Assembly: GCF_005886805.2 (NCBI RefSeq)
Contig: NZ_CP045430.1
Coordinates: forward strand, 1,116,001 to 1,180,000
From: Pseudoalteromonas rubra
Lineage (GTDB): Bacteria > Pseudomonadota > Gammaproteobacteria > Enterobacterales > Alteromonadaceae
Reading direction: 5' to 3'
DNA length: 64,000 nt
Under the pieces are notes generated by a model. The model did no database searches. It was given only the letters and a program-made list of their open reading frames with translations, and had not been told where the DNA came from. Made by a program: the position numbers and the translations under genes. Of this stretch, positions 1-64,000 are shown one piece after another; within the stretch, counting starts at the first letter, position 1; each line of letters begins with the position of its first letter.

Positions 1-822
1 GATCACAGCGCCAATGGCTACTTTGAGCCAATTATCACCACTTTAAACGAGCAACGATACGCGACTCTGTCCTGGAGTAAACCTGGTATTGGCAATTCTG
101 ACGGCGACTGGTTGGCCCAAACTATGTCACAACGTGCAGAAGAAGTCCGCAGTGCCATTCGCTATCTGAGACAAAATGGCTATCCAGATAACCCTATTGG
201 CGTGGTTGGCTTCAGCCAGGCAAGCTGGGTGCTGGCCGATTTAGGCAACGAGCCCGAAATCACCTTTGCCGCCCTGATAGGTGGCGCTGCAAACTGGCGT
301 GAGCAAAGTAAATATACAATGTGGCTGCGCCTGATAGAGGAAGAGCAAATTCACCCTGACGACACCGCCGTCTGGCAAGAGATTGAAGAGCTCAACGAGC
401 TGGAGTATCAGCTTATTAAAGCCGGATTTAACGACTACCTGGGCAGTGACCTACATTTACATCCATTTATGGCACAACCATTGGAAGATGAAGCACGCTT
501 TCGCTTCGTACGTGCGAATATCGACTCCGACGTCAGTCTTGGATTTGCTCAGATCCGCTTTCCTATGCTGGCGCTATTCGGTGATTCAGATATCCGAGTT
601 GATATTGAACATAGCCAGCAGGTATTTACTAATACCGTAGGAGCACCAGACAAACTGACTCAAAAGGTGATCAGCAATGCCTCCCACAGCCTGCTTAAAA
701 CCGAGCTGCCGATGCGAGCAGCACTGTATTTAACTGAAGATGATTTTGCACCTGGTGCACTGGACACACTGGTCGAGTGGCTGAATACACACGCTCACAA
801 GGCACAACCACAGCGCTTATAG
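1..822 (+). CDS. Alpha/beta hydrolase, 5' end outside window
   Basis: The frame is open from the first base, so the start lies upstream of the window; the TTG at 112 is an internal codon. The 273 visible residues fit the alpha/beta-hydrolase fold of the dienelactone-hydrolase/acyl-peptidase type. A nucleophile elbow GFSQAS has its Ser at visible residue 72, a likely acid Asp lies in FGDSD (residues 195-197), and the His is in NASHS (residue 229), in the correct order for a catalytic triad. No signal peptide can be judged because the N-terminus is missing. The substrate cannot be inferred. A stem-loop with a T-rich tail follows, so it ends its transcription unit. Confidence 0.85.
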   Translation, partial: DHSANGYFEPIITTLNEQRYATLSWSKPGIGNSDGDWLAQTMSQRAEEVRSAIRYLRQNGYPDNPIGVVGFSQASWVLADLGNEPEITFAALIGGAANWREQSKYTMWLRLIEEEQIHPDDTAVWQEIEELNELEYQLIKAGFNDYLGSDLHLHPFMAQPLEDEARFRFVRANIDSDVSLGFAQIRFPMLALFGDSDIRVDIEHSQQVFTNTVGAPDKLTQKVISNASHSLLKTELPMRAALYLTEDDFAPGALDTLVEWLNTHAHKAQPQRL

Positions 823-832
823 GCTTAAACCT

Positions 833-874
833 GGGTGAAGCTGCAAGCAAACTTCACCCTCTTTTCGCTTTTTA
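833..874 (+). terminator. Rho-independent terminator
   Basis: Stem GGGTGAAG / CTTCACCC with an 11-nt loop, followed by TCTTTTCGCTTTTT, directly after the alpha/beta hydrolase stop codon. Confidence 0.7.
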
Positions 875-933
875 GTTGCATGATAGCTATAAAATCAATA
901 CCTTAGTTATATAGCAATAAAAAATACCCAATC

Positions 934-1542
934 ATGTTGTACATCATACTGACCATTGCACTGCTGGCGCTCAGCGCTTTACTGTTTACCCCGTCTTTCA
1001 AGGCCTTCACACACCGTTACGAGGTAGCCTGTAATTTTATTCTGACCCTGGTTGCTACCTTAGTCGGTGTGCTGCTGGCAATTGCGATCAGCAACTACGA
1101 CGCAGATCGAAAAGAAGTCAAAGACTTGATTAAGGTGCTCCATGCTGCAGAAGCCGTCGTTGAGGAAAGTCTGGAATACAGTATCAGCCTTCATGAGGCC
1201 TATCAGCAGAACATCGATAAATATGGCGAAAAACAAGCGTTTTTTACCCGCAATCCACTCGTTTACCCCCAATACCTGGATAATATGCTCACCCAGAATC
1301 TGGTAAGCAAAAACCTTTCCATGGAAGGGTTAAGCGAACTCAATGAGCACCTGATCATCTTGCAGCGCTCCCAAAAGGTTGCACCTGAAACTTTTATTGC
1401 CAGCATGCGCTATATCAAGCAAATACTGATCCTGGAGCGTCGATTTCAAAACGCTGAGCTGTCAGAGCAAGATTACATGCAAATGCAGGACGAACACGAA
1501 GAGCAATTGGTACGCCCTAATCATAACACCGACAATAATTAA
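934..1542 (+). CDS. Hypothetical membrane protein, two N-terminal TM segments
   Basis: A 202-residue protein not recognised as a named family. Two hydrophobic segments lie near residues 2-20 and 33-52, followed by a charged, probably helical soluble part of about 150 residues (many E, K, Q). This suggests a small membrane-anchored protein with a cytoplasmic or periplasmic coiled domain. The next gene starts 8 bp after its stop codon, so it is probably cotranscribed with the S41 protease gene. Upstream is an AT-rich stretch following the previous terminator, consistent with its own promoter. Confidence 0.6.
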   Translation: MLYIILTIALLALSALLFTPSFKAFTHRYEVACNFILTLVATLVGVLLAIAISNYDADRKEVKDLIKVLHAAEAVVEESLEYSISLHEAYQQNIDKYGEKQAFFTRNPLVYPQYLDNMLTQNLVSKNLSMEGLSELNEHLIILQRSQKVAPETFIASMRYIKQILILERRFQNAELSEQDYMQMQDEHEEQLVRPNHNTDNN

Positions 1543-1550
1543 GGATAGCC

Positions 1551-2804
1551 ATGCGTTTACTACTCATCGCAACACTTCTGGCAGCCTGTGGCATGAGTCA
1601 AGCCACAGCTAAAATAGATGACAAGCAAAATCTCCTGACGCCAAATCAAATACAACAGGATCTACAAAGCTTTATTGATTATGTCCGGCTAGGCTACGCT
1701 TACCGCGATGAGAAGCAGACTGACTTTGCTACCTTTGAGCAATGTGTTCGCCAGCAAAGTACTGAACTCAAAGACAAGATGCAGCTCTCGAGACGACTTA
1801 ATCACTGCCTGGAGCACTGGTATGATCATCATGCCGATGTAACGCCCAGACCCAAAGACTATTACTTACCTATGCCCACTGCCAGCGGCCTGTGGGCACA
1901 ATGGCAAGACGGAAAAGCCATAGTGACAAATGTGCCATTTATGGGACCTGCCTACCAGCAAGGCTTTCGGGCAGGCATGCAGGTGCTGCGTCTGAATGGG
2001 GTGCCTGTTGAGCAAGCCATAGAGCAAGCCAACGTTTCTGGTTTTGATGAGGCGCGGAGTTGGACACTTAACCGATTACTCACAGGTAAGCGTCAGCAAC
2101 GGCTCTCCCTGGAAGTCCACTGGCGTGGTAAGACCGAGATAAAACTGCTGGATATTGAAGCTATTGTACAGGAGGTGATAGCAGAAAAGCCGTTACTCAC
2201 GCAAAATCGATTTGGAGCCGTTGGCTATATCCGCCCGGAAAATAGCCTGGGCAATAACGCGCTGATCCAGGCTTTTGATGACGCCATGCATCAGTTGCAA
2301 GATACTCAGGCGATGATCCTCGATTTACGTCACACACCCAGCGGCGGCAACACAGAGGTAGCAAGAGGCATTATGAGCCGCTTTATAAATGTTCGTCAGC
2401 CCTATCAAACCCATGAGCTGGTATCCATCGAGCGCGAGTTTGGCGTGAAACGCGCCTGGCAGGAATTTGTGTTTCCACGGGGAGACTTTCAGTACGACAA
2501 ACCCTTAATTGTACTTTGTAATAAGTGGACTGGCAGCATGGGAGAGGGCCTGACCATAGGCTTGCATGGCATGGGCCGGGCGACGGTTATTGGCACTCAG
2601 ATGTCCCAGCTACTGGGTGCCATATACAGTGAAACTCTGCCACATAGCCAGCTTAACTACCTGTTACCCAGAGAAAAGCTTTTTCACATCAATGGGACGC
2701 CACGGGAAGCCTTTATGCCTGATCAGGTTGTAGAGCAACAAAACCATGACCAGAGCAAAGACGTTATTCTCGACATCGCTTTAAAGCAACTACAAAGCCT
2801 GTGA
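1551..2804 (+). CDS. S41 family (C-terminal processing type) peptidase, exported
   Basis: The 417 residues begin with a hydrophobic leader ending near ATA at residue 20, so it is probably exported. A PDZ-like segment lies near residues 138-165 (GPAYQQGFRAGMQVLRLNGV). The tail-specific protease core follows: the strand MILDLRHTPSGGN near residue 255, then TGSMGEG with the presumed catalytic Ser at 329, and a C-terminal PDQVV motif as in other S41 members. The canonical Ser-Lys dyad lysine is not obvious, so peptidase activity is inferred from fold. It follows the small membrane protein gene by 8 bp and is followed by a terminator. Confidence 0.8.
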   Translation: MRLLLIATLLAACGMSQATAKIDDKQNLLTPNQIQQDLQSFIDYVRLGYAYRDEKQTDFATFEQCVRQQSTELKDKMQLSRRLNHCLEHWYDHHADVTPRPKDYYLPMPTASGLWAQWQDGKAIVTNVPFMGPAYQQGFRAGMQVLRLNGVPVEQAIEQANVSGFDEARSWTLNRLLTGKRQQRLSLEVHWRGKTEIKLLDIEAIVQEVIAEKPLLTQNRFGAVGYIRPENSLGNNALIQAFDDAMHQLQDTQAMILDLRHTPSGGNTEVARGIMSRFINVRQPYQTHELVSIEREFGVKRAWQEFVFPRGDFQYDKPLIVLCNKWTGSMGEGLTIGLHGMGRATVIGTQMSQLLGAIYSETLPHSQLNYLLPREKLFHINGTPREAFMPDQVVEQQNHDQSKDVILDIALKQLQSL

Positions 2805-2815
2805 GCAAGCTTACA

Positions 2816-2840
2816 ACAGGCCTTGCCACACAAGGCCTGT
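2816..2840. terminator. Stem-loop between convergent genes
   Basis: Perfect 10-bp stem ACAGGCCTTG / CAAGGCCTGT with a 5-nt loop, sitting between the S41 gene and the convergent amidohydrolase. There is no strong U tract, so it may act on both strands or be a weak terminator. Confidence 0.5.
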
Positions 2841-2856
2841 CAACGATTACATTGCG

Positions 2857-3969
2857 CTACTTGCATACCTCAGGAGCCTGGTAATCCAGCTTCATTAAAT
2901 CAAAGTAGTTTTGCCCCAACGCGATATATCGAAAGGCTTCATCATCCAGGTACTGATTAATGCGGCTATTGATCTCAACTTCACGCTTGTAATCCCTTTG
3001 CTGATAGCCTTTTGCTGCCACAATATCACTGCCAGTCAAAATACGTTTTGGATAACGATTGAAAAACGCCACATACTGCTCACGTATTGCCGCATGACGA
3101 AAATATGCCTCATATAAAACTCGCCATGAAATATCCAGCATCAGATTAGGGTAGGTATCCAACAACCGGGATAAAATCGCAATATGTAACTGCGGATCCA
3201 ACCTGGTTTGCTCCCGAGACAACCCCATATGAACCCAGACGATCGGATTTTCCGGGTAACGGGCCAGCACACTCTCCATCAGATGCAAATACTTGGTTGG
3301 CGCCTGATCTGAGCCGATATCAGCATGAATTGACAAAGGCATAGGTGCCCTGCCCCCTCCAGGCCCTCTGAGTCTGGCCATAAAGGGCGCCCAGTCATCA
3401 ATTCGCTGTGGCGGCGTTGCCCGGTGCGAATGAGCGAACAAGGCTTGTTTTACCAGATTCACCTCCCCCATCCAGGTAAAAGCAGGCCCAAACTCCTCGT
3501 CCAGCAGTGCCATTTGTTGCGCTATATGCTGCGGCTCACTAAGGTCAGCAAAGCTCATCGACAGAGTCAGGTGGACTTCCTCATTAGGATACAATAACGC
3601 GTTGGATGCATTGATCACATCATTTCTTATGGTCGGCTTAATTTCACCCGTCGGACACACCGAAAAGCGCTGACAACCACTTTGTGCGCTAAACATTTGC
3701 CCAATCCCAAAGGCATTCACAAATAACACGCCAGCTGGCTGAAAATAGCTGATCAATTCAGGATAAGGAACGGCCTCTCCACCGAAAGGGCGGAAGTGGG
3801 CATGGGCATCCACCACGAAAGTATAAGGTTGGGTGTCCCTGTCATAACAAGCCTGCTCTGCGCTACGCTTAAACTGTGTCAGATGACGTTCGCTCTGCGT
3901 ATTTTGGCAAGCCGCGGTCAAGGCCATTACCATCGGCAGCAATACGGCACGTAATTTAGGTATTTTCAC
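2857..3969 (-). CDS. Amidohydrolase-family (TIM-barrel) lipoprotein
   Basis: A GTG at 3969, preceded by GGGAG 7 nt upstream, gives a 370-residue protein whose N-terminus VKIPKLRAVLLPMVMALTAAC is a lipoprotein signal with Cys in the lipobox. Extending the frame to 4113 adds 48 residues that do not resemble a signal and have no better ribosome site. The mature part begins with VVDAHAHFRPF, an HxH metal motif, and contains HADIG, WVHMGLS and LTGSDI segments typical of amidohydrolase_2 TIM barrels; the last Asp would be the usual metal-binding or catalytic Asp. Substrate unknown. It is likely attached to the cell envelope. Convergent with the S41 gene, divergent from the FtsX-type permease. Confidence 0.75.
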   Translation of the reverse strand: MKIPKLRAVLLPMVMALTAACQNTQSERHLTQFKRSAEQACYDRDTQPYTFVVDAHAHFRPFGGEAVPYPELISYFQPAGVLFVNAFGIGQMFSAQSGCQRFSVCPTGEIKPTIRNDVINASNALLYPNEEVHLTLSMSFADLSEPQHIAQQMALLDEEFGPAFTWMGEVNLVKQALFAHSHRATPPQRIDDWAPFMARLRGPGGGRAPMPLSIHADIGSDQAPTKYLHLMESVLARYPENPIVWVHMGLSREQTRLDPQLHIAILSRLLDTYPNLMLDISWRVLYEAYFRHAAIREQYVAFFNRYPKRILTGSDIVAAKGYQQRDYKREVEINSRINQYLDDEAFRYIALGQNYFDLMKLDYQAPEVCK

Positions 3970-4059
3970 TATTTTCTCCCAGCCAGATTGAACAATGGCA
4001 ACACGACAATTCCGGACTTTGGGTCCGCTTTTGCGATTGATAGCAGCATGAAATATATA

Positions 4060-4078
4060 ACCAATTGTTATCATTATA
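4060..4078 (-). promoter_or_regulatory. Possible Fur-like box
   Basis: On the minus strand TATAATGATAACAATTGGT matches the classical 19-bp Fur consensus at 13 positions, concentrated in the left half. It lies between the divergent amidohydrolase and permease genes. A weak call that AT-richness alone could produce. Confidence 0.2.
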
Positions 4079-4146
4079 CAATTTTTCTGGTTCATTCTTT
4101 GCTGTAGACTCAACCCTCATCACGGATCATTAAAAGGATGTTGACC

Positions 4147-6555
4147 ATGTCACAGCGTTATCGCGACTTTATCTGGTTCACCTGTTTTCAGCCAGCGCTT
4201 ATGCAACTGCGCAAGCAACCACGTTGGGCATTGAGCATGTTTGTCCTGCTGACACTAACTCTCAGTGCCGTGCTCTGTGTTGCTGCTGTGCTCTACCACA
4301 TTTGGTTTAAGCCGCTCCCCTACCCCCAGCCACAGCAGGTACATCTGCTGGGTCATCACCGTCAGGCCAGTGCCGCTGGACTGAATGATCAGGGCTGGCC
4401 TTATCCCGCACTCACGCAGCTGTTAGATGCGATAAGTCAGCCTTCTTCGGCATCAGACAAAGAAGCATTGCTAGCCCTTTACTATGCCGAAGAGGTGCCC
4501 CTGAACACTGCCTATCAGGAGAAAATTAAAACCGCTTACGTCAGTGGCGACTGGCAAACGATGCTGGGAGCTGAACTCATTCATGGTCACAGCAATGCGT
4601 TGTTAGCTGCGCCAGACACTCAGCCACAGGGTGCGGTGATCAGCCATGCCCTGTGGCAAACCGCTTTCGGTGGGACACCAGACATATTAAAGCACCATCT
4701 CAATATCAATGGGATACGTCACCCTATACAGGGCGTTGTTGACTCAAAATATCATCCGCCCGAACTATTAAAACCTGGCTGGCAGCCAGAGCTTTGGCTG
4801 CCCTGGCGTTTCAACAACTCTGAATATAAAGAGTACTGGCAAAGCCCTGATCCGAACATTCGAGTCCTGTTGCATACGCCGACACCTCAAACGCAACTTG
4901 TTGGCTTACAAGCCAAAGTAAATGGATCAGCAGCCTTGCATGCACCTGCACAACTGAGGGACTGGCAATCCCGTCTAACCGGACACCCCCTGAAAGCTGC
5001 ATTGCGTGGTGACCATCCGGTTATTTTTATTGTCTTTGCCTGTACGCTGGCGTTATTGTTTCTGGCAAGCCTGAATCTGGCGCAACTATTTTTGCTCCAG
5101 ATTCTGCAAAGTCGGCATCAGCTGGCTGTGCGTTCTGTGGTTGGCGCAAAATACACAACGTTGCGCAATACCTTATTGTGCCAGCTGACTTTATTAATAG
5201 CCCCGTCACTGGCGCTCGCCCTGGGACTAACGCATCAGGCACTAACCTATAGCAGTAAATGGTTATCACAGTTCATTTATCAAGGTGAACAGCTGACCGT
5301 TAACTGGCAGATCGTATCGCTGGCATGCCTGCTGGGGAGTGTAATCCTGGCTTTGTTTATGACCTTAAGCCACAAACATTGCCAGCCAGAAAAGTTACTG
5401 AACAGCCTCAAACGCAGCGGCAAAGGCCAGGCTGCACAACTATCGCAAACAACAATCAGGCGCTTTGTTGCGTCTCAGGTATTGTTAGTTTCCCTGGCAG
5501 TTTTGGCGTGTACTCAGCTCGTTAGGGACAACCTGAAGCAGCTAACTCACCCGCTGGGATTCGACACCCAACAGATCTATGAACTGGAGTTCAATGTTGC
5601 CACTCTTGACTGGCAGGGCTGGTCAGCTTATGCATCAATGGCAAAAGCGTTTAAACACTCTTTGCTGCAAGAGCCTGGTGTAATAGCAGCCAGTTTCGCC
5701 CGCACCCCACTTAAAGATGACTTCCAGTTTAATGTCACTGCATCCTGGAACGATACCCGTTATCTGCCATTTCACCGTAATGTGGATCAGGATTACTTTA
5801 GAGTACTGGCACAAAAGCTTATTGGAGGGCGGACCTTCACCGCACAAGACATCGAGGAGCAACGCCCCGTAGTAATAGTCAATCGCACATTCGCCCGTCA
5901 ATTGGGTGGTGAAGTGCTGAATAAGACGCTGAAAATTGATGGTGTACAAGCACAACGCATTATCGCTGTCATCGAAGACCTGCAACTGCCCGGAAAGCCT
6001 ATTTCACCGGCACGCATTTACCTACCTAACTTTGGCTCAGCGACTTACCTGCTGGTTAAACTTGCACCAGGGGTGACCTTGAGCAAAACACAACTCAGTG
6101 CGCGGTTAAAACAACAGCATCCGCAATTTGTGCTAACCCAGTGGCGCGCATTGGAAGAAGAAGTTGCACACGCCCATCAATATCGGCGTATTACAACCTG
6201 GCTGCTGGTCTTTATCAATCTGCTGATCCTAATCATTACTGCTTATGGCGTATACAGCCTGCAAAGCTACGCAGCTTATCTTCAGCAAGGGGTAGTCAAA
6301 GTTCATTTGATGCTGGGAGCGAAACGTCGTCAGGTATTGTTGGCAAGGATCCGTGCATTTTTGCAGCCCGCATTGCTCAGCCTTACACTTGCAGTGATCG
6401 CGATAAGCTTGAGCTGGCCGTGGCTCGACACATTAATGGTATTTTCTCCCAGCCTGACACTCATTGCAGCAAGCTTAGCCGGTGTGATTGTGACCCTAGT
6501 GGTTATCAGTCTAATCACAGCCCGCCAATATATTCCAACCAAGCGGTTGTTATGA
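4147..6555 (+). CDS. FtsX/MacB-type ABC permease, orphan (ADOP-like)
   Basis: About 802 residues. The ATG at 4147 lies 8 nt after AAAAGGA; the ATG at 4138 overlaps that ribosome site, so it is less likely. One TM segment near residues 30-55 precedes a large periplasmic (MacB_PCD-like) region, then three TM helices near 285-420, a second TM near 435-455 and second periplasmic region, and three C-terminal TM helices. This is the doubled FtsX arrangement of about 800-residue permeases that are frequently encoded without an ATPase. No ATP-binding subunit is in the window, so partner and substrate are unknown; peptide or lipid export and envelope stress roles are known for relatives. A strong stem-loop follows. 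Confidence 0.75.
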   Translation: MSQRYRDFIWFTCFQPALMQLRKQPRWALSMFVLLTLTLSAVLCVAAVLYHIWFKPLPYPQPQQVHLLGHHRQASAAGLNDQGWPYPALTQLLDAISQPSSASDKEALLALYYAEEVPLNTAYQEKIKTAYVSGDWQTMLGAELIHGHSNALLAAPDTQPQGAVISHALWQTAFGGTPDILKHHLNINGIRHPIQGVVDSKYHPPELLKPGWQPELWLPWRFNNSEYKEYWQSPDPNIRVLLHTPTPQTQLVGLQAKVNGSAALHAPAQLRDWQSRLTGHPLKAALRGDHPVIFIVFACTLALLFLASLNLAQLFLLQILQSRHQLAVRSVVGAKYTTLRNTLLCQLTLLIAPSLALALGLTHQALTYSSKWLSQFIYQGEQLTVNWQIVSLACLLGSVILALFMTLSHKHCQPEKLLNSLKRSGKGQAAQLSQTTIRRFVASQVLLVSLAVLACTQLVRDNLKQLTHPLGFDTQQIYELEFNVATLDWQGWSAYASMAKAFKHSLLQEPGVIAASFARTPLKDDFQFNVTASWNDTRYLPFHRNVDQDYFRVLAQKLIGGRTFTAQDIEEQRPVVIVNRTFARQLGGEVLNKTLKIDGVQAQRIIAVIEDLQLPGKPISPARIYLPNFGSATYLLVKLAPGVTLSKTQLSARLKQQHPQFVLTQWRALEEEVAHAHQYRRITTWLLVFINLLILIITAYGVYSLQSYAAYLQQGVVKVHLMLGAKRRQVLLARIRAFLQPALLSLTLAVIAISLSWPWLDTLMVFSPSLTLIAASLAGVIVTLVVISLITARQYIPTKRLL

Positions 6556-6560
6556 TGTGT

Positions 6561-6586
6561 AAAGGGGGTTTCCATCCCCCCTTTTT
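6561..6586. terminator. Bidirectional terminator
   Basis: AAAGGGGG / CCCCCCTTTTT stem-loop with a short TTTCCAT loop, between the convergent permease and MATE genes. A/T tracts on both sides allow function in both directions. Confidence 0.8.
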
Positions 6587-6591
6587 ATATA

Positions 6592-7983
6592 CTAACCGCG
6601 GACCTCTGTGACCTGTTTTAATCGCGATAAATCCCGCCACAACACAGGTGCCACAATCAAGGTTAGCACCAAGTTTGACACTGGCACTGATAACCATACT
6701 CCATCTACGCCAAACTGATGTGGCAGCATATATAAAAATGGTACCTGAATGGCCATGTTCCCCAGTGAGATCAGAAGAGATTTTCCCCCCTGATCCAGTG
6801 CTACATAATACATGGCAGCAAGAAAAATAAACCCATCCAGAAACACCATAGACAAATGCAAACGTGCACCACGTTGCGCCTCATTGAGTAGTGCTTGCTC
6901 CTGAGTAAAGAAGGACACGATCGCTTCGGGAAACACGTTCAGGCACAGCACAATAACGAGACCAACCGACAAACTCACCTGGCATGCCAGCTTAAGGGTT
7001 GCGCGGATCTTTTGTATTTGTCCTGCACCATAATAATAGCTCACCGGTGGTTGCATACCACTGGCAACCCCTTCAGCAAAGAAGTAATAGATCACCCCAA
7101 TATAACCAATGAGCGCAAAAGCAGCGACGTGTAGCGGCTCACCATAAGTCAGTAACTGTTTGTTGTGCAGCGCAGTAATAAAAGCAAAATACAAAAACAT
7201 CACCAACCCGGATGCCCCTTGGATCAGAGCGCGCCTCGCCAGTTTCAAAGAAAAAGTTAGCCTGCTTAAGCGCAGTCCGATACCCGCTTTTGATGAGCAA
7301 AAATAACTGAGCGCCAGTATGCCGACCAGAGATTGCGAAACCACACTGGCCCAGGCTGCGCCAGCAAGCTGCCATTGCAATAACACGATAAACACATAAT
7401 CCAGTACAATATTGGTCAGTGCACCGAGGATTAATAACGACGTAGCCACGCCCGGACTGCCATCATTGCGGATCAACATGGGCAAGGCGCCTGCAGCCAT
7501 GGTCGCTAACGCCCCCCAGCCAAATACCGACAAATAGCTGTAACCGAACTTAAGTACCTCTCCACTGGCGCCCTGCAAATCAAGCAACAAACTGCCACTG
7601 GCATACAAACCTAAACTGGTTATCGCTGCCAGTATCAGCAGTAACCAGATACTGGTTGCCAGCACAGCATGCGCCTGAACGCTGTTTTTGGCACCTCGAA
7701 ACAAGGACAAAAGGCTCCCCGCACCTATGCCTACCAGTGCACCAAGGCCCGCTATCAGGCCCACTACAGGCCAGGCGATATTCACCGCAGCCAAACCATC
7801 GGCCCCAATAAAATGGCCAACGAATACCCCATCAACAACCTGATACAGCCCGTTCACCATCATAGCTGCGATAGCCGGTATGGTGTAACGCCAAAATGTT
7901 CGGATCACCGAATCTTTGTGCTTGTTCGCCGGACCTTTGTGATTTTGACTGAGCTCTGTCAGCTCAACATCGTGCGTTTGCAT
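6592..7983 (-). CDS. MATE family multidrug/toxin efflux transporter
   Basis: A 463-residue polytopic protein with about 12 hydrophobic segments in two homologous halves and MATE-type sequence in the N-terminal part (QVVDGVFVGHFIGADGLAAVN). The N-terminal 28 residues are polar, then the first helix starts. Relatives export cationic drugs or metabolites with Na+ or H+ antiport at the inner membrane; substrate cannot be deduced. It is divergent from a LysR gene 97 bp away with a palindromic LysR-type box in between, so regulation by that neighbour is likely. Confidence 0.88.
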   Translation of the reverse strand: MQTHDVELTELSQNHKGPANKHKDSVIRTFWRYTIPAIAAMMVNGLYQVVDGVFVGHFIGADGLAAVNIAWPVVGLIAGLGALVGIGAGSLLSLFRGAKNSVQAHAVLATSIWLLLILAAITSLGLYASGSLLLDLQGASGEVLKFGYSYLSVFGWGALATMAAGALPMLIRNDGSPGVATSLLILGALTNIVLDYVFIVLLQWQLAGAAWASVVSQSLVGILALSYFCSSKAGIGLRLSRLTFSLKLARRALIQGASGLVMFLYFAFITALHNKQLLTYGEPLHVAAFALIGYIGVIYYFFAEGVASGMQPPVSYYYGAGQIQKIRATLKLACQVSLSVGLVIVLCLNVFPEAIVSFFTQEQALLNEAQRGARLHLSMVFLDGFIFLAAMYYVALDQGGKSLLISLGNMAIQVPFLYMLPHQFGVDGVWLSVPVSNLVLTLIVAPVLWRDLSRLKQVTEVRG

Positions 7984-8050
7984 AAAACTCCCCGCTCATT
8001 GCGAATACCCGCTATTATGCTTAACTATCGGATGAAAGAAAGTTAGTTAC

Positions 8051-8067
8051 TATCCGCTTTTCGGATA
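8051..8067. promoter_or_regulatory. LysR-type operator (T-N11-A) between MATE and LysR genes
   Basis: Perfect 6-5-6 palindrome TATCCG-CTTTT-CGGATA, containing ATC-N9-GAT and T-N11-A as in classical LysR-type boxes. It lies 14 bp before the lysR start codon, suggesting autoregulation and control of the divergent MATE gene. A related half site CTATCGGATG lies about 25 bp away. Confidence 0.55.
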
Positions 8068-8080
8068 CTTTGGAGCCTTT

Positions 8081-8956
8081 ATGCACTGGACACTCGATCA
8101 ACTGGAAGCCTTTGTGACTGCCGCAAGAACGGGGTCATTTTCTGCAGCCGCCCGAAAACTGGGTAAAGCCCAGTCCCGGATCAGCACAGCTATAGCCAAC
8201 TTGGAAACCGATCTGGGTTTTGAGTTATTTGACCGCTCAGCTCGATTGCCGGTGTTAAATGCCGCGGGGCATGACCTGTTCGCGGAGGCAGAAGCGGTGC
8301 TTATGCAATGCCAGCGGTTACAGTCTAGGGCGCTCTCTATGAGCTGCGGAGAGGAAGTATCTCTGACCGTCGCCATGGATGAGGCTGTTCCCATCAATGC
8401 CTTTGAAACCCTGTTTGAACAACTGTCACATCAGTTTCCTCTCCTGAAACTATCTATATTAAACGGTTCACAGGATGATATTGCGGGCTGGGTTGATGAA
8501 CAAAAAGCCGATCTGGGCATTTTATTTCATCAAAAGCCTCTTTCACAAAGTCTCGACTTTACACCGCTTGGCAGCTTTGAGCAGCGCCTGATAGTCGCCC
8601 CCCACCACCCGCTGGCATCACACTCTCAGCCAACCGTAGAACAATTAAATCAGCATCGGCAACTAGTGATCCGAGACCGCATAGGCAACAGCCAGTCTCA
8701 GGCCATTTCTTCTTTTCACTGGCATGTAGACAGCTATTACTATATTGCAGGCCTGGTTTTAAGAGGTGTTGGCTGGGCACTGGTGCCTGAGCATGTCGTA
8801 AAGTCTCACTGGTTTAACGAAGCGGTTGTCACGCTTTCCACCCGACATATTCCTGGCTCTCTGACCGTAGACATGGGTCTGGTCAGGCGCAGAGACAAAG
8901 CAACAGGGCCCGTCATTCACTGGATTTACGACACCGCTTTATCAATGGCACTTTAG
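8081..8956 (+). CDS. LysR family transcriptional regulator
   Basis: A 291-residue protein with an N-terminal winged helix-turn-helix (residues 1-60; GSFSAAARKLGKAQSRISTAIANLE) and a C-terminal LysR substrate domain. ATG with GGAG 7 nt upstream. Divergent from the MATE gene, with a T-N11-A palindrome in the shared region, so it probably controls the pump and itself. The inducer is unknown. Its 3' end overlaps the end of the convergent DJ-1-like gene by 4 bp. Confidence 0.9.
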   Translation: MHWTLDQLEAFVTAARTGSFSAAARKLGKAQSRISTAIANLETDLGFELFDRSARLPVLNAAGHDLFAEAEAVLMQCQRLQSRALSMSCGEEVSLTVAMDEAVPINAFETLFEQLSHQFPLLKLSILNGSQDDIAGWVDEQKADLGILFHQKPLSQSLDFTPLGSFEQRLIVAPHHPLASHSQPTVEQLNQHRQLVIRDRIGNSQSQAISSFHWHVDSYYYIAGLVLRGVGWALVPEHVVKSHWFNEAVVTLSTRHIPGSLTVDMGLVRRRDKATGPVIHWIYDTALSMAL

Positions 8957-9522
8957 AGCCAGTTATAGTCCATTTGGCGGGCCGTTTTAATCGCCAATGA
9001 TTTGCCAAAGTGCAGCTTTACCAGCTCAAGGCTCATGTCGATACCTGCTGACACTCCCGCAGAGCTGGTAAAATTCTGATCCATGACAAACCGTTTATCC
9101 TCACACACTTTCAGATGCGGATAACTGGTTTGCAACCGTGCCAAATCATCCCAATGCGTGGTCACTGATTTACCGTCAATTAGCCCAGCTTCGGCAAACA
9201 AAAAGACCCCAGTGCACACTGATGCACAGCGACGGGTATGCGTCGCTGTTTCAGCCAGCCAGGCCAACACAGAGGTATTGCTGAGTACATGCTGATGCTG
9301 CCCACCTGCAACAATCAGTAAATCAAATCTGGGATGACCGTGAATGCTGTAATGCGGGTTTACAGACAAACCACCACGGCAACTGACGGGGGCATGACTG
9401 GGTGCAATCAGGCTGACGTTTACGGGCTCGTCTACAAAACGAGCAGCCGTGCTGAACACTTCAAATGGGCCGCTAAAGTCCAAGACTTCAACGCCATCGT
9501 AAATAAAAATACCGATTTCCAT
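8953..9522 (-). CDS. DJ-1/PfpI family protein (GATase1-like)
   Basis: The start at 9522 (MEIGIFIYDGVEVLDFSGPF) matches the usual N-terminus of this family; an ATG 60 bp upstream would add 20 non-homologous residues and has no better ribosome site. The 189-residue protein has the nucleophile-elbow Cys in CASVCTGVF (about residue 104) and the conserved GKSVTTHW segment. Family members include isonitrile hydratase-like enzymes and the sensor halves of GlxA regulators; this one lacks an AraC domain. The specific reaction cannot be assigned. Confidence 0.8.
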   Translation of the reverse strand: MEIGIFIYDGVEVLDFSGPFEVFSTAARFVDEPVNVSLIAPSHAPVSCRGGLSVNPHYSIHGHPRFDLLIVAGGQHQHVLSNTSVLAWLAETATHTRRCASVCTGVFLFAEAGLIDGKSVTTHWDDLARLQTSYPHLKVCEDKRFVMDQNFTSSAGVSAGIDMSLELVKLHFGKSLAIKTARQMDYNWL

Positions 9523-9693
9523 TGAATGATCCAGAATAAGGAAGTTTTTGAGCTCCCTTAGTGTAGCGCAGATCTTAGCCATTCATATCTATTTACACTT
9601 TGATTTTGGCGATTAATCGAGATCTGATTGCACTTTCATGAATTTGTCTTTTAGTATGCTTGGCAATAAAATGCCAACAAGCGAAAACCAACT

Positions 9694-11862
9694 ATGTTGA
9701 AAATCAAACTAACACTACTTAGCGCCGCCGTCGTGATCGGTCTGGCAGGTTGTAGCAGCACGCAGCAAAGCAGCACAGCCACGCCAACAATTGCAGAAAA
9801 GCAATATCAAAACCCGCTTTTACAGCCTTTTACCGGTCCTTATCAGGGCGTTCCTCAATTCGATAAAGTAAAACTGACAGATCTTGAGCCTGCGCTGGAC
9901 ATCGCGCTGGCTGATCACTTAAGCGAAATTGACCTGATTGCCAACAACACCGCACCAGCGACGTTCGACAATACTATCGTTGCAATGGAGCGTTCAGGTC
10001 AGGCATTGGATCGCCTTTTTACCTACTTTGGTATCTGGAGCGCCAACAATTCCTCTCCTGAATTTCGCCAAATGCAGGGCGGCCTGATGGCTAAGTACGC
10101 TCAATACCGTTCTAAAATCACCCAAAACAAGGCGTTATTTGAGCGTGTTAAAACAGTGTATGAGAGCCAAGAGTTTAAGCAACTGAGTGCTGAAGAACAG
10201 CGTATCACCTGGCTACAGTACAACAGCTTTGCCCGTAACGGTGCCACATTGGAAGGTAAAGCCGCTGATCGCTACGCCGAAATTAACCTCGCTTTATCAA
10301 AGCTACACGCAGACTTTGCCAATAATGTACTTGCCGATGAAGAAGGCTATGTCGTTTATCTGACGAAAGATCAACTTTCTGGCCTGCCTCAGTCCTACAT
10401 TACCTCTGCGGCTGCAGCGGCTGAAGAACGCGGTAAAACAGGTATGTATGCGGTTACCAATACCCGCTCTTCCATGGACCCATTCCTGATGTACTCCACG
10501 GAACGTGAGCTACGTAAGCAGGTGTGGCAGAACTACTACAGCCGTGGCAATAATGCCGGTGAACATAATAACAAAGCCATCATTAATGAAATCCTGACAT
10601 TACGTCACGAGCGAGTGCAGCTCCTCGGTTATGAAAACTACGCACAATGGCGTCTTGAAGACCGCATGGCTAAAGATCCGAAAAACGCGATGGAGCTGAT
10701 GGACAAAGTCTGGCCAGCCGCAATTGCCCGTGTAAAAGAAGAAGTGGCAGACATGCAAGCGCTGGCAGATAAGGAAGGCGCCAACATTAAGATTGAGCCT
10801 TGGGATTACCGCTTTTACTCTGAGAAAGTGCGCAAAGCCAAGTACGACCTGGACTCTAACGAAGTTAAACAATACCTTCAGCTGGACAAACTACGTGACG
10901 CTATGTTCTACGTCGCGGGCCGCCTGTTTAACTTCGAGTTTACCGAAGTGCCAGAAGGGTCAGTACCTGTCTTCCATGAAGACGTACGTGTATGGGAAGT
11001 CACCGATAAAACCAGCGGTGAGCATATTGGCTTATGGTACTTAGACCCATTCGCTCGTCAGGGCAAGCGCTCAGGTGCATGGGCAACCTCATACCGCGGC
11101 CACACCACCTTTGATGGCAAAACCAACGTACTGAGCTCGAACAACTCAAACTTCGTCAAAGCACCAGCAGGGCAGGCTAGCCTGATCTCCTGGAACGATG
11201 CTGTGACCTATTTCCATGAGTTCGGACATGCGCTGCATTCTCTGTCTTCTAAAGTAAAATACCCTGGCTCTAACTCGGGCGTACGTGACTACACTGAATT
11301 CCAGTCGCAGCTACTGGAACGTTGGCTGGTCACCGATGAAGTCATTGATCGTTTCCTGGTTCACCATGAAACGGGTAAGCCAATGCCGAAAACACTGGTG
11401 AATAAAATCAAGCAAGCAGCCAACTTCAATCAGGGCTTCGCCACCACTGAATACCTGGCATCAGCCATTATGGATATGAAGTTCCACACCACAGATCCAG
11501 CTCAGATTGGCGATCCGGTTGAATTTGAAAAATCTCAACTGGCTGCCATTGGTATGCCATCAGAGATTGTCATGCGTCACCGCACCACACACTTTGGTCA
11601 TGTTTTCTCAGGTGAAGGCTATTCAGCCGGCTACTACGGCTACCTGTGGGCCGAAGTGCTGACATCAGATGCAGCACAGGCATTTGCCAGCGCACCAGGT
11701 GGCTTTTATGACGAAGAAGTCGCTGATCGTCTGGTGAACTACCTGTTCTCTGTACGTAACGCAATGGACCCGGCAGAGGCGTACCGCAAGTTCCGTGGTC
11801 GTGATGCGGCGGTAGAAGCCCTAATGTTAGATCGCGGCTTCCCGGTTAATGCAGACAAGTAA
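9694..11862 (+). CDS. dcp: M3 family zinc metallopeptidase (Dcp-like) lipoprotein
   Basis: 722 residues with a lipoprotein leader (lipobox LAGC, Cys 20), so it is anchored in the envelope, unlike cytoplasmic E. coli Dcp. The zinc site HEFGH is at residues 508-512. The rest fits the thimet-oligopeptidase fold of peptidyl-dipeptidase Dcp/oligopeptidase A (YLDPFARQGKRSGAW, GHVFSGEGYSAGYYGYLW). It probably removes C-terminal dipeptides from short peptides in the periplasm, feeding peptide uptake. Single-gene unit with its own terminator. Dcp versus another M3A subgroup is not settled from sequence alone. Confidence 0.9.
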   Translation: MLKIKLTLLSAAVVIGLAGCSSTQQSSTATPTIAEKQYQNPLLQPFTGPYQGVPQFDKVKLTDLEPALDIALADHLSEIDLIANNTAPATFDNTIVAMERSGQALDRLFTYFGIWSANNSSPEFRQMQGGLMAKYAQYRSKITQNKALFERVKTVYESQEFKQLSAEEQRITWLQYNSFARNGATLEGKAADRYAEINLALSKLHADFANNVLADEEGYVVYLTKDQLSGLPQSYITSAAAAAEERGKTGMYAVTNTRSSMDPFLMYSTERELRKQVWQNYYSRGNNAGEHNNKAIINEILTLRHERVQLLGYENYAQWRLEDRMAKDPKNAMELMDKVWPAAIARVKEEVADMQALADKEGANIKIEPWDYRFYSEKVRKAKYDLDSNEVKQYLQLDKLRDAMFYVAGRLFNFEFTEVPEGSVPVFHEDVRVWEVTDKTSGEHIGLWYLDPFARQGKRSGAWATSYRGHTTFDGKTNVLSSNNSNFVKAPAGQASLISWNDAVTYFHEFGHALHSLSSKVKYPGSNSGVRDYTEFQSQLLERWLVTDEVIDRFLVHHETGKPMPKTLVNKIKQAANFNQGFATTEYLASAIMDMKFHTTDPAQIGDPVEFEKSQLAAIGMPSEIVMRHRTTHFGHVFSGEGYSAGYYGYLWAEVLTSDAAQAFASAPGGFYDEEVADRLVNYLFSVRNAMDPAEAYRKFRGRDAAVEALMLDRGFPVNADK

Positions 11863-11874
11863 CCGTAAAACCAA

Positions 11875-11903
11875 AAAAGCCCTGTTATAACAGGGCTTTT
11901 TCT
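11875..11903. terminator. Bidirectional rho-independent terminator
   Basis: AAAAGCCCTGTT / AACAGGGCTTTT stem with a tight TA-rich centre and TTTTTCTTT tail, between the convergent M3 peptidase and receiver-domain genes. Confidence 0.88.
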
Positions 11904-11926
11904 TTACAAACGGCGTTTTTAAAGCG

Positions 11927-12304
11927 CTACTCAATGATCTCAAGTAAGTGCAGCTTTTTAAATTGCTTTTCCAATGTTGCCATACTGAATGGCTTAATAA
12001 TAAACCCATCCACTTTTTCTAGTAACACCTGCTGTACCCGCTCTCGACCGTTTTCACAGGTCACCATCACAAGTTTGAGATTTTTTAGTGCTGGTCTGGT
12101 ACGAATTTCGTGAAGTAAGGCCAGTCCATCTATGTGTGGCATATTCAGGTCGGAAATCACTAACTGGTAGGGTTTTGCCTCGAGCAACTCCAGTGCTCGT
12201 TTGCCATCTGTCGCTTCATCTATGTCTGTAAAACCAAGCCGACGGAGCATACCTATCATCACATGCCGCATTGACGCCATATCATCAACAACCAGTATTT
12301 TCAC
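11927..12304 (-). CDS. CheY-like single-domain response regulator
   Basis: GTG at 12304 with AAGGAGAG upstream gives VKILVVDDMASMRH, the standard receiver start; the longer frame to 12427 reads through a repeat element. In the 125-residue protein the acidic pair is D7 D8, the phospho-acceptor D52 (ISDLNMP), switch T82 and K104 (IIKPF), so all receiver residues are present. There is no output domain, so it acts by protein-protein contact like CheY. No kinase or chemotaxis gene is next to it. Its whole upstream region is one arm of a 170-bp repeat that recurs at 14584. Confidence 0.88.
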   Translation of the reverse strand: MKILVVDDMASMRHVMIGMLRRLGFTDIDEATDGKRALELLEAKPYQLVISDLNMPHIDGLALLHEIRTRPALKNLKLVMVTCENGRERVQQVLLEKVDGFIIKPFSMATLEKQFKKLHLLEIIE

Positions 12305-12318
12305 CTGTCTCTCCTTAA

Positions 12319-12490
12319 TATTAGTACCAATTTCACTTAATACGAGTTCATTTTTACGGAGCAAATATGACGCTAACGGCGTTAAAAATTTCTCATTTAG
12401 AACCTTATTCCTTAGACATAGGTTCACAAATTTTTTGCCTGGTTATCGACCCTATTTTCTCGCCTCAAAATAGAACGCTTAATTAAGCAA
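12319..12490 (-). repeat. Inverted repeat copy A (about 170 bp)
   Basis: Read on the minus strand, this segment aligns with 14584-14751 on the plus strand at roughly 85-90% identity by eye, with a few 1-bp gaps. Shared landmarks in order are TTGCTTAATTAAG, TCTATTTTGAGGCGAGAAAA, GTCGATAACCAGGC, TTTGTGAACCTATG, GAAATTTTTAACGCCGTTAG and TTAAGTGAAA/ATAAGTGAAA. Copy A forms the leader or promoter region of the CheY-like gene, ending about 15 nt before its start codon. Confidence 0.85.
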
Positions 12491-12577
12491 ATTGGTATAA
12501 CTTCACCGATAATAAGAATAAAAATTAGACCAAGATATCAGCAAAGTCGACTTTACTCGTAAGGATCAGGAAAATTC

Positions 12578-13048
12578 CTAGTTTGACTCTTTATTTAGTG
12601 ACAAAGACATAAACACACTGAGCGGATTATCGCGGTACAGACCGAAGCGTTCACAACGGTCAAAACCAAGGCTTTCATACAGGTTAATTGCCTGTTCCTG
12701 CTTCACACCAGTTTCAAGGCGGATCAGTGGAATTTGTGCATCGCCTGCGTAATGCAACAAGATTTGCATGATACGCTTAGACAACCCTTTGCCCCGGTAC
12801 TGAGGTTTAACATACAAACGTTTTATTTCACCGTATAAGGTTTTATCGAATTGTTTAACGATGGCGCCACATGCCACTATGCCTTCTTCGTTTCGTAGCC
12901 CCACAGCACGTACATTGGGTTGATTGAGCTCTTCCAGTGCCAAAGACTGATCACTGGCAATGGGATAGAGGGTATTCATCAGGCGGTCAATTTCTGCAAA
13001 TAGTTCTCTAACACTTGGATCATCTGGTTTTAAATCAACTAGTTGCAT
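12578..13048 (-). CDS. GNAT family N-acetyltransferase
   Basis: 156 residues with the GNAT core: the acetyl-CoA motif A YRGKGLSKRIMQ near residues 84-95 and the C-terminal NLYESLGFDRCERFG near 125-140. The acceptor substrate is unknown; relatives acetylate small amines, peptides or antibiotics. It lies inside the segment bounded by the two 170-bp inverted repeats, opposite in strand to a double-GNAT gene. Its upstream region is a long gene-poor stretch. Confidence 0.85.
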   Translation of the reverse strand: MQLVDLKPDDPSVRELFAEIDRLMNTLYPIASDQSLALEELNQPNVRAVGLRNEEGIVACGAIVKQFDKTLYGEIKRLYVKPQYRGKGLSKRIMQILLHYAGDAQIPLIRLETGVKQEQAINLYESLGFDRCERFGLYRDNPLSVFMSLSLNKESN

Positions 13049-13688
13049 AATTTTCCTTTCAACTGACAGTTACTTTCCGGGCCCAGCCAGACCTCATTTA
13101 CACGACACGTAATCAGGTTAAGCGTAATGACTGGTGCGACAAAATAAAAGGGTATTTTAACGTACTTTGCGGGAAATATAACTAAATATATTCAGATTAT
13201 ATGGTAAGGAAACATGTTGCAGCATGTGATTAACGTGGGATGCGGGACCTTGTCACATCTGTCGGATCAATAGCCATTCATACCCTCCATGGCATCTTAC
13301 CATTCAGGCTAGCCAAAGTGTGATAGCAAGCAACAATATGGTGGCAATCGTTGTGAAAAGCAGTGAGCACTGATTCTGGCCAGTACGGTCTGATTGTGAA
13401 AACAACATAAACAACTCTCCTATGCTTCTTCCCAACCTAAAAACCACAAAAGTATTAATAAAGGAAGATACACTACAACCAAAAGTAGTAACATTGATAG
13501 CAAAAAATTACCCAAAACACCAGAAAATAGTGTAAATATTATCCTAAAAACTAGGCCAATTGTCCGACACATATATACAATTCCTTATAATGCAAGGACT
13601 TAAACCAACCCACTCACTTGTATGAAAAAAACACAAAAAGGTTGGGTTTACGCCAATTCGGACCTATATAAGGAAAAAAGGAGATGCC
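13049..13688. other. 640-bp gene-poor region between divergent GNAT genes
   Basis: Becomes AT-rich toward the right. The only plausible coding signal is a 34-codon frame on the minus strand (13304-13408). A 30-codon ATG frame at 13622-13714 runs into the next gene but has no ribosome site. A likely -10 region lies near 13669 (TATATAAGG) just before the double-GNAT start, and GGAAAAAAGGAG supplies that gene's ribosome site. Confidence 0.5.
13304..13408 (-). CDS. Candidate 34-residue small membrane protein
   Basis: ATG at 13408 preceded by AGGAG with an 8-10 nt spacing, 34 codons, TGA stop. The N-terminal half is polar (MLFSQSDRTGQNQCS) and the C-terminal 17-18 residues are a continuous hydrophobic helix (FTTIATILLLAITLWLA), the pattern of small single-pass membrane proteins. 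Too short for homology reasoning; the support is the ribosome site plus hydrophobic helix within an otherwise empty region. Could be chance. Confidence 0.4.
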   Translation of the reverse strand: MLFSQSDRTGQNQCSLLFTTIATILLLAITLWLA

Positions 13689-14582
13689 ATGATCACATTA
13701 AAAGCAACCAGTAAAGACAATTACAGTGATGTATTTACGCTACAATTATTGCCTGAAGACCTGAGTTTTATCGCATCGCCAGCCGAAGCCCTGGCCGAAT
13801 CAGCGTTTTTTCCATACTACCGAAACCTGCTGATCTACCATCATCAAACACTGGTCGGGTTTATACAGTATCACCCTATGGAACCAGAGGGCACAAAACA
13901 TGAATATACCATCACACAGCTGACAATAGACAAGCGCTTCCGTCGTCAGGGATTTGCCAGGCAAGCCCTGAAAAAGTTACTCACACAGCTCAGAGCCAAG
14001 TCTGATTGTCAGATAATTTCTGCCGTCTATGTGGAAGGCAATGAACGCATGCGCAGTTTACTCAGTGGCATGTCTTTTGAATTTAAAGGCCGCTGGAACG
14101 ACACCGCTTATCTGATGGAGTGGCATCGTGAAGCGCCTCTCCCAAAGGTATACCTAAGCACTGTGTGGCAAGAAAATTTCGAACAATTGGGTGACCTTGC
14201 GCTACATGAACCACAACAGCCGTTGGTGGCCCCCAACGAATGGACTTTACTGGAAGCTGCCCATAATCCGGGGTATGAAGTACGTGCAATCAACTATCAG
14301 GATAAACAAGTCGGGCTACTGATGTGGGTTCCTGAAAAACCGCACCGCATTTCAATTTGGCGTCTGATGATTGATAAAGCTTATCAACAGCAGGGCATAG
14401 GCAGACAAGCGCTAAAAGCGGCGCTGGAGGAGATCCGGAGCCAGCCAGAGGTGACAGAAATCGCTATCTGTTATGTACCGGACAATCCTGTCGCTAAAGA
14501 TTTTTATGGCAGTTTTGGCTTTGTAGAAACGGGCTTCGATGAAGAGGAAGAAGAGATGCTCGCCGAGATCAGATTATACTAA
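13689..14582 (+). CDS. Two-domain GNAT acetyltransferase
   Basis: 297 residues with two GNAT domains in tandem. The first has RRQGFARQALKKLL near residues 79-92, the second YQQQGIGRQALKAAL near residues 235-249 followed by VPDNPVAKDFYGSFGFVETG. Both motif-A loops are intact, so both halves could bind acetyl-CoA, although in tandem GNATs one half is often only structural. AAGGAG ribosome site 6-7 nt before ATG. Its stop codon directly abuts repeat copy B. Substrate unknown. Confidence 0.85.
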   Translation: MITLKATSKDNYSDVFTLQLLPEDLSFIASPAEALAESAFFPYYRNLLIYHHQTLVGFIQYHPMEPEGTKHEYTITQLTIDKRFRRQGFARQALKKLLTQLRAKSDCQIISAVYVEGNERMRSLLSGMSFEFKGRWNDTAYLMEWHREAPLPKVYLSTVWQENFEQLGDLALHEPQQPLVAPNEWTLLEAAHNPGYEVRAINYQDKQVGLLMWVPEKPHRISIWRLMIDKAYQQQGIGRQALKAALEEIRSQPEVTEIAICYVPDNPVAKDFYGSFGFVETGFDEEEEEMLAEIRLY

Positions 14583-14583
14583 G

Positions 14584-14751
14584 TTGCTTAATTAAGTGTT
14601 CTATTTTGAGGCGAGAAAAGAGTGTCGATAACCAGGCTAAAATTTGTGAACCTATGGCTAAGGTATAAGGTTCTAAAATGAGAAATTTTTAACGCCGTTA
14701 GCGTCAATGTGCTCCTTCAAATTGAACTGGTAATAAGTGAAACTGGTAGTA
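14584..14751 (+). repeat. Inverted repeat copy B (about 170 bp)
   Basis: Plus-strand counterpart of 12319-12490 in opposite orientation. The pair encloses about 2.1 kb holding the GNAT genes. Unlike copy A, it is followed by no open frame in the same direction: it runs into the 3' end of the opposite-strand MBL-fold gene. If the element carries a promoter, this copy would make an antisense transcript. Confidence 0.85.
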
Positions 14752-14763
14752 TCATCACAACAC

Positions 14764-14780
14764 TGTAAAGGGGCTTAACA
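14764..14780 (+). repeat. Dispersed 17-bp repeat, copy 1
   Basis: TGTAAAGGGGCTTAACA, identical over 17 bp to the copy at 20703. It overlaps the stop codon of the MBL-fold gene. Confidence 0.6.
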
Positions 14781-15596
14781 CAAGGGAATGGGTTGCTGTG
14801 GTTTAGCGTAACGAATGCCGGCATCATCAAACGCCTGCACATCCTCTTGTGAATGATAATGGTATACACACAATCTGTTCAAAATAGCTGGGGGATACTC
14901 TCGTAACAAATCGTCCAACCCGGCATGACTGGGATTACCAGACGCCACACAATCATGAAAAATGATTTCTCCCTGAGTCACCTGATGGATCAGTAGCTCG
15001 GGAATTGGGCGGGTATCGCCACTATAAAAAAACCGCCCAGGAAGATGCAAAGAGAACGCACTGCCAGGCGCCTGATGGCGAACCGGATAGCAGTTCAGCC
15101 GAAGCTGTTGATGGAAAAAGTGTTCACCAACCGGGTGCAGCTCAAACGTATGCCAGATATCTTCGCGTAGCTCAGCCAATCCAGTGTAGGCCAACATCGC
15201 ACACAAAGATTGAATAAGCTGAACTGGTACATATAAACGTACTTTTTGCCCGCCCAATGCCGCCTTAAAATACAGCTGTTCCAGGCCGCCAATATGATCG
15301 TAGTGCAGATGAGTGATAAATACGGCCTGAGGTAAAGAGTGGCAGCCAAACGCGCGTTTGAATCGCGCCAGCGTGTCGTGGCCACAATCAATGAGTAACC
15401 AGGGGGTGTCTTCACAACAAATCACACATGCAGCATTACCAAGCTCTGCCGCACTGGCCGCACCAACACCCAAAAAGAGCGCACAATCTGGCACTGAAAC
15501 CTGTGAGTGTGTGCGATGCGGTTTATCTTGTGTTGGCCGGGCCACTATCGAATCTAACATCAGTCCGCTCGTCAATATTCGCCACTCGGTACACAC
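14775..15596 (-). CDS. Metallo-beta-lactamase-fold hydrolase (RNase Z/phosphodiesterase-like)
   Basis: Up to 273 residues from a GTG at 15596; an ATG at 15560 (MLDSIVARP) is an equally plausible start and neither has a strong ribosome site. The metal motif THLHYDHIGG is intact, followed by HQAPGSAFSLHL, a YSGDTRP Asp ligand and the C-terminal YHYHS, the order of the MBL-fold RNase Z/AtsA-like group. A two-metal hydrolase in the cytoplasm acting on a phosphodiester or ester is likely. The start region contains two nearby Cys residues (ICCED). Its 3' end overlaps a 17-bp repeat. Confidence 0.82.
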   Translation of the reverse strand: MCTEWRILTSGLMLDSIVARPTQDKPHRTHSQVSVPDCALFLGVGAASAAELGNAACVICCEDTPWLLIDCGHDTLARFKRAFGCHSLPQAVFITHLHYDHIGGLEQLYFKAALGGQKVRLYVPVQLIQSLCAMLAYTGLAELREDIWHTFELHPVGEHFFHQQLRLNCYPVRHQAPGSAFSLHLPGRFFYSGDTRPIPELLIHQVTQGEIIFHDCVASGNPSHAGLDDLLREYPPAILNRLCVYHYHSQEDVQAFDDAGIRYAKPQQPIPLC

Positions 15597-15818
15597 CCAA
15601 TGCTAGATGCAATAATTGACATTCCCGTGACAAGGCGATACTTGGCGAATAGATAGTTACACCAACATTTGGTTAATTTCACTAAATTAAGCCACTATAT
15701 GTCCAACCAAATGAACGTCAAAAACACATAAAACATTGATATATGATAACTAATATTCTTGGCATCTGTTTTGCTTTGCTCATGGCATATGAAAAAAATA
15801 ACAAATTGGAATTGCGCC

Positions 15819-16847
15819 ATGATCAAAAAACTTTCTCCCTTATTCGCAGCACTCGCACTCAGTGGTTGTGTGGTTCATATTGATGGCCACAGTAAAACAG
15901 TGGCAGACGTGGAGCTGCACAAAACCCTGACGCTGGACGCCACAAATTTGAACAGCCTGATGGCAGATACTAGTTCAGGCTCACTGGATATCATCGGTGA
16001 CGACACCCTCTCACAAATAGAAGTTGATGCAAAAATACTGACAGACAAAGATCACAGTTATCAGCTTACGCTTGAGCAGGACGGCAACAACGCACGACTG
16101 ATCGCAAAACAAAATGCCCGGGTTGGTATCGTCTGGTACAGCGGTAATAGCCCCAGAATTGATCTGACTGTCCGCGTACCTAATAGCCTTGCATTGGACA
16201 TTGACGATAGCTCAGGCGACATTGCTATCTCAGGCATGACCGGAGACATCGAACTGGAAGACGGCTCGGGCGACATCAGCATCAATGGCGCAGCAAATGT
16301 TAAAATTGATGACGGCTCAGGGCAAATGCTTATCCGTGGCGTCAGTGGCATGCTGGATATCGAAGATGGCTCAGGCGACATTACCATTCAGGGCGGCAGC
16401 CAGCTGAAACTCGATGACGCGTCGGGCCAGGTATACATTACCGACGTGCGTGGTGATCTGGATATTGAGGACGGCTCCGGCGATATCCAAATCATTGGCG
16501 GACGTTCGCTTACCCTGGACGATGAATCAGGCAACATCAGTCTGACCGATATGAGCGGTGACCTGACCATTGTAGATGGCTCCGGAAACCTTGAGATCCG
16601 CGGCGGTAATTCGCTTGATTTACGCGACGACTCAGGATTTGTGCGGGTTCAGGACTTACAGGGCAATGCCAAGGTCAATGATGGCAGTGGCAATCTGGTG
16701 CTACAAAACATCAAAGGCCATGTCACCATCGACGATGATTCCGGCGACATTGAAGTCATTCAGGCAGGTGGCCTTACCATCACAGGTGATTCCTCCGGCG
16801 GTCAGCGCATCGAAAAGGTCCGTGGCGAAGTCAATATTCGAGATTAA
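15819..16847 (+). CDS. DUF4097-like repeat lipoprotein (predicted beta-helix)
   Basis: ATG at 15819 gives a 342-residue lipoprotein (MIKKLSPLFAALALSGC, Cys 17); the frame can be extended 60 bp upstream but the extra residues block a normal signal. From about residue 125 the chain is built of roughly twelve copies of a 19-22 residue unit centred on (D/E)DGSG(D/N/Q)(I/L/V), such as EDGSGDI and DDGSGQM, with hydrophobic residues at alternating positions. This is typical of right-handed parallel beta-helices of the DUF4097/putative-adhesin group. Units alternate between an EDGSGDI type and a DD-SG type, suggesting a 40-residue duplication unit. Envelope location is likely, function unknown. Confidence 0.75.
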   Translation: MIKKLSPLFAALALSGCVVHIDGHSKTVADVELHKTLTLDATNLNSLMADTSSGSLDIIGDDTLSQIEVDAKILTDKDHSYQLTLEQDGNNARLIAKQNARVGIVWYSGNSPRIDLTVRVPNSLALDIDDSSGDIAISGMTGDIELEDGSGDISINGAANVKIDDGSGQMLIRGVSGMLDIEDGSGDITIQGGSQLKLDDASGQVYITDVRGDLDIEDGSGDIQIIGGRSLTLDDESGNISLTDMSGDLTIVDGSGNLEIRGGNSLDLRDDSGFVRVQDLQGNAKVNDGSGNLVLQNIKGHVTIDDDSGDIEVIQAGGLTITGDSSGGQRIEKVRGEVNIRD

Positions 16848-16954
16848 CCCCCTATAACGACACCTTTTGCAAGCAAAGTGTCACCTTTTGCCAGTGTATT
16901 ATGTGAGTTCAGCTTCTACAATGAGCGCATAACTTCTGGTAACAAGGTGACATC

Positions 16955-17386
16955 ATGACTTACGCAAACACAGCCCTGATCACAGGCGCATCTTCTGGTA
17001 TTGGTTTAGAACTAGCGCGCTTACACGCCCAGCAGGGCGGTGACCTAGTTCTGGTCGCCCGCTCTGAAAACAAGCTCAATGCCCTGAAAAAAGAGCTGGA
17101 ACAAACCCATGGTGTCAACGCTTGCGTGATCACGGCTGATCTCACCGACCCGACGTCAGCGCAAGCAATCTACAACGAAACAAAACGCCAGGATATCGAA
17201 ATTGATATCCTGATCAACAACGCCGGATTTGGGGATCATGGCTTTGTTCATGAACGTGAACTGCAGGCCGATCTGGACATGATACAAGTCAATATCAGCA
17301 ATCTTATTGCGATCCGACCTTGCCCGACAGTACCTGCGTCGCTCAAGTATGTCTTTGCAGGAAATCGCCTTTTTGCTGGGCTTTAG
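16955..17386 (+). pseudogene. Truncated short-chain dehydrogenase fused to foreign tail
   Basis: The first 115 or so residues are an ordinary SDR: GASSGIG cofactor loop (residues 11-17), D64 region, and NNAGFGDHG. After VNISNL the SDR similarity stops; the frame continues through unrelated residues to a stop at 17386. The catalytic Ser, YxxxK motif and C-terminal half (about 140 residues) are missing, so the enzyme is dead. The sequence after about 17300 is the 3' end of an AraC-type gene in another frame. AAGGTGACATC ribosome site before the ATG is intact, so a truncated product may still be made. Confidence 0.85.
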
Positions 17387-17492
17387 TGATGCCAATGCTT
17401 TTATTCGTGCGCTTAACCAATGGAATGGCTTCCCTCCAGGCCACTTCAGAAACCAGAATGAGCACGGTGTAAAAAAGGGTTATTCAATTTAA
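17301..17492 (+). pseudogene. AraC-family regulator, C-terminal fragment
   Basis: In the +3 frame relative to the SDR, the segment RSDLARQYLRRSSMSLQEIA, then FLLGFSDANAFIRAL and GFPPGHFR, is the second helix-turn-helix of an AraC-type DNA-binding domain, ending naturally at 17492. The N-terminal sensor domain and first helix-turn-helix are absent. The TTG at 17307 has no ribosome site. Together with the truncated SDR this marks a deletion whose endpoints lay inside two formerly adjacent genes. Confidence 0.82.
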
Positions 17493-17561
17493 TAGAAAAG
17501 TTGGATAGGCGTTTATTCTCGTTACACATAAAATTTAGTGTCATCCTTTTGGACGCTGATT

Positions 17562-19742
17562 TTGAAAAATTTACTCGCCTTAACCTTTACTGCCCAACTC
17601 AGTGTGCTGTGGCCTTCGGTCTCACACAGCGCAGACTTTGCCGCCTATGAGCAAAAATTCCCACTAAAAGGGAAAAAAGATTTCCACGCTGTACTAGAAG
17701 AAGGTGAGGCTTTACTCACGCAATCAACACTCACGGCGCAGCAGCGAACCTATGTGCTGCATCGAACGGCTTTACACTTGGTACGGCTGGGGGAATACAA
17801 CCGCGCCCAGCACAGGCTGGATGCACTCGCGATCCATTTGAGCGCGCACCCTGACGATTCTATGCAAGGCAAATATCACTGGGTTAGTGGTGATCTGGCA
17901 TATCGCCTGAGTGACATTCAAACTGCCCAAACACATTTTATTAGAGCCAGCGAGTTTTTCTCCCGCACACAGGATTGGCGAATGCTCAGTCACTCCCATC
18001 GAATGATCGCCAATGCCGTTGCAAAAGGCAGTCCTGATTTGGGTGCAATCGAACATGTTACACTTGCAAAACACTATGCTGAGCTTGATAACAATATCCC
18101 ATTACACAATGCTGCGTTTGATACAGAAGCCAGAATATACAAGCTCTTTGGCCAGCTCGACCGAGCATTGAAAAGTCGTCAGACTCAATTAGACTGGCTA
18201 AAAAAACAAAAAGCACCAAACAAGGACTCAGTGTCAGCGACCTACTATGGTCTGGCTGAAATATTTATCGACTTTGGCGATCATCAGGCTGCGCTTAATG
18301 CTTTCAAACAATCTTATCAATACGATCAACAAATGAACGAACGCCTTTATATGGGGCAAAATCAAATTCGTATTGGCGAACAATATCTGAGACTCAATGA
18401 TCTAAACAGCGCACGGGCCGCATTTGAACAAGCAAAAGCGATCAACGAAACACTATCACACAAACGTAACTTGGGTTGGGCTATCGCAGGACTGGGGCGT
18501 GTAGCGCTAGCTAAAAAGAACTACTCACAAGCCGCTGAACTAATTGGGCAGGGTTTGAATTTAATCACGTCGGACTCAAACCCTGAACTATACTTGAAAC
18601 ACTTGGTGATGTATGCAAACGCATTGAGCCATCAAAATCCAAACCTTGCAATAGAGAAACTTGAGCCTTCTTTCAAGCCTATGCCAACAGGCACTATGGT
18701 GGAAGCCGCTAAAGTGCTCGCATTTGCCTATCAACAACAACCAGACTTTGCATCAGCACTGCGCTATCAGACGCAGGCTACTGAATTACTCGAGCAACAA
18801 GCAGAGCAGTCGCGGTTAACCCGCCTGGAAGCCAAAAAGCGTGACACTGAACTCCATTTAGAAACGCTCAAAGTGAATCAGTTGCAAAGCGGACTGGATG
18901 AACAAAAACGCCAGAACAAACTACAAAGTGTTATCCTGGCAGCTGCGATTATCGTGCTGCTGAACTTTTTCCTGATGTTTTACCTGTACCATCTGAAAAA
19001 ACGCAAAGTAATGGAGAAAGAGACTGCGGTACTAAACCAGGCGTTGACGCTCAAACAGCAGTTATTGGCGGATGTATCCCATGAGCTAAGAACGCCTCTG
19101 ACCGTACTCAAACTGAATATCGAAGCACTCCAGCACAACCTCATTACGGACCCGGACGCCACTTACACCCTGATGCAAAGCCGCTTATCTATGTTAAATA
19201 CGCTTATTGCTGATATTTATGAACTGGCGCAGGCAGACACACATAGTCTGCAACTGGATTTGCACACCCGACCCGCGAAAGCACTGTTTGATGAGTTGCT
19301 CAGTGCAATCCAGCCATTGGTGGCGCAAAACGACCTGACACTCAATGCACAAAACACACTGTCAGAAACGCTGGAGGTTACCTGCGATATTAACCGGATG
19401 CATCAGATCTTCAACAACCTGGCACGTAACAGCTGCCATTACAGTAACAAACCCGGTCAGGTCAGTGTCACCATTGCCCAACAAGATGAGCAACTGGTAT
19501 GTCACTTTGAAGATTCCAGCCCGGGTGTCAGTGACGAAGACTTGCCTCGTCTCACCGAGCGACTTTATCGCTGCGATAAATCCCGCAGTCGTGATCTGGG
19601 TGGCTCTGGTCTGGGGTTGTCAATCTGTCAGAAACTCACAGAATTACACCAGGGACACCTGTCCTTGTCTCACAGTTCATTAGGCGGCCTGCGGGTCACA
19701 CTGACACTTCCTCTCACTGCGCGAGCGCCCTCAGGCGACTAA
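17562..19742 (+). CDS. TPR-containing sensor histidine kinase (orphan)
   Basis: A TTG at 17562, with GGA 8 nt upstream, gives an N-terminus that reads as a signal peptide (MKNLLALTFTAQLSVLWPSV); a GTG at 17538 is the alternative. Residues 30-430 are helical repeat (TPR-like) sequence, probably periplasmic. A TM helix lies near residues 445-470 (SVILAAAIIVLLNFFLMFYL), followed by a HisKA domain with phospho-acceptor His in DVSHELRTP (about residue 507) and an HATPase_c domain with N box NNLARNSCHY and G box GGSGLGLSICQK. All catalytic motifs are present. No response regulator is adjacent; the AraC scar lies upstream. Signal and output are unknown. Confidence 0.88.
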   Translation: MKNLLALTFTAQLSVLWPSVSHSADFAAYEQKFPLKGKKDFHAVLEEGEALLTQSTLTAQQRTYVLHRTALHLVRLGEYNRAQHRLDALAIHLSAHPDDSMQGKYHWVSGDLAYRLSDIQTAQTHFIRASEFFSRTQDWRMLSHSHRMIANAVAKGSPDLGAIEHVTLAKHYAELDNNIPLHNAAFDTEARIYKLFGQLDRALKSRQTQLDWLKKQKAPNKDSVSATYYGLAEIFIDFGDHQAALNAFKQSYQYDQQMNERLYMGQNQIRIGEQYLRLNDLNSARAAFEQAKAINETLSHKRNLGWAIAGLGRVALAKKNYSQAAELIGQGLNLITSDSNPELYLKHLVMYANALSHQNPNLAIEKLEPSFKPMPTGTMVEAAKVLAFAYQQQPDFASALRYQTQATELLEQQAEQSRLTRLEAKKRDTELHLETLKVNQLQSGLDEQKRQNKLQSVILAAAIIVLLNFFLMFYLYHLKKRKVMEKETAVLNQALTLKQQLLADVSHELRTPLTVLKLNIEALQHNLITDPDATYTLMQSRLSMLNTLIADIYELAQADTHSLQLDLHTRPAKALFDELLSAIQPLVAQNDLTLNAQNTLSETLEVTCDINRMHQIFNNLARNSCHYSNKPGQVSVTIAQQDEQLVCHFEDSSPGVSDEDLPRLTERLYRCDKSRSRDLGGSGLGLSICQKLTELHQGHLSLSHSSLGGLRVTLTLPLTARAPSGD

Positions 19743-19938
19743 ACCCAGCTACCTTTTCCTTTTTACTGTTTTAATTTAGAGTAATTCGAACTAGGCTGAA
19801 AGCACCATCGTATGAGTGCACCCCACTGAGCGAGATTTTCATTCTATTTTTCCAATTGAACTGATTAATTTAACCCATTATACAAATGAATCGATTGGCC
19901 TGATAATGGCTACATCGAAATCAAAGGAGACAAACAGT

Positions 19939-20667
19939 ATGTTAAACAATATCGAAGGTCAGACAATTCCTCAGGTAACTTTCCCGGTACGTGAAAACGA
20001 CGAATGGAAAAACATCAGCACAGATGACCTGTTCAAAGGTAAAACAGTGGTGGTTTTCTCGCTACCCGGCGCCTTTACTCCAACTTGTTCATCTACACAC
20101 CTGCCACGTTACAACGAGCTGGCTGGCGTATTCAAACAAAATGGTGTCGACGACATCGTCTGTATTTCAGTAAATGATACCTTTGTCATGAATGCCTGGG
20201 CCAAAGATCAGGAAGCTGAGAATGTGACACTTATCCCGGACGGAAACGGCGAGTTTTCTGAAGGCATGGGTATGTTGGTTGACAAAAAAGACTTAGGCTT
20301 TGGTAAGCGCAGCTGGCGTTACTCTATGCTGGTTAAAGATGGCGTTATTGAAAAAATGTTCATTGAACCAGACGTACCGGGCGACCCGTTTGAAGTATCA
20401 GATGCCGATACTATGCTTGAATACATCAACCCAGAGCAGGTTAAACCTCAGCCTGTTTCAATTATTACCAAACCTGGTTGTCCTTTCTGCGCCAAAGCGA
20501 AAGCACTTCTTGATGAGAAAGGTCTGGTATATGAAGAACTGGTGTTAGGTCAACAAGCCACATTGACCAGCCTTAAAGCACTGTCTGGCCGTGAAACTGT
20601 GCCGCAGGTGTTCATTGGCGGTAAACACATTGGCGGCTCAGACGACCTGGATGCGCACTTCGCATAA
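19939..20667 (+). CDS. Peroxiredoxin-glutaredoxin hybrid (Prx5-Grx)
   Basis: ATG at 19939 preceded by AAAGGAG; the frame extends upstream but has no homologous residues. The 242-residue protein is a fusion: an N-terminal Prx5-type domain with peroxidatic Cys 50 ([12 protein letters not shown]) and a C-terminal glutaredoxin domain with CPFC at 181-184. In the Haemophilus-type hybrid family the glutaredoxin part passes glutathione electrons to the peroxidase, reducing H2O2 and alkyl hydroperoxides in the cytoplasm. It precedes a pyridine-nucleotide disulfide oxidoreductase gene by 84 bp, a plausible electron-supply partner. Confidence 0.92.
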
Positions 20668-20702
20668 TGCCCGTAGCGGCCTATTTATTAGGCCAATATC
20701 AG

Positions 20703-20719
20703 TGTAAAGGGGCTTAACA
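20703..20719 (+). repeat. Dispersed 17-bp repeat, copy 2
   Basis: TGTAAAGGGGCTTAACA, identical to the copy at 14764, in the 84-bp space between the Prx-Grx and flavoprotein genes. Confidence 0.6.
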
Positions 20720-20751
20720 GCCCCACAACTCCCCTTGCTCAGAGGTAAAAC

Positions 20752-22200
20752 ATGAAACAACTTGAAACTGACGTCGTCGTCATTGGTGCAGGCACTGCCG
20801 GGCTTAGCGCCTATCGAAATGCCAAACAATCTACTGACAAAGTGTTAATGATCGAAGCCGGTGCTTATGGCACGACTTGCGCACGGGTCGGCTGCATGCC
20901 CAGTAAGTTGTTGATTGCCGCAGCGGAAGCTGCACACAGTGTCACCGAAGCACCCAAGTTTGGGGTCAATACCACAGCGCCAGAAATCGATGGTAAAGCC
21001 GTGATGGCACGGGTGCGCAGCGAACGCGACCGGTTTGTTGGTTTTGTACTTGAAGCCGTGGATGAGCTGCCTGAGCAAGACCGGATCAAAGGGTATGCAC
21101 GCTTTTTAGATGCCAACCGGATTCAAATCGACGACCATACCGTGATCACTGCGAAACGGTTTGTCATCGCTACCGGCTCAAGACCCAATGTCCCGGGCTT
21201 CTTTCAGGCATTTGGCGACAAGCTTATCATCAATGATGATGTATTCGACTGGCAGGATTTACCTGAGTCTGTGGCCGTGTTTGGTCCGGGCGTTATCGGT
21301 CTCGAATTGGGGCAAGCACTGCACCGTCTGGGCGTCAATGTTAAGCTGTTTGGCGTTGGGGGCAATATTGGACCACTGACTGATCCGCAGATCCAGGACT
21401 ATGCCAATACCGTTTTCGCAGAAGAGTTTTATGTCGACAGCGATGCCAAAGTATCTGATATGAAGCAAGTTGGTGATAAGGCACAGCTGACTTATGTTGA
21501 CCGCGAGGGTAAACCACAAACAGAGCAGTTTGACTTCGTACTGGCGGCAACGGGCAGGGTACCCAATGTTGATAAACTGGGTCTTGAAAACACCGGCATT
21601 GAACTGGACGAGCGCGGCGTACCGCTTGCCGACCCCTATACGATGCAATGTGGCGACAGCCATATTTTTATCGCTGGTGATGCCAGCAATCAGATCCCAT
21701 TGTTACATGAAGCGGCCGATCAGGGCACTATAGCTGGTCAAAATGCCGGACGATTCCCGGATGTGCGTAACGGCCTGAGACGCGCGCCCATTGCGGCAGT
21801 ATTCAGTGATCCGCAAATCGCCATGGTCGGTGAGAGTTTTAAGCAACTCAATGAGCGATATGGTAAATGTGGTTGCTTTGCAATAGGTGAGGTAAGCTTT
21901 GAGAATCAGGGCCGTAGCCGAGTGATGCTTAAAAACAAAGGGTATATGCATCTGTATGCAGAGCAGGGCAGTGGCCTGTTCCTGGGTGCAGAGTTCATCG
22001 GTCCCTCAGCTGAACACATGGCGCATCTGCTGGCCTGGGCTGTACAAAATAAAATGACGGTACCTCAGATGCTGGATATGCCCTTCTACCACCCGGTAAT
22101 CGAAGAAGGTCTGCGTACTGCATTGAGAAACCTCAACGCCAAACTCAAATTTGGTCCGGATATCATCCAGCATTGTATGGAATGTGGTCCGGGCGCTTAA
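20752..22200 (+). CDS. Dihydrolipoyl dehydrogenase-like flavoprotein disulfide reductase
   Basis: 482 residues of the class I pyridine nucleotide-disulfide oxidoreductase family. FAD motif GAGTAGLSAY near residue 12, redox-active Cys pair C43/C48 (CARVGCMPSK), NAD(P) motif GPGVIGLELG near residue 182, second FAD motif IFIAGDASN near 300, and the C-terminal active-site His in FYHPVIEEG. The C-terminus ends in an unusual HCMECGPGA with two extra Cys residues. It is not in a 2-oxoacid dehydrogenase operon, so despite the Lpd-like family its substrate may be another disulfide, possibly serving the upstream Prx-Grx. Confidence 0.85.
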   Translation: MKQLETDVVVIGAGTAGLSAYRNAKQSTDKVLMIEAGAYGTTCARVGCMPSKLLIAAAEAAHSVTEAPKFGVNTTAPEIDGKAVMARVRSERDRFVGFVLEAVDELPEQDRIKGYARFLDANRIQIDDHTVITAKRFVIATGSRPNVPGFFQAFGDKLIINDDVFDWQDLPESVAVFGPGVIGLELGQALHRLGVNVKLFGVGGNIGPLTDPQIQDYANTVFAEEFYVDSDAKVSDMKQVGDKAQLTYVDREGKPQTEQFDFVLAATGRVPNVDKLGLENTGIELDERGVPLADPYTMQCGDSHIFIAGDASNQIPLLHEAADQGTIAGQNAGRFPDVRNGLRRAPIAAVFSDPQIAMVGESFKQLNERYGKCGCFAIGEVSFENQGRSRVMLKNKGYMHLYAEQGSGLFLGAEFIGPSAEHMAHLLAWAVQNKMTVPQMLDMPFYHPVIEEGLRTALRNLNAKLKFGPDIIQHCMECGPGA

Positions 22201-22259
22201 CAGCTAGACCATAGCCCGGGCGTGTTGATACACTGCCGGGCTAGTCACAGGCGCGCCGC

Positions 22260-22481
22260 TCAGGCATCGTATCGACCTGCCTGGTGCGTCGCTTGATTAC
22301 GCATCTGCTCAAACTTATCAAACGCATCAGACACCACCTCTTTATCCGTCGCAGTCAGTGAAATGGTCACCCCACAACTTGGGTTAGAACAGGAAAACGC
22401 TTGACCGGCCAACAGCAGGCTGGATTCAAAATGGATAGGCACGCCACATTCAGGGCAGTCAATTTTAGATTTTATACTCAT
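22260..22481 (-). CDS. Small zinc-ribbon protein in DUF2589 operon
   Basis: 73 residues with two Cys pairs, C9-x2-C12 and C31-x4-C36, spaced like a zinc ribbon, then a polar acidic tail. Not recognised beyond that. It starts 3 bp after the stop of the preceding DUF2589 gene, so it is translated as part of the same operon and is its last member. A structural or nucleic-acid/protein-binding role is possible. Confidence 0.65.
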   Translation of the reverse strand: MSIKSKIDCPECGVPIHFESSLLLAGQAFSCSNPSCGVTISLTATDKEVVSDAFDKFEQMRNQATHQAGRYDA

Positions 22482-22484
22482 CGT

Positions 22485-23090
22485 TTAATCCTCATTTTTA
22501 GGGGGTAAAGGGGTCAGGTTTTTCGCGAAAATATCGAGTATTGTGGTAATGCCACGCGGCAGAGGTAGTTGTCCCGCTTCGAGCATCACCTCATAATTCG
22601 CATGTGCCGAACCCGATTGCTGCTGGCTCTGATTGCCAGATTTCGCCAAGGCGCCATGTAGCTCTGTTTCAAATTCATGCGCGTGCTCGGGCTGTCGAGT
22701 CTGCGCGCGGCTCTGCTTGCTTTGCTGTGATGTCTGCTTTTTAATTTCTCTGGAGCTTTTCACCTCCATACTAAAAGACACTTTCAGTTTCTCTATTGCC
22801 AGCGAGTTGATCGGGATCAGCGTCATCAGCGGGATTGAAATCTCCATTTCATAAGGGGTTTTACTGATACTGCCGTCTTTCTCCAGTACTGAACGGGACA
22901 GCGTAAATGTCACCATCACCGGCGTCAGGTGACCGTGGTTATGGCTGTCTTTTTCAAAGCAGGTCGATAAAATAAACTGAGTTTGCGCATTTGCTATCAT
23001 CGCATTGGCATCTGTGGCTGCTTTGAGCGGAGCACCGATCAGTGCTTTCATAGGCAAACCGGCAAATTGCGACGCAATATTGTTGTTCAT
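22485..23090 (-). CDS. DUF2589 protein, paralogue 3
   Basis: 201 residues. The N-terminus (QFAGLPMKALIGAPLKAATDAN) is nearly the same as that of the paralogue at 23691-24314 (QFSGLPMKSLIGGPLKAATDAN), followed by the shared AQTQFILSTCF, SIPLMTLIPINSL and SFSMEVKSS blocks and the C-terminal GQLPLPRGITTILDIFAKN. The middle (residues 125-165) is a Q/S/H-rich variable linker. DUF2589 has no established function. No signal peptide or TM segment, so cytoplasmic. Confidence 0.8.
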   Translation of the reverse strand: MNNNIASQFAGLPMKALIGAPLKAATDANAMIANAQTQFILSTCFEKDSHNHGHLTPVMVTFTLSRSVLEKDGSISKTPYEMEISIPLMTLIPINSLAIEKLKVSFSMEVKSSREIKKQTSQQSKQSRAQTRQPEHAHEFETELHGALAKSGNQSQQQSGSAHANYEVMLEAGQLPLPRGITTILDIFAKNLTPLPPKNED

Positions 23091-23114
23091 ACTTTAGTCC
23101 TCACACTGTGTGGC

Positions 23115-23615
23115 TTAGCCTGGAATTTGCGCCCTGAGTGCACGCTCATATCCTTCAATCAGTTTTTGCAGACCTTCTGGCGGTTCGTTGCCAGTCAAGG
23201 TGATCTCCAGGCTCGCATTCGCCGTGCTCTCAGTAGTATCCTGCTGGCCCATTAGCTTATTGCGCAGCCCACCAGCTTTGGCTGTGCTGCGGGCAAACGC
23301 GACCATCAGCTGATCTTGGTCATTGTTGCTGATCTCCAGCTCAGCAATAAATTTCACTTCAGAGATACGAGGTGAAGAAATAGGCACCAACGCCAATAAA
23401 GGCACCTCAGCACTTACTGTGTCTATGCCATGCTCTGTGCGACTGGGAAACTCCATCGCGCAGGTTTTGGGTGAGTAGCTGGGCGCTTTCCCTTTGCCAT
23501 TATCTTGCTCATCAAAAAAGCGCTTCACAAAATCCAGCGTTTCGCCTTCAACCGATTTAGCAGCATCTTTGACCCCTTTGTGGATCGCTTTCATGAGTGA
23601 TTGGAATTCGATCAT
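23115..23615 (-). CDS. DUF2589-related protein, divergent paralogue 2
   Basis: 166 residues. It lacks the QFxGLPM N-terminus of its neighbours but keeps the core VPLLALVPISSPRISEVKFIAELEI, equivalent to LPLLTLIPLNSLAVDDVKVHFEMEV in paralogue 1, and a C-terminal EGLQKLIEGYERAL in place of GVTTIINAF. Probably the divergent partner of a hetero-oligomer. Short gaps on both sides (75 and 24 bp) place it in the same operon. No membrane segment. Confidence 0.7.
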   Translation of the reverse strand: MIEFQSLMKAIHKGVKDAAKSVEGETLDFVKRFFDEQDNGKGKAPSYSPKTCAMEFPSRTEHGIDTVSAEVPLLALVPISSPRISEVKFIAELEISNNDQDQLMVAFARSTAKAGGLRNKLMGQQDTTESTANASLEITLTGNEPPEGLQKLIEGYERALRAQIPG

Positions 23616-23641
23616 GTTATTCTCTTTGTGTTTATCCGGTT

Positions 23642-23666
23642 AATAAAGGGAAGCACACGGCTTCCC
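23642..23666 (-). terminator. Intra-operon stem-loop, possible attenuator
   Basis: Read on the minus strand, GGGAAGC / GCTTCCC with a 5-nt loop followed by TTTATTA, between the first and second DUF2589 genes. It would allow excess production of the first protein over the rest. Confidence 0.4.
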
Positions 23667-23690
23667 CTGGTTGGGTGCTAGTACAGGTGA

Positions 23691-24314
23691 TTACTCTTTT
23701 TCAATAATCGGGTCGATGTTCTTCGTAAAGGCATTAATGATGGTGGTTACACCGGTTGGCAAAGGTAGCTGACCAGCATGGACATCCACTTCATACTTGG
23801 CTTTATTCGATGCCTCATAGTGCTCACGTTGTTTCGAACTGGATTTACTGCTGTGCGACACAGAACCATGGACTTCTACCGAGAACAGGCCGGCATTGTA
23901 TTTTGCCGTGATGTCTGCTTTGGCCGCCGTTTCCTGCTCAGACTGCTTTTCATTGTCCTTAGACATTGAGCTGGACACTTCCATTTCGAAATGCACTTTC
24001 ACATCATCCACCGCCAGAGAGTTCAGCGGGATCAACGTTAACAAAGGTAACTTCAGCGTGATATTCGCTTCAGACGTCGCTGTGCCTTTGATCACTGGAC
24101 GGCTCAGCGTGAACTCGACCATAATTGGCTTGAGCTGACTTGAACTCCCCTGGGCCCCCCCGGTTGATTTATCAAAGCAGGTACTAAGCATAAACTGCGT
24201 TTGCGTACGTGCCATCATGCCATTTGCATCTGTTGCAGCTTTCAGTGGGCCACCGATCAGCGACTTCATAGGTAAGCCACTGAATTGCTGCGCCATAGAT
24301 ACCAGTCCAGACAT
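23691..24314 (-). CDS. DUF2589 protein, paralogue 1 (first gene of operon)
   Basis: 207 residues starting at an ATG with GAGGAG upstream. It contains QFSGLPMKSLIGGPLKAATDAN near residue 11, a LSTCFDK segment with the conserved Cys, the core LPLLTLIPLNSLAVDDVKVHFEME, and the C-terminal GQLPLPTGVTTIINAFTKN. Between residues 115 and 170 is a Ser/Glu/Lys-rich linker. No export signal. Function of the family is unknown; three copies side by side suggest subunits of one assembly. Confidence 0.8.
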   Translation of the reverse strand: MSGLVSMAQQFSGLPMKSLIGGPLKAATDANGMMARTQTQFMLSTCFDKSTGGAQGSSSQLKPIMVEFTLSRPVIKGTATSEANITLKLPLLTLIPLNSLAVDDVKVHFEMEVSSSMSKDNEKQSEQETAAKADITAKYNAGLFSVEVHGSVSHSSKSSSKQREHYEASNKAKYEVDVHAGQLPLPTGVTTIINAFTKNIDPIIEKE

Positions 24315-24345
24315 AAAATTCTCCTCAAAAATTACACTTAAATTC

Positions 24346-24360
24346 GCGACATCATGTCGC
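24346..24360. promoter_or_regulatory. 7-1-7 perfect palindrome upstream of DUF2589 operon
   Basis: GCGACAT-C-ATGTCGC, 32 bp before the start codon of the first DUF2589 gene. Position and symmetry suit a repressor operator or a 5' UTR hairpin. Confidence 0.4.
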
Positions 24361-24570
24361 CTCAGATAACGTTCACTACCAGGTCAACGTTGGATGCCAT
24401 GTTAGGCGTCAGGCAGAAATAACAATCGGTGCTTTAAGGCAATAATTCGGGGACATCTGGCAAAGACAGGCTGGAGGATAAAGGGACAAAAGCACTTACA
24501 CAGAGCAACAGGCAGTGATACCATCAAAGCCTGTTATTTGTTCCACTATTTATTGAATAAAGGACCACCC

Positions 24571-24927
24571 GTGATACAGAGAATTGATACCAAACAACGC
24601 ATGAGCCGCATCGTCAAACACAATGGCACCATCTATCTATGTGGTCAGGTGTGTAAAGACGCAGAGCAGGGCATTAAGGAACAAACCGCCACTATGCTTG
24701 AGAAAGTCGATGAGCTGTTGCTTCAGGCTGGCAGTGATCGTGAGCATATCCTATCTGCCACAATCTATATCAAAGACATGCAGTATTTCAGTGAAATGAA
24801 CGAAGTGTGGGATGCCTGGGTACCTGAAGGCCACGCACCTGCCCGCGCTTGTGTAGAAGCGGCTATGGCTAGAGACGCCTTGCTGGTAGAGATTTCAGTG
24901 ATTGCAGCTGAGATCAACCCAGCCTAA
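24571..24927 (+). CDS. RidA family protein
   Basis: GTG at 24571 with AAAGGA 7-8 nt upstream gives the usual family start ([13 protein letters not shown]); the ATG-less extension to 24538 is not homologous. 118 residues with the RidA fold and the conserved PARACVEAA segment whose Arg binds the carboxylate of imine/enamine substrates. Family members hydrolyse reactive 2-aminoacrylate-type intermediates released by PLP enzymes in the cytoplasm; this belongs to a YoaB/TdcF-type group rather than clearly RidA itself. Followed by a good terminator. Confidence 0.85.
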
Positions 24928-24934
24928 AATAATC

Positions 24935-24957
24935 AGCCCGGTTTTTTGTGCCGGGCT
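24935..24957 (+). terminator. Stem-loop terminator after RidA-like gene
   Basis: AGCCCGG / CCGGGCT stem whose loop is T-rich (TTTTTTGTG), followed by AATTTTCT; between the convergent RidA and cupin genes. Confidence 0.65.
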
Positions 24958-24979
24958 AATTTTCTCGAACACGCCTGAC

Positions 24980-25813
24980 CTATTCACGTATCATGTGAAA
25001 TGCCTGGTTTGTCCTCACGTAAAGCAGGGTAGGTGCCTTGGCACTCAACGCCATTTGTACAGCCCCCTGAGCGGCAAGATAACTACCAGCTCGTAACTTC
25101 GGGCTTTTCTGAGTGTTTGCCCGCAAGACAGTAATGGCCCCCTGGATCACCACCGCTTTAAATTCTGTACCAGTGCTGGACAAGGTCACCTTTGATTTTG
25201 CAGGTAATTTCACCAACACGCCTGTCAACTGATCTTGCTGCCATAAGTTTGCCAGTTGAATATCTGCGCCCTTAAGCTGTGTTGACGTATGCTGATCCAG
25301 CCAGGTCAGATTCGCATAGTGAAGGTTGACAGGCCGCTCACCATTATCAAATTGTTCGGCAGAAGGCTTTACCAAATAAGGACCCTCGTCTATTTCAAGG
25401 TAAATCATATTGCCCGGTGCATTGGCGGACGTAATGTGATCTTCCCCAGCCGGTTGAGTCCAGTAAGATCCCGGTGGCATCCACATCGCTTTGGCCTGAG
25501 GGTCGTCGTTATGCAGCAGGCCTTCTATCACAATACCGCGATAAGACACATTATGAATATGAGGCGGTGACGAGAAGCCAGGTTCAAATCTCACCAACAT
25601 GCCAGTCGCGCCAGGTTTTGTTCTGTCTCCCCACAAGTTCGCAGCCCTCGGGCTCTTATCACCCCGAGCCGGATTCAGATGACCCCATTCAATTTGCTCG
25701 GTGCTAATAATCGTTACCTCATTACTGCCCAAACCCTTATCCTGAGCCTTCAAAGCGTGAGAGAAAAAACATGCCGAAATAATTAACGCGCTGAATAAAC
25801 TGGATTTAACCAC
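24980..25813 (-). CDS. Exported double-cupin protein (DUF4437-like)
   Basis: 277 residues with a signal peptide (MVKSSLFSALIISACFFSHALKA, cleavage after about residue 23). Two cupin-like halves: the first contains PPHIHNVSYRGIVIEG, with metal-binding His pair, the second TEFKAVVIQGAITV, with no matching His. This is the arrangement of DUF4437 proteins, whose activity is not established. The leader suggests a periplasmic location. A 530-bp gene-poor region lies upstream. Confidence 0.75.
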   Translation of the reverse strand: MVKSSLFSALIISACFFSHALKAQDKGLGSNEVTIISTEQIEWGHLNPARGDKSPRAANLWGDRTKPGATGMLVRFEPGFSSPPHIHNVSYRGIVIEGLLHNDDPQAKAMWMPPGSYWTQPAGEDHITSANAPGNMIYLEIDEGPYLVKPSAEQFDNGERPVNLHYANLTWLDQHTSTQLKGADIQLANLWQQDQLTGVLVKLPAKSKVTLSSTGTEFKAVVIQGAITVLRANTQKSPKLRAGSYLAAQGAVQMALSAKAPTLLYVRTNQAFHMIRE

Positions 25814-26130
25814 GAAGATAATCTTCCTGTGAAAACGACAAACTGAATGTACATCAGTTTAAGCCCTCAGATACAAACGATAAATTGGCTACGGGTTGAA
25901 AGATTATCAAGGTTTGATTGATAATCACCCTAAAACTGCACTTTTTCACCCCAATTCCTGCTGGCAGGCGTTATAGGTTTGATCAAGTTTCCAGCTACTC
26001 AGAATAAGGAATACACATGTTGCAAAGAAGCACGCTGTTGTTGCTCACCCACATTTTCACCATCTTTGCGGACTAAAGGCTGGCTTTATATGTTCCCTCG
26101 CAAAGGCTCAATTGTAATTGGCGGCACGGC

Positions 26131-26147
26131 TGTAAAGGGGGCTTACA
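26131..26147 (+). repeat. Dispersed 17-bp repeat, copy 3
   Basis: TGTAAAGGGGGCTTACA, a close variant of the 14764 and 20703 copies, intergenic. Confidence 0.5.
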
Positions 26148-26305
26148 GTACAATACCGAAACCCCAACTTACACAAGACATGCTCACGGGTCACGCAAGA
26201 CCGGCAGACAAATTGGTGCTCAGGTAACGTCTTACTGACCTGTGCAACTGAGTGATAACGAGCAAAGGGCTAGCTCTGAAAAAGCCGTTTTGCCTCATTC
26301 ATATA

Positions 26306-26323
26306 TTTCCAGTATTATGGAAT
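26306..26323. promoter_or_regulatory. ArsR-type operator in arsR promoter
   Basis: TTTCCAGTATTATGGAAT, palindromic (TTCCA-N6-TGGAA), 22 bp before the ArsR-like start codon. The same TTTCCARTATTATRGAAW pattern occurs twice upstream of the divergently read permease gene (29031-29048 and 29071-29088). Confidence 0.7.
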
Positions 26324-26344
26324 TATATGAATGAGGAGCAAGAT

Positions 26345-26686
26345 ATGGAACTGGCATCTGCGGCAGATAAGCTCGCCGAACTGGGACACACCACCCGCTT
26401 AAGTATTTTCCGATATTTAGTGAAAGGGGGCACGCATGGCGTACCCGTTGGCGAAATACAGGCTGCGCTAGATGTGCCGGGTTCTACTTTGTCTCATCAT
26501 ATTAATCGGCTGGTAAAAGTGGGGCTGGTCAAGCAAAGGCGAGAAAGCCGCACACTTTACTGCGTGCCTCAATACGATGCACTGATTGAGCTGATCGGAT
26601 TCTTGCAAGAAGAGTGTTGTGTCAATCAGTCAGACGATCCCAGCTGCAGCAATACATGTGATACCGCTCAGGGCGAGCCAAGCTAG
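26345..26686 (+). CDS. arsR: ArsR/SmtB family metalloregulator
   Basis: ATG at 26345 with GAGGAG 8-10 nt upstream; MNEEQD at 26327 is an alternative. 113 residues: winged helix with recognition helix VPGSTLSHHINRLVKVGL (residues 44-61), and a Cys-rich tail C91 C92, C101, C105 plus C73, a possible arsenite/metal-thiol site outside the classical alpha-3 CxC position. It should repress by binding TTTCCA-type operators at its own promoter and at the permease promoter, releasing when thiophilic metalloid binds. Its stop overlaps the convergent flavoprotein gene by 4 bp. Confidence 0.85.
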   Translation: MELASAADKLAELGHTTRLSIFRYLVKGGTHGVPVGEIQAALDVPGSTLSHHINRLVKVGLVKQRRESRTLYCVPQYDALIELIGFLQEECCVNQSDDPSCSNTCDTAQGEPS

Positions 26687-27942
26687 CCACAACATGCGCC
26701 CTGTTGCGCCTTTGGTGCACCAGGAAATCTCAACTGAGACGAGCGAGCGGCCTCTGCATTACCCGCCAGAGATTCGACAATCGAGCGCACCTGCTCATAC
26801 CCGGTGAGCATTAAGAAGGTCGGGGCACGTCCATAGGATTTCATACCCGCAATGTAAAAGTGCGCATCATCATGAGACAACTCATCAACTCCGTGTGCAC
26901 GCACTGAACCACAACTATGCAAATTTGGGTCAATCAATGGTGCAAGCCGCATTGGTGCTTCGACAATATGGTCCAAATCCAGCCTTAATTCTCGCAACAT
27001 CTCCAGGTCAGGCCTGAAGCCGGTCGCAACAATGATGTTGTCGACCTGTATCCCGATATCAGCTCCTCCCGCCAAAGCACGGATATTCAGCCCATGCCCG
27101 GCCCGGACAATTTCTTTGATCTCTAATTGAGAAACCAGCTTTAGTGTATCATTTTCTATGGCCTTTTTGGCCGCCAACCCGAGCTGCCGGCGCGCAGGCA
27201 CTTTGTCGTTGATGCCTTTGCCCAGCAGCTTATCGATGTTGTTTTTACGCATGCCCCAGGTCACTTCGGTACCTGGCTCTGCCGCTTGCAGCTCAAGTAA
27301 ATCCAGTGCGATATTCATTGCCGAGTGGCCGGCACCCACCACCAAGTTGCGTTTTCTTGCAAAATCGCTTCGCTGAGTGCCCAGAATGTCCGGGATACCA
27401 TAATAAACACTCTGCTGATTGGCCAACTCACCTGGCACAGATAAACCATCAAGCCCCAGCGGGTTTGGACTCGACCAGGTACCGGAAGCATCAATCACAG
27501 CATCACTATGCAGTACCTGGATCCCTAACTCATTTCGACAATGCACAACAAAACGTGCACTGTCACGACCTTGCGTAGTATGCTTACTGACCCCGGCTTT
27601 AGACACACCAAAGACCTCAGTACCATAGCGGATATGCTCCGCCAATTCGGGTAATTTGGCCGCAGGTTGCAAGTAGTGTTCGACGACTTCCCGACCAGTA
27701 GGAGTTACATTGGCGTCTACGCCGGGCCAGCCATGCTCAGTCAGCAGGTTTACCACGGCCTCATCCAGCATATAGGACCAGGGCGTAAACAGGCTAACGT
27801 GTCCCCATTGCAACATTGCAGCCCCTGCGGTGTCACCTTTTTCAATAATGGTGGGGCGGATCCCTTTTTCCAGCAGTCTTGCAGCCGCAGCCAGGCCAAT
27901 GGGTCCGGCACCAATAATAATGACTTCTTTGATTGGTTTCAT
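26683..27942 (-). CDS. FMO-like FAD/NAD(P) oxidoreductase in ars-type locus
   Basis: 419 residues. FAD motif GAGPIGLAAAARLLEKG near residue 11, NAD(P) motif VVGAGHSAMNIALDLLE near residue 202, and ATGFRPD near 310, as in flavin-dependent monooxygenases and thioredoxin-reductase-like enzymes. The C-terminus ends in GACCG, a vicinal Cys pair. Flavoproteins of this kind (often called ArsO) occur in arsenic gene clusters; their reaction is not firmly known. It lies 79 bp downstream of the ArsP-type permease on the same strand and is probably cotranscribed and ArsR-controlled. Confidence 0.75.
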   Translation of the reverse strand: MKPIKEVIIIGAGPIGLAAAARLLEKGIRPTIIEKGDTAGAAMLQWGHVSLFTPWSYMLDEAVVNLLTEHGWPGVDANVTPTGREVVEHYLQPAAKLPELAEHIRYGTEVFGVSKAGVSKHTTQGRDSARFVVHCRNELGIQVLHSDAVIDASGTWSSPNPLGLDGLSVPGELANQQSVYYGIPDILGTQRSDFARKRNLVVGAGHSAMNIALDLLELQAAEPGTEVTWGMRKNNIDKLLGKGINDKVPARRQLGLAAKKAIENDTLKLVSQLEIKEIVRAGHGLNIRALAGGADIGIQVDNIIVATGFRPDLEMLRELRLDLDHIVEAPMRLAPLIDPNLHSCGSVRAHGVDELSHDDAHFYIAGMKSYGRAPTFLMLTGYEQVRSIVESLAGNAEAARSSQLRFPGAPKAQQGACCG

Positions 27943-28021
27943 ATCAGGTTACCTCTTGATTAATCGTATCTAACTCAGGCGGTCGGCTTAGCCTGCCAAC
28001 CTCTAAAAAACAAATAAACTG

Positions 28022-29005
28022 CTAGAAAATAAGGGTATATAAGTACCCGGCAGCCATCGCCATCCCGAGTACCACACCCAGAAATGCCAGGATCATCTGC
28101 GTTTTGAAAATGGATTTAAGCAGGATAACTTCGGTCAGGCTGGCACCAGCACTGCCAATGATCAGCGCCATGACCGACCCCAGTGCCATACCTTTTTGCA
28201 CTAAACCGGCACTCAGAGGGATCACTGCAGAAGCTCGGATATACAAGGGAATACCAATGACTGCGGCAAGTGGAATGGCATACCATTTGTTTTCACCGGC
28301 ATAGTCAATAATGAGCTCTGTGGGCACAAAGCCATATATGAAGGATCCTATGGTGATACCAAGTAGTAAATAGGGCAGGGTAGCGAGGAAGTCTTTCCAG
28401 GTTGTTCGCCAAATTCGCAACCAGCGGTTTTCTACCTGTTTTATGTCTCTGTCGGGATTTTTCTTACCACCACATTGACTACTTTCCAGGTTAAGCGGCA
28501 TCTCTTTGCTCGTCTGGCCAGCCTTGCAAGCAGACTGACTGACCGCAGCCTGATAGGCTTCATCCCTAACATAACGCTCAAACCCCAGTCGCTCCAGCAA
28601 GTAGCCCGACACGACCGACGTGATCAGAGCAACCGAAAAATAGAACACCGCCACATCCAGGCCGAATGTCACAATCAATAAGCCAATAACAATGGGGTTC
28701 AACAGTGGACTGGAAAATAAGAAAACGGTAACGGGCCCAAACCCGGCCCGTGCCTGCAGTAACCCTTTTAAAAACGGGATCGTTGAGCAGGAACAAAACG
28801 GTGTGATTGCTCCCAGCAACGCCGCAATCATATAGCCCTTACCTTTACGGGCACTCAAATTTTCCCTCACCTTTTCAGGCGTGATGTACTCCTGCAGCAC
28901 ACCCCCCAAATAGCTTACGACTAGAAATAACACGGTTAACTCCAGCGCAAGGAACACAAACATATCGGCCGCTTCTTTAAGCATGACCTGCATTTCTGGT
29001 GACAT
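28022..29005 (-). CDS. arsP: ArsP-type permease (PF03773/DUF318)
   Basis: 327 residues with about eight TM segments in two halves joined by a polar Cys-containing loop (residues 155-195). The first half has the family signature TPFCSCSTIPFLKGLLQA near residue 70 and SSPLLNPIV; the second half has IPLYIRASAVIPL and SAGASLTE. PF03773 permeases include ArsP, which exports trivalent organoarsenicals, and metal exporters of the SO_0444 type. The ArsR-like neighbour and ArsR-type operators favour a metalloid role. Two tandem operators lie just upstream. Confidence 0.75.
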   Translation of the reverse strand: MSPEMQVMLKEAADMFVFLALELTVLFLVVSYLGGVLQEYITPEKVRENLSARKGKGYMIAALLGAITPFCSCSTIPFLKGLLQARAGFGPVTVFLFSSPLLNPIVIGLLIVTFGLDVAVFYFSVALITSVVSGYLLERLGFERYVRDEAYQAAVSQSACKAGQTSKEMPLNLESSQCGGKKNPDRDIKQVENRWLRIWRTTWKDFLATLPYLLLGITIGSFIYGFVPTELIIDYAGENKWYAIPLAAVIGIPLYIRASAVIPLSAGLVQKGMALGSVMALIIGSAGASLTEVILLKSIFKTQMILAFLGVVLGMAMAAGYLYTLIF

Positions 29006-29016
29006 ACATCTCTCCT

Positions 29017-29062
29017 GATCTAATTTTATATTTCCAGTATTATAGAAATATAAAATTAGATC
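29017..29062. promoter_or_regulatory. Long palindromic ArsR operator upstream of permease
   Basis: Perfect 18-bp arms (GATCTAATTTTATATTTC and its complement) around a 10-bp centre CAGTATTATA. The core TTTCCAGTATTATAGAAA matches the operator before the arsR-like gene. Begins 12 bp before the permease start codon. Confidence 0.75.
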
Positions 29063-29070
29063 AATCTATG

Positions 29071-29088
29071 TTTCCAATATTATAGAAA
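29071..29088. promoter_or_regulatory. Second ArsR-type operator upstream of permease
   Basis: TTTCCAATATTATAGAAA, 40 bp (about four turns) from the first core, so two ArsR dimers could bind on one face of the helix. Confidence 0.65.
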
Positions 29089-29348
29089 TAACTTGTAGAA
29101 ACTCTACATGTTTGTCACCCGGAAACGATAGATTAAAGCCAATAAACTTATGAAATTAATATGTATTTGTCATGAAAAAGATAGACGGTGGTCAGTCTTG
29201 GACATACGTATGCCACCAAAGCAGGTCGTTGTATAAGAGAATCAAAAAACATACGCGTTAAACCCAACTCAATCACAGCCGTAGCTTTAATATGCTCAAG
29301 CCTGGCTGCAAATGGCCAATTTTTACTTGGGCGAAAGCCCATATAACG
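29089..29348. other. Intergenic region, no supported gene
   Basis: A 64-codon minus-strand frame (29148-29342) has no ribosome site and no recognisable motif. AT-rich left part, with the permease promoter presumed near 29100. Confidence 0.4.
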
Positions 29349-30239
29349 CTATATCTCCTGCGCTTTTAACCAGTTCATAAACGTTTGTAAGCGCGCTATC
29401 CGGGCGGAGTTAGGGTGGTAAACCAGATAGCGTTTCACCGGGTTGGGGTGGGGCAGTTGGAACGGAATAACGAGTTCACCGTTATCGAGCTGACGGCGAA
29501 ACAGATATGGCACAGCCAAGGTAACACCATGGCCGTTGGCCACAGCGCTGAGTGCCATATCCGTGCTATTAACATAGGTCCAGTGTGGGTGATCGACATA
29601 ATCTACTACCTGTTGCGCCTCAAACCAGCTTGGCCAGTCATATGCACCGGGCTGCTCCAACGTTACCAGCCAGGTATCCAGCAGATCGGCCGGGGTTTTG
29701 AGCGGTAAAGATGCAGCCAACTGCGCGGAGCATACGGGTAACACAGGTGAAGCGCCAAAATACTCACAAGCCAGCGTGGTTGGGGTGTGCTTTTCGACCT
29801 GTGTGCCGAAACGGATCGCCAAATCAATGCGAGCGTGTCTCAAGTCTTCAAAACTCGCGGAAGAGTGCAGACGAATGCGGATCTGTGGATACAAGCTGGC
29901 GAATTCCTGCAATCTGGGCATCAGCCACAAGGTATTAAATGCCTGCGTAGAACTAATGCTGAGCTCCCCCGCCAATTCTTCCTGACGCAGGCTATTAATG
30001 CCTTGATCGATCATAGTTAAGGCCGGTCCGGTATGCTCTGCCAGCGTACACCCGGCCTGAGTCAACTGCATATGTCGGCCGACTCGCACAAATAACCGTT
30101 GCCCCAGCTGCCGCTCCAGCATCCGCATCTGCTGACTGACTGCGGCCTGCGAAATACATAATTCGGCGGCGGCCAGACTATAACTCTGATGTCTTGCCGC
30201 ACACTCAAATGTCACCAGCAAATTGATATTTTTGAACAC
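29349..30239 (-). CDS. LysR family regulator (GcvA-like)
   Basis: 296 residues. The winged helix (residues 5-62; SYSLAAAELCISQAAVSQQMRMLE) and the effector domain with TQAFNTLWLMPRLQEF and DLAIRFG are typical of the GcvA/AmpR branch. Divergent from the isocitrate-lyase/PEP-mutase-family gene across 140 bp that contains a 25-bp LysR-type palindrome, so that gene is the likely target. Effector not deducible. Confidence 0.9.
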   Translation of the reverse strand: MFKNINLLVTFECAARHQSYSLAAAELCISQAAVSQQMRMLERQLGQRLFVRVGRHMQLTQAGCTLAEHTGPALTMIDQGINSLRQEELAGELSISSTQAFNTLWLMPRLQEFASLYPQIRIRLHSSASFEDLRHARIDLAIRFGTQVEKHTPTTLACEYFGASPVLPVCSAQLAASLPLKTPADLLDTWLVTLEQPGAYDWPSWFEAQQVVDYVDHPHWTYVNSTDMALSAVANGHGVTLAVPYLFRRQLDNGELVIPFQLPHPNPVKRYLVYHPNSARIARLQTFMNWLKAQEI

Positions 30240-30271
30240 GATACGGGCACTTCCGAATTCCAGGACAGAAA

Positions 30272-30296
30272 GTATTATAAGCTGAGCTTATAATAC
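30272..30296. promoter_or_regulatory. 12-1-12 palindrome, probable LysR operator
   Basis: Arms GTATTATAAGCT and AGCTTATAATAC around one G, 32 bp upstream of the lysR start and 83 bp upstream of the divergent lyase gene. Contains T-N11-A spacings. Confidence 0.6.
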
Positions 30297-30379
30297 AAGT
30301 CGATTTTTATCGTTGGTCTTTAAAACCGGGTAACCGCACTATAGTGACCACAAAACAGTGATAATATCAGTGAGATAAT

Positions 30380-31141
30380 ATGCAAGCATTCAAACAATTA
30401 CATCAACAAACAAGCCCGTTTTTACTAGCCAATGTCTGGGACGCCGCCAGTGCTAAAGCAGCACAACAAGCAGGATATCAGGCACTGGGAACTTCCAGCG
30501 CAGCCGTTGCCAGCGTACTGGGCTATGATGACGGCGAACACATGTCTTTCGACGAACTCCTTTTTTTGGTTGCTCGGATCAGCCGTGCCACCGACTTACC
30601 TCTGAGCGTTGATATTGAGGCCGGTTACAGCCGTGATCCACAGACAATAGCAAAGCACATTCAACAACTTGCGCAATTGGGTGTGGTCGGAGTTAATCTC
30701 GAAGACAGTCTGGTAAATACAGTCCGCACCTTAACTGATGCAGATGAATTTGCGGCACGATTAAAGGCCGTACGTCATGAGTTGGCCACTCAGCAGACTA
30801 ATATCTTTATTAATGTGCGCTGCGATGCCTTCTTACTGGGTCTCGACAACGCGCGCGAGGAAGCCTTGCATCGGGCATCTACATATCAGCGAGCGGGCGC
30901 CGATGGTTTGTTCTTACCTTGTATTACCCAGCAAGCAGATATTCAGGCCATCACAGAGACTTGTCAGTTACCCCTGAATGTCATGGCAATGCCAGATCTG
31001 GCCGATTTTGACACGCTTAGTGCGCTCGGGGTGAAACGGATCAGTATGGGCAATTTTGCCTTTGAAGGGATGTACACCCACCTAACCCAGCAACTCCAGG
31101 AGATCCGCTCGCAGGGCAACTGTGCACCTTTATTCGGCTGA
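30380..31141 (+). CDS. Isocitrate lyase/PEP mutase superfamily enzyme
   Basis: 253 residues with a TIM-barrel of this superfamily: NVWDAASAKAAQQAGYQALGTSS at the start, the metal-site strand SVDIEAGYSRDP near residue 75, and VNLEDS near residue 104. Relatives cleave or form C-C or P-C bonds (methylisocitrate lyase, oxaloacetate decarboxylase, phosphonopyruvate hydrolase). Short for isocitrate lyase and lacking the KKCGH loop, so a carboxy-phosphonopyruvate/oxaloacetate-type hydrolase is more likely. Controlled presumably by the divergent LysR. Its stop codon abuts that of the next, convergent gene. Confidence 0.82.
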   Translation: MQAFKQLHQQTSPFLLANVWDAASAKAAQQAGYQALGTSSAAVASVLGYDDGEHMSFDELLFLVARISRATDLPLSVDIEAGYSRDPQTIAKHIQQLAQLGVVGVNLEDSLVNTVRTLTDADEFAARLKAVRHELATQQTNIFINVRCDAFLLGLDNAREEALHRASTYQRAGADGLFLPCITQQADIQAITETCQLPLNVMAMPDLADFDTLSALGVKRISMGNFAFEGMYTHLTQQLQEIRSQGNCAPLFG

Positions 31142-32101
31142 TCAATCAAATTGCACATGCGGCGGCCAGTGCTGCGCCCAGGTATGGGTTGGTGTTTCTT
31201 GTTGTGCTTCCAAAGCGGTGACCAGGAAATCCAGGAATACCCGTACTCTGGCAGGCAAATAGGCGCGTTTTGGGTAAATCGCAAACACCCCGCTGTCTGG
31301 CATAGGTGCTCTGAACGCGGGGTAAAGCGATACCAAAGCCCCGCTTTTGAGTCCTGCTTTGGCGAGAAAATGCGGCAACTGAGCGAACCCGAAGCCATCA
31401 GCACACAATTGGGCCATGGCTTCACCATCATCCGTAATATGCGTGCGATGTAGCTCACAGAGTTGATAAACGCCGTCTGCATCTGGCAAAAAAATCGGTT
31501 GCAGCTGCTGTGTTTCTTTTATTTTAAAGCCTATCCAAGAATGTCCGTTGAAATCGTCCAGACTAACAGGCGTGCCGTGCTGCTTAAGATAGTTTGGTGA
31601 CGCACAGACCACAAAATCCATCGGACTCAGGCAGCGCGCAACCAGACGGCTGTCTTTGACAAAGCCGGTGCGTAATGCCACATCAATGTCCTGCTCAATA
31701 ATATCCACATGCATATCATCAAGGGATAGTTCCAGTGTGATTTCCGGGTAACGCTGACAAAACGCTTTGAGCAAAGGACGCAAATACAAATGTCCATAAC
31801 ACACCGCTGAATTGACGCGTAACCGCCCTCTGGGGGCATCATTGAGCTGCCTGAGTTCATCTTCACAGCTGGACAATGCCAGAATGCTTGAACGCACGGT
31901 TTGTGCATAGTGGCGCCCGGCCGCCGTGATCTTCAGTTGCCGGGTGGAGCGCTGGAATAAAGTCACCCCGAGCTCAGCTTCCAGTCGGCTCACGGCTTTA
32001 CTGATGGTGGAGGGGTCGGTATTGCAAACCCGCGCCGCAGCCGCAAAACTCTGCTCTTCACAGGTTGCCAGAAACAAGGTCAGCGATCTCAGTTTATCCA
32101 T
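31142..32101 (-). CDS. LysR family transcriptional regulator
   Basis: The ATG at 32101 (MDKLRSLTLFLATCEEQSFA) is the standard LysR start; the longer frame adds 15 unmatched residues. 319 residues, winged helix with AAARVCNTDPSTISKAVSRLE and an effector domain of the CrgA/DmlR-type (RGRLRVNSAVCYG, DVALRTG). Divergent from the MFS operon 159 bp away; it probably controls that operon. A short palindrome TATTCATGAATA (32159-32170) lies between. Confidence 0.88.
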   Translation of the reverse strand: MDKLRSLTLFLATCEEQSFAAAARVCNTDPSTISKAVSRLEAELGVTLFQRSTRQLKITAAGRHYAQTVRSSILALSSCEDELRQLNDAPRGRLRVNSAVCYGHLYLRPLLKAFCQRYPEITLELSLDDMHVDIIEQDIDVALRTGFVKDSRLVARCLSPMDFVVCASPNYLKQHGTPVSLDDFNGHSWIGFKIKETQQLQPIFLPDADGVYQLCELHRTHITDDGEAMAQLCADGFGFAQLPHFLAKAGLKSGALVSLYPAFRAPMPDSGVFAIYPKRAYLPARVRVFLDFLVTALEAQQETPTHTWAQHWPPHVQFD

Positions 32102-32260
32102 GATAGTCAGTCCTGTGATTTGGGTAAACACCTTAGATACTGGCACTATATCAGCAATTATTCATGAATAGTATTCACGACTAAATGGCCAGAACTGTGG
32201 TTTTTCAACCTCTCGCAGCCACTTAAAGTATCCGCAAAGATACTCAGGAGGCGACAGACT

Positions 32261-33469
32261 ATGTTAAATCGTACTGCAAACAGTGCAGCAAACTCATGGG
32301 TCAGTTATTTTTGCCTGGCATTCGTAGCCATGGCCGGGCTGGCCTACCTTAACTTTTTACCTGCGGTCGTGGACGCGCTGGCAGGCGGCATTGGTTTTTC
32401 CCCACAACAAGCCGGCACACTGGTAGCCAGCAACGGCTATGGTGCATTACTGGGCAGTATCTGCGCCATCTTTGTGGTTCGCCATATTGCCTGGAAGCAA
32501 GCTTTACTCATCACCTTCCTCGCATTGTGCATTATGGAACTCTGTACCGCTGCGTGGAGCACTTACACTAGTTTATTGGTCTGGCGATTTATCGCCGGTG
32601 TACTAGGCGGGTTTAGCGTAGGTGTGTCATTTGCCACACTCGCGCGTTTAAGTAACCCCGACAGAGCGTTCGGCGCATTACTGTTGATTCAGTTTAGTAT
32701 CGGCTCAATGATTATCTATGCCATACCGCTGCTTGAAGCCTTGCTGGGTGACTACGCGGTGTTTTACACCATGGCGGGTTTGGTGTGCCTGGCCCTGTTA
32801 TGTTTGCCCTTGTTACCCGCATTACCGGCCCAAACTCACACCAAACAGCAGACAAAACGCTTGCAGCTATCAGCCAAGAGCAGCCCGTTACTGCTGGCGA
32901 TGCTGCTCTATCTGGTCGCAGCAAGTGGGATCTGGGCCTATGCAGGTCAAATTGGGCTGGCGGCAGGGATGTCACAGCAACAGACCAGTCAGACGATTGC
33001 AATGACGGGCTTACTGGGGCTAGGTGGCGCGTTATTACCCATACTCAATCCAAACAGGGCACACCGCGCAGTGTGCTTAAGTGGCGGTATTTCACTTTCA
33101 GCCATAGCTGCCTTACTGCTTTGCTTCGCACACTTTGACTTGATCTACGCGCTTGCACTGGCCCTGCTGTTTTTTGCCTGGCCAGCGGTACACGCCTATT
33201 TGCTTGCAGTGACGGCAGAGCTGGACAGCTCAGGGCAACTCTCTTCCTTCGCAGCGGTAGTATCCAGTGTCGGAATGGCATCCGGGCCGCTGCTCGGTTC
33301 CGCGTTACTCAACAGCGATGTCTTCACCACGATGTTGAGCACCTTTGCTGCACTACTTGCCCTCAGCCTGGGAATGCTGCTCGGGCCACTAAAAACCCCC
33401 AGGCTCGCGCAATCTCAACTAGCCACAACGCCTGAACAAGATTACCAAACCACAAGGAGTATCCGATGA
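32261..33469 (+). CDS. MFS transporter (YbfB/YjiJ-like)
   Basis: 402 residues with about 12 TM helices; the first loop contains SNGYGALLGS and the second half resembles YbfB/YjiJ major-facilitator exporters. AGGAGG ribosome site 10 nt before ATG. First gene of a four-gene operon: its stop overlaps the next start by 4 bp (ATGA). Substrate unknown; an aromatic or quinone-like compound would suit the AhpD-like and SCO1 neighbours but this is inference. Confidence 0.85.
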   Translation: MLNRTANSAANSWVSYFCLAFVAMAGLAYLNFLPAVVDALAGGIGFSPQQAGTLVASNGYGALLGSICAIFVVRHIAWKQALLITFLALCIMELCTAAWSTYTSLLVWRFIAGVLGGFSVGVSFATLARLSNPDRAFGALLLIQFSIGSMIIYAIPLLEALLGDYAVFYTMAGLVCLALLCLPLLPALPAQTHTKQQTKRLQLSAKSSPLLLAMLLYLVAASGIWAYAGQIGLAAGMSQQQTSQTIAMTGLLGLGGALLPILNPNRAHRAVCLSGGISLSAIAALLLCFAHFDLIYALALALLFFAWPAVHAYLLAVTAELDSSGQLSSFAAVVSSVGMASGPLLGSALLNSDVFTTMLSTFAALLALSLGMLLGPLKTPRLAQSQLATTPEQDYQTTRSIR

Positions 33470-34023
33470 TCAAATACATACTGAACAAAATGCTCATTTC
33501 GATGCAGAAAAAATACGACTACGACGTCACCTATATGCAGGATGTGCTATCTGCGGATCTGAGTGCTTTTTTTAAATATCTGAAGTTTCAGTCTATGGCA
33601 GATTATCGTGGCGGTTTACCTGCCGCCCCCTTGTATGCAGCCAAATTACGCGCCATTTTGTGGGACGACTGTGGTCCCTGCACTCAGTTGCTGGTCAATA
33701 TGGCATTGGAAGCCGGCGTGCCCGCCACTCAGGTCAGTGCAATTATCAATAAGGACCTTGCAGCACTACCTGATGAACTGGCGCAAATCGTGGAGTTTAC
33801 CGACCAGGTTCTGGCCCACAATCCCGGTGCTGATGATATTCGTCCACATATCCTTTCAAAGTGGGGAGATAAGGGACTGACCGCCATTGCCTTTAGTATC
33901 AGCTCATGTCGTGTCTACCCGGCGCTTAAATATACTCTGGGGCATGGCAAAGCATGCAGCCGTGTCGTCGTGAAAGAGCAAACACTGACCCCGCCAGACA
34001 AAAACAATGCAATAACAGGGTAA
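33466..34023 (+). CDS. AhpD/carboxymuconolactone decarboxylase-like protein
   Basis: 185 residues, ATG in the GGAG context, overlapping the MFS gene by 4 bp. A CxxC pair in DDCGPCTQLLVNMALEAGV (C69, C72) followed by a helix rich in Ala/Val is the AhpD-like redox signature, although CGPC is the thioredoxin-type sequence. Additional Cys residues near the C-terminus (SSCRVYP, KACSR). AhpD-fold proteins act as disulfide reductants or hydroperoxidases; the actual substrate is unknown. Confidence 0.65.
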   Translation: MIKYILNKMLISMQKKYDYDVTYMQDVLSADLSAFFKYLKFQSMADYRGGLPAAPLYAAKLRAILWDDCGPCTQLLVNMALEAGVPATQVSAIINKDLAALPDELAQIVEFTDQVLAHNPGADDIRPHILSKWGDKGLTAIAFSISSCRVYPALKYTLGHGKACSRVVVKEQTLTPPDKNNAITG

Positions 34024-34027
34024 TATT

Positions 34028-34429
34028 ATGAGCGAAAAAGTCATCACCTCCATTGCTGTCTTGCTGGGGCTGGCGGCGCTGGCAAATGGCGTGTTTATGC
34101 TCTTCTATCCACAGCAGTGGTATTGGAGTGTGCCCGGCGTGCCCGATCGGGGCTTTTATAATCAGCATTTTATTCGCGATATCGGCATGTTGTATATGCT
34201 GATTGGTGGGGCATTTAGCTACGGCGCTTTTTATACTCGCTACCGTTTTCAGATATGGCTGTTTCCTACCTTGTGGTTAAGCTGTCACGCATTATTTCAC
34301 TTTTGGGAAGTGCTGGTCGGGATCTGCGGGCCTATTTTTCTGCTCATTGATTTTGCGGGCGTCACTTTACCCGCTTTGCTGGGACTATGGCTTTGCTGGC
34401 ATGTAAAAAAGGAGCAAATTAATGCATAG
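34028..34429 (+). CDS. Four-TM hypothetical membrane protein
   Basis: 133 residues with four hydrophobic helices (about 5-26, 54-75, 78-98, 104-126), no recognised family. A conserved-looking GFYNQHFIRDIGMLYM segment contains His and Asp that could bind metal or haem. It sits between the AhpD-like gene and SCO1 in the same operon and overlaps SCO1 by 8 bp, suggesting a shared membrane redox function. Confidence 0.6.
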   Translation: MSEKVITSIAVLLGLAALANGVFMLFYPQQWYWSVPGVPDRGFYNQHFIRDIGMLYMLIGGAFSYGAFYTRYRFQIWLFPTLWLSCHALFHFWEVLVGICGPIFLLIDFAGVTLPALLGLWLCWHVKKEQINA

Positions 34430-35021
34430 CAAGTACGCAGTACTGTCGACGCTGTTGTTCGGCTTAGGGTTGGGTATGCTGCTCCCAGTCGCCCAACCAG
34501 CTCAATTTGTCGTCACGCAGCAAATCATGCAAAAAACAAAGCGACACCTGAGCCCTTTTGAGTTACACAGTGTACACGGCACATTTGATCAACACGCACT
34601 ACTCGGGCAATGGACAATCGTCATATTCGGGTTCACACATTGTCCGGATATTTGCCCAACGGCACTGTCCCGGCTAGCGTCTCTGGAAACACACTTAACA
34701 ACACGCTCCACCGAAGGAACAGTGGCGTATGTGTTTGTATCCATCGACCCGAAACGAGACTCAACACCTACGCTCAATAAATATGTACGCTATTTTAGTC
34801 ACTCCTTTATGGGGGTTACGGGTCACCGAGAACAACTGAAATTACTGGCTCGCAGTCTCGGGGCGCAATTTCAGGTTACCGCAAAGCCGGACAATTACCA
34901 GGTTGCCCATTCCACTATGCTTTATTTAATTGGTCCAGAGGGCAAACTGCGCGGACGTTTTAATATAGATACTGATCTGACTGAACTCGCTCAGCAACTT
35001 AACAGCTTCATAAACCAGTAG
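34422..35021 (+). CDS. SCO1/SenC/PrrC family copper-thiol protein
   Basis: 199 residues with an N-terminal hydrophobic anchor (YAVLSTLLFGLGLGMLLP). The thioredoxin-fold motif THCPDICPTAL gives C74/C78 and the copper-ligand His 163 in QVAHSTM; together these are the CxxxC...H set of SCO proteins, which deliver copper to cytochrome oxidase or act as thiol reductants outside the inner membrane. AAGGAG ribosome site. Last gene of the MFS-AhpD-TM-SCO1 operon. No oxidase genes nearby, so a non-oxidase role is possible. Confidence 0.88.
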   Translation: MHSKYAVLSTLLFGLGLGMLLPVAQPAQFVVTQQIMQKTKRHLSPFELHSVHGTFDQHALLGQWTIVIFGFTHCPDICPTALSRLASLETHLTTRSTEGTVAYVFVSIDPKRDSTPTLNKYVRYFSHSFMGVTGHREQLKLLARSLGAQFQVTAKPDNYQVAHSTMLYLIGPEGKLRGRFNIDTDLTELAQQLNSFINQ

Positions 35022-35099
35022 GAAATTAACTTTATTGATTATCAACGAGGGCTTGAGAGGACTATTTACATCAAGTGATTACCAATGAGGATGTCTGCG

Positions 35100-35116
35100 T
35101 GTAAAGGGGCTTTACA
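35100..35116 (+). repeat. Dispersed 17-bp repeat, copy 4
   Basis: TGTAAAGGGGCTTTACA, the most symmetric copy (TGTAAA-N5-TTTACA), downstream of the SCO1 gene. Confidence 0.55.
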
Positions 35117-35133
35117 AAAAAGTACGGCAAAGA

Positions 35134-35158
35134 AAAAGGCAACCTGTGGTTGCCTTTT
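35134..35158. terminator. Bidirectional terminator
   Basis: AAAAGGCAACC / GGTTGCCTTTT stem with TGT loop, between the SCO1 operon and the convergent small genes. Confidence 0.8.
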
Positions 35159-35165
35159 CACGCGA

Positions 35166-35285
35166 TTAATTCGCTTTTTTGATCGCTTTTTTCAGCTTTT
35201 TGATTTTCGCTTCATGTTTTGCGATTTTACCAGTACGTTTCTGTACTTCTTTCTTTAGCTTTTTAACATCAACTTTCTTAGCCAT
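35166..35285 (-). CDS. 39-residue lysine-rich basic peptide
   Basis: A complete frame: ATG at 35285, GGAG ribosome site 7 nt upstream, 39 codons, TAA. Composition is extreme: about 17 Lys, no aromatic residues, heptad-like spacing of V/I/L (MAKKVDVKKLKKEVQKRTG and continuing KIAKHEAKIKKLKKAIKK). It should form a single basic amphipathic helix, dimeric coiled coil or nucleic-acid binding. It overlaps the preceding RHH gene by 8 bp, implying translational coupling. Function unknown; chance is unlikely given the ribosome site and coupling. Confidence 0.7.
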   Translation of the reverse strand: MAKKVDVKKLKKEVQKRTGKIAKHEAKIKKLKKAIKKAN

Positions 35286-35463
35286 CCTGATCTCCTTTGA
35301 CCGGTTTCTCTTGCTCTGGCTTGTGTTTTTTCACAAACCGCTTAATAAACTTTCTAATTTCGCGGGAAGAAGACGTGTCCAGCTCATTGCACAAGGCAAC
35401 AAACTCATCTCTTTGCGCTTTATTAATACGCACAATCAATTGTGCATCTTTGTTGTTCGCCAT
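35278..35463 (-). CDS. Small ribbon-helix-helix (Arc/CopG-like) DNA-binding protein
   Basis: ATG at 35463 with GGAAG upstream gives 61 residues; the frame continues to 35532 but those codons cross the promoter palindrome. AQLIVRINKAQRDEFVALCNEL then SSREIRKFIKRFVKK reads as the beta strand, helix, loop and helix of the RHH fold. The tail is charged and Pro/Lys-rich. It probably binds the 10-3-10 palindrome 38 bp upstream of its start codon, autoregulating itself and the coupled lysine-rich gene. RHH proteins of this size are common in toxin-antitoxin, plasmid-control and phage loci. Confidence 0.7.
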   Translation of the reverse strand: MANNKDAQLIVRINKAQRDEFVALCNELDTSSSREIRKFIKRFVKKHKPEQEKPVKGDQDG

Positions 35464-35500
35464 GCTTTGCTTCCTGCAAGAGGGCATCTCAAAAGCCCCT

Positions 35501-35523
35501 ATGTATATACAACGTATATACAT
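35501..35523. promoter_or_regulatory. 10-3-10 perfect palindrome, probable RHH operator
   Basis: Arms ATGTATATAC and GTATATACAT around AAC. TATATAC repeats can also serve as -10 sequences. RHH proteins often bind tandem TATAC-like sub-boxes, which fits. Confidence 0.7.
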
Positions 35524-35595
35524 TTTAAACACCTGTCAACTCTGGACTTTTTTTTTGTTCAGCCCCCTGAGCTGACACCCCACCAACTAAAGGCC

Positions 35596-35610
35596 AGATA
35601 GGTCCTATCT
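35596..35610. promoter_or_regulatory. 7-1-7 palindrome upstream of isochorismatase/GlxA pair
   Basis: AGATAGG-T-CCTATCT, 89 bp before the isochorismatase start; candidate operator for the downstream AraC-type regulator or another protein. Confidence 0.4.
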
Positions 35611-35698
35611 ATGTCTATAATTCGTCTCTTTTCCTGCCCCTAATGCCCCTACACTAATCTCAACAAACACACTCAATATACAAACAGGAAAACAACTC

Positions 35699-36244
35699 AT
35701 GAATAAAGCACTACTCGTTATCGACACTCAGGATTCCTTCTATCACACCCCTTACTGGTCTGTGCGTGATATCCCCGACTTTCAACATAATTTGACCCAG
35801 CTGATTGGGGCATTCCAGCGCAACCAGTGGAAAGTAGTCAAAATTCTTCATAGTCGGGAAGATGTTGCAGACAGCCCCTTCAACCCGGCGTCGGGATTTG
35901 TCAAACCTATGGCATTTTTGGATACTCAGTTTGATAAAACTTTTTATAAATCGGTACATAATGCCTTTACCGATACGGGATTGGCTACATGGCTGAAGCG
36001 CGCTAAGATAGACTGCGTCGTAATTTCAGGTATTCGAACAGAACAGTGCTGCGAAACAACAGCACGTATAGCCAGCGATCTGGGATTTGACGTTGAATTT
36101 GTGACTGACGCCACGTTAACCTTTGATATGCAACATCATCCCAGTGGAAAACATTTTAGTGCACAAGCCATAAAGACCCGGACAGAGCTGGTACTGGCAG
36201 AGCGGTTTGCAACCGTTCATCGAACACGCGACTATCTGGCATAA
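35699..36244 (+). CDS. Isochorismatase-like cysteine hydrolase
   Basis: 181 residues. The catalytic triad of the family is visible: D9 in VIDTQD, Lys in TFYKSVHNAF (about residue 83) and nucleophile Cys in EQCCETTA (C117/C118). Members hydrolyse amides such as nicotinamide, N-carbamoyl compounds or isochorismate. The GlxA-type regulator gene follows after 20 bp and is probably cotranscribed, a frequent pairing in which the regulator senses the substrate. Confidence 0.85.
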   Translation: MNKALLVIDTQDSFYHTPYWSVRDIPDFQHNLTQLIGAFQRNQWKVVKILHSREDVADSPFNPASGFVKPMAFLDTQFDKTFYKSVHNAFTDTGLATWLKRAKIDCVVISGIRTEQCCETTARIASDLGFDVEFVTDATLTFDMQHHPSGKHFSAQAIKTRTELVLAERFATVHRTRDYLA

Positions 36245-36264
36245 AACCACCGGGAAAAACACAC

Positions 36265-37233
36265 ATGACCATGCCAACACCCAGACAATTTTATTTTGTA
36301 CTGCTCAATGACACCTTACCCCTTGATCTGGCAGGACCGTTACAAGTGTTGCTTGAGGCACAGCGCGCAGGACAGGCCATCGACATACATTATGTCAGTG
36401 CCGAAGACACGCAAATTATGGATGGTGGCCTGAGATTGCATCAACTCAAGCCCTTACCTGCTAAGCTGAATGCAACCGACGTGGTCATATTACCGGGCTG
36501 CAATGACGCCTTTGCAACCTATAACAATCCGGCTGGTTTACGCACCCAGCAATGGCTAAAGGCACAGGCCAGATATGACCCATATATCTTATCCATCTGC
36601 TCAGGAGCAGTACTGGCAGCCAAAGCCGGATTAATGGAAAATAAAGCCTGCACCACACACTTTGCGCTCATTGAGCGCTTTCGCAGCACATTTAGAGCCA
36701 GTAAAGTTGCTGACAATCGTATTTTTGTCCAGGATGGTAAGCTATTCAGTAGTGCAGGCATCAGTTCCGGTATCGATATGACACTACACTTTGTCTCAGT
36801 GTTATTCGGTGAACACATTGCAGCCCGGGTTGCCAAAGAGATGCTGGTGTACTTTCGTCGCAATGGACAAGATCCTCAGCTTAGCCCCTGGCTTTGTCAT
36901 CGCAACCATATGCACCGAGCCTTACATCAGGTGCAAGATTTAGTGTGCAATCAGGTAGATAATCCGCACAGCCTGCAAACTCTGGCAAATGCGGCCAACC
37001 TGTCAGTTCGCCAGCTGAGCAGGTTGTTCAAGCAAAATCTCGGGATCACGCCTGGCGAATATGTGAGTGCTATTAAAGTTGCTCATGCCAAAACGCTCCT
37101 GTCGAGGAGTAATATCCAAATAGAGGCCATCGCTGATGCCTGTGGCTACAGCAGTGCTCGTCATTTTCGTCGTATCTGGAGCCAGTTTGAAACGCTATCT
37201 CCCTCGCAATACCGCCAAGCCCATCAACAGTGA
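36265..37233 (+). CDS. GlxA family regulator (DJ-1/PfpI domain + AraC HTH)
   Basis: 322 residues. Residues 8-185 form a DJ-1/PfpI domain with the elbow Cys in LSICSGAVLAAKAGLM; residues 215-320 form an AraC/XylS DNA-binding domain (SVRQLSRLFKQNLGITPGEY, then ADACGYSSARHFRRIW). GlxA-type proteins activate catabolic genes, for example for choline or carnitine; ligand unknown here. Located 20 bp after the isochorismatase gene. Confidence 0.9.
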   Translation: MTMPTPRQFYFVLLNDTLPLDLAGPLQVLLEAQRAGQAIDIHYVSAEDTQIMDGGLRLHQLKPLPAKLNATDVVILPGCNDAFATYNNPAGLRTQQWLKAQARYDPYILSICSGAVLAAKAGLMENKACTTHFALIERFRSTFRASKVADNRIFVQDGKLFSSAGISSGIDMTLHFVSVLFGEHIAARVAKEMLVYFRRNGQDPQLSPWLCHRNHMHRALHQVQDLVCNQVDNPHSLQTLANAANLSVRQLSRLFKQNLGITPGEYVSAIKVAHAKTLLSRSNIQIEAIADACGYSSARHFRRIWSQFETLSPSQYRQAHQQ

Positions 37234-37314
37234 GCGATACGCTTGCGTTTCTCTGGCTTTACCCTGTATTAAGTATTAAACTGCTATTTTTCATAGAGAT
37301 ATAACAATAATAAG

Positions 37315-37830
37315 ATGGCAATTTTAGAAATTCTAACCACACCTGATCCCAGATTACGCGTAGCAGCTAAACCGGTAACCGACATCGCGTCAGTTCAAAC
37401 CCTGATTGACGACATGCTCGACACCCTGTACGCAACCAGCAACGGTATTGGACTGGCAGCAACTCAGGTTGGCCGTGAAGAAGCGATTGTGATCATTGAC
37501 ATATCAGACGAACGCAACGATCCACTGATCCTCGTCAACCCTGAAGTAGTAAGTGGCAGTAACAAAGCAATGGGGCAGGAGGGGTGCTTATCTGTCCCTG
37601 ATTATTTTGCCAATGTTGAACGCTACACTGAGGTTACAGTCTCAGCACTTGACCGCAATGGAGAGTCCGTTACAGTGCAAAGCGATGAGTTTCTGGCCAT
37701 TGTTATGCAGCACGAAATCGATCACTTGTCGGGCAACTTGTTTATCGATTATCTGTCGCCACTCAAACGCCAAATGGCCATGAAAAAAGTAAAAAAATAC
37801 GTCAAAGCGCAAAGCAAACAAAGCGCTTAA
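37315..37830 (+). CDS. def: Peptide deformylase
   Basis: 171 residues with all three deformylase motifs: GIGLAATQ (residues 43-50), QEGCLS with metal ligand Cys 91, and HEIDH (133-137). It removes N-formyl from nascent proteins. It stands alone, not next to fmt as in the usual housekeeping operon, so it may be a second deformylase; the essential copy could be elsewhere. No strong ribosome site before the ATG. Neighbours do not suggest a special role, though an extra deformylase can protect against actinonin-like inhibitors. Confidence 0.92.
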   Translation: MAILEILTTPDPRLRVAAKPVTDIASVQTLIDDMLDTLYATSNGIGLAATQVGREEAIVIIDISDERNDPLILVNPEVVSGSNKAMGQEGCLSVPDYFANVERYTEVTVSALDRNGESVTVQSDEFLAIVMQHEIDHLSGNLFIDYLSPLKRQMAMKKVKKYVKAQSKQSA

Positions 37831-37898
37831 ACTATACTATGCTCAGATATTAGCCAGCATGGTTTAATTTAACATAATTATTGCTGGCTTATGTGGAC

Positions 37899-38522
37899 TC
37901 AAACGACAGCATTCACCCAGTGATCCACCTGAGCTTTCGCTTGCCTGGTCGCCACTTCACTGCCAATGTGTGGCATGCTGATCCCATATGCGGTGATCAC
38001 ATCAATGTTTGCAATACCAATAAAGCCAAGCACCTGTTTGAGATAGGGTACCTGAAAATCAATGGCATGCATTTCTGGCATCGACATATCAGCTCCCGCA
38101 CTGGCAATAATGACGGCCTGTTTACCCTCCAGTAACCCCTTCGGACCCTGCTCTGAATAAGAAAAGGTCAAACCAAAACGACAGATCTGATCGATGTAAT
38201 TTTTCATCAAACTCGTCACACTGAAGTTATGCATGGGAGACGCAAAGACAATAATATCAGCCTGTTTTAGTTCATCGATATAAAGTAATGATGGTTGTGC
38301 AACCGCTGTTTGCTCTGCCGTGAGCGCATCCTGATCACCATAAAAGCTATTGAGGATTTGATTATCATAAACTGGTGCAGGCGTCTGGCTCAAATCGCGT
38401 ACTGTGAAAGCCAAGCTTTCATTCTTATTTTGCAATTGTGATTGCAAATAATCAGCGATCTCACTGGATACAGAAAATTCGTTTGCCGGGCTCGATTTGA
38501 TAATAAGCACTTGTTTTGTCAT
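37899..38522 (-). CDS. azoR: FMN-dependent NADH-azoreductase
   Basis: 207 residues of the flavodoxin-like AzoR family: N-terminal IIKSSPANEFSVSSEIADYLQ phosphate-binding loop, SPMHNFSVTSLMKNYIDQICRFGLTF over the FMN and active site, and IASAGAD. It reduces quinones, azo and nitro compounds with NADH in the cytoplasm, protecting against electrophile stress. Divergent from a LysR gene with two palindromes between, so likely induced through that regulator. Confidence 0.9.
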   Translation of the reverse strand: MTKQVLIIKSSPANEFSVSSEIADYLQSQLQNKNESLAFTVRDLSQTPAPVYDNQILNSFYGDQDALTAEQTAVAQPSLLYIDELKQADIIVFASPMHNFSVTSLMKNYIDQICRFGLTFSYSEQGPKGLLEGKQAVIIASAGADMSMPEMHAIDFQVPYLKQVLGFIGIANIDVITAYGISMPHIGSEVATRQAKAQVDHWVNAVV

Positions 38523-38539
38523 AGTAATAACTAAGTATC

Positions 38540-38554
38540 TCTGAAAATTTCAGA
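38540..38554. promoter_or_regulatory. LysR-type palindrome near azoR
   Basis: TCTGAAA-A-TTTCAGA, perfect 7-1-7, 18 bp before the azoR start codon. Confidence 0.5.
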
Positions 38555-38605
38555 TATTATTGCGCGAAGATGGCTTACGAAAAAGTGTATCAGCCACAAA
38601 TCAGT

Positions 38606-38624
38606 TTTGTCTTTTAGACAAAAA
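38606..38624. promoter_or_regulatory. LysR-type palindrome near lysR
   Basis: TTTTGTC-TTTTA-GACAAAA with T-N11-A spacing, 40 bp before the lysR start. The two palindromes in one intergenic region suit a recruiting and an activating site. Confidence 0.5.
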
Positions 38625-38663
38625 TAAACTAGATTGTCTGAGAGAAAAGCATCTTGGATCACA

Positions 38664-39599
38664 ATGGATAAGCTCAGAGCACTGCGCTATTTTAAGCGTG
38701 TTGTTGAATTAAATAGTTTCAGCGCTGTTGCCGAGGAGTTTTCGGTGCCCGCTTCTTCTGTATCAAGACGAATTAAAGATCTGGAAGCGTCACTGGGGAT
38801 CGAACTGATCAAACGAACGACTCGCCACGTCAGTATTACAGAGTTAGGGCAGATCTACTATCAACATATTGGTGAGATCCTCAGTAAGCTGACTTACGCC
38901 GATGAACTGATCTCACAAAGCTTTGATAATCCGAGTGGTACGCTAAAAGTCAGTGCGCCTCCCGGCCTATCGAAAGCGCTGCTGGTACCCTTGTTTCGGC
39001 GTTTTCGCCAGCAATTTCCAAATATTTTGCTAGACCTCGACTACACCAATGAATATGCACTCTTCGGGCAAGACTCTGTCGATCTGGCGATCAGGGGTGG
39101 ACCGGTTGACGATACCCGTCTTATCGCCAAACCGCTTATTCGCAGTGGTTTTACACTGTGGGCGCACACCAAACTGGCTGATCGACTAAATACACAATTT
39201 GGCACCACCAACTGGTCTATCGAGCAACTCTGTCGCTGTCCGGCCATCATGTTTCGCAGTAAAACAGCCCTCGTCCCATGGTGGGCACACGAGCAAGGCG
39301 ACTGGCAGCCTGTGTCTAGTCAACCAGTTCTGATCAGCAATGACAGTGCAACTTTACTGGATGCGCTTGCTCACGGCGAAGGCCTGTTACTGGCCCCCGA
39401 CTGGCTGCTCCCCGCACACCTAAAAAACCAGGTAACGCCCGTTGCACAGCACCATAAGTTGTCGCCTGGTAAGATAGACACAGTAGAAATAAACCTGGTG
39501 TATCAACACGCCAAGTATCAGCTACCGAATATAAAACTCAGCGTCGACTTTATATGTGACTATATGCGTACTCATGCTGCCGATATGGTAAAATTCTGA
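38664..39599 (+). CDS. LysR family regulator of azoR
   Basis: ATG at 38664 (MDKLRALRYFKRVVELNSFS) is the standard LysR start; the frame upstream begins at a TTG with no homology. 311 residues: winged helix SAVAEEFSVPASSVSRRIKDLE, effector domain of the DmlR/CrgA branch (GTLKVSAPPGLSKALLVP). Divergent from azoR, the probable target; it may sense quinones or electrophiles. Confidence 0.9.
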   Translation: MDKLRALRYFKRVVELNSFSAVAEEFSVPASSVSRRIKDLEASLGIELIKRTTRHVSITELGQIYYQHIGEILSKLTYADELISQSFDNPSGTLKVSAPPGLSKALLVPLFRRFRQQFPNILLDLDYTNEYALFGQDSVDLAIRGGPVDDTRLIAKPLIRSGFTLWAHTKLADRLNTQFGTTNWSIEQLCRCPAIMFRSKTALVPWWAHEQGDWQPVSSQPVLISNDSATLLDALAHGEGLLLAPDWLLPAHLKNQVTPVAQHHKLSPGKIDTVEINLVYQHAKYQLPNIKLSVDFICDYMRTHAADMVKF

Positions 39600-39683
39600 T
39601 CTGAATTAACACATTGAATTATATAAACTAAATTAGATATCTTAGTGAGTACACCGGTATTGGCGGCGTCAGCTAACAGATCA

Positions 39684-40613
39684 CTATTTTACTAACTTGG
39701 TTTCATCATGGTCTAGCTCATGAAAGTCACAGAACTGAGTAATAAACCAGCCAATTTTAGGATCGCGCTTGCGCGTCCGGTGCCAATACAACTTTAACTG
39801 GTAGTCAGGCACCGGGAGCGGTGGCGGCTGTAACTGAAGGTTTAATCTGTCACACACCTGCAAGGCATAACGCCTGGGCATAGTCAGCAACATATCACTC
39901 TCTGGTAGCAACGTTGGCGCCACCAACACATGTGGGGTTGTCACTGCGATGGTTCTGGATTTCTTAATTTTTGCCAATGCTTTATCGACTATCCCCCGAC
40001 GCTCATTCCATGGCGCAATCAATATGTGCGGATATGCTATAAAGGTACTCAAATCTAATTGTTGTTTGTATGGGTGAGACTGACAACATACTGTCACGTA
40101 AGCATCTTCAAACCAGCTAAGCTGGGTCAGGCCCTCCGAGAATTCCTGCTGATGCGCAAATCCACATACCAAATCCAGGCTACCTTCTTTCAGAGCCTGC
40201 TCTGCTATACGTTCCTCCAGCTGGACAAAGCGGATATCCAGATTGTCAAACAAGCCAACCAAATGAGTCACAAAAGGTCGCAGACACCAGGCAGTGTAAT
40301 CGGTCACCGCTATCGTGAGTGTATGAGGTTCATTTGCATCAAACGGACTGGCCTCTTGCAACCCTCCTTCCAGCATCTGCAAAGCCGGTAACACGGTCTT
40401 TGCCAGCCGATGTGCATGCGCGGTTGCCAGCATGCGATTATTCACCCGCACAAATAGTTCATCACCCAGACGCTCGCGGAGCCGGGTCAGTGCGTGACTA
40501 CATGCAGACTGACTGAGATTCAGCTGCTCAGCAGAGAGCGTAACCGAGCCATTCTGATACAAAGCAGCAAACAGTTTAAGCAGATTAAGATCCAGATTAG
40601 GCAAGTGTTTCAT
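39684..40613 (-). CDS. LysR family regulator (NodD/LeuO-like)
   Basis: 309 residues, helix-turn-helix VTLSAEQLNLSQSACSHALTRLRERLGDELFVR, then an effector domain typical of the NodD/NahR/LeuO branch. Divergent from a GNAT gene across 101 bp with an AT-rich region including GCACGTGC and ATTCAT-TT-ATGAAT palindromes. The GNAT gene is the likely target. Confidence 0.88.
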   Translation of the reverse strand: MKHLPNLDLNLLKLFAALYQNGSVTLSAEQLNLSQSACSHALTRLRERLGDELFVRVNNRMLATAHAHRLAKTVLPALQMLEGGLQEASPFDANEPHTLTIAVTDYTAWCLRPFVTHLVGLFDNLDIRFVQLEERIAEQALKEGSLDLVCGFAHQQEFSEGLTQLSWFEDAYVTVCCQSHPYKQQLDLSTFIAYPHILIAPWNERRGIVDKALAKIKKSRTIAVTTPHVLVAPTLLPESDMLLTMPRRYALQVCDRLNLQLQPPPLPVPDYQLKLYWHRTRKRDPKIGWFITQFCDFHELDHDETKLVK

Positions 40614-40714
40614 TAATAATATACATTTAGCACGTGCAATCTATGCACTTTATTCATTTATGAATTGAGCTTACACTGAGTAACCATCATGTCAACTTTG
40701 GAAAGAAACAGCCG

Positions 40715-41197
40715 ATGAGTATCACGATCCGCCACGCACAAAAAGACGATGCAGCAACAATATTGCATTTTATCAATGAATTAGCCATCTATGAGAAAGA
40801 GCCAGACGCAGTACTCAATACAGTCGCGGATATTGAGCAAAAACTATTTGGCGATGATGTACGCGCTCACGCCCTGATCTGCGAACAAGAGGGCGAGGCC
40901 ATCGGTTTTGCCGTGTATTTCTTTAATTATTCGACCTGGCTTGGTAAATACGGTCTGTATCTGGAAGATCTGTATGTTGCTCAAGATCAGCGCGGGCAGG
41001 GCGCAGGTAAAGCATTAATGAAGTTTCTGGCTCAACTGGCCATCGAAAAAGACTGTGGCCGTTTTGAATGGGTAGTGCTCGATTGGAACAAGCCAGCGAT
41101 CGATTTCTACAACAGCATTGGCGCCAAACCGCAGGACGAATGGATCATTTATCGCCTGACAGGTGATGAACTCAGAGCGTTTGCCGAACAACCTTAA
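40715..41197 (+). CDS. GNAT acetyltransferase (diamine/thialysine type)
   Basis: 160 residues. The acetyl-CoA motif QRGQGAGKALMKFLAQLA lies near residues 93-110 and the segment EWVVLDWNKPAIDFYNSIGA near 116-135. The YLEDLYV strand and WLGKYGLYLEDLYV together match the spermidine/thialysine N-acetyltransferase (SAT2-like) group, so acetylation of a polyamine or amino thioether is plausible. GGAAAG ribosome site. Divergent from a LysR regulator. Confidence 0.82.
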   Translation: MSITIRHAQKDDAATILHFINELAIYEKEPDAVLNTVADIEQKLFGDDVRAHALICEQEGEAIGFAVYFFNYSTWLGKYGLYLEDLYVAQDQRGQGAGKALMKFLAQLAIEKDCGRFEWVVLDWNKPAIDFYNSIGAKPQDEWIIYRLTGDELRAFAEQP

Positions 41198-41372
41198 CTC
41201 AAGACACAAAAATGCGCCCTGCTCTCGGTTTAACTGCATCAAATAAGTTAACAGCGCTTATTACCATCGCCATCATTCATGTAAAGGGCGCCTGCGGGCA
41301 GCAGTGTCATGAAGAAGAGTCTCTTTTTGAGTGACCTAGCCAAATGCGCAGCCAAAAAGCCATGGCGCAAAG

Positions 41373-41861
41373 TTAAACGTATTTGCCCTGCATTTCCTGA
41401 AGTTCACGGGGCAGTTCAACGCCTTCACGTTCAGCGATCGCAAACATGGCGCGCTGCGTGAATCCGCCATAAATGTTGCCGTCTTTGTCTGTGATCTGCC
41501 AGTCCTCAATGTCATCGAAGTGGCAGGTGTAGTTATGCGCAAGTTTACCTTGATGCGTGACTGGTGGCGTGACTAAAAAAACACTGATCTCATCACCTTT
41601 TATCCCCTCAACGTGCGCACCAAGGTGCTCAGAGACACCACAGTCACTTTCAAAGTCGAGTTTCACGAAAGCATCTTTGGGAAATTGGCGATACAGGGAT
41701 TTGAATTCATCTAATGACGCTTTGGCATCTGCCACAGCCTGGAGCAGCAAAGGATCATTTGGGTCAGTCTCCAGCGCGGGGTAATCCTCAGAGCTGGAGC
41801 TATAACGGTTGTGAAGCCAAAAGGCCAACACAATAAAGACAACAACTAAACCCCAATACAT
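41373..41861 (-). CDS. DUF2314-like protein with N-terminal membrane anchor
   Basis: 162 residues: a TM segment at 1-17 (MYWGLVVVFIVLAFWLH) followed by a soluble domain with FVKLDFESDCGVSEHLGAHVEGI and DWQITDKDGNIYGGFTQRAMF, which resembles the DUF2314 pattern. Function unknown. Single gene with a short weak stem-loop region downstream. Confidence 0.6.
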   Translation of the reverse strand: MYWGLVVVFIVLAFWLHNRYSSSSEDYPALETDPNDPLLLQAVADAKASLDEFKSLYRQFPKDAFVKLDFESDCGVSEHLGAHVEGIKGDEISVFLVTPPVTHQGKLAHNYTCHFDDIEDWQITDKDGNIYGGFTQRAMFAIAEREGVELPRELQEMQGKYV

Positions 41862-41967
41862 AGGCTCAAACTCCTTGTGATTGCGACATCTGTTGAATTG
41901 AGCTTAGCAAACTAATTAGCCGGACAAAAGCCGGTATCAAGATTATACCGGCCTGGTTTGATATGGC

Positions 41968-42771
41968 TTAATTTGATTTAGGCGCGGCGCTGCTGCCAGC
42001 CAGGATCCCACCATCAATATTCAGCTCGATCCCTGTCACATAAGCAGACTCATCAGACGCCAGATAAAGCACCGCATAGGCCACATCCATAGCATTTCCC
42101 ATGTGTCCAAGCGGAATATCGGCAGCAATACCGGCAATTGCCGCATCCCGAGCTTCTCCTTCACCTAACATGGCATCCCACATAGGCGTTAAAATGGCAC
42201 CCGGGTGCACAGAGTTACAACGAATAGGATAGCCTTGTTGAGCACAGTACAGGGCCACTGATTTACTGTGATTACGTACAGCGGCCTTACTCGCTGCATA
42301 AGCTGCTGCGGCCGGGATCCCGACCAAACCGGAACGCGAGGAGATATTGACGATACTGGCAGCCTGAGAAGCCTTCATAAGCCGGATCCCATATTTACAG
42401 CCAAGTGCAACGCCATCGCTGTTGGTGCGTTGCACAGTATGCCAACTCGCTAAATCTAAGTGCTCAGGGTCATGAGGGCCCGCAGTTTCCAGAAACCCTG
42501 TTATACCGGCATTGTTAACCAAAATATCCAGTCGACCGAACCGGGCTCGCACAAAACCTTCAGCTGCTTGCCAATGTGACTCCTCAGACACATCGAGCAG
42601 ATGGAAATGCGCACGCTCACCGAGTGTGTCACATAGTTTTTGTGCCTCTTCAGCATTTTTATCTGTGATGATCACCGTGGCTCCTTGCTCAATAAAGCAT
42701 GTGGCAACCGCAGCACCAATGCCACGTGCAGCACCTGTGATCAGGGCAATTTTATTATTTAGTCTGGGCAT
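41968..42771 (-). CDS. SDR family oxidoreductase
   Basis: ATG at 42771 has GGAG 6 nt upstream, giving the usual SDR N-terminus MPRLNNKIALITGAARGIG; the ATG 12 bp earlier overlaps that site. 267 residues with NAD(P) loop GAARGIG, NNAG, and catalytic Ser and YAASK (Tyr and Lys near residue 155-160). The TGIELNIDGG C-terminal motif is present. The acidic D after the second strand (ITDKN) favours NAD. Substrate undetermined; classical SDR dehydrogenases of alcohols, sugars or steroids are the candidates. Flanked upstream by a 240-bp region without genes. Confidence 0.88.
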   Translation of the reverse strand: MPRLNNKIALITGAARGIGAAVATCFIEQGATVIITDKNAEEAQKLCDTLGERAHFHLLDVSEESHWQAAEGFVRARFGRLDILVNNAGITGFLETAGPHDPEHLDLASWHTVQRTNSDGVALGCKYGIRLMKASQAASIVNISSRSGLVGIPAAAAYAASKAAVRNHSKSVALYCAQQGYPIRCNSVHPGAILTPMWDAMLGEGEARDAAIAGIAADIPLGHMGNAMDVAYAVLYLASDESAYVTGIELNIDGGILAGSSAAPKSN

Positions 42772-43024
42772 AATATTCTCCATTTATAGCAATCTGTTAA
42801 ATTGCAGCAAAGTGGTAGCTATAAACAGAATAACCAAAACGCAGTCAGAGCCAGGCTGGCAGAAAAAGCCGCAACGATACCATGCAGAGTAGGAAAATAC
42901 GTAAGCTTAAATTGATATCAAAGCATCAAAACTGGCGTGTGGCCACTCTGCTATACCACCACAAATGTACGTCCTGATAGAACGTTCAGTCATAGGGTGT
43001 ATTCAGCACTACATAAATGCTGAT

Positions 43025-43315
43025 TCAAAGGGTTAGCAGTTGTGATAAACCACTGGCAGTCTTGCTTACTTCAATTTCTGTGATCTCGTAATTCGCCAGT
43101 CCGGCGAGATAAAAAGGGTCGTTGTGTAGAATTGCTTCTAACTCGGTTTGGTTTTTTGCGGTAGCGAAAATCATTCCCCCTGTTCTGGGAACCTTTCTGC
43201 CAGACGCTAAAAAAACACCTTGCTGATAATATTGCTGCAAAAACTGAACGTGGGCAGGTAAATGCGCATCAACTTCTTCTAGTTCAACGGTGTACGTGAT
43301 ATTTACGACAAACAC
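43025..43315 (-). CDS. YciI family protein
   Basis: GTG at 43315 after AAGGAG gives MFVVNITYTVELEEVDAHLPAHVQFL, the expected YciI N-terminus (96 residues). The His in AHVQFLQQYYQQG and the Asp in HNDPF are the residues proposed as catalytic in YciI-like/muconolactone-isomerase-fold proteins. Cytoplasmic; reaction unknown. Confidence 0.78.
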   Translation of the reverse strand: MFVVNITYTVELEEVDAHLPAHVQFLQQYYQQGVFLASGRKVPRTGGMIFATAKNQTELEAILHNDPFYLAGLANYEITEIEVSKTASGLSQLLTL

Positions 43316-43445
43316 TCTCCACCGCTCCTTGCGCATTCATATTATCAATGCAGTTGTTTTAAAAACCACCACAAGTGTATAAGTCCTCAATCGTTTTGTA
43401 AACCAGCGCTGTATTAAGTAATCATTACATGCGTTAGTGTACACG

Positions 43446-43817
43446 TTACCGCACACGTTTGACTTTAGGCGCCATATTCACCAAAAAGCTGTCTTTATTG
43501 ACCAAAAAGCCACATATACTGCTTATAACAATAAAGATGCCATACATAGATCCTATATATACCCAGTCATTATTCTCAGCTAATAACATCACACATGTGC
43601 CATCATTTACAAAGAAAACATTTAACACAGAAAGTACAAATACGCTGCGATAATAAAAGAGGTTTCCGGTATGACTTGCAAAAGAAGAGAGGATCAGTGC
43701 GAATAAACCGAGGTAGAATCCGATAACAGACAGAGCACCCGTTTGATAGCTTGGATATAACGCCAGCAGGGAAAGAACGATAGCTGACCAACCGGAAATT
43801 CGATATAACATGTTCAA
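43446..43817 (-). CDS. Hypothetical four-TM membrane protein
   Basis: 123 residues almost entirely hydrophobic with four helices, short loops, and a basic C-terminus (KVKRVR). No recognisable family. Flanked by AT-rich intergenic regions of 110-150 bp. Confidence 0.6.
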   Translation of the reverse strand: MNMLYRISGWSAIVLSLLALYPSYQTGALSVIGFYLGLFALILSSFASHTGNLFYYRSVFVLSVLNVFFVNDGTCVMLLAENNDWVYIGSMYGIFIVISSICGFLVNKDSFLVNMAPKVKRVR

Positions 43818-43970
43818 ATCCTTTGAATGTAATTTGTTAAAATTTGTAATTCTAACTCACCCCAAATTATGAGCGATACAGTACCAAATAGCAACCCATA
43901 TGAGTTAATTCATTTTCCAATTATTTACATAATGCTGTCTCAGGGCATATAAACGCTGGGTTTCGACTGT

Positions 43971-44540
43971 TTAAAAAGACAACAACACCTCCCGAACTCG
44001 GGTTCTTAATGCGGGTAACACCTCAGCTTCAAACCAGGGGCGTTTTCGGACCCATAATTGGTTACGTGGACTGGGATGCGGCAGTGCAATTTGCCCGGGC
44101 AAAGCTGTGCGCCATTCAGTCACAGCCTGAGACACACTAACAAACTCAGCGATATGATAGCTTTGTGCATATTGACCAATTAAAATAGTTAACTCAATGT
44201 TATTAAACACCTCAAGCAAAGGGGCCCGCCATGTCTGGGCACAGATTTTGGGGGGAGGTAAATCGCCTGATTTGCCCTTACCGGGATAACAAAACGCCAT
44301 AGGTACAATCGCGAATAAGGCCGGATCATAAAACTGAGCCTCAGTGACCCCTAACCATTCTCTGAGCCGTTTACCACTGGCATCGTTAAATGGTTTTCCC
44401 GTTCTTTGTACACTCAAACTAGGAGCCTGACCAGCGATCAGAATTTTCGCCGCAGGCAATCCCTGGATCACCGGCTTCGGTTCAAAAGGCAACTGTCCCC
44501 GACACAAAGTGCATTGCCGGACACGCTCAATGATATCCAT
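43971..44540 (-). CDS. Uracil-DNA glycosylase superfamily protein
   Basis: 189 residues. The UDG-fold motif 1 appears as GQAPSLSVQRTGKPFND (normally GxxPG) and motif 2 as LPHPSPRNQLW. N-terminal CTLCR resembles the Cys cluster of type 4/5 or related glycosylases, but a complete 4Fe-4S set is not visible. Small UDG-like proteins of this group are annotated as uracil-DNA glycosylases; activity is unproven. Good AGGAG ribosome site. Confidence 0.75.
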   Translation of the reverse strand: MDIIERVRQCTLCRGQLPFEPKPVIQGLPAAKILIAGQAPSLSVQRTGKPFNDASGKRLREWLGVTEAQFYDPALFAIVPMAFCYPGKGKSGDLPPPKICAQTWRAPLLEVFNNIELTILIGQYAQSYHIAEFVSVSQAVTEWRTALPGQIALPHPSPRNQLWVRKRPWFEAEVLPALRTRVREVLLSF

Positions 44541-44696
44541 GTTTAAATTCTCCTCACAACGCGATAACCCCTAATAAGTATATCAGTCTTAGCCCAATAA
44601 AATGGTGCAGGCGCGTGCTCACTAATTACCCAGGGTTTAACTCAACAGGAATTTGATATTCCTTTTGGCATTAATATTTGTACATTTAACGCATTT

Positions 44697-44715
44697 GCTA
44701 ATGATAATTACTGTT
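44697..44715 (+). promoter_or_regulatory. Fur-like box upstream of iron operon
   Basis: GCTAATGATAATTACTGTT matches the 19-bp Fur consensus at 14 positions, 56 bp before the DUF3649 start. The downstream genes are of an iron-uptake type, which supports the call. Confidence 0.6.
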
Positions 44716-44771
44716 ATTTATAGCGCGATTCAGTGATAATTCGCCTCCCTATTTTTGATCAAAGAACAAGT

Positions 44772-45068
44772 ATGTCGCTATCGCCTTACTTTGCTTACTT
44801 TACAGCCTATCGCATAAATGTTGTTACCCGGTTTGCACTCGCTATTTTCGGGGGGTATGCATGCACCGCGCTTTCTATCAGCCTAATGAGTTTGTTGCTG
44901 CCTGTCTCCAAAGTTGATGCCGTGTTATTCAGCGTGTGCCTGAGTGTAGTCATTCACTGCCTTATTTTTATCGCTGTATTCGCAACAAAATCGCTTCGCT
45001 TCCTCTGTGGTGGTTTACTGCTGCTCGCAATAGTGCAATGGCTGCTGATCCTGATATTAAGAGGATAA
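44772..45068 (+). CDS. DUF3649 membrane protein (iron-uptake associated)
   Basis: ATG at 44772 gives 98 residues with three TM helices; a GTG at 44733 is the alternative. The composition and position before a PepSY protein and a DUF3325 protein match the DUF3649-PepSY-DUF3325 set found next to siderophore receptor genes in many proteobacteria. Function not established; probably inner-membrane handling of iron or ferric-siderophore reduction. First gene after a Fur-like box; next gene begins 2 bp after its stop. Confidence 0.72.
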   Translation: MSLSPYFAYFTAYRINVVTRFALAIFGGYACTALSISLMSLLLPVSKVDAVLFSVCLSVVIHCLIFIAVFATKSLRFLCGGLLLLAIVQWLLILILRG

Positions 45069-45070
45069 TA

Positions 45071-46633
45071 ATGAAAGACAGTTTTTTTCGTTCTATGACC
45101 TGGCTCCATACCTGGGTCGGATTACTTTTTTGCTGGCTGTTGTGGCTGGTGTTTTTTGCGGGTACGCTAAGCTTTTTCCGCCAGGAAATTACCCTGTGGA
45201 GCAAACCTGAGCTACACCCCCACAGCATTGAAGTTCAGAGTTCACAACAAGCGCTACTGGACTACGGCTTTGAACGCCTGAACTCAGAAGCGCCTGACGC
45301 AGCACGATGGTGGATCAGCTTGCCGTCTGAGCGCAACTCGCTACTGCGCGTCTCGCACCTGCCCTATGCTGAGCCAGGCGAAAAAGCCAGTTGGGTCAGC
45401 CATAACCTGGCGGCCGATAGCAAAATTCCCGTGACTCCGAGGGAGTCAAAAGGCGGGAGCTTCTTTTATCGTCTGCATTTTGACTTACATTATATGGACC
45501 GTACCACCGCGCGCTGGATAGTGTGTCTGGCCAGCCTGTTTATGTTGGTTGCTCTGGTCTCAGGCATTGTGATCCACAAACGTATTTTCAAGGATATGTT
45601 CCAATTCAGAGCGGGCAAGGGCAGTCGCAGTTGGCTCGATGGACATAACCTGAGCTCAGTACTGGCTTTGCCATTTCATCTGATGATCACCTACACAGGG
45701 CTGATCACACTTATTTTTACGCTTTTCCCGTATCCGGCGCAAACTGTGTATGGCGATGGGGTTAAAGAGTTCAGAAAAGAATTTTACCCGGAACGACAGC
45801 GCCCTCAGCTGAGCAACCAGACACTGACCGATCCGGCTTTTTCACAGTCGTTAGATCACTTTTTTACTAACTGGCCAGAGCAACCTATTTCTCGCATCAT
45901 CATAGATCACCCTCAGGATGCAGCGGCAGTAATGAAAATTTACGGTGCGAACCGCAGTGAAATAAAAGACGAGCAAGCAGTCTGGTTATATTCAGGCAAA
46001 ACGGGTGAACTCCTGAACACTGTGCACCTTGAAAACAGTACTGCGGCTCAATTATATGGCGGTATGATTGCCATGCATACCGGACGTCTGGCATCTCCCG
46101 GCTTGCGTTGGTTGTACTTTCTTTGTGGCCTGGCAGGCTGCGCTATGATTGCCAGTGGCTGTGTTATGTGGGCCAAACGGATCCGAGAGCGACAAAAACC
46201 CACTCAGCCAGCCAGTTTTGGTCTCAAGTTGGTCGAGTCGCTCAACCTGGCAGCCATCATGGGCCTGCCACTGGCTACAGCGGCATTCTTCTACGCCAAT
46301 CGGCTCCTGCCTGTCGGTAACAATGGTCGTGCCGATCAGGAAGTACTGGCATTTTTCCTGATCTGGGCTGCTGCAACGCTGTTTGCCGCTAAGTGGCGAA
46401 ATACTCAAGGCTGGCATACTCTGGCACTTGCCAATACCTTTGCCTGGCTCATGCTGCCCTTGTGCAATGCTCTTACAACACACGGCAATTTAATCAGTTA
46501 CATAAGCAATGGTCAGTGGTCATTGGCTATGTTCGATATACTGGCTCTGTTAGCCGCAGGCGTATTTTTCTGGCAGAGTAAAAAGCTTCAATCAGCTCAG
46601 CCACTGCGCGCCCGCAAGGAGCGTGCTGCATGA
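45071..46633 (+). CDS. PepSY-associated TM protein (iron-uptake type)
   Basis: ATG at 45071 in the GAGGATAATAATG context; the frame is open upstream inside the DUF3649 gene but that part is not homologous. 520 residues: TM at 10-35 (SMTWLHTWVGLLFCWLLWLVFF), a long periplasmic region, TM near 145-165 and 200-225, then several C-terminal TM helices. His residues in LHTWVG, LHFDLHYMD and DGHNLSSVLALPFHLMI are the conserved ones of this family, some members of which are ferric-siderophore reductases. The 4-bp overlap with DUF3325 indicates translational coupling. Confidence 0.85.
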   Translation: MKDSFFRSMTWLHTWVGLLFCWLLWLVFFAGTLSFFRQEITLWSKPELHPHSIEVQSSQQALLDYGFERLNSEAPDAARWWISLPSERNSLLRVSHLPYAEPGEKASWVSHNLAADSKIPVTPRESKGGSFFYRLHFDLHYMDRTTARWIVCLASLFMLVALVSGIVIHKRIFKDMFQFRAGKGSRSWLDGHNLSSVLALPFHLMITYTGLITLIFTLFPYPAQTVYGDGVKEFRKEFYPERQRPQLSNQTLTDPAFSQSLDHFFTNWPEQPISRIIIDHPQDAAAVMKIYGANRSEIKDEQAVWLYSGKTGELLNTVHLENSTAAQLYGGMIAMHTGRLASPGLRWLYFLCGLAGCAMIASGCVMWAKRIRERQKPTQPASFGLKLVESLNLAAIMGLPLATAAFFYANRLLPVGNNGRADQEVLAFFLIWAAATLFAAKWRNTQGWHTLALANTFAWLMLPLCNALTTHGNLISYISNGQWSLAMFDILALLAAGVFFWQSKKLQSAQPLRARKERAA

Positions 46634-46962
46634 TGTATCTGATAGCGACCTTGTTATGTCTCTCAAGCTTCACGGCCTTTGCGCTGGCTAAGACACCGCA
46701 CTACAAAGCGGTGTTTGGGGCAAGACCCGACCAGATCCAGAGTAAAAGATATCTACTTTCAGCCTGGATCATGCTTTTACTAACTCTGGTTATCGATATC
46801 AGCCAGGCCGTTGGATACGGCAGCCTGATGTTCTGCGGCCAGATGGCCCTCGCCGTTTTACTGATGGCGGTCATGCTGTCCTTCCGACCACGCTGGATAA
46901 GATCACTATTTTACCTACTCCCTGCAGCCACACTCATTATGGCTGTGCTTGCCATGTTATAA
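46630..46962 (+). CDS. DUF3325 membrane protein
   Basis: 110 residues with three TM helices, overlapping the PepSY gene by 4 bp (ATGA). DUF3325 proteins follow the PepSY protein in iron-uptake operons; role unknown. A GC-rich stem-loop (46968-46992, AGGGGCTGA / TCAGCCCCT) follows without a clear T tract. Confidence 0.75.
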   Translation: MMYLIATLLCLSSFTAFALAKTPHYKAVFGARPDQIQSKRYLLSAWIMLLLTLVIDISQAVGYGSLMFCGQMALAVLLMAVMLSFRPRWIRSLFYLLPAATLIMAVLAML

Positions 46963-47658
46963 AAACCAGGGGCTGAGCCTAGTTCAGCCCCTACTCATGC
47001 TATAAATCAAACAGATAGATACAACAACTCAGTCAATTTTCCAGCCCGTTGGAGCAAAAAATTACCAACTTGCTCAAAAATCCCTCCTGAGCTGCTCTCA
47101 TCCACTTTGATACACCCGGATCTTAGTAAAAAACCCGCTCTGAGTGACGCTATGCATGTCGAACGTTAGTAAAATGATGATCTCTGACTCAAAATGACGC
47201 TTCTTAGTTGGTAAAAATACGATCCAGGAACAAAAGCAGTTAGTAAATTACTGATCTCAGTGCTGATCGCTTTACCAAGTAGTTAGTAAAAATATGATCT
47301 ATAGTCACCAAAAACCTGATTTATTCGCCATCTGCCCACCTAAAAATAGTCACTACAGGAAACAATACTGATCCGTTGACCAAAAACCTGCCAAATGCCT
47401 TTAGAGTTAGTAAATTCGTGATCTGAACCGGATTAGGTTAGTAATACTTTGATCTGGATGACGATAATGTTAGTTAATACGTGATCCAGCAGAATGCATC
47501 AGTTAGTAAAATAACGATCTGTCGACTCATTGGGCTTACCGATGCCTGTCATACTGGCTGAGTTGGTAAAAACCCGATCTCACTGTATAGATCCAATCCA
47601 CAGGAGTGTCCGTTTAATAAAGACAACAAATTAAAATAGTCAGCGCAGGGGAAAGCAC
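46963..47658. other. Gene-free region carrying phased repeats
   Basis: No frame of useful length and no ribosome site. A stem-loop after DUF3325 (46968-46992), then the 19-mer array (47122-47580), then the SDR ribosome site (AGGGGAAAG, 47648). Several additional GATC sites and degenerate half-copies are scattered between repeats. Confidence 0.8.
47122..47580 (+). repeat. Direct repeat array, consensus GTTRGTAAWWNNNYGATCY
   Basis: Nine 19-mers fit the consensus with at most one mismatch, all on the same strand, starting at 47165, 47207, 47239, 47282, 47406, 47437, 47469, 47502 and 47562; a tenth, with one extra base, ends at 47141, and a degenerate one may lie at 47356. Examples: GTTAGTAAAAATATGATCT, GTTAGTAAATTCGTGATCT. 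Centre spacings are 42, 42, 32, 43, 124, 31, 32, 33 and 60 bp, near whole helical turns (3, 4, 12, 6). Every unit but the tenth (GCTCT) ends in GATC, the Dam methylation site. Too short and too irregular for a CRISPR. Confidence 0.9.
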
Positions 47659-48366
47659 ATGATCATATTGATTGTAGGCGGTTCAGGCGGTATCGGACAG
47701 GCACTGGTTAATCGCTATGCCAGTGAGCAACCCGAAGCCCACATATACGCGACCTACCGAACCTCCAGACCCGAAATATCACCGCAAAACGTCCAATGGC
47801 TCCACCTCGATGCGAGCCAGGAAGAAAGCGTCAGGGCTTTGGCTGCGCAACTGTCTAAGGTCGATGTACTCATTAATGCCACCGGACTGCTGCACACTCC
47901 TGATAAGCTCCCAGAGAAGTCTATTCAGGAATTTGACCCTGACTTTTTTAACGACAACCTCAAAGCCAATACGCTCCCAACACTGTTATTGGCCAAGCAC
48001 TTTGCAAAAGCACTGAAAGCAAAACACCCGACTTACTTCGTTGCTCTGTCAGCCCGGATCGGTAGCATTTCAGATAATCAGCTGGGTGGATGGATCAGTT
48101 ACCGCAGTGCCAAAGCGGCGCTGAACATGGCGCTCAAAACCATCAGTATTGAATGGCGTTATAAACTACCTAATTGCTGTGTCCTGGCTTTTCATCCAGG
48201 CACAACCAACACCGCCTTATCCATACCTTTTCAGAAAAATGTGCCACCCGGCAAGCTTTTTTCTGCCGATTTTGTAGCACAGAGCCTGACTGATCTGATA
48301 CAGAGCAAACACGCATCAGACACCGGGGGGTTTTATAGCTATGATGGATCTGCAATTACCTGGTAA
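47659..48366 (+). CDS. SDR family oxidoreductase (CsgA/C-factor-like)
   Basis: 235 residues with GGSGGIG cofactor loop, an NATG motif in place of NNAG, and YRSAK active-site Tyr/Lys near residue 154-158, plus GTTNTALS in the substrate region. Resembles the C-factor/sniffer type of small SDR proteins. No partner gene; starts 79 bp after the phased repeat array. Substrate unknown. Confidence 0.85.
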   Translation: MIILIVGGSGGIGQALVNRYASEQPEAHIYATYRTSRPEISPQNVQWLHLDASQEESVRALAAQLSKVDVLINATGLLHTPDKLPEKSIQEFDPDFFNDNLKANTLPTLLLAKHFAKALKAKHPTYFVALSARIGSISDNQLGGWISYRSAKAALNMALKTISIEWRYKLPNCCVLAFHPGTTNTALSIPFQKNVPPGKLFSADFVAQSLTDLIQSKHASDTGGFYSYDGSAITW

Positions 48367-48370
48367 TAGA

Positions 48371-48673
48371 TCACTCAGGTCTAAACGGGCCGTGCATCTG
48401 CACGTGTCCGTTAAGCCCGTTATGCACAGCGATATAACGAACAGAGGGCCCAATCGTATACAAAAAATAACGCATGCCGTCAGTCGCCAATGCATTACCT
48501 ACAACACACACTTGTCCGTGCTTCACTTTATACATTCTGTTTGTTTTTGTTTCTTCAAATGTAGGGCTACTGACCTGCTCATGGACAAACCGTTTATCAG
48601 CATCGGAGCAGTCTGCCATACCTGCCAAACCCGCAAAGGAGGCCAGTAAGCCCATAAATAGCAAAAATCTCAT
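48371..48673 (-). CDS. Hypothetical exported protein
   Basis: The ATG at 48673 gives 100 residues with a signal peptide (MRFLLFMGLLASFAGLAG); a TTG 12 bp upstream is the alternative. The mature part has a few Cys (DCSD, GQVCVVGN) that could form a disulfide, and no family is recognised. Convergent with the SDR gene 4 bp away, divergent from the RND operon. Confidence 0.55.
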   Translation of the reverse strand: MRFLLFMGLLASFAGLAGMADCSDADKRFVHEQVSSPTFEETKTNRMYKVKHGQVCVVGNALATDGMRYFLYTIGPSVRYIAVHNGLNGHVQMHGPFRPE

Positions 48674-48724
48674 GTTTAATCGCAAATCACATGCTTGTTG
48701 GTTAAAAGACCCATAGAATTAAAT

Positions 48725-48743
48725 GAAAACTATTATCATTAGA
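48725..48743 (-). promoter_or_regulatory. Possible Fur-like box upstream of RND operon
   Basis: On the minus strand TCTAATGATAATAGTTTTC matches the Fur consensus at 14 of 19 positions, adjacent to the ribosome site of the adaptor gene. AT-rich context weakens it. Confidence 0.3.
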
Positions 48744-48750
48744 GGCTTAT

Positions 48751-49842
48751 ATGCATATTTCCGCACGCGTTATCGCAAGCGTTATACTGCTCACCACCGT
48801 GTTGTTATACAGCCACACGGGTGCAGCGCAAACCACACAAGTTGAGGTTTACACACCCAGTGCAACAAAGCAACCTAGGGTGATGACCCTCAGCGGCTCT
48901 GTAGAAGCCAGACACCATGCACAACTGGCCAGCCAGGAATCTGGGTTGGTGCAAACTTTGCTCGTTGACGTGGGTGACAACGTCACTCAGGGCGAACCAC
49001 TGTTGAAACTGGATGCCACACTGGCCGAACTGAACCTGGCGCAGGCCAGAGCAGGGGCACAAGCGGCAAAAATTTCGGTTCAGGAAGCACAGCGACTACT
49101 CGATGAAGTAGAAGCCCTTTCTAAAAAACAAAGTGTTGCACAAACGCTGATTGGCGAGCGTACCGCTGCTCTGGCCAATGCCAAAGCGGAAAAAATAAAA
49201 CAGCAAGCCCTGGTGGCTCTGGCCCAGGAAAGACTCAATCGTCACACCCTGTATGCCCCCTTTACAGGTGTCATTGGACAACGCTCCGTGGACATGGGAG
49301 AGTGGGTCACACCGGGCAATCAACTCTTTACTCTGGTCGCAGAATCGGACTTACGTATAGTAGTTAATGTGCCACAGGAGTACTTCCCACTGTTGCGCTC
49401 AACACCTAATCTTCCGGTTATGGTCACGCCCGATATCAACGCAGCTAAACCCATCAAGGCACAGATCAGCCGCATCGTTGCTGTTACAAATCCGTCCAGC
49501 AGAACCTTTACAGCACATATAGATTTGACCGATACCATGGCTGTCCATGCTCAATTTACCCCGGGTATGTCCGCCCAGGCTGATCTGTTGCTGAACGCAC
49601 AAGACGGTGCGGTCTGGATCCCTAAAAAGGCGGTAAAGCAGCATCCGGATGGCGGCAGCAGCGTGTTTATTGCCGATAACAATACGGCGAAACGTAAAAT
49701 GGTTACCATCACAGCAACACGACCAGACTATGTTGCCGTGACTGGCCTGACAGGCAGTGAGTCAGTGATCACCACAGGCATTGAGCTGTTAAAAGAAGGC
49801 ACACAACTTCAGATAAGCGCCAGGGCAGGTAACCTACAATGA
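48751..49842 (+). CDS. RND efflux periplasmic adaptor (membrane fusion protein)
   Basis: 363 residues: signal peptide (residues 1-25), lipoyl/barrel-sandwich halves, a coiled-coil hairpin (residues 88-160, rich in Ala/Glu/Gln), and beta-barrel domains. GLVQTLLVDVGDNVTQGEPLLKLD is the first lipoyl half. Partners with the RND pump encoded next (4-bp overlap); an outer-membrane TolC-type protein is not encoded here. Multidrug or metabolite export inferred. Confidence 0.88.
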   Translation: MHISARVIASVILLTTVLLYSHTGAAQTTQVEVYTPSATKQPRVMTLSGSVEARHHAQLASQESGLVQTLLVDVGDNVTQGEPLLKLDATLAELNLAQARAGAQAAKISVQEAQRLLDEVEALSKKQSVAQTLIGERTAALANAKAEKIKQQALVALAQERLNRHTLYAPFTGVIGQRSVDMGEWVTPGNQLFTLVAESDLRIVVNVPQEYFPLLRSTPNLPVMVTPDINAAKPIKAQISRIVAVTNPSSRTFTAHIDLTDTMAVHAQFTPGMSAQADLLLNAQDGAVWIPKKAVKQHPDGGSSVFIADNNTAKRKMVTITATRPDYVAVTGLTGSESVITTGIELLKEGTQLQISARAGNLQ

Positions 49843-52800
49843 TAGAATCAGCGGTAAAACGCGGCACTTTGGTGGCCGTGGTGGTGCTGATCACCACCAT
49901 TTTGGGCCTGGTTTCAGCGCTCAACATCCCCGTGCAGATGATCCCGGACCTGGAAGTCAGAACGATTACCGTACAAACGGGCTGGCCTGGTGCAACACCA
50001 CAAGATGTGGAAAAAGAGATCCTGATAGAGCAGGAGCGCTATCTGCGCAGTTTGCCAAATCTGCAACGTATGATCTCGTTTGCCGAAATGGGCGAAGCGA
50101 CTATAGAGCTGGAATTCCCTTTTGGTGTTGAGGTCAATGACGCCCTTATTCGGGTAAACAATGCGCTCAGCCAGGTGCCCGCCTATCCGGAAAACGTCGA
50201 TCAGCCAAGACTATTTTCCAGCTCCTTTTCCAGCAATGCCTTTATGTTTTTCCTGCTCAAACCACAGCCAGGGAACCCACTACAGCTAGACATGGATCTA
50301 CTGCGGGACTACGCAGAAGACTATATCCGGCCTCGTATGGAAAGTGTCACAGGCGTCTCCGAGGTTCGCATTGGTGGCGGTGCACAACGACAGATCCAGA
50401 TTAAGGTTGATGCTGCACGTCTGGCTCAGCGTGGTATAAGCCTGAGCGATGTCAGAACCGTGATCCGCGACCGTAACCGGGATACTTCAGGCGGTGACAT
50501 AGAAAGTGGTGAAAGCCGTTATCTGCTGCGCGTCATTGGCCGCTTTGAGCAGCTCAGTGAACTGGAAAACCTCATCATAAAACGCGACGGCAACGCCAAT
50601 GTATTGCTTAAAGATGTTGCCAATGTAACGCTCGATCACTTCGAAACCCGCGGTGTGTCTTATTCCAATGGCGAGCGTACTTTGCGCCTGTCGGTGCGTC
50701 GTGAGAGTGGCTCAAATGTACTCGACATCAAAGAACAAATGCTCCCGGTCGTTGCAGAGATTAACCAACAATTACTGGCACAAAATGGCCTCGAACTGAC
50801 CTTGCTTAGTGACGATGTGCGCTATGTGAAAAGCTCGCTTGAAAACGTTTGGACCAACCTGGCGCTGGGTGCATTACTGGCTACTTTGGTCATGTACTTC
50901 TTCCTGCGATCAGGACGGGCAACCCTGGTTGGTGTTATGGGGATCCCATTATGTACCATCGCTGCATTTTTTGCCCTGATGAGCTTTGGCCGTACCATCA
51001 ATGTGATCTCTCTGGCCGGTGTTGCTTTTGCCATCGGGATGACAGTAGACAACACCATCGTGGTGTTAGAATCTATCGTTCAGGCCAAACGCGAGGGGAT
51101 CAGCCGACGCTTAGCCGCGATTAATGGCGTAAAAGAAGTCTGGCCTGCGGTATTGGCGTCAACTGCCACCACAGTGCTGGTATTCGCGCCTATTTTATTT
51201 GTGCAACAAGAAGCCGGACAACTCTACTCAGACATTGCGATTGCCATATCAGGTGCCATCATTGCCTCTATGCTTGTCGCCATTTTTGTGGTGCCCGTCG
51301 CACTAGCAAATTTTGGCAAAAAGCAGGACCTGGAAGAAAAGCGTCAGGTTGAACTGGGCAGCTACTGGCTCAAGCTGTCGCAACTGTTTACCCGCACCAC
51401 CACCCAGGCACGCATTGCCAGTGCCGCTTTCATTATCGTGATCATGGGCCTGGCGACCACGCTGATGCCGGCAGCAGAATATCTGCCAGAAGGGGAGGAG
51501 CCCAAAGCCTTTTCTATGATGATTGCGCCGCCCAACTATAATCTGACTGAGATGGAAAAAATTGGTACTGAGCTGCGCGCCTATTTTGATGATTATGTGC
51601 AGGCAGATAGCAGTGATTTTCTGGCTGGTAATACAGAAATGCCACCGCTTGAATACTACGCCATGTCAGTATCGGTTGGACGGATCTGGTTCTTAAGTGC
51701 ACCGGTAGAGCCGGAACACATTAATCAGATGATGAGTGCCATCACAGACAAGTTCAGAAGCTACGAGGGCATGCGCGCTTTCTCGGCCAGAGGGTCTATC
51801 ATTTCCAGCAATGACGGTGGTACACGAGCCGTGGCAGTGGATATTGCCGGTGCAAATATCACGGATCTATACAGCGCCGCAGAAGCGGTATATGCAGAAG
51901 CAGACAAGCTGTTCGATAAGCCACAAATTAACTCAGACCCAAGATCGCTGACGCTCGACCAGCCACTGATAGAGATCCAGCCCCGCTGGGCACGTCTGGC
52001 AGAACTGGAGCTCGATAACCGCGACTTTGGTTATGCGGTGGCCGCGATGAGTGATGGTGCATATGTTGATGAGTTCATCCTCAACGATGATAAGGTCGAC
52101 ATGTTCCTGTTCAGTGGCGCGGGCAATCGCCAGACCATAGAGCAACTGTCAACAACCCCGATCATCACACCTAACGGACAAGTACTGCCGCTTAACGCGC
52201 TGGCCGATCTGGTAGAAAGTAAAAACAGTAATTCGGTGCGCCGCGTTGATGGCAACCGAACCGTCACTGTTTACATCATTCCACCGAGAGACGTCGCACT
52301 GGAAACCGCCGAGCAGATAGTACGTCAACAACTATTGCCTAACCTCTGGCAGCAGGGCAAGATTGCTCAGGGTATTAAGGTTAATATCAGTGGCGCAGCG
52401 GACCAGCTGGAAGCAACCAAGTCATCACTCTCTGGTAACTTTGTCATTGCGCTGGTGCTGAGCTACCTGCTGCTCGTGGCTATTTTCACACATTGGCGCT
52501 ATCCGCTGTTTATTCTGGCCACTGTGCCTCTGGGTATGGCCGGGGGATTGTTAGGGTTAGTGACAGTCAATGGCATTAACAGCACCTTGTCAGCAATGGG
52601 GCTCAGTGCCTTCCACCAGCCATTTGACATGATCACTATGCTGGGCTTTTTGATCTTGCTGGGCACTGTGGTGAACAACCCAATCCTGATTGTAGATCAG
52701 ACCCGACGCTACGTCTTGGAGCAGGGGCTGAAGGTCAAAGAAGCTGTTCAGCAGGCTGTTGCAAAACGTCTGAGGCCGATACTGATGTCAACCACCACCA

Positions 52801-52967
52801 CCATCTTTGGTCTTGCGCCTCTGGTGCTTATACCGGGTGAGGGTACCGAGCTGTATCGTGGCGTAGGGATTATCGTACTCAGTGGTATTTTGGTTTCAAC
52901 GCTGCTCAGCCTGACCTTTTTGCCGGCACTCCTGGTGGCGGTGATTAAGGATGAAAAGCCAGCCTAA
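49839..52967 (+). CDS. RND family efflux permease (AcrB/MexF-like)
   Basis: 1042 residues with the RND plan: TM1 at 10-30, a large periplasmic domain, TM cluster near 335-530, second periplasmic domain, and C-terminal TM cluster. The TM4 VNVISLAGVAFAIGMTVDNTIV segment has the conserved proton-relay Asp residue. Its 4-bp overlap with the adaptor gene indicates a cotranscribed tripartite pump. Substrate not deducible. Followed by a good terminator. Confidence 0.9.
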   Translation: MIESAVKRGTLVAVVVLITTILGLVSALNIPVQMIPDLEVRTITVQTGWPGATPQDVEKEILIEQERYLRSLPNLQRMISFAEMGEATIELEFPFGVEVNDALIRVNNALSQVPAYPENVDQPRLFSSSFSSNAFMFFLLKPQPGNPLQLDMDLLRDYAEDYIRPRMESVTGVSEVRIGGGAQRQIQIKVDAARLAQRGISLSDVRTVIRDRNRDTSGGDIESGESRYLLRVIGRFEQLSELENLIIKRDGNANVLLKDVANVTLDHFETRGVSYSNGERTLRLSVRRESGSNVLDIKEQMLPVVAEINQQLLAQNGLELTLLSDDVRYVKSSLENVWTNLALGALLATLVMYFFLRSGRATLVGVMGIPLCTIAAFFALMSFGRTINVISLAGVAFAIGMTVDNTIVVLESIVQAKREGISRRLAAINGVKEVWPAVLASTATTVLVFAPILFVQQEAGQLYSDIAIAISGAIIASMLVAIFVVPVALANFGKKQDLEEKRQVELGSYWLKLSQLFTRTTTQARIASAAFIIVIMGLATTLMPAAEYLPEGEEPKAFSMMIAPPNYNLTEMEKIGTELRAYFDDYVQADSSDFLAGNTEMPPLEYYAMSVSVGRIWFLSAPVEPEHINQMMSAITDKFRSYEGMRAFSARGSIISSNDGGTRAVAVDIAGANITDLYSAAEAVYAEADKLFDKPQINSDPRSLTLDQPLIEIQPRWARLAELELDNRDFGYAVAAMSDGAYVDEFILNDDKVDMFLFSGAGNRQTIEQLSTTPIITPNGQVLPLNALADLVESKNSNSVRRVDGNRTVTVYIIPPRDVALETAEQIVRQQLLPNLWQQGKIAQGIKVNISGAADQLEATKSSLSGNFVIALVLSYLLLVAIFTHWRYPLFILATVPLGMAGGLLGLVTVNGINSTLSAMGLSAFHQPFDMITMLGFLILLGTVVNNPILIVDQTRRYVLEQGLKVKEAVQQAVAKRLRPILMSTTTTIFGLAPLVLIPGEGTELYRGVGIIVLSGILVSTLLSLTFLPALLVAVIKDEKPA

Positions 52968-52976
52968 AAACACCTT

Positions 52977-53006
52977 AGCCCGAAGTGCCATACTTCGGGC
53001 TTTGTT
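52977..53006. terminator. Terminator after RND operon
   Basis: AGCCCGAAGT / ACTTCGGGCT stem, GCCAT loop, then TTGTTT; lies between the convergent RND and PhzF genes and could serve both. Confidence 0.8.
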
Positions 53007-53815
53007 TAATCAGCAACGAAAATAGTCCCCTGCAAATACAATACCCCAAACCCGGATACCAAAACCCGCTCGCCTGCTACCTGACAATGTAATACTCCAC
53101 CACGCTGCGAAGCCTGATAAGCCACCAATTCATCGCGACCCAATAACTCTGCCCAGTAAGGGGCCAGCCCTGCATGAATGGAACCAGTTACGGGATCTTC
53201 ATCGCCGCCATTGGCAGGCCAAAAGTAGCGAGAAATGAAGTCATAATTGTCAGACCGTGCTGTTGCAACCACATCCAGCGGAGCCAACTGTTTGAGCAAC
53301 TCACTATGGTATGTCAATTGCTCTACCGAGGCGGCTTGATCGAACACAGCAAAGTAGGCCTGGCGATTTTTGAGCACCTCTACAGGCTGCTCAGACAAGC
53401 CTTCCAATAACACAGCGGGAGCTTGTGCAACAGGTTCAGGCTGCTGGTTCGGAAAGCTCATTTCTATTCGCTGATCCGGCAACTGATTAACGGTTAAAGG
53501 GCCCACCTCGCGAGTAAGAAAGGTGATCTCGCCCTGGGCAGCTAAATGATTAAAAATCACAAACGAAGCAGCGAGTGTCGCATGACCACAAAAGGCGATT
53601 TCTGTCAGCGGAGAGAACCAGCGGATCTCAAATTGATGACCTGATGCGGTATCAACAGCGCGAATAAAAGCGGTTTCAGAGAGGTTGTTTTCAGCAGCAA
53701 TCTGCTGCATTGTGGTGTCTTCCGGCCATAGATTAACAGGGACTACGGCGGCCGAATTACCTTTGAATTGAGCCTGGGTAAAGGCATCTACTATGTATAT
53801 GTCATACTTCATCAT
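53006..53815 (-). CDS. PhzF family isomerase/epimerase-like protein
   Basis: 269 residues with the PhzF fold in two similar halves: GNSAAVVP near residue 20, catalytic Glu in NNLSETAFIR (about residue 46), FCGHATLAASF near 75, and DPVTGSIHAGLAPYW near 200. PhzF itself isomerises a phenazine precursor, but most family members have unknown substrates and there are no phenazine genes here. ATG-ATG start; the second is possible. Confidence 0.88.
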   Translation of the reverse strand: MMKYDIYIVDAFTQAQFKGNSAAVVPVNLWPEDTTMQQIAAENNLSETAFIRAVDTASGHQFEIRWFSPLTEIAFCGHATLAASFVIFNHLAAQGEITFLTREVGPLTVNQLPDQRIEMSFPNQQPEPVAQAPAVLLEGLSEQPVEVLKNRQAYFAVFDQAASVEQLTYHSELLKQLAPLDVVATARSDNYDFISRYFWPANGGDEDPVTGSIHAGLAPYWAELLGRDELVAYQASQRGGVLHCQVAGERVLVSGFGVLYLQGTIFVAD

Positions 53816-53919
53816 GCTTCCTTAACAAGGAGCATGCTGACACTCCGACGGTCGCGCCAGCACGCTCAATCAAATCACTTCATTGTGACCCATAGTAAAC
53901 ACAATGAAGCGGGAAACAA

Positions 53920-54309
53920 TCACTTTTCTTGTCGGGTTATCAACCAAGCCAGGCCGATGATAGCCGTCATTGCGAGACCCGACAGCAAGAAGGGATCAAT
54001 GATAAGGGTATCATTGAATTCAAACTTACCAGCCGAGATTTTTTTCCAACCCATAAAATGCTGATTTGCCGCAACAACTGCACCAAAGAAACCAAATACC
54101 AGTGCAGCATATTTACCCAGCCAGTGACGCGCAGCACCGGTGAACAAAATGAGTCCTAGCAGACCAATTACGGTGCGTTGCACACGGCAGTAAGGGCAGA
54201 CATAAACCACACCCATTAGCTCAACCGTCCAGGCAAGGATGGACACACCAATCGCAAACAGACCCAGCCACTTGGCATGGCGAGTATAGGTTTCTAACTC
54301 AAATAACAT
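53920..54309 (-). CDS. DsbB-like disulfide bond formation protein, one CxxC only
   Basis: The ATG at 54309 with AAAGG upstream (MLFELETYTRHAKWLGLFAIG) gives 129 residues and four TM helices; an alternative start adds 7 residues. The CPYC pair at C38/C41 matches the first periplasmic loop redox centre of DsbB, which passes electrons from DsbA to quinone. The second periplasmic loop (DsbB Cys104/Cys130 pair) contains no Cys, so the normal inter-loop disulfide relay cannot form. BdbC-like or a quinone-only variant is possible. No DsbA homologue nearby. Confidence 0.72.
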   Translation of the reverse strand: MLFELETYTRHAKWLGLFAIGVSILAWTVELMGVVYVCPYCRVQRTVIGLLGLILFTGAARHWLGKYAALVFGFFGAVVAANQHFMGWKKISAGKFEFNDTLIIDPFLLSGLAMTAIIGLAWLITRQEK

Positions 54310-54478
54310 ACATTTACCTTTCTTAATCAACGAGCTATCCGGATTACAGTCAACAGCTCATACAGCACAATCGAGATATAATATCACATATTCGTTAAAG
54401 GTATAAATAAGATGATTAAGGAATAAGAAAGATAACATGCAACAGATAAGCGGCCCGAACAGCCACTTCAGGGCTGGC

Positions 54479-55081
54479 TTATTGCTGACGCTCTCTTCGC
54501 GTAAGCAAGGCAATCATCAATACCAACGCAAGCACATCTATCTGAACCGCATTTAAAGAAAACGCGCCAGCGTTACCAGTCAAGCGAACGGTAGAAGAAA
54601 ATAAAATACCAAAAGACAGTTCAAAGTCTTTCAACCAGGTGAAGCCGATTTGAATTCCGCCAAGCCCCGTATACTTGTAATTAAGTACGCCAAAAGAAAA
54701 ACTAACAACCTGTAACCCCTGATTCAGTATTGATAACCAATACCACTTTGCCTGCTCTTTAATCGCCGTATAACCCGCAGCAGCACTGAGCAGGATAAAA
54801 GGCACGCTAATAAAAGATAACCATGACGTAAGCGGCCCAAATATCAGCCCGACCGTCATCACAAATGCAGCCAGAAGCTGTATATACCCAATGACTTTCA
54901 CACGCCTTTCAGCATTTTGGGGCCCATTTTCCACTCGCTGTTGTTCGTGCAATTCGGCTTCTTCCTGACGAGCATTTATTTCAGCGAGCAGGGCTGAATA
55001 GTGCTCTGAATCAGGCGTGATTTGTTGCAGCGCTTCATGAAGTTCAGCTTGAGTATACTGAGAGTAATCAACTTTTATCAT
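54479..55081 (-). CDS. Hypothetical membrane protein with coiled-coil N-terminus
   Basis: ATG at 55081 gives 200 residues; a further upstream ATG adds 16 unmatched residues. Residues 1-60 are polar and helical (Glu/Gln-rich), then five hydrophobic segments between 65 and 195. No family recognised. Confidence 0.55.
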   Translation of the reverse strand: MIKVDYSQYTQAELHEALQQITPDSEHYSALLAEINARQEEAELHEQQRVENGPQNAERRVKVIGYIQLLAAFVMTVGLIFGPLTSWLSFISVPFILLSAAAGYTAIKEQAKWYWLSILNQGLQVVSFSFGVLNYKYTGLGGIQIGFTWLKDFELSFGILFSSTVRLTGNAGAFSLNAVQIDVLALVLMIALLTRRERQQ

Positions 55082-55179
55082 TGTTATGTAGCCCAAAAAA
55101 TACGACATTGGATGGTTTCGCGAGTGCACGCTATTTACCCATGCTCAGCAGCAAATATTACTCGCCAGTCCCGCTACAA

Positions 55180-55602
55180 CTAGCGGCATCTGGTCGACAT
55201 AGGGTGACCATCAACATATTGGATCAGATCCCATAAATTACCATAGAGATCTTCAAACACAGCGACAGTGCCATAGTCCTGCGTAGCGGGCTCACGCACA
55301 AAATGTATTCCCTTGGCTTTCATCCGTTCATAATCCCGCCAAAAGTCATCGGTACTTAAAAACAAAAACACTCGACCGCCAGCCTGATCACCGATAAAGG
55401 GGTTTTGTCGGGGTTTAGAAGCTTTTGCCAACAATAAAGCCACCCCATGAGAATTCGGGGGAGCCACTACGACCCAGCGTTTATCCTGCTCGGCCTGATA
55501 GGTATCTTCTATCAACTCAAACCCAAGTTTACCCACATAAAAGTCGAGCGCTTCGTCGTAGTCGTTAACCACCAGCGCAACGTGCGCAATGTTCTGTTTC
55601 AT
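55180..55602 (-). CDS. VOC family (glyoxalase-fold) protein
   Basis: 140 residues of the vicinal oxygen chelate fold: IAHVALVVNDYDEALDFYVGKLGFELIED near the start and FEDLYGNLWDLIQY near residue 120, with conserved His 6 and Glu near position 118 suitable for a metal site. These proteins include glyoxalase I and fosfomycin-resistance enzymes; the particular activity is unknown. Only 14 bp from the next gene on the same strand. Confidence 0.85.
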   Translation of the reverse strand: MKQNIAHVALVVNDYDEALDFYVGKLGFELIEDTYQAEQDKRWVVVAPPNSHGVALLLAKASKPRQNPFIGDQAGGRVFLFLSTDDFWRDYERMKAKGIHFVREPATQDYGTVAVFEDLYGNLWDLIQYVDGHPMSTRCR

Positions 55603-55616
55603 AGTGACCCTTAAGC

Positions 55617-56024
55617 TTATTTTCGGGGCTGAAACTTCTTGGTCATACCCTGGCTCTTTGGTGCAACCAGTCTGTACCCCAGTTTCTCGTAAAATATCGG
55701 CTCATCAGCAATCATGGACACATAAGATCCGGGCAATGCCACAGACGACAAATACGCATCAATCGATTCCATCACACGGCGACCCAGCCCTTGCCCCTGA
55801 TAAGCTGGGTCGACTGCCACATCGACCACCTCAAAATTACAGGCACCGTCACCGACCACCCGGCCCATCGCAATCAACTTTTCGCCTTCGCGGATCGAAA
55901 CCCCATAAAGTGTATTAGGTAAGCCAATTTCAGCCGCTTCCAGCGACTTTGGCGAGAGCCCGGCCTTAACACGCATATCGCAATATTCCTGGGCAGAAGG
56001 TACTTGTTGTATTAATTCTAGCAT
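55617..56024 (-). CDS. GNAT family N-acetyltransferase
   Basis: 135 residues with motif A YQGQGLGRRVMESIDAYL near residues 75-92 and a FYEKLGYRLV segment near 110-118. GGAGACGAAAACG before the ATG gives a reasonable ribosome site. Probably cotranscribed with the downstream VOC gene (14 bp). Acceptor unknown. Confidence 0.85.
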   Translation of the reverse strand: MLELIQQVPSAQEYCDMRVKAGLSPKSLEAAEIGLPNTLYGVSIREGEKLIAMGRVVGDGACNFEVVDVAVDPAYQGQGLGRRVMESIDAYLSSVALPGSYVSMIADEPIFYEKLGYRLVAPKSQGMTKKFQPRK

Positions 56025-56160
56025 CGTTTTCGTCTCCTATTTAGATACTTAGTAAACCATAAAATACTGTATATAAAAACAGTTAAACGAAAATAAATGT
56101 TATACAGTAACAAAATCAATCTCGGTCATATTGAACGTGCGCCGGCACCTTTTTAGATTG

Positions 56161-56177
56161 CGTCAACCCCCTTTACA
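56161..56177 (-). repeat. Dispersed 17-bp repeat, weaker copy 5
   Basis: Minus-strand TGTAAAGGGGGTTGACG, similar to the copies at 14764, 20703, 26131 and 35100; intergenic upstream of the amidohydrolase. Confidence 0.4.
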
Positions 56178-56286
56178 TTAGGTAATTCAGAATATTTAAC
56201 GTTGCACACTATCTGTTACATCGGCACACTATGGTGTTGGATATAACACTAATAAAAAAACAATTTTCTGCTCAAGGACCCTGATA

Positions 56287-57633
56287 ATGAAAACAATAAT
56301 TCCAAAACTCACAGGCTTACTCGGTGGCGCCATCAGCATGTGTTTAAGTGCACAATTTAGCTACGCAGCTGAAACACAGTTCATGTCATCCGATGCATTA
56401 CTACTTACTCAGGTTCAGATTGTCGATGTCGAACAACAAGAGATCCGCCGCAGTGCTTTGCTGATTGAACAAGGTAAAATAGCCGCTGAATACCCAGCGC
56501 CTCCGGTCAACTTTAAAGGGCGGACACTCAACCTGAATAACCGCTGGCTTATCCCGGGGCTGATCGACATGCATGTTCATGCGTTTGGCAATCGGGCTCC
56601 TTATGCCAAATCAGATTTTGCCGGAACTGAAAAAATCTCCCAGCGCGTGCTGTATGCGGGTGTCACCGGATTTGTCGACTTATTTGGCGATGAGCAAGGC
56701 CTGATAGACGCACGCACAAAGCAAAGAGCAGGCACCTATTTTGGTGCCGATATCCACAGCAGTTTATCTTGTCTGACCGCACCAAAAGGCCATTGCACAG
56801 AATACGGCCTGGAAACACGCACTATGTCAACCCCGGAAGAGGCTGTCGCTCAGGTGCAAAGTCTGGCGAAAGCCAAGCCCGACGTGATTAAAGTGGTTTA
56901 CCAACCCAGTGACGATCAGCCCTCGATTGATAAAGCCACTTTTGCTGCCATCGTCCAGCAAAGCAACAAACTCGGGATCAAAACCATCGTCCACCTTAAA
57001 ACCTGGCAGGAAGTCATCGATGCCATCGACGTAGGAGCCTCAGCGTTCACTCACATGCCCGGCACACCGATCCCGACAGGACTGGCAGATAAAATTGCAG
57101 CGGCGAAAATGGTGGTGATCCCGACCATGACAGTTCATACCGATCTAACAGACTTTCTGTTCGACAAGACAGTGATCGCCTCTGAGCTGCTTCAGGCTAT
57201 GACCACCCCAGCCATCATTGCAGGTTACCAGAGCGAAGAAACAATGAAGAAGTGGGGAGACAGAGAAGCAAAGTGGCGTAACCAGGATACACAAAGAATT
57301 GCCAACCTGGCCGAGTTAGTTAAAGCCGGTGTCACTATTTTAAACGGAACAGACGCTGGTAATTATGGCACCATCCAGGGTTATTCAGTGCACAGAGAAA
57401 TGCTAAAGCTGAGCGAAGCAGGCATGTCTAACTGGCAGACGCTGGCAGCGACAACCACACAGGCAGGTACCTTTTTGGGAATAGACAACAGTCTAAAACC
57501 AGGGGCTCAGGCAAGCTTTGTGATACTGGATGCTTCACCGATTGAAAGTATTCAGAACACCCAAAAAATACATGCGGTGATCCATCAGGGCAAAGTCGTA
57601 GACCGAGTTCAGGCACTTAAAAACGGATTTTAA
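56287..57633 (+). CDS. Exported amidohydrolase family protein
   Basis: 448 residues with a signal peptide ending near SYAA (residue 27). HVHAF gives the first metal-binding HxH, then conserved Lys region (VIKVVYQPS), HLKTW (residue 238) and the Asp in NGTDAGNYG near residue 353, the complete metal-site order of imidazolonepropionase/prolidase-type amidohydrolases. Secreted or periplasmic; substrate probably a peptide or cyclic amide. Ribosome site AAGGA. Confidence 0.85.
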   Translation: MKTIIPKLTGLLGGAISMCLSAQFSYAAETQFMSSDALLLTQVQIVDVEQQEIRRSALLIEQGKIAAEYPAPPVNFKGRTLNLNNRWLIPGLIDMHVHAFGNRAPYAKSDFAGTEKISQRVLYAGVTGFVDLFGDEQGLIDARTKQRAGTYFGADIHSSLSCLTAPKGHCTEYGLETRTMSTPEEAVAQVQSLAKAKPDVIKVVYQPSDDQPSIDKATFAAIVQQSNKLGIKTIVHLKTWQEVIDAIDVGASAFTHMPGTPIPTGLADKIAAAKMVVIPTMTVHTDLTDFLFDKTVIASELLQAMTTPAIIAGYQSEETMKKWGDREAKWRNQDTQRIANLAELVKAGVTILNGTDAGNYGTIQGYSVHREMLKLSEAGMSNWQTLAATTTQAGTFLGIDNSLKPGAQASFVILDASPIESIQNTQKIHAVIHQGKVVDRVQALKNGF

Positions 57634-57686
57634 TCCCAGGTGCCGCTTCAATGATGCGGCGCCTTTCATCAACAGGTAGTATTTTA

Positions 57687-58496
57687 ATGCGTCGTACACA
57701 TATTGGCCTGCTTGCAGGCCTCTGCCTTGCTATTTGTACTGTGGTGTTTTACCCAAAAGAACACAATAGCGCCGAAAACATCAAGATTTCAGAGCCCATT
57801 GTCGAACAGGATCAACACCCGGACCGAGCAAATAAAACCATCAACACGACAAGTCAACCACCCGAACAGAAACAAGTGCAGACCGTGTCACCTGAAGCAC
57901 TGTTTATGGAGGCCGTACAAGTACGCCAATGTCGCAACGTACCGCGTACAGACAAAGCATTCAATCAATGGCTCGATGAGGCATTATCGCGCGATGAAGT
58001 ACACGAGATAGTCGAAACCATGAAAGCTCGATATCAGCGCTGTCTGGGCGACACCAACCGTGATGAAAACTATGTAGAGAAACTGATGCAAGCAGCCCAA
58101 ATGGGCTCTGATGAAGCGGCCGATACACTTTGGCGACTTGCCCCGACAGAAGTGCATCAGGCACTGAAATTCAGCACACTTACCAGAGATGAGCAGGTTG
58201 CCCGCATGAAAGCATTCACCGCGCAAAAGTATCAAGTGACTGAGCAAGTCGCATTGCTAGGTGGAGAAAAAGCGATCCTACAGCTGATCCGTGGCTATCA
58301 ATATCTGGACCCTGATACAGGCGGACAAGACTATATTCAGGCGCTGGCCTACAGCCATTACTTTTTGCAAACCCGCCAGGACAGTGAGGTGTATAGTCGC
58401 GTTGAGTGGACAAGGCAATATCTGGAACAGCGTATGACACTCGATGAAATTACTCGGGCACAACAATTGGCCAATGAGTTACAGCATCACGAATGA
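57687..58496 (+). CDS. Hypothetical membrane-anchored protein
   Basis: ATG at 57687 gives 269 residues; a start 36 bp upstream lies within the spacer after the amidohydrolase. One TM helix (residues 5-22), a Gln/Thr-rich linker, then an alpha-helical region whose KLMQAAQMGSDEAADTLWRL stretch looks like a Sel1-type repeat. No known family. It follows the amidohydrolase by about 50 bp and may be cotranscribed. Confidence 0.55.
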   Translation: MRRTHIGLLAGLCLAICTVVFYPKEHNSAENIKISEPIVEQDQHPDRANKTINTTSQPPEQKQVQTVSPEALFMEAVQVRQCRNVPRTDKAFNQWLDEALSRDEVHEIVETMKARYQRCLGDTNRDENYVEKLMQAAQMGSDEAADTLWRLAPTEVHQALKFSTLTRDEQVARMKAFTAQKYQVTEQVALLGGEKAILQLIRGYQYLDPDTGGQDYIQALAYSHYFLQTRQDSEVYSRVEWTRQYLEQRMTLDEITRAQQLANELQHHE

Positions 58497-58605
58497 GATC
58501 ATTGAACCATTAGGTTTGTCTATCACACACATTGATGACTTCTATTTTATTAATTTAGCTGGCTTTTTTAAAGTTGGGAAAACTAACAAAACAGGAGTTC
58601 ACACA

Positions 58606-59085
58606 ATGAAGCAGACAATCAAATACACCTTGCGCACGCTGACATTAACCGCTTTGACCTTAGTATCTAATGCACAAGCAGATGCGGGCGACTGGATAAA
58701 ACGCAGTGGCGATTTTGCAACTCTACAAAAAGACACCAAGACAGCCGAACTATTTGTTGTTTACCCACAACTACATGATCGCAACTGCGGGATTGGTATC
58801 GCACTAAACAGTCGTAACAGCTACACCAGCAATTATCAGATTTTGGCCGATAATCTGATAGTAGACAATTACTTTCCTGACAGTAATGGCTCCACAGAAC
58901 TTGCTTTGGGCACGCAAACACGCGCCGGGATGACTTACACATTTGATCTGACAACATACTATTACGGCACCGTTGTCACAATACGTACGAAAGGAGGCGA
59001 GACCTTTGGTGAACTGTTTGAAAAACTCTCAAATAACCCAGACGTACACGCCATCGTGAGCGCCATTGATTGTGACCAACTATAA
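58606..59085 (+). CDS. Hypothetical exported protein
   Basis: ATG at 58606 with CAGGAG 8 nt upstream gives 159 residues with a signal peptide ending at QADA (about residue 26). The mature part is rich in Thr, Tyr and Asn with two Cys (NCGIGI and IDCDQL), suggesting a beta-rich disulfide-stabilised exported protein. The upstream extension to 58444 has no support. No family recognised. Confidence 0.6.
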   Translation: MKQTIKYTLRTLTLTALTLVSNAQADAGDWIKRSGDFATLQKDTKTAELFVVYPQLHDRNCGIGIALNSRNSYTSNYQILADNLIVDNYFPDSNGSTELALGTQTRAGMTYTFDLTTYYYGTVVTIRTKGGETFGELFEKLSNNPDVHAIVSAIDCDQL

Positions 59086-59106
59086 AAAGAACAAGTACAG
59101 CATAGA

Positions 59107-59964
59107 TCAGCTATCTAACAGCCGTTTTATTTCACGATGTAACTGCACACTAACAACATGGTTTTGCTTATCTGCTCGATAGATAAAACACAGTTCATCC
59201 TGAACAGGCTTGATCTCTGGATTATACGTTGCCAGAGGCGCAGGTGCGCGTCTGGCAACTCGCTCAGGTAAGATACCCAAACCCAGCCCGTTGGCCACTA
59301 AAGTAGAGATCACCTCAAGGTTATTAGATGCAATTATTTGGTGGGAAAAGTCAGCAGTAGACGACAACAATTGCTGTGTTTGCTTCAGATTAGGATCGCA
59401 ATACAAAGGTAACGTTCCCAGCTCAGTGCACTCAACAGATTCAGCGCGCCAAATGGTGACATTATCAAACAACAAGCTTTGGATCACCAGCTCTGGGTGT
59501 CTGACAGGGTTAATCACCAGTGCAAAGTCAATTTCATTACTGATCACTTGCTCTGTGACTTTTCTCGACAAGTCATGAACCAGATTGAATACCATATAGG
59601 GGAACTTAGTTTTCAAAGGTCCCAGTATATGGGGCAAAGTATATAATGCGACCGAAGGGTGGCACCCCAATGTGAATGTGCCTGCCATTTCACTGTTTGC
59701 CTGATAGACATTCGATTTCAATTTTGCCCAATCCGCCATAAAGCGCAGCCCCTGTGCTTGTAGCACTTCACCCGCTTTGGTCAGAACCACACCATTTTTA
59801 TGCCGAACCAGCAAATCGGTGCCAAAATTCTGCTCAAGGCGTTTCATCGCCGCACTCACGCTGGGCTGGGTGATCCCCAGGCGCTCAGACGCACGAGACA
59901 AGTTTCTCGTACTGGCAACTTCAATAAAATAGCGTATATCCTCAAAATTCGGCGTATGGGGCAT
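59107..59964 (-). CDS. LysR family regulator next to TonB receptor
   Basis: 285 residues, helix-turn-helix RNLSRASERLGITQPSVSAAMKRLE, then an effector domain (FTLGCHPSVALYTLPHIL). Divergent from a TonB-dependent receptor gene across 189 bp, so it probably controls its expression by substrate availability. No clear palindrome seen in the intergenic region. Confidence 0.9.
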   Translation of the reverse strand: MPHTPNFEDIRYFIEVASTRNLSRASERLGITQPSVSAAMKRLEQNFGTDLLVRHKNGVVLTKAGEVLQAQGLRFMADWAKLKSNVYQANSEMAGTFTLGCHPSVALYTLPHILGPLKTKFPYMVFNLVHDLSRKVTEQVISNEIDFALVINPVRHPELVIQSLLFDNVTIWRAESVECTELGTLPLYCDPNLKQTQQLLSSTADFSHQIIASNNLEVISTLVANGLGLGILPERVARRAPAPLATYNPEIKPVQDELCFIYRADKQNHVVSVQLHREIKRLLDS

Positions 59965-60152
59965 AGCTCATAGTCAACAAGTTATCATCCAAAAATAAAA
60001 GTTAACACATTTTTTACCAATGTACCCAACTTGGTTTACTCCGTCTGACAAAGATCGACAACAAAGACACCACCGTATACTGACCGCATAATTTGTACAT
60101 TTTTGCATGGCAGGATTATTATCCAGCTCCTTCAACGAATAAAGAGGTGTTC

Positions 60153-62273
60153 ATGAAACCCGGTTTGACTGTTTCTGCATTAACGTTAGCTTTGCTACAG
60201 GTCTATTCAGCACAGGTTGCTGCTGACACAGCAGGTGCCGACCAGATTGAAAAAATCACGGTCACATCCACCCGTACAGCCAGAGCAAATACCGATCTGG
60301 CGCTGAGTGTGGGTCAGGTATCCGAACAAACCATTGCTGACGACAATGCACAACATATCTCAGAGTCATTGCAAACCATACCGGGCGTTTTGATAAATCA
60401 GTTATCTGGCGGACAAGGACACAACGCAGCCGTGCGTATGCCGATAAACTTTGACGGCTATACCTTATACTTGCAGGATAATATCCCGCTGCAATCTGCT
60501 GCTTTTTATACCCATAACGCACTCTGGTGGACCACCAGCAACATTGGTCTGTCACGCCTCGAAGTACTACGAGGTGCAGGTACCAGTTTACATGGCGCAG
60601 GAGCCGTTGCTGCAACCGTCAACGTTTTATCTAAGCCTGTGACAGCCAAAAAAAATTCACTCGGTCTCACACTGGGTGAGCATGGCTATTCACGCATTAA
60701 CGGCAGCACCACCTGGCTGGACGACAATCAAGGTGGATTGCGCGTATCGGCGGCCTATCTGGATAATGACGGCTGGCGAGACCATAACGCTGTTGAAAAA
60801 GCCGAGCTGGACGTGCGCCATGAATATCAGCTGGACGACAAGCAAAGCCTGACCACCTCACTGATTGCCTCATCACTTGATCAGCAGATCCTGACCACAC
60901 TGAGCATTGAACAATTTGAACAGGATCCATCTCAGTCTGGTCTGCCTGACGAGGTGATCGCTCTGGATCCGCGCAGAACCACAGATTATGTGCGCCTCAG
61001 CACTGAATATCTGTATGAGGACAAAAACCTGAGCGTGTCCCTTATCCCTTACGCGCGTCACCGCACATTGGAACACCTTGCCACCTGGCAACCCAATATG
61101 CCGGTAGAAGAAACAGAAGTCACTACATTCGGCTTGCTGGCTCTGGCCAGCTGGTCTCACCAAAACAGTGCTCAGACAACCCTGGGCGTTGATTTGGAGC
61201 ATACTTCCGGAGATACCTATTCATTCCAGCCCACCACCCGGATCACCACCGGACGCGGCGCAGCAACTTATCCTCAAGGGCATGTGTTCTACGATGACAC
61301 CACCACCTTCAAAAGCGTGTCACCTTACATCCAGCACCTGGGCTATATTACTGATGCACTGAGCTATACTCTGGGCGCGCGTTTTGACCACAGTGAATAT
61401 GAGTTTGACAATGCTCTGCCAAAATACAAAGACGATGGCTTTGGCAATCGCTCCATTGCCTCACGTAAAGATACCTTTAGCCACCTCAGCCCTAAGCTGA
61501 GTCTGAACTATTTGCTTAACGAGCAGTCCAGTGTCTATGCGCGCTTCGCCAACGCAATGCGATTGCCTACCGCACCTGAAATGTACCACCTCAAAAGTCG
61601 CCAAAGCAGTGCGCAACTGGGGAGTCTGAAAGAAGAAACGTCCGATACCTATGAGCTGGGATACAAAGCTAATCTGAATGCACTGTCGATTGAACTGGCG
61701 TATTACCTGATGGATGTAGACGATGCCATTGTCACGGCATTCAGCGATCTGGGCGCCTCATACCGGGTCAACGCTTCCAGTGTCAGACATCAGGGCTTTG
61801 AGCTTGGGCTGAACTACCAGTTTAACCGCGCATTTTCTGCTGCGCTGGCCTACAGCCAGTCCAACCATGAGTTCCGTCACTACATTCGCGATGAGGGACG
61901 AGTTCACCGTGAGACTGGCGAATCGATGGAGCAAGATTTGTCGGGTAATAGCCTGCACATGGCACCGGAATATGTAGCCAATTTCAGGCTCAACTACACC
62001 AGCCAGGCCATCAAAGGACTCAGGCTCACCGCTGAAGCCAAGAGTATCGGCGACTATTACCTGAGCGTAGAAAATACCGATACTTACTCGGGCTATACGG
62101 TGTTTAACCTCAAGGCTAACTACCGGCTCAACAAGCGCGTGAAACTTCACGCCCGAATTGCCAACCTTACCGACAAAACCTATGCGCTGCAAAACGAGGA
62201 GCGCTTTGGCAGAACCCGTATCCAACCCGGCATGCCACGTACGGCATATGTCGGGATCAGCTATGATTTCTAG
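60153..62273 (+). CDS. TonB-dependent outer-membrane receptor
   Basis: ATG at 60153 with AAAGAGG upstream gives 706 residues with a signal peptide ending near VAADTA; the longer frame adds 20 unmatched residues. Residues 30-50 hold the TonB-box-like EKITVTSTR, then the plug domain (SESLQTIPGVLINQL, LEVLRGAGTSLHGAGA), and a beta-barrel ending in the aromatic ISYDF required for barrel assembly. Imports a ligand that the adjacent LysR may sense; no Fur-like box was found before it, so the ligand may not be an iron siderophore. Confidence 0.9.
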   Translation: MKPGLTVSALTLALLQVYSAQVAADTAGADQIEKITVTSTRTARANTDLALSVGQVSEQTIADDNAQHISESLQTIPGVLINQLSGGQGHNAAVRMPINFDGYTLYLQDNIPLQSAAFYTHNALWWTTSNIGLSRLEVLRGAGTSLHGAGAVAATVNVLSKPVTAKKNSLGLTLGEHGYSRINGSTTWLDDNQGGLRVSAAYLDNDGWRDHNAVEKAELDVRHEYQLDDKQSLTTSLIASSLDQQILTTLSIEQFEQDPSQSGLPDEVIALDPRRTTDYVRLSTEYLYEDKNLSVSLIPYARHRTLEHLATWQPNMPVEETEVTTFGLLALASWSHQNSAQTTLGVDLEHTSGDTYSFQPTTRITTGRGAATYPQGHVFYDDTTTFKSVSPYIQHLGYITDALSYTLGARFDHSEYEFDNALPKYKDDGFGNRSIASRKDTFSHLSPKLSLNYLLNEQSSVYARFANAMRLPTAPEMYHLKSRQSSAQLGSLKEETSDTYELGYKANLNALSIELAYYLMDVDDAIVTAFSDLGASYRVNASSVRHQGFELGLNYQFNRAFSAALAYSQSNHEFRHYIRDEGRVHRETGESMEQDLSGNSLHMAPEYVANFRLNYTSQAIKGLRLTAEAKSIGDYYLSVENTDTYSGYTVFNLKANYRLNKRVKLHARIANLTDKTYALQNEERFGRTRIQPGMPRTAYVGISYDF

Positions 62274-62697
62274 CCACAGATACACGGCCCCCGCCTGCAC
62301 CCTGATGTTACTCACATCAGGGCCGCTCGCGGCAGAGCACGTTCAGTTTGAGACAGGTTCATACAGAAACAAATCTGTATTGTATTACGATCATCAAATG
62401 TTGAGCCTGAGTAAAGTCGACTCAGGCAAAACCACCTCTGTGTGTGAACAACGCATTTCCGCGGAAACACTCAGCCACACATTGACCTTTTTCAAAACCC
62501 TGGATATTCAGAGCTGGCAGCCCCGTTACTTTAGCGAGGGGCTCATGGATGGCAGTACCTTCACCCTTGATATTCAGATCGCCAACATCAGTGTCCAAAG
62601 TGCGGGTCATAGTCACCTTGCACCAGCCGGGTATGACAAAATCACCCGGTATTTTAATCAAGTGCTCATCGTCAATAGTTGCCCGGCAATCCAGTAA
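62263..62697 (+). CDS. Small exported protein coupled to TonB receptor
   Basis: ATG at 62263, with GGGATC before it, overlaps the receptor's stop by 11 bp, so the two are translationally coupled. 144 residues with an apparent signal peptide (MISSHRYTAPACTLMLLTSGPLAA). The mature protein has two Cys (SVCEQR, NSCPA) and no known domain. Probably a periplasmic partner of the receptor, perhaps a ligand-binding or accessory factor; inference only. Confidence 0.6.
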   Translation: MISSHRYTAPACTLMLLTSGPLAAEHVQFETGSYRNKSVLYYDHQMLSLSKVDSGKTTSVCEQRISAETLSHTLTFFKTLDIQSWQPRYFSEGLMDGSTFTLDIQIANISVQSAGHSHLAPAGYDKITRYFNQVLIVNSCPAIQ

Positions 62698-62710
62698 ACC
62701 CGAAGCCTTG

Positions 62711-63175
62711 CTACCACAGCTCCCTGATCAAGCTGATTTTACCTTCTTTAAAACCAAATACGGCAAGCCTAGGTTCTTGCCGTTGCCAGCTGCCATCAGT
62801 TTGGTTAAAACCGTAAGCATACTCTACAGCAATGTGGTTTTTACCCGGGATCGTGCGTAGTACCCTGATCTCACGGTTGGTGTCACTATCGTACCGGCCA
62901 CTTTCATAGTTACGTAAGAATGCGCGTCGCCAGCTTGCTTTATCAAAATTAGCCAAATATTCCACGTGCTCGTATTTAACCTCGTCGTGCATCAGACCAA
63001 TCAGGGCATCAATATTCGCAACCGTAGAACCTTTATACGAAACAGTATCCAGCGCATCAAAATACTGGTTCACTTTGCTCAACTGACACTGTGAGCCACA
63101 TTGGATATCTGCGAATACTGATGAAGAAAATGAGAATAAACTTCCCCACATCAACACGTTTATTATATTTTTCAT
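62711..63175 (-). CDS. Exported SnoaL/NTF2-like protein
   Basis: 154 residues with a signal peptide ending at VFA (residue 22). The mature protein has an NTF2-like pattern: helix SKVNQYFDALDTVSYKGSTV, IDALIGLMHDEVKYEHVEYL, and a final strand EGKISLIREL, as in SnoaL/ketosteroid-isomerase-fold proteins; two Cys near the N-terminus (CGSQC). Function unknown. Convergent with the TonB partner gene. Confidence 0.7.
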   Translation of the reverse strand: MKNIINVLMWGSLFSFSSSVFADIQCGSQCQLSKVNQYFDALDTVSYKGSTVANIDALIGLMHDEVKYEHVEYLANFDKASWRRAFLRNYESGRYDSDTNREIRVLRTIPGKNHIAVEYAYGFNQTDGSWQRQEPRLAVFGFKEGKISLIRELW

Positions 63176-63632
63176 TTTATTTTCCTGTCATTAAAGTCAT
63201 TAAATGAGTTCATTATTTCCCTTAAACCGAACTCAACGGGAAAAAGACTACCCACACCATAACAGCTGAACTATACCTTTGACGACAAATACTTTAGCGT
63301 TCAATGCTAGACAACCTCAGAAAGCGCCACCCATCAAGAAAAACCCTATCCCGTAGTCAATATTTCATATTACCCAAGTAAGGTAATAGCGCTCAAAAAC
63401 AGTATAAAAAGGGAGCACTGTTAATAAAAAACTAAGCAAAACTTGTTCGGTGATAGTTACTTAACAATTTAAAAAACAAGGAGAACAAAGGATTAAAACA
63501 GACTTAAAAAAGGAATGAAAAGGGAAATTGACTTGAAATGCAGCCATTAATTCAGTCTATAAAGTTGCGTTATCCCGTTGTATTTCCAACCAAACACTTA
63601 GCTTTAATTAACAAACAAGGTTCACTACAAAA
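63176..63632. other. 457-bp AT-rich region upstream of astacin
   Basis: No supported gene. Contains an AAGGAG-type site at 63478 not followed by a long frame, and the likely promoter and leader of the astacin gene. Confidence 0.5.
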
Positions 63633-64000
63633 ATGATTACAAATAAAAAACTTTTTTTACTCGGTGCCATATTCATACCCACACTCTCAATGGCCTCTAC
63701 AGCCCCTCTCAACAACAGTCAGCCTGAAAATACCGGTACACCAGAGTACCTAATAGATGGCGATATGGTATTGGACAGTGTAAGTGAATTCCACACGTTT
63801 TCTGCCAATCGCGCGGCTAATACGTCCGGTTTAGACAGCGCTGTAGGCTGGCCAAACGGCATCGTCCCGTTCCAGCTAGTTGGTATCGCCAGCGGCAGTC
63901 AGAATGAAAAAAACATTCTTGAGGCAATGGAGGAGATAGAACGCGCTTCTCGGGTGAATTTCGTCCATAAAACGTCAAGTCATTCTAACTATCTCACTAT
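63633..64000 (+). CDS. Astacin-like (M12A) metalloprotease, 3' end outside window
   Basis: ATG at 63633 starts a frame open to the right edge. The visible 122 residues have a signal peptide (MITNKKLFLLGAIFIPTLSM, cleavage near MAST), a propeptide with YLIDGDMVLD, then WPNGIVPFQL followed by ILEAMEEIERASRVNF, the N-terminal signature of astacins. The catalytic HExxHxxGxxH would lie beyond the window. A secreted zinc protease for degrading proteins is likely. Confidence 0.8.
   Translation, partial: MITNKKLFLLGAIFIPTLSMASTAPLNNSQPENTGTPEYLIDGDMVLDSVSEFHTFSANRAANTSGLDSAVGWPNGIVPFQLVGIASGSQNEKNILEAMEEIERASRVNFVHKTSSHSNYLT

Follow-up and report, generated by a model that had tools for sequence, protein, structure and literature searches.

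The analysed window is a stretch of 64,000 nucleotides from Pseudoalteromonas rubra that covers 1116001-1180000 on the second of the genome's two contigs, which is 1,348,119 bp long; the replicon to which it belongs is the 1.35-Mb second chromosome (chromid). Toward its right-hand end lies a gene-free gap that holds a series of similar 19-mers, and related sites are found within and beyond the neighbouring genes, as follows (window positions):

46963..47658, no strand: gap without an ORF of at least 80 aa, between the DUF3325-like ORF and an SDR gene (SDR by NCBIfam)
47165..47580, + strand: nine same-strand 19-mers GTTRGTAAWWNNNYGATCY, a proposed RepA-binding titration cluster
47051..47069, - strand: 19-mer with GCTC for GATC (one mismatch; pattern scan)
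46630..46962, + strand: DUF3325-like gene, a conserved neighbour (tblastn to genes annotated DUF3325)
46900..46918, - strand: 19-mer with one mismatch, within the DUF3325-like ORF (ORF list and scan)
46766..46784, - strand: exact 19-mer, within the DUF3325-like ORF (ORF list and scan)
44936..46633, + strand: gene for a PepSY-associated TM-helix protein, a conserved neighbour outside the proposed mechanism
45853..45871, - strand: exact 19-mer, within the PepSY-protein ORF (ORF list and scan)
39678..39696, - strand: exact 19-mer at the 3' end of a 309-aa ORF, which is LysR-type-like as judged by eye alone
39584..39602, + strand: 19-mer with two mismatches (pattern scan)
9064..9082, + strand: outlying 19-mer with one mismatch (pattern scan)
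10008..10026, - strand: outlying 19-mer with one mismatch (pattern scan)

The nine copies of the array begin on the + strand at 47165, 47207, 47239, 47282, 47406, 47437, 47469, 47502, and 47562; eight are exact and one carries a single mismatch in the pattern scan of the window, and the start-to-start distances of 42, 32, 43, 124, 31, 32, 33, and 60 bp approximate whole helical turns. With up to three mismatches allowed, the window contains 27 matches against 7.5 expected, a number reached in none of 100 shuffles. The gap also contains the densest 459-bp GATC stretch of the window, with 12 sites compared with nine in the runner-up region. The scan, the shuffles, and the ORF list thus bear out the description in an earlier note on this DNA of a phased, GATC-rich array in a gene-free gap, with one adjustment: about ten copies had been claimed, of which nine are counted, the tenth, at 47122, being degenerate and devoid of GATC by eye. 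GATC sites number 13 over 47119-47590 and 11 within 47122-47580. The products of the PepSY gene (44936..46633) and the DUF3325-like gene (46630..46962) each gave no NCBIfam match; the PepSY name comes from the annotation of relatives (records NZ_CP077771 and NZ_CP045419), and tblastn matches to this gene lie near sites in six related chromids.

Genome-wide, the exact pattern gives 21 matches and the reversed pattern none, and 19 of the 21 fall within 77 kb of chromosome 2, in the stretch that ends at the initiator gene repA. When two mismatches are allowed there are 117 matches vs 55 with the reversed pattern, so the loose matches are mostly due to chance. A weight matrix was built from the exact matches in the fetched loci and afterwards used for scanning, with 280 kb of the chromid away from ori2 as background, in which it finds 0.007 sites per kb at a threshold of 14; the thresholds applied were 10 for chromosome 1, 13 for ori2 and its flanks, and 15 for a set of nine chromids. 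The exact pattern is present in all 25 genomes of the genus and in none of 16 genomes of other families, and in a wider set of other genera 6 of 147 genomes have one match each and none has more. The case that the earlier note named as a refutation, a pattern of equal frequency in all intergenic regions, does not hold, given the background of 0.007 per kb. The genomes and loci counted are related and hence non-independent samples.

The replication region of the chromid lies at higher coordinates than the window, and its features are given below in chromid positions:

1229929-1230891: parB2 (NCBIfam)
1230908-1232140: parA2
701 bp: gap between parA2 and repA
1232842-1234056: repA (tblastn)
1237244-1238158: tus

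The repA gene sits between parA2 and tus, and its product is 99% identical to RepA of P. rubra strains. The same gene set has been published for the Pseudoalteromonas chromid, and repA together with ori2 is needed for replication and able to drive it in P. spongiae and P. tunicata (PMC7858055). GC skew is negative in 21 of 22 sampled stretches of the chromid and slightly positive only at 1220001-1240000, as expected for one-way copying toward lower coordinates, the parAB side, from an origin near 1220001-1240000. Among the 99 genomes of the genus searched, 98 contain repA. The exception, G001, is a single 3.63-Mb contig rated 99% complete, which also lacks the MinD that sits on the second chromosome of the three genomes compared; because repA and the chromid MinD are both absent, the chromid is probably just missing from the assembly. 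G001 was therefore rejected as a case of natural chromid loss, and its intact chromosome 1 site is evidence neither way. In G023 (G023:C7:471413-472625), repA is matched as two pieces that overlap and differ in frame, and a TAA interrupts the second piece once, which is a frameshift or an assembly error.

The 19-mer recurs at the origin itself. At a threshold of 13, the ori2 region upstream of repA contains four to eight sites in all 74 named loci from public genomes, together with one to four DnaA-box-like sequences in each, so that, as in Rep-type origins with iterons, short repeated sites adjoin the initiator gene in every one of these loci. All of 30 genomes compared have five to seven copies, the positions of which hardly vary, around -450, -367, -157, -124, and -86 relative to repA, with a further one near -271 in some of these 30 loci, and the copies occur in both orientations. 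In one locus, G072:C2, about 960 bp of extra sequence, probably an insertion, lies between the ori2 sites and repA and shifts the sites away from the gene.

The predicted fold of RepA is that expected of a winged-helix initiator of the Rep/RctB kind, the Foldseek matches being RctB, pi, and RepE. The model was made from an alignment of 28 homologues, with homologue P0002, 89% identical to the P. rubra RepA, as the modelled sequence, and reached a pLDDT of 84.5 and a pTM of 0.86. Its best PDB match is RctB (E 9e-9), followed by pi with iteron DNA and RepE54; 47 PDB chains match at E below 1e-3 with a TM by query of 0.25-0.38, and the first five with 0.34-0.38. The similarity to RctB is moderate, with TM values of 0.38 and 0.50, an rmsd of 8 A, and 11% identity. 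When PDB sequences were searched with a profile of the first RepA alignment, chance matches alone resulted, and the protein matched no Pfam or NCBIfam family; an initiator of the IncFII RepA (R1) type was rejected, PF02387 giving no match.

Plasmids with related initiators carry comparable repeats. Pseudoalteromonas plasmid RepA proteins are about 49% identical to the chromid RepA, and the arrays upstream of their genes consist of AGATCGCATTTACACGTTATT or AGATCAGATTTACTACATGT, with GATC in nearly every copy; when read in reverse, the 19-mer has AGATC and TTTAC in common with these repeats, and the spacer of chromid and plasmid repeats differs by about 2 bp. Such repeats were found in six of eight further plasmid-type repA contigs, although one of the six has only two copies and two are near copies of the P. 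donghaensis plasmid; they are absent upstream of repA in the other two contigs (G105 and G004). Like the chromid, pTML1 (NC_015708), P. donghaensis NZ_CP032092, and P. carrageenovora NZ_CP027525 combine a repA homologue with GATC-bearing repeats near repA. Because of its position in ori2, the plasmid repeats, and the predicted fold of RepA, the 19-mer is read as an iteron that is very probably bound by the chromid initiator RepA.

Sites of the chromid type also occur on plasmids. The P. carrageenovora plasmid (L055 1904-2432) and a related plasmid-like contig, G008:C3 (L123), have three chromid-type 19-mers downstream of their own repA, in the order +,-,+ and about 250 bp apart, and G008:C3 has another repeat type upstream of repA as well. 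A plasmid with such sites could compete with, or couple to, the chromid initiator.

The pattern also forms a cluster at one conserved place on the main chromosome. P. rubra chromosome 1 contains two exact 19-mers, one of them within a cluster at 3925801-3926185 that adjoins fba, the gene for class II fructose-bisphosphate aldolase, and this is the sole cluster on that chromosome. At a threshold of 10, a cluster of four to nine copies lies downstream of fba in all 30 genomes, which were chosen from the 99 for their few contigs, the count being that of the densest cluster per fba locus. The cluster falls within the 1.5-kb flank in 27 of the 30 and is 1.5-2.3 kb off in G082, G085, and G091, where other sequence intervenes. 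In every one of the 30, all - copies precede all + copies, which makes two inverted half-arrays, and neighbouring same-strand copies are spaced by 21, 31, 41, 52, 62 bp, and so on, corresponding to whole helical turns (phasing R 0.93, n=112); the phasing R is 0.79 for the extra sites on the chromid and 0.72 for ori2. As with crtS of Vibrio cholerae, the element is thus a conserved non-coding locus on the main chromosome, beside the same gene in 30 of 30 genomes, its singleness being judged in the P. rubra genome. Between the two arms (centres of the elements in loci L089-L118 and L136-L138), 8 of 30 genomes contain a match to the strict IHF consensus, compared with 0.3 in shuffles, and two other genomes contain near matches; these IHF-like centres are only suggestive, because the relatives are non-independent.

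On the chromid, sites outside ori2 are concentrated on one side of repA. Within 10 kb of repA, the parAB side of the 74 loci contains 252 sites in 644 kb outside ori2, and the tus side contains 7 in 712 kb, which is the background level; at a larger scale, the tus side was covered over 26 kb in P. rubra and over about 100 kb in G085, the latter with one weak site outside ori2. At least one extra site occurs on the parAB side in 46 of the 74 loci, and none in the other 28 within the stretch covered. Most of these sites (208 of 252) lie 3-4 kb upstream of repA, and in SDCH90, one clade, they fall between parB2 and a helicase gene. Matrix scores average 25.8 for the window array, the top value among the four site classes compared, 23.3 for the extra sites less than 10 kb from repA, 19.4 for ori2, and 19.3 for chromosome 1.

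Further out, eight of nine chromids contain 12-25 extra sites over about 50-100 kb of the parAB side (threshold 15). The clusters recur beside the same genes, namely ICL with a sensor-kinase-like gene, a methyltransferase gene with its neighbour, and DUF3325 with PepSY, and the window array, which is 69 kb from repA and the largest extra-origin cluster of its genome, belongs to the last group. The statement of the earlier note that no rep gene lies beside the array is thus correct locally, with the qualification that repA lies on the same replicon. Sites at or near DUF3325/PepSY are found 26-86 kb from repA in G075, G077, G091, NC201, SDCH90, and THAF3, and HJ51 has four sites at 48-49 kb that adjoin the PepSY gene start at the end of the stretch. 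The possibility raised earlier, that relatives would lack the array or keep it only as scattered units, is mostly not borne out, as clusters are kept in six related chromids; the exceptions are SDCH90, in which nine DUF3325/PepSY-side sites are spread across 3.6 kb, and xiamenensis, in which one extra-origin site was found in 47 kb, the stretch ending short of DUF3325/PepSY.

Since several clusters are intergenic and beside conserved genes, the sites might instead be operators of an ordinary transcription factor for the ICL, PepSY/DUF3325, and fba-side genes. This is very unlikely: G100 keeps a cluster of 16 sites between the usual DUF3325/PepSY neighbours with neither gene matched in 80 kb, some sites lie within ORFs, and the sites recur at ori2, while genomes of other genera have at most one match. 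It is less probable still that the 19-mers are Tus/Ter fork-trap sites of the chromid; although tus adjoins repA and the Ter sites of Pseudoalteromonas are described as unknown in PMC7858055, the 19-mers face both directions in ori2 and in the chromosome 1 element, do not exceed background on the tus side, and are located 0.56-0.86 Mb from ori1 on chromosome 1, away from the terminus. The fork-trap reading was rejected on this orientation and placement, and its probability is close to nil.

A third alternative is that the 19-mer is parS2, the centromere of ParB2, spread around ori2 as is common for parS sites, with the window array as a ParB loading site. The sites are grouped close to parAB, on the same side of ori2 as those genes, and the majority of the extra sites in the 10-kb flank are 3-4 kb away from repA, which in SDCH90 puts them immediately after parB2, so that this region might also be a place for a centromere. 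The 19-mer itself, however, is non-palindromic in the matrix and forms phased direct repeats rather than the inverted repeat expected of parS, and the sites occupy near-fixed places in ori2 and on chromosome 1. ParB2 is only 62-69% identical among the 12 listed chromids, compared with 89-93% for RepA, yet one pattern fits all 25 genus genomes, and P. donghaensis NZ_CP032092, which has a PRTRC-type ParB by repA, still has repeats of the related kind ahead of that gene. Alternative centromere candidates exist near ori2 as distinct tandem arrays, built of 144-309-bp units and in some cases containing inverted repeats, in 24 of 74 loci and in the P. rubra genome. The parS2 reading is thus considered improbable.

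Between repA and tus, the P. rubra chromid has a 187-bp unit repeated 11.6 times at 1234279-1236418 (L036 14279-16418; alternatively read as a 373-bp unit), which could be a parS2 centromere. Its core pattern does not occur in the stretches from NC201, SDCH90, and xiamenensis, and the repeat was therefore rejected as a defining part of the system. Other tandem arrays (155-309 bp) lie on the repA-tus side in P. rubra-type loci and in one P. aurantia locus. In L205 and other loci, arrays with units of 144-199 bp lie about -7.6 to -6.5 kb from repA, in what the gene order of related records suggests is the gap between the helicase and rmuC genes, and several carry the palindrome TTACTA-N4-TAGTAA; these arrays about 7 kb upstream of repA are a second centromere candidate.

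The preferred reading of the extra-origin sites is titration of RepA. Dense predicted initiator sites lie off the origin, 26-86 kb from repA in six relatives, on the side judged by skew to be copied early, as is the case for datA-like loci, and an accumulation of sites at a distance from the origin, on the first-copied side, is how a titration locus would be arranged. Among the functions suggested in the earlier note, iteron-type titration of an initiator is strongly supported, and its pointer to the initiator of a second chromosome was apt. By analogy with the distal RctB cluster of V. cholerae, in which six RctB sites 40 kb from ori2 titrate the initiator (PMC6090056), the window array is probably an initiator-titration locus. 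RepA would bind the ori2 iterons upstream of repA to start chromid replication and, by inference, control its own gene there; the early-copied clusters, once duplicated, would soak up RepA and block a second start; and passage of the chromosome 1 fork through the fba-side array would alter the availability or form of RepA and so set the chromid start. Judged from sequence, this explanation of ori2, the extra-origin clusters, and the fba-side site by RepA iterons appears likely as a whole. Titration and triggering imply opposite immediate effects of doubling the sites, and the sequence is compatible with both.

The place of the fba-side array on chromosome 1 can be compared with the time at which the chromid should start. 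Both Pseudoalteromonas chromosomes finish together in the strains studied (PMC7858055), and such synchronous termination demands that the chromid starts when the chromosome 1 fork is 0.78-1.14 Mb out (20 genomes); distances from ori1 were taken from the 20 of 28 main-chromosome contigs that begin at dnaA, as read in their first 3 kb. The fba-side site, at 0.56-0.86 Mb, precedes the demanded start in all 20 genomes, by 65-449 kb (mean 264, sd 96), and in V. cholerae the delay after crtS is about 200 kb (PMC6090056). One-way chromid replication was assumed for 19 genomes and two-way replication for G002, the skew check of the replication mode covering G000, G091, G012, and G085 (4 of the 19) as well as G002. 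The distance from the site to ter1 correlates at r 0.91 with the length of chromid to be replicated, but the sizes of the two chromosomes themselves co-vary at r 0.89 and kinship is ignored; the partial r of the distance from the site to ori1 with chromid length, given chromosome 1 length, is -0.48, kinship again being ignored. Because the site stays by one gene, sizes co-vary, and about 25% of random places on chromosome 1 would give a lag in this range, the fit in timing is consistent but weak, and the correlation was rejected as proof, being confounded. The replication-timing function also considered in the earlier note is plausible, and the fba-side array is a candidate crtS-like trigger of chromid replication, a role for which the chances are about even.

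Nearly every copy of the 19-mer ends in GATC, and the P. rubra genome has both dam and seqA. These features, together with the 31-43-bp spacing, could point to a device in which hemimethylated phased GATC sites are bound by SeqA and the locus is sequestered, the remainder of the 19-mer being incidental. SeqA is not known to need the conserved GTTRGTAA half, and a site for SeqA alone is unlikely to track repA and the fba locus so closely, so that this explanation has a low probability. Methylation could act through RepA itself, and whether the RepA-site system depends on Dam is, from the sequence features, evenly poised. Methylation of both strands is required for RctB to bind its GATC iterons, and binding at crtS is independent of Dam (PMC11711613); if RepA behaves like RctB, the passing fork itself would switch the iteron-built chromosome 1 site. 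The chromosome 1 fork would then hemimethylate the fba-side array, RepA would be released or remodelled, and ori2 would be licensed, after which the chromid arrays would be replicated in turn, sequestering RepA and ending the period open to initiation. A cross-chromosome timer of Pseudoalteromonas's own, made of iterons with a Dam-site switch and evolved independently of Vibrio on a different initiator, is a speculative reading by analogy, conceivable but doubtful.

Published work (PMC7858055) suggested a chromosome 1 site that triggers the Pseudoalteromonas chromid, found no Vibrio crtS-like site, and stated that the mechanism of chromosome synchrony needs study, and a 2026 survey urges that timers of this sort be identified in genera other than Vibrio and Agrobacterium (PMC13342612). 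Among the accessible papers searched, none was found to describe RepA sites, clusters outside the origin, or a site on chromosome 1 for Pseudoalteromonas. Systems of this kind are known from Vibrio; within the literature searched, what is new is the lineage of the initiator, its sites, and a chromosome 1 element built of iterons. The finding offers a site in every genome examined, a presumed binding protein, and a binding motif, which makes the question of synchrony testable, and it adds another example in which to ask if the set of origin, sink, and trigger re-arises when a plasmid becomes a chromosome.

E. coli datA, with which PMC6090056 draws a comparison, is an initiator-binding cluster that limits re-initiation and serves DnaA and oriC; the chromid clusters resemble it as a proposed initiator-binding sink and differ in that the initiator is of the plasmid type. 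Among plasmids, pTML1 and NZ_CP032092 have repeat arrays at repA, to which the chromid system adds distant clusters and a chromosome 1 site, and the IncC RepB-family initiator is 26.6% identical to RepA. The closest parallels are in V. cholerae. Like the distal RctB cluster, the extra-origin clusters are predicted initiator sites tens of kb from ori2, with a proposed titration function like that of datA, but here there are several clusters per chromid, all of one 19-mer class; RctB likewise has GATC-containing iterons (PMC11711613), and the fold of RepA is predicted to be similar. Like crtS (PMC6090056, PMC5854411), the fba-side site is a short, genus-conserved non-coding locus of the main chromosome that lies ahead of the estimated chromid start and is presumably initiator-bound. 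In V. cholerae, the 12-mers and 39-mers of RctB show no homology with crtS (PMC6090056), whereas the fba-side site consists of the presumed iterons of the initiator itself, GATC-bearing and arranged as two inverted arms. If the timer reading is true, the two genera would have reached an origin, a distal sink, and a main-chromosome site independently, with a methylation switch in Pseudoalteromonas and a dedicated site in Vibrio.
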